DNA of 21,871 nucleotides from IMG/VR virus record IMGVR_UViG_3300046004_002908, positions 1 to 21,871 of that record; one strand, 5' to 3'. The DNA comes from a virus. The notes under the pieces are model-generated. The model saw only the letters and a program-made list of their open reading frames with translations, was not told the DNA's origin and searched no databases. Positions 1-21,871 of the stretch are shown here, one piece after another; position 1 is the stretch's first letter; each line of letters begins with the position of its first letter. Made by a program: the position numbers and the translations under genes.

Positions 1-343
1 CGATTACTTCAAATCCATTCTTTTCAAGAAGATGCTCTTTCAGAACATCTCTATAAACCTGTTTCTCAAAATCTTCAACTGAATTTTGAAAATAAGGAGT
101 ATATTCTACATGAAATAATCCGTTTACTTCTACAGCTATTTTTCTTGAGAAATTCATCAGATCAACTCTCAAGCGAGTCTGAGGCAACAGGACCTCCTCT
201 CCAACCACATCATCCTTCCAATATTTTTTAAAGAATTGTTTTACATTAAACTGGAAAAAACTAAGACTATCGCCATTCCATTTTATTGCATATTTTTTCT
301 CAGATAATGGTCGGATATTATCCTTTGCCGTTATCCATTTCAT
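1..343 (-). CDS. PD-(D/E)XK nuclease-like protein, copy 2 (3' end beyond the window)
   Basis: The frame opens at the ATG at 343 and runs off the left edge, so only the first 114 residues are visible. The layout resembles a DUF559/Vsr-type PD-(D/E)XK nuclease core: a conserved DDVVGEE stretch (44-50), RVDL with Asp61, a strand with Glu72 (KIAVEV), His78, then a helix and a GFEV strand. It is clearly related to the 137-aa protein at 642-1055, sharing the FxVKxF, W-K-x-D-V-V, R-[VI]-D-L and K-I-A-[VI]-E-V segments in the same order. The canonical Lys of ExK is Val here, as often in DUF559 proteins, so catalysis is inferred only. It starts 7 bases after the stop of the 95-aa gene, in the same run as the recA-like gene, which suggests a role in DNA processing. 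Confidence 0.75.
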   Translation of the reverse strand, partial: MKWITAKDNIRPLSEKKYAIKWNGDSLSFFQFNVKQFFKKYWKDDVVGEEVLLPQTRLRVDLMNFSRKIAVEVNGLFHVEYTPYFQNSVEDFEKQVYRDVLKEHLLEKNGFEVI

Positions 344-350
344 TTAAAAA

Positions 351-638
351 TTATAGAGATAATTTTTGGATTTCCGCAATTATAAGACTACAAGCCTGTA
401 CTAGATTGTCTTGAACAGATTCACTAGGAGAAAAATTTTTAAATGGCCAAAGTTCTTTAGCTTCTTTAAAATTATTATCGCCAGAAGTTTGACCATGAGC
501 AAAACCAACAAGAGTTAAAGCAGCCAATAGAAGCTGACCATTTTTATATTGTAGATCATGATCTACAGTATAGCCTTTTTCGATCTGCTTTTCTCTTTGA
601 GCCTTAATCGAATCTAGTATTTCTTGAATGTCTTTCAT
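351..638 (-). CDS. Conserved small phage protein (95 aa), function unknown
   Basis: A 95-residue, mostly helical protein. The pattern of an N-terminal helix with R-E-K-Q-I-E-K-G-Y, then DHDLQYKNGQL, A-L, a WPF segment and a C-terminal helix ending LIIAEIQKL matches a small protein family I know from many phages and prophages, usually seen as R-x-x-Q-I-x-x-E-G-W-T-x-E-H-D-D-Q, WPW and LxxAxALIxAEIxRL. I know of no established biochemical role. No signal peptide or membrane segment is seen. It sits between the two related nuclease-like genes, 3 bases after one and 7 before the other, so it is probably co-transcribed with the recA-like gene. Confidence 0.75.
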   Translation of the reverse strand: MKDIQEILDSIKAQREKQIEKGYTVDHDLQYKNGQLLLAALTLVGFAHGQTSGDNNFKEAKELWPFKNFSPSESVQDNLVQACSLIIAEIQKLSL

Positions 639-641
639 ATT

Positions 642-1055
642 TTATAAAGATATATTGTATTGCTTTAGAAAAAAATCAAATGATAAATTATCAATGTTCT
701 CATTAAAAAGTTCTACTAATGTAATATTATTTCTAATGCACCATTCTCTTTTGATATCGTCACTTTTAACTTTGTTTAAGAAATTTTGTCGATTCTTATG
801 CAACCATGGATTAAAATTTACATGGTATTCGTCGGGACTAACTTCTATAGCTATTTTTTTAGAGAAATTGAAAAGATCAATTCTGAATTTGCTGCCCGGA
901 ATAACAAACTCTTCTTTGACTACATCATTTTTCCAGAATGGGTAAAGGAAATTTTTTACTTTAAACTGGGGAATAGAAATTTTCTTATCCCAATCTATAC
1001 AAGATTTAGCAACAACATTTACTTTTGTATTGCCTCTTAATTTCGTTAATTCCAT
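642..1055 (-). CDS. PD-(D/E)XK nuclease-like protein, copy 1
   Basis: A complete 137-aa protein. The segments fit a small PD-(D/E)XK or DUF559/Vsr-like fold: NDVVKEE (43-49), RIDL with Asp60, KKIAIEV with Glu71, His78, then a helix rich in Lys/Asp and a strand ITLVEL (111-116). The usual ExK lysine is not present (E-V-S), so a metal-dependent nuclease activity is inference from the fold pattern. Its ATG overlaps the stop codon of the recA-like gene by one base (TAATG), which suggests translational coupling. A DNA-processing role beside the recombinase, such as resolvase- or repair-type nicking, is plausible. The tandem paralogue at the left edge of the window shares the whole core. Confidence 0.75.
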   Translation of the reverse strand: MELTKLRGNTKVNVVAKSCIDWDKKISIPQFKVKNFLYPFWKNDVVKEEFVIPGSKFRIDLFNFSKKIAIEVSPDEYHVNFNPWLHKNRQNFLNKVKSDDIKREWCIRNNITLVELFNENIDNLSFDFFLKQYNISL

Positions 1056-2194
1056 TAAGCTATAATCTCATTAACCTTTCTAAGAAGCCATTCGAAAACA
1101 TTTCGATTGCTTTCTATATAATCATAAAGAGAAGACATTCCTTGATGCTGTATTTGTATTTCTACCCCATCATCTTTAGCCATTGAAACAATACTTTCAG
1201 AAAAAGAATACCAAGCTCCTTTTTTGGTAACGAGTTCAAAGGATATAATCATATCCACTACTTCTTTCTCAACCCAAATAGCACAACCACTTCTTCCCTT
1301 TTTAATAGGGATTTTTACTTTAGATCCGGTTACATCTGTAGATGACTTTTTGATTTCAATAGTAGCATAAACTCCAAGAACTTTATTCTTTACAGGATCT
1401 GGTTTCTCATTAGGTTTTTCAAGAATGTAATCTCCACCATAACGAGGCTGATAGGAAAGGGTAATATCACTTTGGTGATTGATTGCTGATCCTCCTGCCC
1501 CATCACTTTGCCTTGGAGGAGTCTTACTATAAGGATCGAGTTTGATCTCAGCTGTGTACTGACTTGTAATCAAAAACAAAGCATCAAAGTGAACTACCTT
1601 CAAAGCCAATCTTTTAAATAAAATTTTTGTAAGAAGAGGAACCCCAGCTACTTTAACATTCTCATCTCCATTCCATAGATTCTTCTCTTTATCTGATTTA
1701 AGGATCACACCATCTAGAGAGTCAAGAATAATACATAGTTTCTCTCCTGCCTCATGCATTTTAGGTAGAATGCTTTCAATTAAAGATGCTATAGTTTCAA
1801 AAACATTACAACTAAAAACAAAAACAGTACCGTATTCCCAATTACTTGGATCAGTAACAAATTTCATTCCTGTTCTTTTCTGCATTTCAGGGGTTAAGCG
1901 AGCTTCAGCTTTAATAAAAATGGTTTTAGATTTTTCAATCTTATCCATATAATTTTGAGAGAAAACAAAACATTGTGAAGTTTTACCTAACTCACTCCCC
2001 TTACCACAAACTCTGACAAAGGAGCCAGAGCGCACCTTAATTAAGGTATCTAGGCCTAAAGATCCAGAAGAAATCGTTACCTCCTCAGGTTGAAGGTAAT
2101 TAAAATGATTTTCCTCATTGTTCTTCAAAAATGAATTAAGCATATCTTTTGAATCTGCTTCATTTGAGGAGTCTTCTTTCTTTTTAGATGCCAT
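1055..2194 (-). CDS. RecA/UvsX-like recombinase
   Basis: A 379-aa RecA-family ATPase that would form filaments on single-stranded DNA and drive strand exchange in phage recombination and repair. The N-terminal ~35 residues are charged. The core begins with SGSLGLDTLI (43-52), as in RecA. The P-loop is G64-K-G-S-E-L-G70-K71-T72, followed by FIKAEARL with the catalytic-type Glu97, a Walker B strand CIILDSLDG (154-162), and an L2-like GAGGSAINHQSD stretch (232-243) matching the GGxAxxxxAD region. The P-loop is odd: the Gly expected four residues before G70 is Lys65, with Gly at 64 and 66. T4 UvsX also departs from the consensus here. The A/T-only stretch before the ATG has no ribosome binding site. 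The stop overlaps the downstream nuclease-like gene. Confidence 0.92.
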   Translation of the reverse strand: MASKKKEDSSNEADSKDMLNSFLKNNEENHFNYLQPEEVTISSGSLGLDTLIKVRSGSFVRVCGKGSELGKTSQCFVFSQNYMDKIEKSKTIFIKAEARLTPEMQKRTGMKFVTDPSNWEYGTVFVFSCNVFETIASLIESILPKMHEAGEKLCIILDSLDGVILKSDKEKNLWNGDENVKVAGVPLLTKILFKRLALKVVHFDALFLITSQYTAEIKLDPYSKTPPRQSDGAGGSAINHQSDITLSYQPRYGGDYILEKPNEKPDPVKNKVLGVYATIEIKKSSTDVTGSKVKIPIKKGRSGCAIWVEKEVVDMIISFELVTKKGAWYSFSESIVSMAKDDGVEIQIQHQGMSSLYDYIESNRNVFEWLLRKVNEIIA

Positions 2195-2209
2195 ATTATT
2201 ATAATTTTT

Positions 2210-2401
2210 CTATTCTACTTGCTCTAATCCCTGAGTTTTCGAAGAATACAACTCGCAAGAGTTACAAACTTCATCTGTTAGACCGTGGATTCCACGTTCT
2301 AAACAATAATAACCAACAGATCTTTTGGATGAGCAGCATGAAGGGCCATACTCTGCAACTGTATCTGATCTGAATTTACATGTTTCCATTTTATTTTCCA
2401 T
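2210..2401 (-). CDS. Cysteine-rich small protein, possible zinc binder
   Basis: A 63-aa protein with six cysteines, at residues 8, 22, 23, 33, 46 and 49, ending in a C-x2-C pair. This spacing could bind a metal ion, but I recognise no named family. There is no signal peptide or membrane segment. A second ATG at 2389 would give a 59-aa version that keeps every cysteine. It lies between a strong terminator upstream (2421-2454) and the recA-like gene 15 bases downstream, so it is the first gene of the recombination unit. I found no convincing promoter in the short space after the terminator. Confidence 0.6.
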   Translation of the reverse strand: MENKMETCKFRSDTVAEYGPSCCSSKRSVGYYCLERGIHGLTDEVCNSCELYSSKTQGLEQVE

Positions 2402-2420
2402 AGATAAAAGAATACACTTT

Positions 2421-2454
2421 AAAAAATAATCCCGCGCCTAATTAAAGGCGCGGG
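2421..2454 (-). terminator. Rho-independent terminator with a GC-rich stem
   Basis: A perfect 9-bp stem, cccgcgcct (2431-2439) with aggcgcggg (2446-2454), encloses a 6-base loop. Read on the minus strand it is followed at once by ATTATTTTTT (2430-2421), a classic intrinsic terminator tail; the plus strand has no T run after the stem. It closes the metabolic unit just after the 76-aa gene. Confidence 0.9.
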
Positions 2455-2469
2455 AGAAACATCAATCTA

Positions 2470-2700
2470 CTAAACAATAGATGTTTTTGCAACTTTCAGA
2501 ACTTCTCCATTATTAACATTTATGAATGTAACATAATTATTAGAGATGCTCAAGATCTTTGCGCAGAACTTTTGTTGCCCTTTCTTTGATCGAGTATGAA
2601 GAGTTATAAATCGACCTCGATGATTTGCGTAAGGATGGTCCGCAGGAGTTTGAGCTTCGATCTTTACTTTTTCAGTTTTTATTTTATTTTGCTTATTCAT
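2470..2700 (-). CDS. Small basic protein, unknown function
   Basis: A 76-aa Lys-rich protein from the ATG at 2700. A TTG at 2718 would add six residues but lengthens the overlap with the preceding gene from 8 to 26 bases, so I prefer the ATG. The first 20 residues are basic and probably disordered. The rest (about 29-76) alternates like a small beta-barrel: GRFITLHT, QKFCAKILSIS, YVTFINVNNGEVLKVAKTSI. This resembles small SH3- or OB-like folds, but I cannot assign a family. It is the last gene before the terminator at 2421-2454. Confidence 0.6.
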   Translation of the reverse strand: MNKQNKIKTEKVKIEAQTPADHPYANHRGRFITLHTRSKKGQQKFCAKILSISNNYVTFINVNNGEVLKVAKTSIV

Positions 2701-2866
2701 ATAGAGATATTGTGTCAAACAAACATATTTTTGTATGCTTTATAATTAAAGCTTTTAGTCTATCTGACTGCTCTTTTGTTAAGAGCTCTTCTTTAGTGTA
2801 ATCTATTATAGATTGCAATGCAATTTCATTTGCGATTGCTTTCACATCTGACTCTAGCACATTCAT
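2693..2866 (-). CDS. Small helical protein, unknown function
   Basis: A 57-aa protein from the ATG at 2866; a TTG at 2878 would add four residues. It is predicted to be mostly helical (SDVKAIANEIALQSIIDY, KEELLTKEQSDRLKALIIKH) and slightly acidic at the N-terminus, with no recognisable motif. It lies 21 bases after thyX and overlaps the next small gene by 8 bases. That tight packing is the main support for it being real. Confidence 0.5.
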   Translation of the reverse strand: MNVLESDVKAIANEIALQSIIDYTKEELLTKEQSDRLKALIIKHTKICLFDTISLYE

Positions 2867-2887
2867 ATTATTTGTCAATTAAAATTT

Positions 2888-3523
2888 TTAAAGATTGAAA
2901 GATTTTAGAGAAAATTCAAAGGGATTACCTTCGATACTCTTTACTAAGTTTAACATTTTAAGAGCTATGATTCGAGTTTCTTCTTGAGTGTCAGGCTTTA
3001 GTCTTAAATTCCAAAAATTAAGAAAAGAAAGTAACGATCCTGTCCAGATAAATTGAGTTTCTAGACACAAAGGTAAAATTGCTCTAGCTTGTTCCTTAGC
3101 AACTCCGGCCTCACAAAGTTCCTTATAAAGTAAAGAGGATTGCTTGACAAAGTTAGAAATTTTTTCTAATAATTCTGGGTTATCAATTTCACCTTCACTG
3201 CCCTGTTTAGATGACTTAGACTGTTTTCTCAGTTTCTCTATTGTAAAATAATTATCACTGAAATCAACATATCTACCACTTATACTATTTGCAGACATTC
3301 CAACCTGATGTTTGAAAAGCTGTCTCTCTACAAAAATAGGACACTCTATTCTAAATTGTAATTGAGGATGTCTGAAAGGAGCGACATGTTTATGTTCAAC
3401 AAGAAAATTTATTAGTTTTCCATCTTTTTCATCAAAGACATTTTTATATTTTCCATAGCTAACTCTAGCAGCATTGGCGATCATTAGGTCGTTTCCAAAA
3501 TAATTTAATAATTCAGCTTTCAT
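2888..3523 (-). CDS. thyX: Flavin-dependent thymidylate synthase
   Basis: ThyX converts dUMP to dTMP using methylenetetrahydrofolate, with FAD and NADPH for reduction. The 211-aa length is normal for the family. The signature is present in variant form: the usual RHRxxSxNxxSxRY is K71-H72-Q73 followed by VGMSANSISGRY (74-85), with His72, Ser, Asn and the SGRY end kept. The later motifs ARAILP (147-152), L-R-L (173-175) and TQEETR (179-184) match the substrate-binding C-terminal half. Its start overlaps the end of the nuclease gene by 11 bases. With nrdA, nrdB and the MazG-like gene it forms a dNTP-supply set. The Arg-to-Lys and Arg-to-Gln changes in the signature may be a phage subgroup trait. 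Confidence 0.93.
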   Translation of the reverse strand: MKAELLNYFGNDLMIANAARVSYGKYKNVFDEKDGKLINFLVEHKHVAPFRHPQLQFRIECPIFVERQLFKHQVGMSANSISGRYVDFSDNYFTIEKLRKQSKSSKQGSEGEIDNPELLEKISNFVKQSSLLYKELCEAGVAKEQARAILPLCLETQFIWTGSLLSFLNFWNLRLKPDTQEETRIIALKMLNLVKSIEGNPFEFSLKSFNL

Positions 3524-3950
3524 TTTGTAAATTTATTTTTTTTCTGTTTTCTATATGAGATAAGATTATATCTTCTTTTGATTTTCCAAAATATTCGACT
3601 CCATGGAAGTTTTTAATTATTTCTACATTAAGACATTTGTTTGCAGAGGTATCAAAAACATAAGCTAATATCCTACCAAATTTTTCTTTACCTTCTAATG
3701 ACACATTATGTATATGAGTCTTAATCACAACTTCATTTTTATTATTTTTAAAAAATGTTTCTGCAAATTTTTTACTTAACTCTCCGAACTTCTTTTCTTC
3801 GGAATCTTTAGTTTTTATCTCAGGGGTATCTACCCCCATTAATCTTATAAATTTCTCCTTTAAGGAAAAACCGAATCCAAGATCAATGTCAGCTAAAAAA
3901 GTATCTCCATCATAGACTCTTAAGACTTTAGCTTTATATTCGTAAGGCAT
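3513..3950 (-). CDS. Staphylococcal-nuclease-type (thermonuclease) protein
   Basis: A 145-aa SNase-fold protein, expected to cut DNA or RNA phosphodiester bonds with calcium. The whole active site can be read by comparison with S. aureus nuclease: YDGDT with Asp14/Asp16, Arg36 in FIRLMGV, Asp41 and Glu44 in DTPE, and Arg93 in KFGRILAYVF. The length equals the bare catalytic domain. I see no convincing signal peptide, so it probably acts inside the cell, in contrast to the secreted staphylococcal enzyme. It starts directly after the MazG-like stop codon (3951) and overlaps thyX by 11 bases. A role in host nucleic-acid degradation or phage DNA repair is inference. Confidence 0.9.
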   Translation of the reverse strand: MPYEYKAKVLRVYDGDTFLADIDLGFGFSLKEKFIRLMGVDTPEIKTKDSEEKKFGELSKKFAETFFKNNKNEVVIKTHIHNVSLEGKEKFGRILAYVFDTSANKCLNVEIIKNFHGVEYFGKSKEDIILSHIENRKKINLQNES

Positions 3951-4406
3951 TTAATTATTTTTTTTTATTTGACTTTCTAAAATAGGAGAAAGATTAGCAG
4001 GACTGTAATTTGGACCCTTTTGCCATTTACCATCCTCTCTACGAAATCCATTTGTAATTTTGGAATCATTAGATCTGCACACTTCATTCTCAAATGGCTC
4101 AATGTCAAGTCCATAAGAACATGCCGCTCCTATAGAAACATAGTTAATATCGGCTAGAGCATCAGCCACTTCTATTAAATTGACTTCTCCTTCTATATCG
4201 TAATTAAAATCATCAATACTTATAGATTCTTCTTTATCTGACAAAGAAACTTTAACACCGCTTGCTTCAGCTAGTTCCAAAACTTCTTCTAAAAGAAGAC
4301 TTATCCTTAGAACTCTAGTTAAATTGTCAGGTATAGAAGGAGAATCTGGGCAGTTTTGCCCAATAGCTTTCATAAAATTTAATACGCTTTTTTGGAAATT
4401 CGTCAT
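3951..4406 (-). CDS. MazG-type nucleoside triphosphate pyrophosphohydrolase
   Basis: A 151-aa all-alpha NTP pyrophosphohydrolase, expected to cleave (d)NTPs to monophosphates. The metal-binding pattern is clear: LLLEEVLELAEA with Glu40, Glu41 and Glu44, then EVADALAD with Glu79, Asp82 and Asp86. The C-terminal part, R-S-N-x-S-K, then R-E-D-G-K-x-x-K-G-P-N-Y, is typical of a phage subgroup of this superfamily. It has its own promoter candidate at 4417-4444 overlapping the gmd stop codon, so it can head a transcript with the nuclease and thyX genes. It may limit noncanonical or excess nucleotides while the reductase and ThyX raise the supply. Confidence 0.88.
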   Translation of the reverse strand: MTNFQKSVLNFMKAIGQNCPDSPSIPDNLTRVLRISLLLEEVLELAEASGVKVSLSDKEESISIDDFNYDIEGEVNLIEVADALADINYVSIGAACSYGLDIEPFENEVCRSNDSKITNGFRREDGKWQKGPNYSPANLSPILESQIKKNN

Positions 4407-4416
4407 AACAACGAAA

Positions 4417-4444
4417 ATACTATAACATATTTTAAAAAAGTCAA
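4417..4444 (-). promoter_or_regulatory. Promoter candidate for the mazG-like/nuclease/thyX unit
   Basis: On the minus strand TTGACT (4444-4439) is followed after 16 bases by TAGTAT (4422-4417), 10 bases before the ATG. The first 11 bases, TTGACTTTTTA, recur at the nrdA promoter with the same 16-base spacing to a -10-like box. A Bacteroidota-type box (TATTTTCG) also lies close by, so the exact -10 is uncertain. Confidence 0.55.
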
Positions 4445-5613
4445 GCTTTTTCTACTGATAGCTTTTCGATGTCAGACTTTAACATTTTATTCACAAGCTG
4501 ATCAAAGTTACATTTTGGAAACCAACCCAAATCTTTTCTAGCTAATGAGCTGTCTCCTAATAAAGTTTCTACTTCAGCTGGTCTATAAAACTTTTTATTG
4601 ATAATTACTAAAGTTTTTTTAATGCCATTTATACAAGCTACTAATTTTTCATCTTCAGGATTATTTGTTTCATTTTCCCATGAGCAATCTAATTTAATAT
4701 AATTGAAAGATTTTTCTACAAACTCTCTAATAGAATGTGTTTCATTAGAAGAGAAAACATATTCATTGGGAATACCTGAATAATCTTTATTATAAATATC
4801 TTGATTTAACATTCTCCATACCCCATCCATGAAATCTTCAGCATCGCTCCAGTCTCTTTTGGCATCTATATTTCCTAATTCTAAAGGAGAAAAGTCTAAA
4901 GAGTTATCTATACAATATTTTATAGAAGAAACTTTTTTAGATATTTTTCTAGTGACAAATTCTTCACCTCTTCTCGTTCCTTCATGATTAAATAGCCAGC
5001 CTTGAATAGCATAAAGATTATAAGATTCTCTATAAACTTTTACAAGCTGTCTAGAAGCTGCCTTACTTGCTCCGTAAGGACTTCTAGGGCGTAAGGGATG
5101 AACCTCATCTTGAGGAAAATATAAAACATTACCGAATTCTTCAGAAGATCCAGCTTGATATAAACGACAAGTAGGTTTATATAATCTGATAGCTTCCAAT
5201 ATATCAAGAACAGCTGTAGAATTAGTCTGCCATGTTTGCCTAGCAAAATCCCAACTACTAGCAACAAAACTTTGAGCAGCAAAATTGATAAAATAATCAG
5301 GAAGTAGTTTTTCTACAATCCTAGAAATAGCATGAGGATCAGTCAAATCAAAATTAATGAGATGAAATCTATCTGATTTTACATGTTTAATATTTTCATG
5401 ATTATAAACACTTAATCTTCTCACTCCTCCAAAAATTAAAAAATCTGTATTGTCAAGTAAATAGTCAACCATATGACTTCCATCTTGACCAGTAACGCCT
5501 GTTATTATTACACAGGGCTTACCATTGCGTATATTAACAGCTTCATCTATATTTAATATATTAGATGTGTCTATCTTTTTGCCATAATAAGTTTCTTGTA
5601 AATTCTCACTCAT
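4441..5613 (-). CDS. gmd: GDP-mannose 4,6-dehydratase
   Basis: Converts GDP-mannose to GDP-4-keto-6-deoxymannose, the precursor of GDP-fucose, GDP-rhamnose and related sugars. It is an extended short-chain dehydrogenase: NAD(P)-binding GVTGQDG (39-45), a serine/glutamate catalytic segment SSEEFG (156-161), and Y180-x3-K184. GMD-specific blocks follow: LFNHEGTRRGEEFVTRK (207-223), LGN-DAKRDW and F/Y-RPAEVETLLGD near the C-terminus. I start it at the ATG at 5613 (390 aa); a TTG at 5637 would overlap nrdA. About 33 residues precede the Rossmann fold, more than the few usual in bacterial GMD. The gene lies 11 bases after nrdA and probably acts with the glycosyltransferase at 9273-10346. Confidence 0.93.
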   Translation of the reverse strand: MSENLQETYYGKKIDTSNILNIDEAVNIRNGKPCVIITGVTGQDGSHMVDYLLDNTDFLIFGGVRRLSVYNHENIKHVKSDRFHLINFDLTDPHAISRIVEKLLPDYFINFAAQSFVASSWDFARQTWQTNSTAVLDILEAIRLYKPTCRLYQAGSSEEFGNVLYFPQDEVHPLRPRSPYGASKAASRQLVKVYRESYNLYAIQGWLFNHEGTRRGEEFVTRKISKKVSSIKYCIDNSLDFSPLELGNIDAKRDWSDAEDFMDGVWRMLNQDIYNKDYSGIPNEYVFSSNETHSIREFVEKSFNYIKLDCSWENETNNPEDEKLVACINGIKKTLVIINKKFYRPAEVETLLGDSSLARKDLGWFPKCNFDQLVNKMLKSDIEKLSVEKA

Positions 5614-5624
5614 TTTAATAAATT

Positions 5625-7274
5625 TTAAGATTCGCAACTAGTACAGGTCATTAGATTCCTAGACAATTCCTGAGCAGGATTAGCTGATCTTTGGTAATAC
5701 AATGTTTTAATTCCCATCTTCCAAGCTTCGATTAGTAAGTCACTTACTTCTTTCGGCTTTATATCTGGAGGAATCATAATATTCAAGCTCTGACTTTGAT
5801 CAATAAATTTTTGTCTTTGAGCAGCTTGAATAATAATTTCTTTTTGACTGATTTCTCCAAAAGTTTTGAATACATCTTTTTCATCAGAAGAAAGAAAATC
5901 TAAATGTTGAACTGATCCACCTCTAATCAAAATGGATTTCCAAACTTCATCTGTATCATTCTTATACTTCTTTAGAACTTCTTTGAGGAATGGATTCTTG
6001 AAAGTGAAAGATCCCTTAGCGAGTTTCTTTACAAAGTAATTACTATTTAAAGGTTCTATACTCGGAGATACTTGCCCCAAAATGAATGATGAAGAAGTGG
6101 TAGGAGCAACAGCAATTGTTGTTACGTTTCTTCTCCCATAACCCTTGAGGAGTTCTGGCTCTCCGAATAAATCTGCGAGCTTTTTAGAAGCTTCATCTGC
6201 TCTCTTTCTGATAGTATCCCATATATGAGAATTAAGCATCTTAGCCTCTAAAGATTCAAAAGCAATCATTTGTGATTGTAGAAAAGAGTGCCATCCCAAA
6301 ACTCCCATTCCTAAAGCTCTTTGATTTTTCGCAAATTCATGAGGAGCTTCCATAAATTTCATTCCTTGAGTTTTCTCAACAAACTCTTGATTTACAGTAT
6401 CAAGGAAATAGATTAATGTCTCAATAGCATCAGTATTTCTAATCTCATCCCAATAAAGAAGATTCAAAGAAGATAAAACGCAAACAAAACTTTCATTACT
6501 GTTCGATTGAAGAGTTATTTCTGAACAAAGATTGCTTGAATTTATTTTGTATCCTTTATCTTTGTAAACTTGAGGAGCATTATTATTTACAGTATCAGTA
6601 AAGAAAATATATGGATACCCTGTTTCGAATCTTTTCTTTATAATCTTACCCCATATTCCTCTCTTATCTTTGTCCCCCTCTATCATCTTATTCATCCAGT
6701 CGTCTGTTATTGTTACACCAATGCTCATATTCTGAATAGCATGACCTTCAGAACGAATCATAAGGAACTCTTCAATATCTGGATGTTCGACGGGAAGATA
6801 GGCTGCAAAGCTACCTCTACGAGCCGATCCCTGACTAACTACATCTGAAACTTTATCAAAAAGCTCCATAAAATGTGCAGCTCCACTGGATTCTCCCCCA
6901 GAACTTATTTTAGAACCTCTTTTGCGAAGGTCTCCAAAATAACCTGAAGTACCTCCTCCCATTTTAGACATGATACCTACTTCGCCGACCTTCCAAAGAA
7001 TATCGGTCATTGTATCATCCATATGGGAATTGAAACAAGAAACAGGAAGACCTCTCTTATTCCCATAGTTAATCCACACTGGTGTACTTAAACTATAATA
7101 TCCAAGAGAAGTGTACTTTTCAAACTTATCAGCAAACCCTTCAATGCCTAGAATATTCTCTGCATTTTTAGCTATTTCTTTTACCCTCTCCTCTGGAGAT
7201 ACACCTTCTTCTAAATAGCCTCTCTCTAAAAAGAGACGGCTGTGGCTATTTAGCCATTTATAAGCTTTTTCCAT
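5625..7274 (-). CDS. nrdA: Ribonucleoside-diphosphate reductase, large (alpha) subunit
   Basis: Catalytic subunit of class I ribonucleotide reductase, reducing ribonucleoside diphosphates to deoxy forms. All key residues are present: the redox pair Cys80 (LPVSCF) and Cys265 (SFVCVLSS), the radical cysteine and neighbours in N248-L-C250-S-E252, the radical-transfer tyrosines Y526-Y527 (LYYQRS), and the C-terminal shuttle C544-T-S-C547. At 549 aa it lacks the N-terminal ATP-cone. It begins directly with YKWLNSHSRLFLERGYLEEG, a form I know from Bacteroidota enzymes, so it is not truncated. No ATP-cone means no dATP shut-off through that domain. It follows nrdB after a 50-base gap that carries its own promoter. 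Confidence 0.96.
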   Translation of the reverse strand: MEKAYKWLNSHSRLFLERGYLEEGVSPEERVKEIAKNAENILGIEGFADKFEKYTSLGYYSLSTPVWINYGNKRGLPVSCFNSHMDDTMTDILWKVGEVGIMSKMGGGTSGYFGDLRKRGSKISSGGESSGAAHFMELFDKVSDVVSQGSARRGSFAAYLPVEHPDIEEFLMIRSEGHAIQNMSIGVTITDDWMNKMIEGDKDKRGIWGKIIKKRFETGYPYIFFTDTVNNNAPQVYKDKGYKINSSNLCSEITLQSNSNESFVCVLSSLNLLYWDEIRNTDAIETLIYFLDTVNQEFVEKTQGMKFMEAPHEFAKNQRALGMGVLGWHSFLQSQMIAFESLEAKMLNSHIWDTIRKRADEASKKLADLFGEPELLKGYGRRNVTTIAVAPTTSSSFILGQVSPSIEPLNSNYFVKKLAKGSFTFKNPFLKEVLKKYKNDTDEVWKSILIRGGSVQHLDFLSSDEKDVFKTFGEISQKEIIIQAAQRQKFIDQSQSLNIMIPPDIKPKEVSDLLIEAWKMGIKTLYYQRSANPAQELSRNLMTCTSCES

Positions 7275-7284
7275 AATCTAAAAC

Positions 7285-7312
7285 AGTATATGTACTACAA
7301 TTAAAAAGTCAA
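7285..7312 (-). promoter_or_regulatory. Promoter candidate for nrdA
   Basis: Minus-strand TTGACT (7312-7307), a 16-base spacer and TATACT (7290-7285), 10 bases before the nrdA ATG. This is close to a sigma70 consensus and would give a very short leader. It lies in the 50-base gap after nrdB, one of the few gaps of this size in the window. Confidence 0.6.
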
Positions 7313-7324
7313 GGTGTATCTGTA

Positions 7325-8296
7325 TTAAAACAAATCTTCTTCTCCAAAACTTTTATTTGATCTTGCGTACTCAGTCGGACGAGAATGAAAAAAATCAGTC
7401 ATATTATTTCCATGCAGCTGCTCATCAAACCAATCTGTTTTAGAAATTAAATCTTGATCAACCTCGAATATCTTTTTATATCCGATACTAACCAATGATT
7501 CATTCATTCGATTTTTAATAAAATTCTTCAAAAGAGGAGAATTTAATTTTTCCGATTCGAGTCCATTTAAAATCCAGTCAATAATTTCACATTCATATTT
7601 AACAGCTTGCTCAGATTCGTAAATTACTTTTGCTTCAAGCTCTTCGTCAAAAAACTCTGGATATTCAGAACGAATAGTATTGATTATTTTAATTCCAACT
7701 ATAGCATGGAGATTTTCTTCTCTAGAAGTATACTCTACTTGCTTGTTCGTATCCTTAAGGAGATTCTTGTAACGACCAAACCAATTGATAATGTAAAATT
7801 GAGAAAACAATGCAATATTTTCAACAAATAAAGTGAAAAGAATTATAGAATATACGAACTGTTTTTTATTATCAGAATGAAACTTATGAAGATGTTTCCG
7901 AAGATAATTAACTCTACCTTTTACAATATCCAATTTTAAAGCATCATCAAAAGCAGTTTCCAACCCTAGAACTTCTAAGAGTCTTTCATATGCGTCCCCG
8001 TGTATAACCTCTGTATTCGCCATAACGAAGCCTAGATCGCTCATGGAAGGGTGAGGTAGGTTATCACCCAACTTAGACCAAAACTTTTTTACAGAAATTT
8101 CTAGCTGGCCAATCGTAGTTAAAGCTTTTACAATTATTTCTTTTTCCTTCTCAGAAAGCTTAACTTTAAAATCTTGTAAGTCACTTTGGAAATTGAATTC
8201 TTTATTAGTCCAAAATCCATCATGCATTGCCGAAATAAATTCTTGGCTCCAAGGATAGTGATCTGGCTTCCTTGAGATTTGTTCTTCGAAAATCAT
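7325..8296 (-). CDS. nrdB: Ribonucleoside-diphosphate reductase, small (beta) subunit
   Basis: Ferritin-like subunit that makes and stores the radical used by NrdA. The dimetal ligands can be read: Glu66 (QLEIS, in place of Asp84 of E. coli), Glu96 and His99 (NTEVIH), Glu159 (LFVEN), and Glu194 and His197 (EENLH). Tyr103 lies four residues after His99, the position of the tyrosyl radical Tyr122 of E. coli NrdB, so this looks like a tyrosyl-radical enzyme. The C-terminal tail ends FGEEDLF, the acidic-hydrophobic peptide type that docks on NrdA. At 323 aa the length is normal. The stop of the FmdB-like gene lies 2 bases upstream and nrdA follows. Confidence 0.95.
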   Translation of the reverse strand: MIFEEQISRKPDHYPWSQEFISAMHDGFWTNKEFNFQSDLQDFKVKLSEKEKEIIVKALTTIGQLEISVKKFWSKLGDNLPHPSMSDLGFVMANTEVIHGDAYERLLEVLGLETAFDDALKLDIVKGRVNYLRKHLHKFHSDNKKQFVYSIILFTLFVENIALFSQFYIINWFGRYKNLLKDTNKQVEYTSREENLHAIVGIKIINTIRSEYPEFFDEELEAKVIYESEQAVKYECEIIDWILNGLESEKLNSPLLKNFIKNRMNESLVSIGYKKIFEVDQDLISKTDWFDEQLHGNNMTDFFHSRPTEYARSNKSFGEEDLF

Positions 8297-8298
8297 AA

Positions 8299-8637
8299 TT
8301 AATTCTTTTTTATTTCTGAGGGATGAGCGACATTATACTTCTTTTTGTACTTTGCAACTTCTTTTTCAAGAATAGGGTCTTTACCTAGTTTATCTTTCCT
8401 CATATGGGAAAGTTCTTGAGCTCTATCCTGCAAATCTCCAATAGTTCCTTTTTTATTTGTTTTATTTAAAAAGTCCCTAGAGGAAAAAGGATCAATTTTA
8501 GTATCTATACTCGTGTGAGGAATAGTCCAAACTCTATTCCATTGAACACCATTCTGTGCATATACGTGTTCATCATTCATACCTTGAACGACTTCGATTC
8601 TCTCTTCGGAATCTGGATTTTCATAAATATATATCAT
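8299..8637 (-). CDS. Small protein, tentatively FmdB-like without its cysteines
   Basis: A 112-aa protein. The first ~45 residues follow the FmdB zinc-ribbon layout: Y-x-Y at 3-5 (YIY), then a stretch matching FE-V-x-Q-x-M-x-D (IEVVQGMND, 14-22), then R-V-W-x-I-P. The zinc cysteines are replaced (Asn, Ser and others), so the ribbon cannot bind zinc. The C-terminal half is Lys-rich and helical, ending YKKKYNVAHPSEIKKN. I recall similar cysteine-less proteins in phages but no known role. It lies 21 bases after the clpP-like gene and 2 bases before nrdB, in the same transcript. The family call is weak. Confidence 0.5.
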   Translation of the reverse strand: MIYIYENPDSEERIEVVQGMNDEHVYAQNGVQWNRVWTIPHTSIDTKIDPFSSRDFLNKTNKKGTIGDLQDRAQELSHMRKDKLGKDPILEKEVAKYKKKYNVAHPSEIKKN

Positions 8638-8658
8638 AGGAATTGTATTTACACTTTT

Positions 8659-9276
8659 CTAAATATTTACAGAAATTTCTGGAGTTAATTTTAAAGAAAA
8701 AATTGGCAATCCTATATGGCTAGTAATACCTAAATCCAAAGCTTCTTTAGCATTTAAATACCAATCTAAATCTTTTCTTTTATTTAATTCTTTTTTAAGC
8801 CATTCTTTATTTTTAGGGCCTTTTAAATGAGAAGAGATTACTTTAAGTATTTCTTCCTCCTCTTTCATTAAAGCATTAAAAAATTCTTTTTGCTCACTAG
8901 CTCTTCCATCTGGGATAGAAGAAACCTGAATACCATGCAGCATTAAACCTGCATATTCTCCCATGAAACGAAAACCTTCATCCCCGAAACAGAAGACAAA
9001 AGCTCCAGCAGAGGAAGCTTCACCAGCCGTCATTGTAGCAATCTTTAAACCTTTTTTCCTAGCAGAATAAAGGATAGAAAGAATAGCTTTTAAAGATGAG
9101 ATATCTCCTCCGGGAGACTCAATATGGATAGGAAAAAGTATTTGCTCCAGTTCTATGGCTTCATTGATTCTATTACTTAAAGCTTTTACAGTTGTTGAAG
9201 AAAATTCTGTTAAGTAAAAACTTCTAGGCCCGTTTATTCCTTGAACAAAGTTTGGAGCATTTATATCCCATTTCAT
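8659..9276 (-). CDS. ClpP-like serine protease
   Basis: A 205-aa ClpP/crotonase-fold serine peptidase. The catalytic triad can be placed: Ser89 in GEASSAGA (ClpP GxAxSxG), His114 in LMLHG (ClpP M-I-H), and Asp171 in LDWYLNAKEAL, matching the ClpP R-D-x-F-x-S-A-x-E-A region. IESPGGDI (52-59) is the typical substrate-binding strand-loop. In phages such proteins serve as head maturation proteases or as ClpP analogues. Here no capsid or portal gene is close by and no Clp ATPase is seen, so the role is open. Its ATG overlaps the end of the glycosyltransferase by 4 bases, showing tight coupling. Confidence 0.88.
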   Translation of the reverse strand: MKWDINAPNFVQGINGPRSFYLTEFSSTTVKALSNRINEAIELEQILFPIHIESPGGDISSLKAILSILYSARKKGLKIATMTAGEASSAGAFVFCFGDEGFRFMGEYAGLMLHGIQVSSIPDGRASEQKEFFNALMKEEEEILKVISSHLKGPKNKEWLKKELNKRKDLDWYLNAKEALDLGITSHIGLPIFSLKLTPEISVNI

Positions 9277-10346
9277 ATTTTTGATAATAGTGTATCTACA
9301 GTATTTTGTACACTGAATACACTAGGAAGAGTTGATATAGTTTTTTCGCCAGAATTAAAAAATTCAACGGCTTCCAAAATTTTATCTTCTACTTCTTTAT
9401 CATCAAAATCAAACATGTTCCCTTGATTAACTATATTACCTAATTTGAAAAAGGCATCATCATAAATAGGAATTTTCTGAGAAGGTTTTACAATAATAGC
9501 ATTACCATTGTTAATAAAATCAGAATGAGCATGAGCATCCATTGCTACACAAACCTTGTTAAGAGAAAGCATATTAAACAAAGGAAGATTAAATCCTTCT
9601 GCGCCGGAAAGACCGGAAAGATCAATATCACAAGAATTCATTAGTTTGTTTACTTCTGAATTTTTATCTTGACGAGATATTAGATTAACATTCCAAGGAA
9701 TAGATCCCTCAAAGATTTGATTCAAAATTTGTTCCCATTTTTCTCTCTCTATAAAAGGGTTATCTATTAAGCAATTTAATCTATATCTTTTATCATTACC
9801 GAAAAGCTTCTTCCATATTCTGATTATCTTTTCTGTATGTTTTCTTTTTTCAAATTTTCCAATAAGCAAAAAGTTAATAGCATCAACTCTTGGAACAAGA
9901 GGATCAGCTTTTACATGAATAGAATCAAAATAAGGATGGCAGACTCCTACATTTTCTAGACCTTCAGATTTAGCAACCTCATAAGAATAATTACTAGAAA
10001 ACAATACCAAGTCATTATTTTTAATAATATTTTTTTCAACTTTAGTTAAAGTATCCGTTTCATGGAATGTCCATAAAATAGTTTTATCAGACAAACGTCT
10101 TTCAGATTCAATTAAATGCCAAAGTCTAATCGTAGGAAATTTACGAGAAAAATTGGCATGAGCTTTTTGACAACAGAATTGGAGCCAATCAAAAAATGGT
10201 TTATCAATATCGTAGGCTTTTAAATCTACTTGCCCGATAGGAAATATATTAGGAAGGAATTTTCTATCGAAAAACTCTTTCAATAATCCAAATGATACTT
10301 GACCAAAAGATAATCCATTAATTGGAACTTCTAAATTTATATTCAT
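9273..10346 (-). CDS. GT-B fold glycosyltransferase (GT4-like)
   Basis: A 357-aa glycosyltransferase expected to move a sugar from a nucleotide sugar to an unknown acceptor. The C-terminal half has the GT4 nucleotide-binding layout: LLIGKFEKRKH (160-170), a domain of strands and helices, then SGAEGFNLPLFNML (247-260), matching E-G-F-x-L-P. The second glutamate of the E-x7-E motif is replaced (Asn258 region), a departure from the classic family. The N-terminal half (PINGLSFGQVSFGLL) fits an acceptor-binding Rossmann domain. No membrane segment is seen. It overlaps both neighbours by 4 bases. Gmd elsewhere in the window could supply its donor, but that link is inference. Confidence 0.8.
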   Translation of the reverse strand: MNINLEVPINGLSFGQVSFGLLKEFFDRKFLPNIFPIGQVDLKAYDIDKPFFDWLQFCCQKAHANFSRKFPTIRLWHLIESERRLSDKTILWTFHETDTLTKVEKNIIKNNDLVLFSSNYSYEVAKSEGLENVGVCHPYFDSIHVKADPLVPRVDAINFLLIGKFEKRKHTEKIIRIWKKLFGNDKRYRLNCLIDNPFIEREKWEQILNQIFEGSIPWNVNLISRQDKNSEVNKLMNSCDIDLSGLSGAEGFNLPLFNMLSLNKVCVAMDAHAHSDFINNGNAIIVKPSQKIPIYDDAFFKLGNIVNQGNMFDFDDKEVEDKILEAVEFFNSGEKTISTLPSVFSVQNTVDTLLSKI

Positions 10347-10705
10347 TCTAAATCTTTTTTTAAATTATACTGATCAATCTTTTCTTGTAAATTTGTTTCT
10401 CCCCTTAGAAAGCTTTCAATAATACAATAAGAAAGTCCGAGATCGTAAGCTTTATCTATATACAATATTTCTGGAGTAAATGGTTTGTATTTTTTTAAAA
10501 TATTTTTAATAACAAAAGAAAATTCATTATCATCTTTGCAGTTAAAGAATTTTTTTTCATTAGCTTCAATATAAGTTACAGATCTTTTATTAGAATCTGT
10601 AGATGAAATTATCTGAATACAAAAATATAAAAATTCACCACCTAAAGTTTCTGCAAACCCATTGGAGCTTTTTATTATATGAGATAAATAAAAATTGGTA
10701 TTCAA
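10343..10705 (-). CDS. Unknown protein with an apparent TTG start
   Basis: A 120-aa protein I do not recognise. The frame has no internal methionine at all, and a stop codon lies 12 bases before the TTG at 10705, so TTG is the only standard start available. It reads as mixed alpha/beta: EFLYFCIQIISS, SVTYIEA, a helix FSFVIKNILKKY, then PEILYIDKAYDLGLSYCIIESFLRG. The last part is the most motif-like. It sits 2 bases after the membrane-protein gene and overlaps the glycosyltransferase by 4 bases, so it may assist that enzyme. Confidence 0.55.
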   Translation of the reverse strand: MNTNFYLSHIIKSSNGFAETLGGEFLYFCIQIISSTDSNKRSVTYIEANEKKFFNCKDDNEFSFVIKNILKKYKPFTPEILYIDKAYDLGLSYCIIESFLRGETNLQEKIDQYNLKKDLE

Positions 10706-10707
10706 TA

Positions 10708-11010
10708 TTAATTTTCCCTATGCTGGAAAGAAGTCAAAAAAAGATTATTTATGATAGTAGCAACTATAGGACAATAAATAAAATTATTAATATCAAAACA
10801 AAGACAATACCAAAAAGTTAAACAAAAAATACAACCCATCAAATATCTAACTTTTCTGCATAGATATCCTAGAATATTTTTACTCCCACCTTTTATATCT
10901 AAATATCTATACGCTATTGATCTTGGATAATCAAATATAGGAGCGAAGTTTAATAGAAAAAATATGAATACACAAGCTGTAGCCGTTTTTAAAATTTCGA
11001 TTATTTCCAT
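10708..11010 (-). CDS. Small membrane protein, DUF1360-like
   Basis: A 100-aa protein with two or three membrane segments: about 5-24 (ILKTATACVFIFFLLNF), 57-73 (YLMGCIFCLTFWYCLCF) and 76-93. The middle segment has C60-x2-C63-x2-F66-W67, the C-x2-C-x2-FW pattern of DUF1360-type phage and bacterial membrane proteins. FAPIFDYPR after the first segment also recurs in such phage proteins. The role is not known. It overlaps the upstream gene by 10 bases and the next gene follows after 2 bases, so it is part of the operon. Confidence 0.6.
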   Translation of the reverse strand: MEIIEILKTATACVFIFFLLNFAPIFDYPRSIAYRYLDIKGGSKNILGYLCRKVRYLMGCIFCLTFWYCLCFDINNFIYCPIVATIINNLFLTSFQHREN

Positions 11011-11351
11011 TTCTTTAAATCATTTAAGTCTTCTCTTCCTATTTCTTCAAAGTGAATAATTGCCATCAAGTTAAATATTACAGCTGCAAGATGGTCTTCG
11101 TCTCTATCTCCTTTCCAATATTGCATTAAATGTCTAAATGCACTGGCAAAGAATCTTGAGAATGGCATCCCTTTTTCCCAATTCCATTCACCATATTTAA
11201 CAGCTCCTCTTTCCATCAAAGAAGCTAATCTTGTCATCATAAAAGGAGAGATTAAATCGAATCTTGGTTTTCCTTCTTGAGTATCTCTTTTAGCTCCAGA
11301 TTCAAAACTTTGTCTAGCTCCACTATCTTTTGTTTTAAAATTCATACTCAT
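11001..11351 (-). CDS. dATP/dGTP diphosphohydrolase-like protein (DUF5664 type)
   Basis: A 116-aa protein with the family's characteristic opening, D-S-G-x-R-Q-x-F-x-[ST]-G-A-x-R-D-T-Q-E-G-K-x-R-[FY]-D-L (residues 9-32), then RGAVKYGEWNWEKG (48-61) and a helix with GDRDEDHLAAVIFNLMAIIHFEE (81-103), which holds the likely metal-binding acidic residues and His. The Pfam family is named for dATP/dGTP diphosphohydrolase activity of a phage relative; activity here is inferred. A second ATG at 11345 is possible. It is the first gene after the putative RNA region and a weak TTGACT box lies at 11374-11379. It would complement NrdA/B, ThyX and the MazG-like protein in dNTP control. Confidence 0.85.
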   Translation of the reverse strand: MSMNFKTKDSGARQSFESGAKRDTQEGKPRFDLISPFMMTRLASLMERGAVKYGEWNWEKGMPFSRFFASAFRHLMQYWKGDRDEDHLAAVIFNLMAIIHFEEIGREDLNDLKKWK

Positions 11352-11423
11352 AAATTAATCTCTATTTTTATAAAGTCAATCTTATAATATGTCTCTTATA
11401 TAAATATACTATATACATAAATA

Positions 11424-11839
11424 CATAAAGAAAGAAGAGTAAGAAGCTTTCCTTCTAGTCAGGGGACTTCTTACCTACCTGTTTTTGAAAAAAAACAGAA
11501 GTATTTGTATGCCTGAACAAGTTTAAATCGCTTGCTTAAAAAAGTTTCCTTTAGTCAGTTTGGACTCGCCTTTCAGCGACCCATGAGGTTTTTATTGACG
11601 TATCAAAATTGGATAGAAGCCCTTTACCCAACCGACTTGCTCATCTGCCCACTAGATTTATTAGATCGTAGCTGTAGAAACTACTGAACAAGTACTCAAA
11701 TTCTCAACTTCGGTGCACCCTTTCGGATGTTGGTGTTGACAAGTCCCGAGTCAGAGCACCATGCGATTTTCTTGAATGACATCCGGCTTTGGGAGTCCCG
11801 GACCCATTGCGGCAAATGAGGCCGCTATGTAAAATTAAC
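11424..11839 (-). ncRNA. Candidate structured non-coding RNA, about 410 nt, class unknown
   Basis: No open frame fills 11352-11880, and the central part is visibly richer in G and C than its neighbours. A promoter (11846-11874) precedes it and a terminator-like hairpin (11439-11474) ends it, both on the minus strand. Stems seen: 11809-11813/11821-11825 (5 bp); 11782-11786/11798-11802 (5 bp); 11756-11760/11712-11716 (GGTGC/GCACC); 11725-11729/11716-11720 with a GAAA loop; 11625-11631/11609-11615 (7 bp); 11575-11579/11566-11570 with a GAAA loop. Three of these contain a pair that is G-U as minus-strand RNA but A-C on the plus strand, which fixes the strand. Two short motifs are repeated inside (11513-11522 and 11684-11693; 11448-11462 and 11545-11558). 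It does not match tRNA, tmRNA or RNase P signatures I know. Confidence 0.65.
11439..11474 (-). terminator. Terminator-like hairpin closing the RNA region
   Basis: A perfect 8-bp stem, gtaagaag (11439-11446) with cttcttac (11467-11474), encloses 20 bases. On the minus strand it is followed by the U-rich run TCTTCTTTCTTTATG. A second hairpin with an 8-bp stem lies just before it (11479-11486/11491-11498). The long loop makes it less classical than the 2421-2454 terminator. Confidence 0.55.
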
Positions 11840-11845
11840 TTTCTT

Positions 11846-11874
11846 TATATAATGCCAAAATTTTCTTTTGTCAA
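11846..11874 (-). promoter_or_regulatory. Sigma70-like promoter before the RNA region
   Basis: Minus-strand TTGACA (11874-11869), a 17-base spacer and TATATA (11851-11846). The -35 box is a perfect consensus. It sits right after the stop of the 424-aa gene (11881). The expected transcript start, near 11839, is about 490 bases before the next ATG, so it fits an RNA gene better than a short mRNA leader. Confidence 0.65.
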
Positions 11875-11880
11875 GTACTT

Positions 11881-13155
11881 TTATGCAAAACCTTGCAAAT
11901 CTACAATTTTATTTATACCCGCTAAATCATCTGTGCTAATCCCAAGAATACTGTAAGCTTCTTCTTCTGTCATTTCTTTTTTTAGAGTTATATCAGGAGG
12001 ACTTCCATCAATTGTTGGTAGAGCTGTTTCCACTAAAATACTATTATAAAGTGAAATATTCTCATATACATTTTTCATTATTAATTTATCTCCTAGTGTT
12101 TCCTTATATATTAAAATTACTTGATAAACGGATAAATTTTCTTTTCTGAAATAAACTATCTCTGTAGCATTTTTAAAAAGACCATCGTAAATATAAGATT
12201 GATTTAAATAATTGATTCTTTTTTCTATTTCTTCTCTAGCTGACTCTGCTATATAATCTATTGATTTATTTATAAATAAAGGGCTAGAAAAATAACTTGA
12301 ATTTTCAACTAATAAACGATTAGGCCCAGCTCTTCTACTAAAAGAGTAAGGAATTGTAACCTTTTCATCTTCTGTTTTTTCGCTCCACTCGGTCAAAGGA
12401 TCGTCTTCAAATCCCTTTATAGTTTCTACTTCATAATAACCTGCTAGTCCATTAAAAAGACCAGCTTGATAATCTCCTGCATCTATAGGAAAGCCTATTG
12501 TTTTAGCTACACTTTTAAAATATATTTTTATATTTCTAGCTGATAAATCTCCTAACCTTAAATACCTATGAGGACTTAAAACATTTGATCTCAAGAACGG
12601 TGTAATTTTTACTTCATTACCTTTAATTATTATACTTGCTATTTTTATATATATTTTACCTGCGTATTCAGAATCTTTTAAAATTTGAGTTCCTCCTAAT
12701 TTTATAAAATTATCTTTTTGTTGAGTGTAAAGTATATTATTATCATAATACTCTACGAAATTTTCATCTGTAGATGTTATTATTGAAAATTGATTTATAA
12801 AATCCGAATGATTATTTTTGTCATCTAGCCACCAATTTATTTTACCGCCTAAAATTCCATCGCTAAAACCTGCTGGAACTTTAGGTATAGTTAAATAAAC
12901 ATCACAGCTTTCAGCTGTTTCAAATGTTTTTAAAAAAGATGTTCCTAATTCATAAGTAGTTTCTTCAAGGGAATTGAAGGGATAATAATTTTTTTTGTCT
13001 AAAGGATTATTTTTTATTTCGAAATTTAAATAGTTAGCTTTATAAGTATTTAATATAAATGAATTTATATCTCCAGCATTTACTATAAAATTATATTTAT
13101 TACCTTTTTTAGTACTCAAGATAACTTGAAATGGTAAATATGTTTGATTACTCAT
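11881..13155 (-). CDS. Virion-associated protein of unknown function (424 aa)
   Basis: I do not recognise this 424-aa protein. It is mostly beta-rich with many aromatic and Asn residues, like its upstream neighbours, and has no signal peptide or membrane segment. A helix with EIEKRINYLNQS lies at about 310-320 and the C-terminal 40 residues look like a separate small acidic domain (TEEEAYSILGIS). It overlaps the upstream gene by 4 bases (ATGA) and is the last gene of the structural run, before the promoter at 11846-11874. A baseplate, tail or adhesion role is inferred from position only. Confidence 0.65.
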   Translation of the reverse strand: MSNQTYLPFQVILSTKKGNKYNFIVNAGDINSFILNTYKANYLNFEIKNNPLDKKNYYPFNSLEETTYELGTSFLKTFETAESCDVYLTIPKVPAGFSDGILGGKINWWLDDKNNHSDFINQFSIITSTDENFVEYYDNNILYTQQKDNFIKLGGTQILKDSEYAGKIYIKIASIIIKGNEVKITPFLRSNVLSPHRYLRLGDLSARNIKIYFKSVAKTIGFPIDAGDYQAGLFNGLAGYYEVETIKGFEDDPLTEWSEKTEDEKVTIPYSFSRRAGPNRLLVENSSYFSSPLFINKSIDYIAESAREEIEKRINYLNQSYIYDGLFKNATEIVYFRKENLSVYQVILIYKETLGDKLIMKNVYENISLYNSILVETALPTIDGSPPDITLKKEMTEEEAYSILGISTDDLAGINKIVDLQGFA

Positions 13156-14045
13156 TTTTTAAAATTTTTATAATTTTTTTGATCAAAGTAAAATGGAAAA
13201 TTAAACGCATAATCAAAATCAATTATTTGTTCTAATTTATCTTCTTTACTGCTATCTAAGTAAGCTATAGGTATTATTTTTTCACCATTTATTATAAAAT
13301 TGTATTTATCTAGTTTTTCCTCTTCCTCTTTAGTTTGAGTTGAAGATTCTATAAATTCTATACTTACATCTGAAATAGGACAAGAAGCATTAACAAGCGG
13401 AGTTAAAATAGATGATCCGAGTAAAGTCGCTGGTTTAAAAACGAAGGGAGCATTATTTGAATCTGCAATTTGATAAAAAGCGCTTATATCAGGAGTCCAA
13501 TTTTTTAAAAGATTCTGTTCTCGAAGTATAGATTCTTTCTCTATTTTTACAGCATCTTCATACCCTTCAGACGTAGGATCAAATAAAGTATATGAAGGTA
13601 TATAATTACCTATTTTTATTCCAAGTTTTTCATCTTCCAATTGTATTAATTGTAAATCATTAGCTATATAATCTCTAATTATATCTTCTGTTAAATATTT
13701 TTTAATATAAATTTTGAAAAGATCGGATCTTTTAGAAAATGAAGATGATTCCCATTCATTTACACTCTCTGCTAAAACAGAGTCTATATCTTTTAAAGTT
13801 ATTCTTAAGCATATACATCCTTTAGCCGCCGTATCAATAGTATTAAATCCTATATTTCTTTTCTCTGCAAAAAAATTTAATCTTTTTTTAGAAAGTGTTT
13901 TTGGAACAAATACATTTTTTAAAGAGTTCGAAGCTGTACAAATTACTAATCCAAAATTAACAAAAACTTTTGTTACAATATTATTTTCTATTTTCTGGAT
14001 AAAACAAGAAAATGGCTTCATAGGTTCTATATTTAATTTTTTCAT
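13152..14045 (-). CDS. Virion-associated protein of unknown function (about 297 aa)
   Basis: Starts at the ATG at 14045; a TTG at 14054 would add three residues but overlap the upstream gene. I recognise no family. The N-terminal ~75 residues are beta-rich and basic, followed by a helical, charged segment around 95-135 (SVNEWESSSFSKRSDLFKIYIKKYL), and a C-terminal part with SCPISDVSIEFIESS and a run of glutamates. It follows the 298-aa gene by one base and overlaps the next gene by 4 bases, so the three genes are translated together. A structural role is inferred from context. Confidence 0.6.
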   Translation of the reverse strand: MKKLNIEPMKPFSCFIQKIENNIVTKVFVNFGLVICTASNSLKNVFVPKTLSKKRLNFFAEKRNIGFNTIDTAAKGCICLRITLKDIDSVLAESVNEWESSSFSKRSDLFKIYIKKYLTEDIIRDYIANDLQLIQLEDEKLGIKIGNYIPSYTLFDPTSEGYEDAVKIEKESILREQNLLKNWTPDISAFYQIADSNNAPFVFKPATLLGSSILTPLVNASCPISDVSIEFIESSTQTKEEEEKLDKYNFIINGEKIIPIAYLDSSKEDKLEQIIDFDYAFNFPFYFDQKNYKNFKK

Positions 14046-14046
14046 T

Positions 14047-14943
14047 TTAAACAATATTAGAATCTATAGTTATGCTGTTACCGTTATCAATACTTTCTAT
14101 AAATCTGTTCTCTTCACTCGGAAAAATAAACTGTTTACTATAAGAAATAATATTTATATTTTTATTATGTTTTATATATCCTCTTAATGAATTTTCAGAT
14201 GACCTTCCCAGAAGAGTAGAAACTTGTTTTTTATTTCCTATAATTTTTTCATTTAATTCAAGCTTTTCATCTTCTAAAGTTTCACTAACATTTATATCAT
14301 AAAATTCTGTATTCATTAATTCAAAAGAAGCTGAATCAAATAGTTCTGTTAAAGCATAGTTTTCATTTAAGAATTGATCTACTGTCCATTCGCCTTTTTC
14401 ATCTTTGTAAATAGATGCTACAATAGCTAAATTAATAGCATTTCCTCCCCAATATATTTCATCTCTATATAAATAATCTAATTCAGAATTTCTTTCTTCT
14501 GCATTTAAATCAAAACTTTCTAATTTAATATTAGAATCGCTTAAATTTTTTGTATTTCCCAAAATTTCAAAATTACTTCTGTCTTCTTCATCTAAATAAG
14601 CCTTACAAGCTATCCATGCTTTGTCTAAAAATGGAATATAAGATGGTCCCGGAACCCATTTATCTGGAGGGTTAAAAGAAGCTAATATATATATATTTAC
14701 TTTAAAATATTCAGATTTTAAAATAAAAGAAGTCTCCTTGATCGTTCCATTCCTTTCGCTTTTTCTTTCTTCATTTAAAAAAAAATCTAATTTAGGAAGA
14801 GGCTTGCCATATATATCACAAGTAACATTCCTATAATTTAAAGGATTATAAAAATTAAATACTTTTCCAGAATTTATCGCGAAGATATCTGAGTTATTTA
14901 TTTTAAAAACTTCCGTCTTAAATGGATGGTATTGAATTGGCAT
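14047..14943 (-). CDS. Virion-associated protein of unknown function (298 aa)
   Basis: An unrecognised protein of mixed beta and helical character, acidic overall. Features include many aromatic residues in the first 110 residues (NFYNPLNYRN, FNPPDKWVPGPSYIPF), a helix-rich acidic middle (EEDRSNFEIL, LNAEERNSELDYLYRDE), and a beta-rich C-terminus. Its ATG overlaps the stop of the 1281-aa gene by one base. No enzyme motif is visible. It probably belongs to the same particle structure as the 1281-aa and 819-aa proteins. Confidence 0.6.
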   Translation of the reverse strand: MPIQYHPFKTEVFKINNSDIFAINSGKVFNFYNPLNYRNVTCDIYGKPLPKLDFFLNEERKSERNGTIKETSFILKSEYFKVNIYILASFNPPDKWVPGPSYIPFLDKAWIACKAYLDEEDRSNFEILGNTKNLSDSNIKLESFDLNAEERNSELDYLYRDEIYWGGNAINLAIVASIYKDEKGEWTVDQFLNENYALTELFDSASFELMNTEFYDINVSETLEDEKLELNEKIIGNKKQVSTLLGRSSENSLRGYIKHNKNINIISYSKQFIFPSEENRFIESIDNGNSITIDSNIV

Positions 14944-17900
14944 TAAGGTATAGAGAAAGAAGAAACCACTGGAGAAGGGTCATTATTAAAAGAATAAGCT
15001 GTTAAAGTAATTAAAGCTTGATCATTTTCATTAAAAGTAATTTCTTCTATATCATCGTGTGTAATTTCCAGATATCTTTTTTGACTATCTAAACTAATTT
15101 GAGTTGCGAAACCTTTTATTTCATATTTATCGAAATCAAGAGGAGTCGGGCCTCTAAATTCATATACTGGAATTTCATCATCAATAGAATTTTTAATTTT
15201 TACACTCCAAACTTGATTCATTCTTTTTTTAATATTATAGAATGTTCCAGTTAAGTCCAAAATTGAATTTGCGAATTGTTTTTTAAAATAGCAACTTTGC
15301 ACATAAACTGTTGAATTTATTGTTTTTTCTAATTCTTTAGGAATATTTGATTTTACTAATCTAGAAAAACTAATATTAATTAAACTCATAGACTCTTTAA
15401 ATGGTCTTTCATTTATTTTTGATTTTTCTTCAGGAAATAAATCTACAAACGTATTTTGAGTATTTATTAAATTAGTATTTTTCACATCATAGAAATTAGG
15501 AGTTTCATAAAAATAACCAAAATTTTGACTTCCAACATTTTCAGTCAAATAATATCTACAAAATCCAGCTTGAATATTCAAATCTAAACTTTTATTTAAA
15601 AATCCTGAAAATACAATATTGTCCAATTCATTATTTGGAATAGGTGTTAATTTATTAGTTCCATAAGATTTCGGTATTTTATAAATAACTCCTTCTAAAG
15701 ATACATATGAATAATCATAATTTTTATGTTTTATAAATAAATCAATAATTTCATTTACAGCGTAGCTATAAGTATTATTATTTTTTAGATAAAAAGTATT
15801 TTTTGTTTCTAGAACAGTCCCATTTGAAGCGTATTTTGTAGCCTCAAAATATAATTTATCAAAATCTGTATACAATTTCGGAAAATTATTATTTTTTATG
15901 TTGAATAAATAAGGTAAAATTTCTTTTGTGAAAAAAGATACAATATTAGAATTACTTTCAGATATGCCTTTATATTTAGAATTGCTTCCTCCTATAATAT
16001 TTTTATCCCAAAGTGTAGCCTTATTGTTTTCTTCAAAAAAGGTAGAAAAACATTTAATATCTCCGCAACTATTCCTTTTCTCATCTCTTATTAATGGATT
16101 GGTCGTAGTAAAAACTCTGTAATTATTATTTCCTTGACTAGTAATAGTAGAAAATTGACCCGGTATTCCATAGAGTTTATAAATAAAATATTGAAAAAGA
16201 CCACTGAAAACACCTTCCAATAATGTTCCTTCTGAATATAATTGATATGGAGTTGGAGTTAAAAATGTAGAAAGATTTTCTTCTTCTAACTGTACTCCAA
16301 AAATATTAACTTTCCATATATTTGATTGTGGATTAAAACCGTCTTGACTAATACTAGAGTCACTTGCATTAACTAATTTTATATTTATATTTTCTTCATT
16401 AAGTATTTTAAATTTAACAAAAACTCTTTTTATATTCTGCGGATAGAATGCTCCTTCTTTATCAGTATCATATGAGCCTGCTTGCACTGATTTGTCAGTT
16501 AGAACTGCACCAAGACTATTTATATTACAATAAAAACTTTCCCCGCAAAATATTTGAATAAAAGGAACGCCTGTTTCAGCAGGCAAAGGATCTTGAGGTA
16601 AAATATAAAAAGAAAAAGTATAATCTTCTTTTGTTGAATCTTTTTTCGTAAAATTAAAATTTATTTTATACTCGTTTGTTGCAGTATTCGCTAATGTTCC
16701 ATAAGATACAAAATTTGGATTTGCTATATCATCAATTTTTACATTTGTTGATAAAGAATCAACTGTAAAATTTTCCGATTGTGTAGATTTTATTAAATTA
16801 GCAGACTTAGAAGTAGATCTATCTGAAAGAAATTCTTTATCATCAAAAGTTATACCAAAATTTATAGAATCTGAGTCAGAATAAAAACATGACGTATTAT
16901 CTTCTTTTTTTAAAACTAACAAATTATTCTCATTCCAATTTATACCATAATCAAGTTTTTTTATATCTTGATTGTCTTCTCTTTTGTAAAAATCATTATA
17001 CACATCTTCTACATTATCAAATGGAGTTAAATTTTGATAAGTAATTATACCATCCTTTATTATTGAATTAATAAATTCTTTTCCTTTATATTCTAACGAA
17101 TCTGAGAATCCTCCGTTGTTTTTGAAATAATAAGTATTACTATTTAAAACTCTAGTTTTTACTAAATCTTGAGATGATAATCTATATTGTCCATTGTAAT
17201 CTATATTGCTAAGATTTTTAAAGAATAAAGTATCAGAATCTGAGGTTAAAAATATGAATGGTCTTGTTTCACCTTTCGCTTCTGAAGAAAATAAAATATA
17301 TTGATCATTTAGAGTTGCGTAAGAAACTCCTCTATATGGATAAATATTTCCAATTTGAGTATTGGTAATAGATGTCGGAAGATTTTTTGTATGCAATAGA
17401 ACACTTGACGGAAATATAAATTTATGTTTTTCAAAAACAAATTTACCTTCCATTTCCTCTTTATCTACTATGCCTGTTATGGGAAAAGGAGTAAAATTAT
17501 TTGGAATAGCTATTGCCTTGTAAGTATTTAATCTTTCATAATTTAATTCGTAATTTTCAAATGTATTAGGTAAACCAGTTTTACCTCCCAAATCTATAAA
17601 ATAATCTGGATTTAAATTTAAATCGTTTATTTTAGTATTTATTGGAAGGCCATCATTAGGTTGAACAATATAAACTACTTCTCCTGTAGCTTTTAAATTT
17701 GTAAATTCTCTACTTAATTGTCCTTCTAAAGAATAAAATTTTACATCTTGTATATTTCCTTTTATAGTATAGTCATCTTTTGTTTTTTCGAAGTCTGTGT
17801 TATAAAGAAGGCCATTGGAAATACCATTTTGCGTAAAAAGAGTTCCAGAATAAGATACATTTATATTCTCTGATCCAAAAAAATCAGTGGAAGATCCAGT

Positions 17901-18788
17901 TATAGTTAAGTCTCCTGTTTTCCCTTCTGTGTATTGAAAATCTAAATCTATTTTAGAACCTTCTACTTGCAATAAATATTCTAATTCAAAAATAGCTTTT
18001 GATATGCCTGTTTGAATAATATCCCCAGAGTACGCGGAAATATTTGACCATGTAATACGCTCAAAAACTATATCATCTGTATCATCTTCTTGAGCATCTT
18101 CATTAACAGTTTGAGCATTCTGTATTTGTAATGAATACGACTGGTTCCCAAAATTTGTTTCTAAATCTAAGTAGACAGGGAATCCTTGAGAATATCCGCT
18201 TGTATCATAGTTGAAAAAATTTATATAATTTCCGGGTTGTATTTCTTTTACATGTGTGAATTTCCCTGTAATGCTACTCGAATTTATAGAAAAAATATCA
18301 ACAATATACTGTCCTTTATTAGTTATTTTTCCGCTTACTGCTTCATTTGAATAAAAATTTGAAAATTCTAATTTAGGGATAGAGCTTCCATATATAAAAG
18401 CGTCTAAATCTACAGAATTCGAAACTGGAGAATCTAAAATTTTAACCACTAATGCGCTAAATATAGAAGTTGGAGTGGCGAGTACCCCCTCTCTAGTGAT
18501 AGGAACAGAGTTTAAATAATCTTTATAAGTAGTATATCCTTGAACATAAGATCCTTCGGAAAATGGTTCTTTAATATAAGAATTTATACTAATAGGTTCT
18601 TTGTTAAAAGTTCCTATAATATTATCATTTGGATCTTTTATTATACCAGATTTAAATAAATAACGAACATAATGTGTTCCTGTAATTCCTACTTCAAAAT
18701 GATCACTAGAATAATTATAAACTTTAAAGTCAAAGTTTAAAGATTTTTGAGGGTAAAAATTCCTATATTGTATTCCTGTAATTTTCAT
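14943..18788 (-). CDS. Large tail or baseplate protein with a jelly-roll-like domain
   Basis: A 1281-aa beta-rich protein, very rich in Asn, Ser, Thr and aromatic residues, as is usual for phage fibre and baseplate proteins. Residues about 640-850 resemble the carbohydrate-binding jelly-roll common in tail proteins: DYTFSFYI (722-729), then IWKVNIFGVQLEEENLSTFL (824-843), matching the widespread W/F-G-x-Q-L-E-x-G-x-x-x-T-x-x-x-x-T signature. The N-terminal ~600 residues are unassigned beta structure, and the C-terminal 400 are also unassigned. There is no signal peptide or membrane segment. It starts one base after the hub gene and overlaps the next by one. A role in contacting the host surface is inferred. 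Confidence 0.7.
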   Translation of the reverse strand: MKITGIQYRNFYPQKSLNFDFKVYNYSSDHFEVGITGTHYVRYLFKSGIIKDPNDNIIGTFNKEPISINSYIKEPFSEGSYVQGYTTYKDYLNSVPITREGVLATPTSIFSALVVKILDSPVSNSVDLDAFIYGSSIPKLEFSNFYSNEAVSGKITNKGQYIVDIFSINSSSITGKFTHVKEIQPGNYINFFNYDTSGYSQGFPVYLDLETNFGNQSYSLQIQNAQTVNEDAQEDDTDDIVFERITWSNISAYSGDIIQTGISKAIFELEYLLQVEGSKIDLDFQYTEGKTGDLTITGSSTDFFGSENINVSYSGTLFTQNGISNGLLYNTDFEKTKDDYTIKGNIQDVKFYSLEGQLSREFTNLKATGEVVYIVQPNDGLPINTKINDLNLNPDYFIDLGGKTGLPNTFENYELNYERLNTYKAIAIPNNFTPFPITGIVDKEEMEGKFVFEKHKFIFPSSVLLHTKNLPTSITNTQIGNIYPYRGVSYATLNDQYILFSSEAKGETRPFIFLTSDSDTLFFKNLSNIDYNGQYRLSSQDLVKTRVLNSNTYYFKNNGGFSDSLEYKGKEFINSIIKDGIITYQNLTPFDNVEDVYNDFYKREDNQDIKKLDYGINWNENNLLVLKKEDNTSCFYSDSDSINFGITFDDKEFLSDRSTSKSANLIKSTQSENFTVDSLSTNVKIDDIANPNFVSYGTLANTATNEYKINFNFTKKDSTKEDYTFSFYILPQDPLPAETGVPFIQIFCGESFYCNINSLGAVLTDKSVQAGSYDTDKEGAFYPQNIKRVFVKFKILNEENINIKLVNASDSSISQDGFNPQSNIWKVNIFGVQLEEENLSTFLTPTPYQLYSEGTLLEGVFSGLFQYFIYKLYGIPGQFSTITSQGNNNYRVFTTTNPLIRDEKRNSCGDIKCFSTFFEENNKATLWDKNIIGGSNSKYKGISESNSNIVSFFTKEILPYLFNIKNNNFPKLYTDFDKLYFEATKYASNGTVLETKNTFYLKNNNTYSYAVNEIIDLFIKHKNYDYSYVSLEGVIYKIPKSYGTNKLTPIPNNELDNIVFSGFLNKSLDLNIQAGFCRYYLTENVGSQNFGYFYETPNFYDVKNTNLINTQNTFVDLFPEEKSKINERPFKESMSLINISFSRLVKSNIPKELEKTINSTVYVQSCYFKKQFANSILDLTGTFYNIKKRMNQVWSVKIKNSIDDEIPVYEFRGPTPLDFDKYEIKGFATQISLDSQKRYLEITHDDIEEITFNENDQALITLTAYSFNNDPSPVVSSFSIP

Positions 18789-18789
18789 T

Positions 18790-21249
18790 TTAAATAATAT
18801 TTATATAGGATTTGCCGGGGTTGCTTCTTAATGCATTATTTAATTGATGCGTTTTTACACTATCAGAAGGATTTACAGGAAAAGAGTTTGAAAAAGTAAG
18901 ATTAGTTCTAGTCCCACTCTGATCTAATCTTATGGAAAAAGATACTAGTCCATCTTCTGGACCTAATAAAGAATTAGGTAATCCAAAAATAGAATAAGTT
19001 TTAGTTTCTTTCTCCTCTTGCAAATTTGTATTTAAATTAAATAATATTTTATCTGCATAAGTTTTAATTTTTGCTTCATCTATATAACATCTATTATCAT
19101 TTCTTTCTAAGTTAGAAATATCTCCATTTGTTATATCTTTAGTATTTGCTCTAATAGAAACATATTTATCATTTTGTTTTCCTTGTGTAGCAAAAACTAA
19201 TTCAAGTTTAGGTATAATAGCTTTTATTTTTCCAAAATTAAAAGAATTGACAGTTTCTATAACTTTTATTACATAATTAGAATCTATAGGTGATAAGATT
19301 GGTAATCTTGTATATGTACCCTTAGTTTTCTTTATATAAAATTTAAATAATTTACATTTATTGGATTTCGCTCCTAAGCCTTCAGTATTTTCATTTTCGT
19401 CTGGAGATATTCCATTTGAAATCTCACATTCTATATCAGGCTGCTTATTCTCTCCAAAAGACCAAACTAAATATAACTTTTCTTTATCAGTCAGAGCTGC
19501 CCCACCTTCTGAAGTTCTGTCTAAAAAAACATAAGGTTTTAAGCCATCTATAAATTTTTCTACATTTTCAGAATTTGGGTCAGGTTGCCATATAGGAGTT
19601 CTATTAAGGACAACAATATTTTTTTCGGCAAACTTTGATATCTCAGCTGCTCTTATATATGGATGAGAAATATTTATATCTGGAAATACAAATTTATTAC
19701 CGGGTTTAATCCTTGAGAATCCTTTAACAGTTCCATCTGGACTTTCAAAACTTTTATCTTCTAAATCACTTGCAGCAGCAGACCAATATTTTCCACAAAA
19801 TGTTTTAGCTATCTGAAGTTCAAAATCATAAGCTTTAGTTCCTGTTTCTTCTACAATTAATAAGTAAGCCCCTCCTTCTTTTAGTTCTTTTATTTTTTCT
19901 TCTGTAAAAGCTCCTCCTAAACTAGGATTAGAAGATCCTATTATATTATGGTAAAGAGCTTGGCATTGAGCTTCCCCTTTTTTGCCTGCTTGTTTATCTG
20001 TCGTATTCTCATGGCATATAGCTTTTATATTCCATCCTAAAAGAGCATTATTCCCTGTCCCTAATTTTACTTTATCCGGACTTGTATATTCGAGTACTTT
20101 AACATAACAAAATAAATCTCTTAATTCTTTACTATAGTAACTTGCAATAACTGATGCTTGGAAATTGAATTCTGATCCATATCTTCTTTCTAATGGTCTA
20201 TTTCCGTTGGATAATTTATCGAGAGATATTGGGAAAAGCGTTCTATTACTATTTCTACTAGATCCAGATCCTCCCCCTGTATTTGAACTACAATCATATT
20301 CTTTTATTTCTCCATCTTTTCCAAAATATGCTATATTTATATCTTTGGAAAGTCCTTCTATGCTTTTACTTGTAGAAACTTCTTCTATTTTGCAGTTATT
20401 CGAATCTTTTATAGTCGAATCATTTATATTTATACCTCTACTTAAATCAAAGAAAATCACTGTATCGTTTTTCCAATAAAATGAAAATCCAAAATCTTGA
20501 CACCAATTGTTCAAAACTTCTCTAAGAGTTCCTGTGTATTGAGCTCTGTAATCGACTGGAGAAGAAAAAGTATTATTGAAATTCACTCCATATCTAGAAG
20601 CTTCTTGTATGAGATCGCTAAATTTATAATCTACATCCAACTTGCTGAATCCTCTTGATTTCTGACAATCTAAAGAGTTATTAGGGGTTGTGTTTGATGT
20701 ACAAGGATCACATTTATCTTTCTCAGAGTCATTTTCTAAATTGCCACATGGATCAATATAATCTCCAACAAAAATCATATTTGAAAAATCTCCAACAGCT
20801 CTATAAATAGATAGATTGCTAACTTTATTTGAAACTAAACTAGGAGTAACTGATGAAGTTTTTAAATAATTATTTAAATTTATATTACCGGGTAATGCTA
20901 CTTGTGTTGTATTTTGTTTTAATATATTCGGCAAAGGGCCTCCATCTTTGCCTTTTAATCCTACATATATTTTGTCTAAAATTACACTAGTATCGACAAG
21001 GGTAAGTTCACAAGTTTTTCCAGATGTTACGCTTTCCTTTGTAGAAAAAGAAATAGCATGTCCCTTAAAAGTATAAAAATTCCCAATCCTAACTACTATT
21101 TCGGATTTTGTGTTAAGATTGTAGTCTTCTTTTCCCCATATAAAAGATAATCTTAATGTAGACGGCTCAGATCCTCCACCGCTTAAATCTGCTGAGTAAA
21201 CTTTTTTCGTAATACCTGATATTTTTATTGAAGGAAAATCCGCTTTCAT
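18790..21249 (-). CDS. Probable baseplate/tail hub protein
   Basis: An 819-aa protein with a hub-like layout. The N-terminal ~95 residues form a beta-barrel-like run (TLRLSFIWG, SEIVVRIGNFYTFKGHAISF, TCELTLVD). A segment at 207-268, YKFSDLIQEASRYGVNF then GTLREVLNNWCQDFGFSFYWKNDTVIFFD, resembles the gp27/GpD-type domain with a small helix-strand unit. Four cysteines, 168, 180, 183 and 195, are spaced C-x11-C-x2-C-x11-C. A Gly/Ser linker lies at 325-332. The C-terminus has GLVSFSIRLDQSGTRTNLTFSNSFP, a strand-turn-strand I have seen at the ends of other phage tail proteins. Gp27/GpD is a structural analogy, not a confirmed family match. Confidence 0.6.
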   Translation of the reverse strand: MKADFPSIKISGITKKVYSADLSGGGSEPSTLRLSFIWGKEDYNLNTKSEIVVRIGNFYTFKGHAISFSTKESVTSGKTCELTLVDTSVILDKIYVGLKGKDGGPLPNILKQNTTQVALPGNINLNNYLKTSSVTPSLVSNKVSNLSIYRAVGDFSNMIFVGDYIDPCGNLENDSEKDKCDPCTSNTTPNNSLDCQKSRGFSKLDVDYKFSDLIQEASRYGVNFNNTFSSPVDYRAQYTGTLREVLNNWCQDFGFSFYWKNDTVIFFDLSRGININDSTIKDSNNCKIEEVSTSKSIEGLSKDINIAYFGKDGEIKEYDCSSNTGGGSGSSRNSNRTLFPISLDKLSNGNRPLERRYGSEFNFQASVIASYYSKELRDLFCYVKVLEYTSPDKVKLGTGNNALLGWNIKAICHENTTDKQAGKKGEAQCQALYHNIIGSSNPSLGGAFTEEKIKELKEGGAYLLIVEETGTKAYDFELQIAKTFCGKYWSAAASDLEDKSFESPDGTVKGFSRIKPGNKFVFPDINISHPYIRAAEISKFAEKNIVVLNRTPIWQPDPNSENVEKFIDGLKPYVFLDRTSEGGAALTDKEKLYLVWSFGENKQPDIECEISNGISPDENENTEGLGAKSNKCKLFKFYIKKTKGTYTRLPILSPIDSNYVIKVIETVNSFNFGKIKAIIPKLELVFATQGKQNDKYVSIRANTKDITNGDISNLERNDNRCYIDEAKIKTYADKILFNLNTNLQEEKETKTYSIFGLPNSLLGPEDGLVSFSIRLDQSGTRTNLTFSNSFPVNPSDSVKTHQLNNALRSNPGKSYINII

Positions 21250-21255
21250 AATATT

Positions 21256-21871
21256 CTATTCAAAAGGTCCAAGAGTCCTAAATGCGCCTGACCAATTAGA
21301 GTTAGTATTATTATAAATACTACTCTGATCAACTAATGTTATTCTATCTCTTTTCGCGTGAGATAAATGCAAACTAGATGTTTCATAATAATCCTCTTTT
21401 ATTTGCCTATACTTAGCTGTTGCTAAATTTTTACCTAAAAATACAATGCTTGTACCTCTTGAAAAAAGTCCTGTTGAAAATGTAAAATTCGAAAATAATG
21501 GTAAAGGGTTAGCCGAAGTTTTATCGTATATCACCGGATATACTCCATTCTCTAATATCTCTGGAAATGTAATATGTGTTTCGTCTATTGTATAATTATT
21601 TACTTTTCCAGAATAACCCCAGTAAACATTGTACCCATTTACAAATTCTGTATCTAATCTGAAAAGCCCATTCGAACTATCAAAAAGTAATTGTTCACCT
21701 ATATCTTTAAATGATTTACCTACTTGAGTTTGCAATAACATATAAGGTTTTTCTAAAACCTGACTGTCCATATAAATGCTTTGTTCGTTTATTGCTCCCT
21801 GCATATACAAGGACTGTTTATAAGTAGTCGCTGTATTTATCTCTGTTAAGTTTGCAGTTGAAACATATTCT
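21256..21871 (-). CDS. Virion structural protein, 5' end beyond the window
   Basis: The reading frame stays open to the right edge, so this gene is cut and its true start is outside. At least 205 residues are visible, starting EYVSTANLTEINTATTY. The internal TTG (21810) and ATG (21804) are therefore probably not the start. The visible part is beta-rich with Gly, Asn and aromatics (NGYNVYWGYSG, HITFPEILENGVYPVIYD, STGLFSRGTSIVFLG), typical of tail or fibre components, but I cannot name a family. The stop lies 6 bases before the hub gene. Confidence 0.65.
   Translation of the reverse strand, partial: EYVSTANLTEINTATTYKQSLYMQGAINEQSIYMDSQVLEKPYMLLQTQVGKSFKDIGEQLLFDSSNGLFRLDTEFVNGYNVYWGYSGKVNNYTIDETHITFPEILENGVYPVIYDKTSANPLPLFSNFTFSTGLFSRGTSIVFLGKNLATAKYRQIKEDYYETSSLHLSHAKRDRITLVDQSSIYNNTNSNWSGAFRTLGPFE

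Follow-up and report, generated by a model that had tools for sequence, protein, structure and literature searches.

A candidate structured non-coding RNA of about 400 nt in the intergenic gap of a phage genome

The gap and the genes around it

The window, ie the whole stretch of DNA that was analysed, is a virus record 21,871 bases long. All its genes are encoded by the minus strand and abut or overlap one another except at 11352-11880, where a non-coding stretch of 529 bases is without any frame of at least 60 aa; the longest frames inside it measure 51 and 39 aa. Two more gaps of some size, at 2195-2469 and 2719-2887, contain ORFs of 63 aa and 61 aa, respectively, so the 529-bp gap is unique in the window. 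The first-pass annotation had pointed to a frameless interval amid touching genes, and this is indeed the sole real non-coding gap in the record. Phage codon bias was absent from every frame of the gap (-0.17 to 0.01 bits per codon, versus 0.08-0.41 for the genes compared), and the frame fragments gave no significant match in Pfam or PHROG. Neither the recoding of stop codons nor the decay of a former gene finds support in the frames, the codon bias or the Pfam and PHROG comparisons.

Within the gap, the body of the candidate RNA (11424..11840, minus strand, about 417 nt) carries no coding signal and coincides with a GC maximum. Its GC content, 0.46 over 300 bp and 0.42 over 417 bp, is the highest in the window at both lengths, against a window mean of 0.30, and the flank of the gap drops to 18%. 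The GC-richer body described at first reading is therefore real, at 42% GC within a 30% GC record.

The gene downstream (11001..11351, minus strand) matches the N-terminal domain of a dATP/dGTP diphosphohydrolase. It is followed by small proteins of no family, a glycosyltransferase, a ClpP-like head protease, NrdB and NrdA, and the downstream genes also include an epimerase, a nucleotide pyrophosphohydrolase, a thymidylate synthase and a UvsX-like recombinase. Upstream lies a gene of no family (11881..13155, minus strand), which is probably the last of a tail module. None of the upstream proteins has a significant family match; a tail module is likely because a distant relative of the protein at 18790-21249 adjoins a baseplate-wedge-like gene in locus L212. 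UvsX, a DnaB-like helicase, a primase and a DNA polymerase are present in the phage group, and its promoters, as found in intergenic regions of the relatives, are of the sigma70 type (TTGACA/TATAAT). No Shine-Dalgarno signal was found before the genes of the window or of its relatives L201, L202 and L203.

Several observations concern the wider group. A close relative, L201, carries an RNA ligase gene (phrog_968, at 18637-19926), which suggests RNA repair by these phages, and the distant relative L203 has a sigma-factor-like gene (8913-9515) just upstream of its glycosyltransferase-containing block. Contigs of related phages in which the epimerase accompanies UvsX-like or ribonucleotide reductase genes (L187, L189, L191 and L193) were binned in metagenome-assembled genomes assigned to Flavobacteriaceae, Lokiarchaeota and an uncultured bacterium; the binning probably reflects noise or host links.

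Promoter, hairpins and folding

The best promoter match within the gap is TTGACA-17-TATATA on the minus strand, with the -35 hexamer at 11869..11874 and the -10 hexamer at 11846..11851, which bears out the consensus pair noted previously. An alternative -10, TATAAA at 11849-11844, would give a spacer of 19. The promoter starts 7 bases past the stop codon of the upstream gene, and transcription of the candidate RNA would be expected to start near 11840. Promoter-like matches are not enriched across the window (89, versus 93 in shuffles), so the match is weak by itself. In the distant relatives L206, L209 and L203, TTGACA-16-TATAAT and similar pairs lie between divergent genes, in regions that are truly intergenic, and the promoter type therefore belongs to the phage group.

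The strongest sign that the RNA folds is an excess of hairpins closed by GAAA and other GNRA loops. Three GAAA-closed hairpins of at least 4 pairs occur on the minus strand of the gap where 0.076 are expected, and none of 1000 shuffles reached three; for GNRA hairpins in general the comparison with shuffles gave P = 0.004, in a test that is partly post hoc because the GAAA loops had already been named in the first-pass annotation. Its GAAA-capped stems are thus present beyond the level of shuffled sequence. The hairpins are CAUCC-GAAA-GGGUG (11716..11729), UCGCU-GAAA-GGCGA (11566..11579, pair probability 0.95) and AAAG-GAAA-CUUU (11541..11552), the third being weaker than the other two. Across the whole 21.9 kb, both strands included, just two GNRA hairpins combine 5 or more pairs with at least 3 G-C pairs, and both lie in the gap on the minus strand. 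The promoter and the GAAA hairpin excess agree on that strand. Other predicted elements, also on the minus strand, are a 5' hairpin, CAU-GCGGC/GCCGC-AUG (11805..11829; mean pair probability 0.89 for GCGGC/GCCGC), and a long-range helix in which AUGUC, CAAG and AAAUCGC (11763..11782) would pair with GCGAUUU, CUUG and GGCAU (11509..11531) at a pair probability of 0.67-0.84.

The overall folding energy does not add to this evidence. The minimum free energy of the minus strand is -107.1 kcal/mol, no better than that of dinucleotide shuffles (z = -0.78; plus strand, z = -1.26), and in local windows of 120 bases on the minus strand z ranges from -1.7 to +1.0. Global folding energy, ensemble entropy and long-range pairing were all at the level of shuffles, and overall folding, offered earlier as evidence for a structured RNA, does not support one. 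The same reading had drawn the strand from three stems holding a pair that is G-U on the minus strand and A-C on the plus strand. Those stems exist as described, but the strand argument carries no weight, since the energy difference between minus and plus strands (-4.9) is matched by shuffles (mean -5.1 ± 5.7) and is explained by composition.

At the 3' end a hairpin, GGUAAGAAGU..GCUUCUUACU (11438..11475, minus strand, -14.3 kcal/mol), precedes the U-rich tail UCUUCUUUCUUU (11437-11426), in which the U tract is interrupted. The closing hairpin with its U-rich tail was thus correctly recognised at the outset. It is absent from the output of the terminator scan, and the helices 11475-11438 and 11456-11429 are alternative pairings which compete for its 3' arm and tail, as 11456-11449 can pair with the tail instead. 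Termination there is plausible, and the hairpin would be a weak terminator or an attenuator. Elsewhere in the window, at 2425-2462, there is a canonical strong terminator, CCCGCGCC..GGCGCGGG followed by a T-rich tail, which at -21.8 kcal/mol is far stronger than the terminal hairpin.

The body also contains an internal duplication, and its best self-alignment scored above all 150 shuffles. The first copy, GUCC..CUGACUA.AAGGAAA, occupies 11537..11565 and the second 11440..11467, inside the terminal hairpin (both minus strand); the duplicated core GUCC-CUGACUA-AAGGAAA lies at 11565-11545 and 11467-11448. Both copies, more fully CUGACUA(G)AAGGAAA(G)CUU.UU, read on the minus strand and are spaced 97 bases apart.

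Search for homologues

Against the gap, Rfam 15 gave nothing at gathering level and only implausible matches at E values up to 10, so that the earlier failure to match a known RNA holds for the Rfam families, RNase P and group I introns included. A blastn search of 50,697 phage and 72,556 plasmid records returned no real match. Two short matches are attributed to chance: that in Oenococcus phage OE33PA6 falls in an open frame of 469 aa or more, and that in an Enterococcus plasmid involves the AT-rich flank. The RNA had no convincing BLAST match in additional phage records or in seven metagenome-assembled genomes. A covariance model built on 11560-11693 matched only the window itself in 461 kb of loci or 50 phage records, and all four matches to the pattern of the duplicated element in IMG/VR lie in coding sequence and are taken as chance.

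One 21-nt match, in a 223-kb phage (L142), came with partner strands that seemed to match and was rejected after a structured pattern scan because the sequence in common, TTGGTGTTGACAAGT, is the -35 region of promoter-like repeats on the opposite strand. Such repeats, with a TTGACA core, occur in L147 near 10546 (in the context TTGGTGTTGACAAGT) and near 19897, and in L150 near 10849 of its reverse complement. They precede HNH-like ORFs, and are oriented opposite to them, in a 223-kb freshwater phage and a relative.

The window proteins P0001, P0002 and P0003 have no relatives in IMG/VR. Protein scans of IMG/VR with NrdB and the glycosyltransferase block located two close relatives, L002/L175 and L174 (records IMGVR_UViG_3300002835_015167 and IMGVR_UViG_3300042446_003067). 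L002/L175 shares 91.7% DNA identity with the window across 8.5 kb, and the proteins of the two relatives near the contig break are 89-98% identical to those of the window (L174, 89-97%). Both contigs stop about 1.4-1.6 kb short of the gap, near window positions 9868 and 10020. L002 and L174 break within the same glycosyltransferase gene (window 9868-10020), which may mark a strain-variable stretch. In the parts of distant relatives that were examined (glycosyltransferase identity 35-39%) there was no comparable gap or match; the long gaps in L203 and L204 are only apparent, being open reading frames which run off the fragment rather than RNA. As no homologue was found, there is no basis for claiming a class defined by covarying pairs.

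Interpretation of the gap

An orphan structured RNA of about 400 nt is the most likely content of the gap. The non-coding RNA inference is moderately supported: the promoter, the composition and the tetraloops speak for it, but the folding energy does not. A non-coding transcript outside known families is the best reading of the gap, the promoter, the GC island, the GNRA hairpins and the negative Rfam result taken together, and is partly supported by them. We give a little less than an even chance to the gap being a phage gene for a stand-alone non-coding RNA. The fuller proposal, in which this RNA of about 400 nt stands alone, has a tertiary fold stabilised by its GAAA loops and lies outside all described classes, is doubtful, and to claim a new RNA class would be premature.

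If the gap is such a gene, transcription would begin near 11840 and mostly end near 11426. The long-range helix 11782-11763 / 11531-11509 would close a multi-branched RNA, and the GAAA loops may dock into helices and hold the fold together. Most plausibly the molecule would work as RNA, serving as a scaffold or trapping a protein or RNA of the host or the phage in the course of infection; any binding partner we might name would be a guess.

The strongest rival, in our estimation unlikely, is that the gap is transcribed from the promoter at 11874 as a 5' leader of about 490 nt for the downstream nucleotide-metabolism operon (dNTP hydrolase-like gene, glycosyltransferase, ClpP-like protease, NrdB, NrdA and more), with the terminal hairpin as an attenuator that is opened by the folded leader or by a ligand. 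Operon and promoter are on the same strand, the first gene begins 87 bases past the hairpin with no good second promoter between them (best 9/12), and the hairpin is of moderate strength, two alternative pairings competing for its 3' arm and tail. The riboswitch and leader families of Rfam, however, do not match, and nothing similar precedes the corresponding genes of the distant relatives, whose gene order differs.

It is rather improbable that the gap is foreign or decayed sequence of no function. The GC content unlike that of the genome, the missing homologue and the folding at chance level would all fit this explanation, whereas no frame holds a protein remnant and the GAAA hairpins and the promoter share one strand. 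Phage genomes shed functionless sequence quickly, and sequence of this kind would be expected to be lost rapidly. It is quite improbable that the gap works at the level of DNA, for instance as a T4-like origin at which a transcript primes replication, made up of the promoter, the GC-rich body and the AT-rich tract 11352-11423: the flank at 18% GC and the replication genes of the group (UvsX, DnaB-like helicase, primase and DNA polymerase) are compatible with it, but the gap has no iterons or tandem direct repeats, the genes do not switch strand there, and an origin does not need GAAA hairpins on one strand.

The preferred reading, an orphan RNA, is represented for now by a single sequence, which is of use as a well-defined target for finding relatives, for RNA-seq and for chemical probing rather than as an established class. 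It resembles attenuator and riboswitch leaders in having a promoter, a structured leader and a terminal hairpin before a co-directional operon, and differs from them in that no known leader family in Rfam matches. Group I introns, RNase P RNA and tmRNA fall in a comparable size range and have GNRA tetraloops. None of the three was matched in Rfam at E values up to 10, the group I intron model with its conserved P3-P7 core included; in addition, the genes on either side of the gap are intact and uninterrupted, and ARAGORN found no tmRNA.

GOLLD, which as its name says is also known from lake samples, is like the candidate a non-coding RNA of phage or prophage. Many GOLLD RNAs are longer than 800 nt and are found close to tRNA islands (PMC12286853), as against a body of about 417 nt and a 21.9-kb window in which no tRNA was found. 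A conserved 3' region is a further mark of GOLLD. ROOL is likewise a phage non-coding RNA, and its complex multi-branch fold is similar to that predicted here (PMC12286853); ROOL env-120 has a length of 659 nt (PMC12286853), compared with about 410 nt for the candidate. Membership in either family, which the first-pass annotation had raised, is not supported, because neither Rfam model matches, and the length differs. ROOL genes belong to phages or prophages, in many cases close to a tRNA island; the window is a virus record with no tRNA in its 21.9 kb. ROOL is also marked by a homo-oligomeric cage with a conserved kissing loop. ROOL and GOLLD are large phage non-coding RNAs whose roles are still unknown, and an orphan RNA with its own promoter would, if confirmed, provide a separate test case in a freshwater phage group without Shine-Dalgarno sites.
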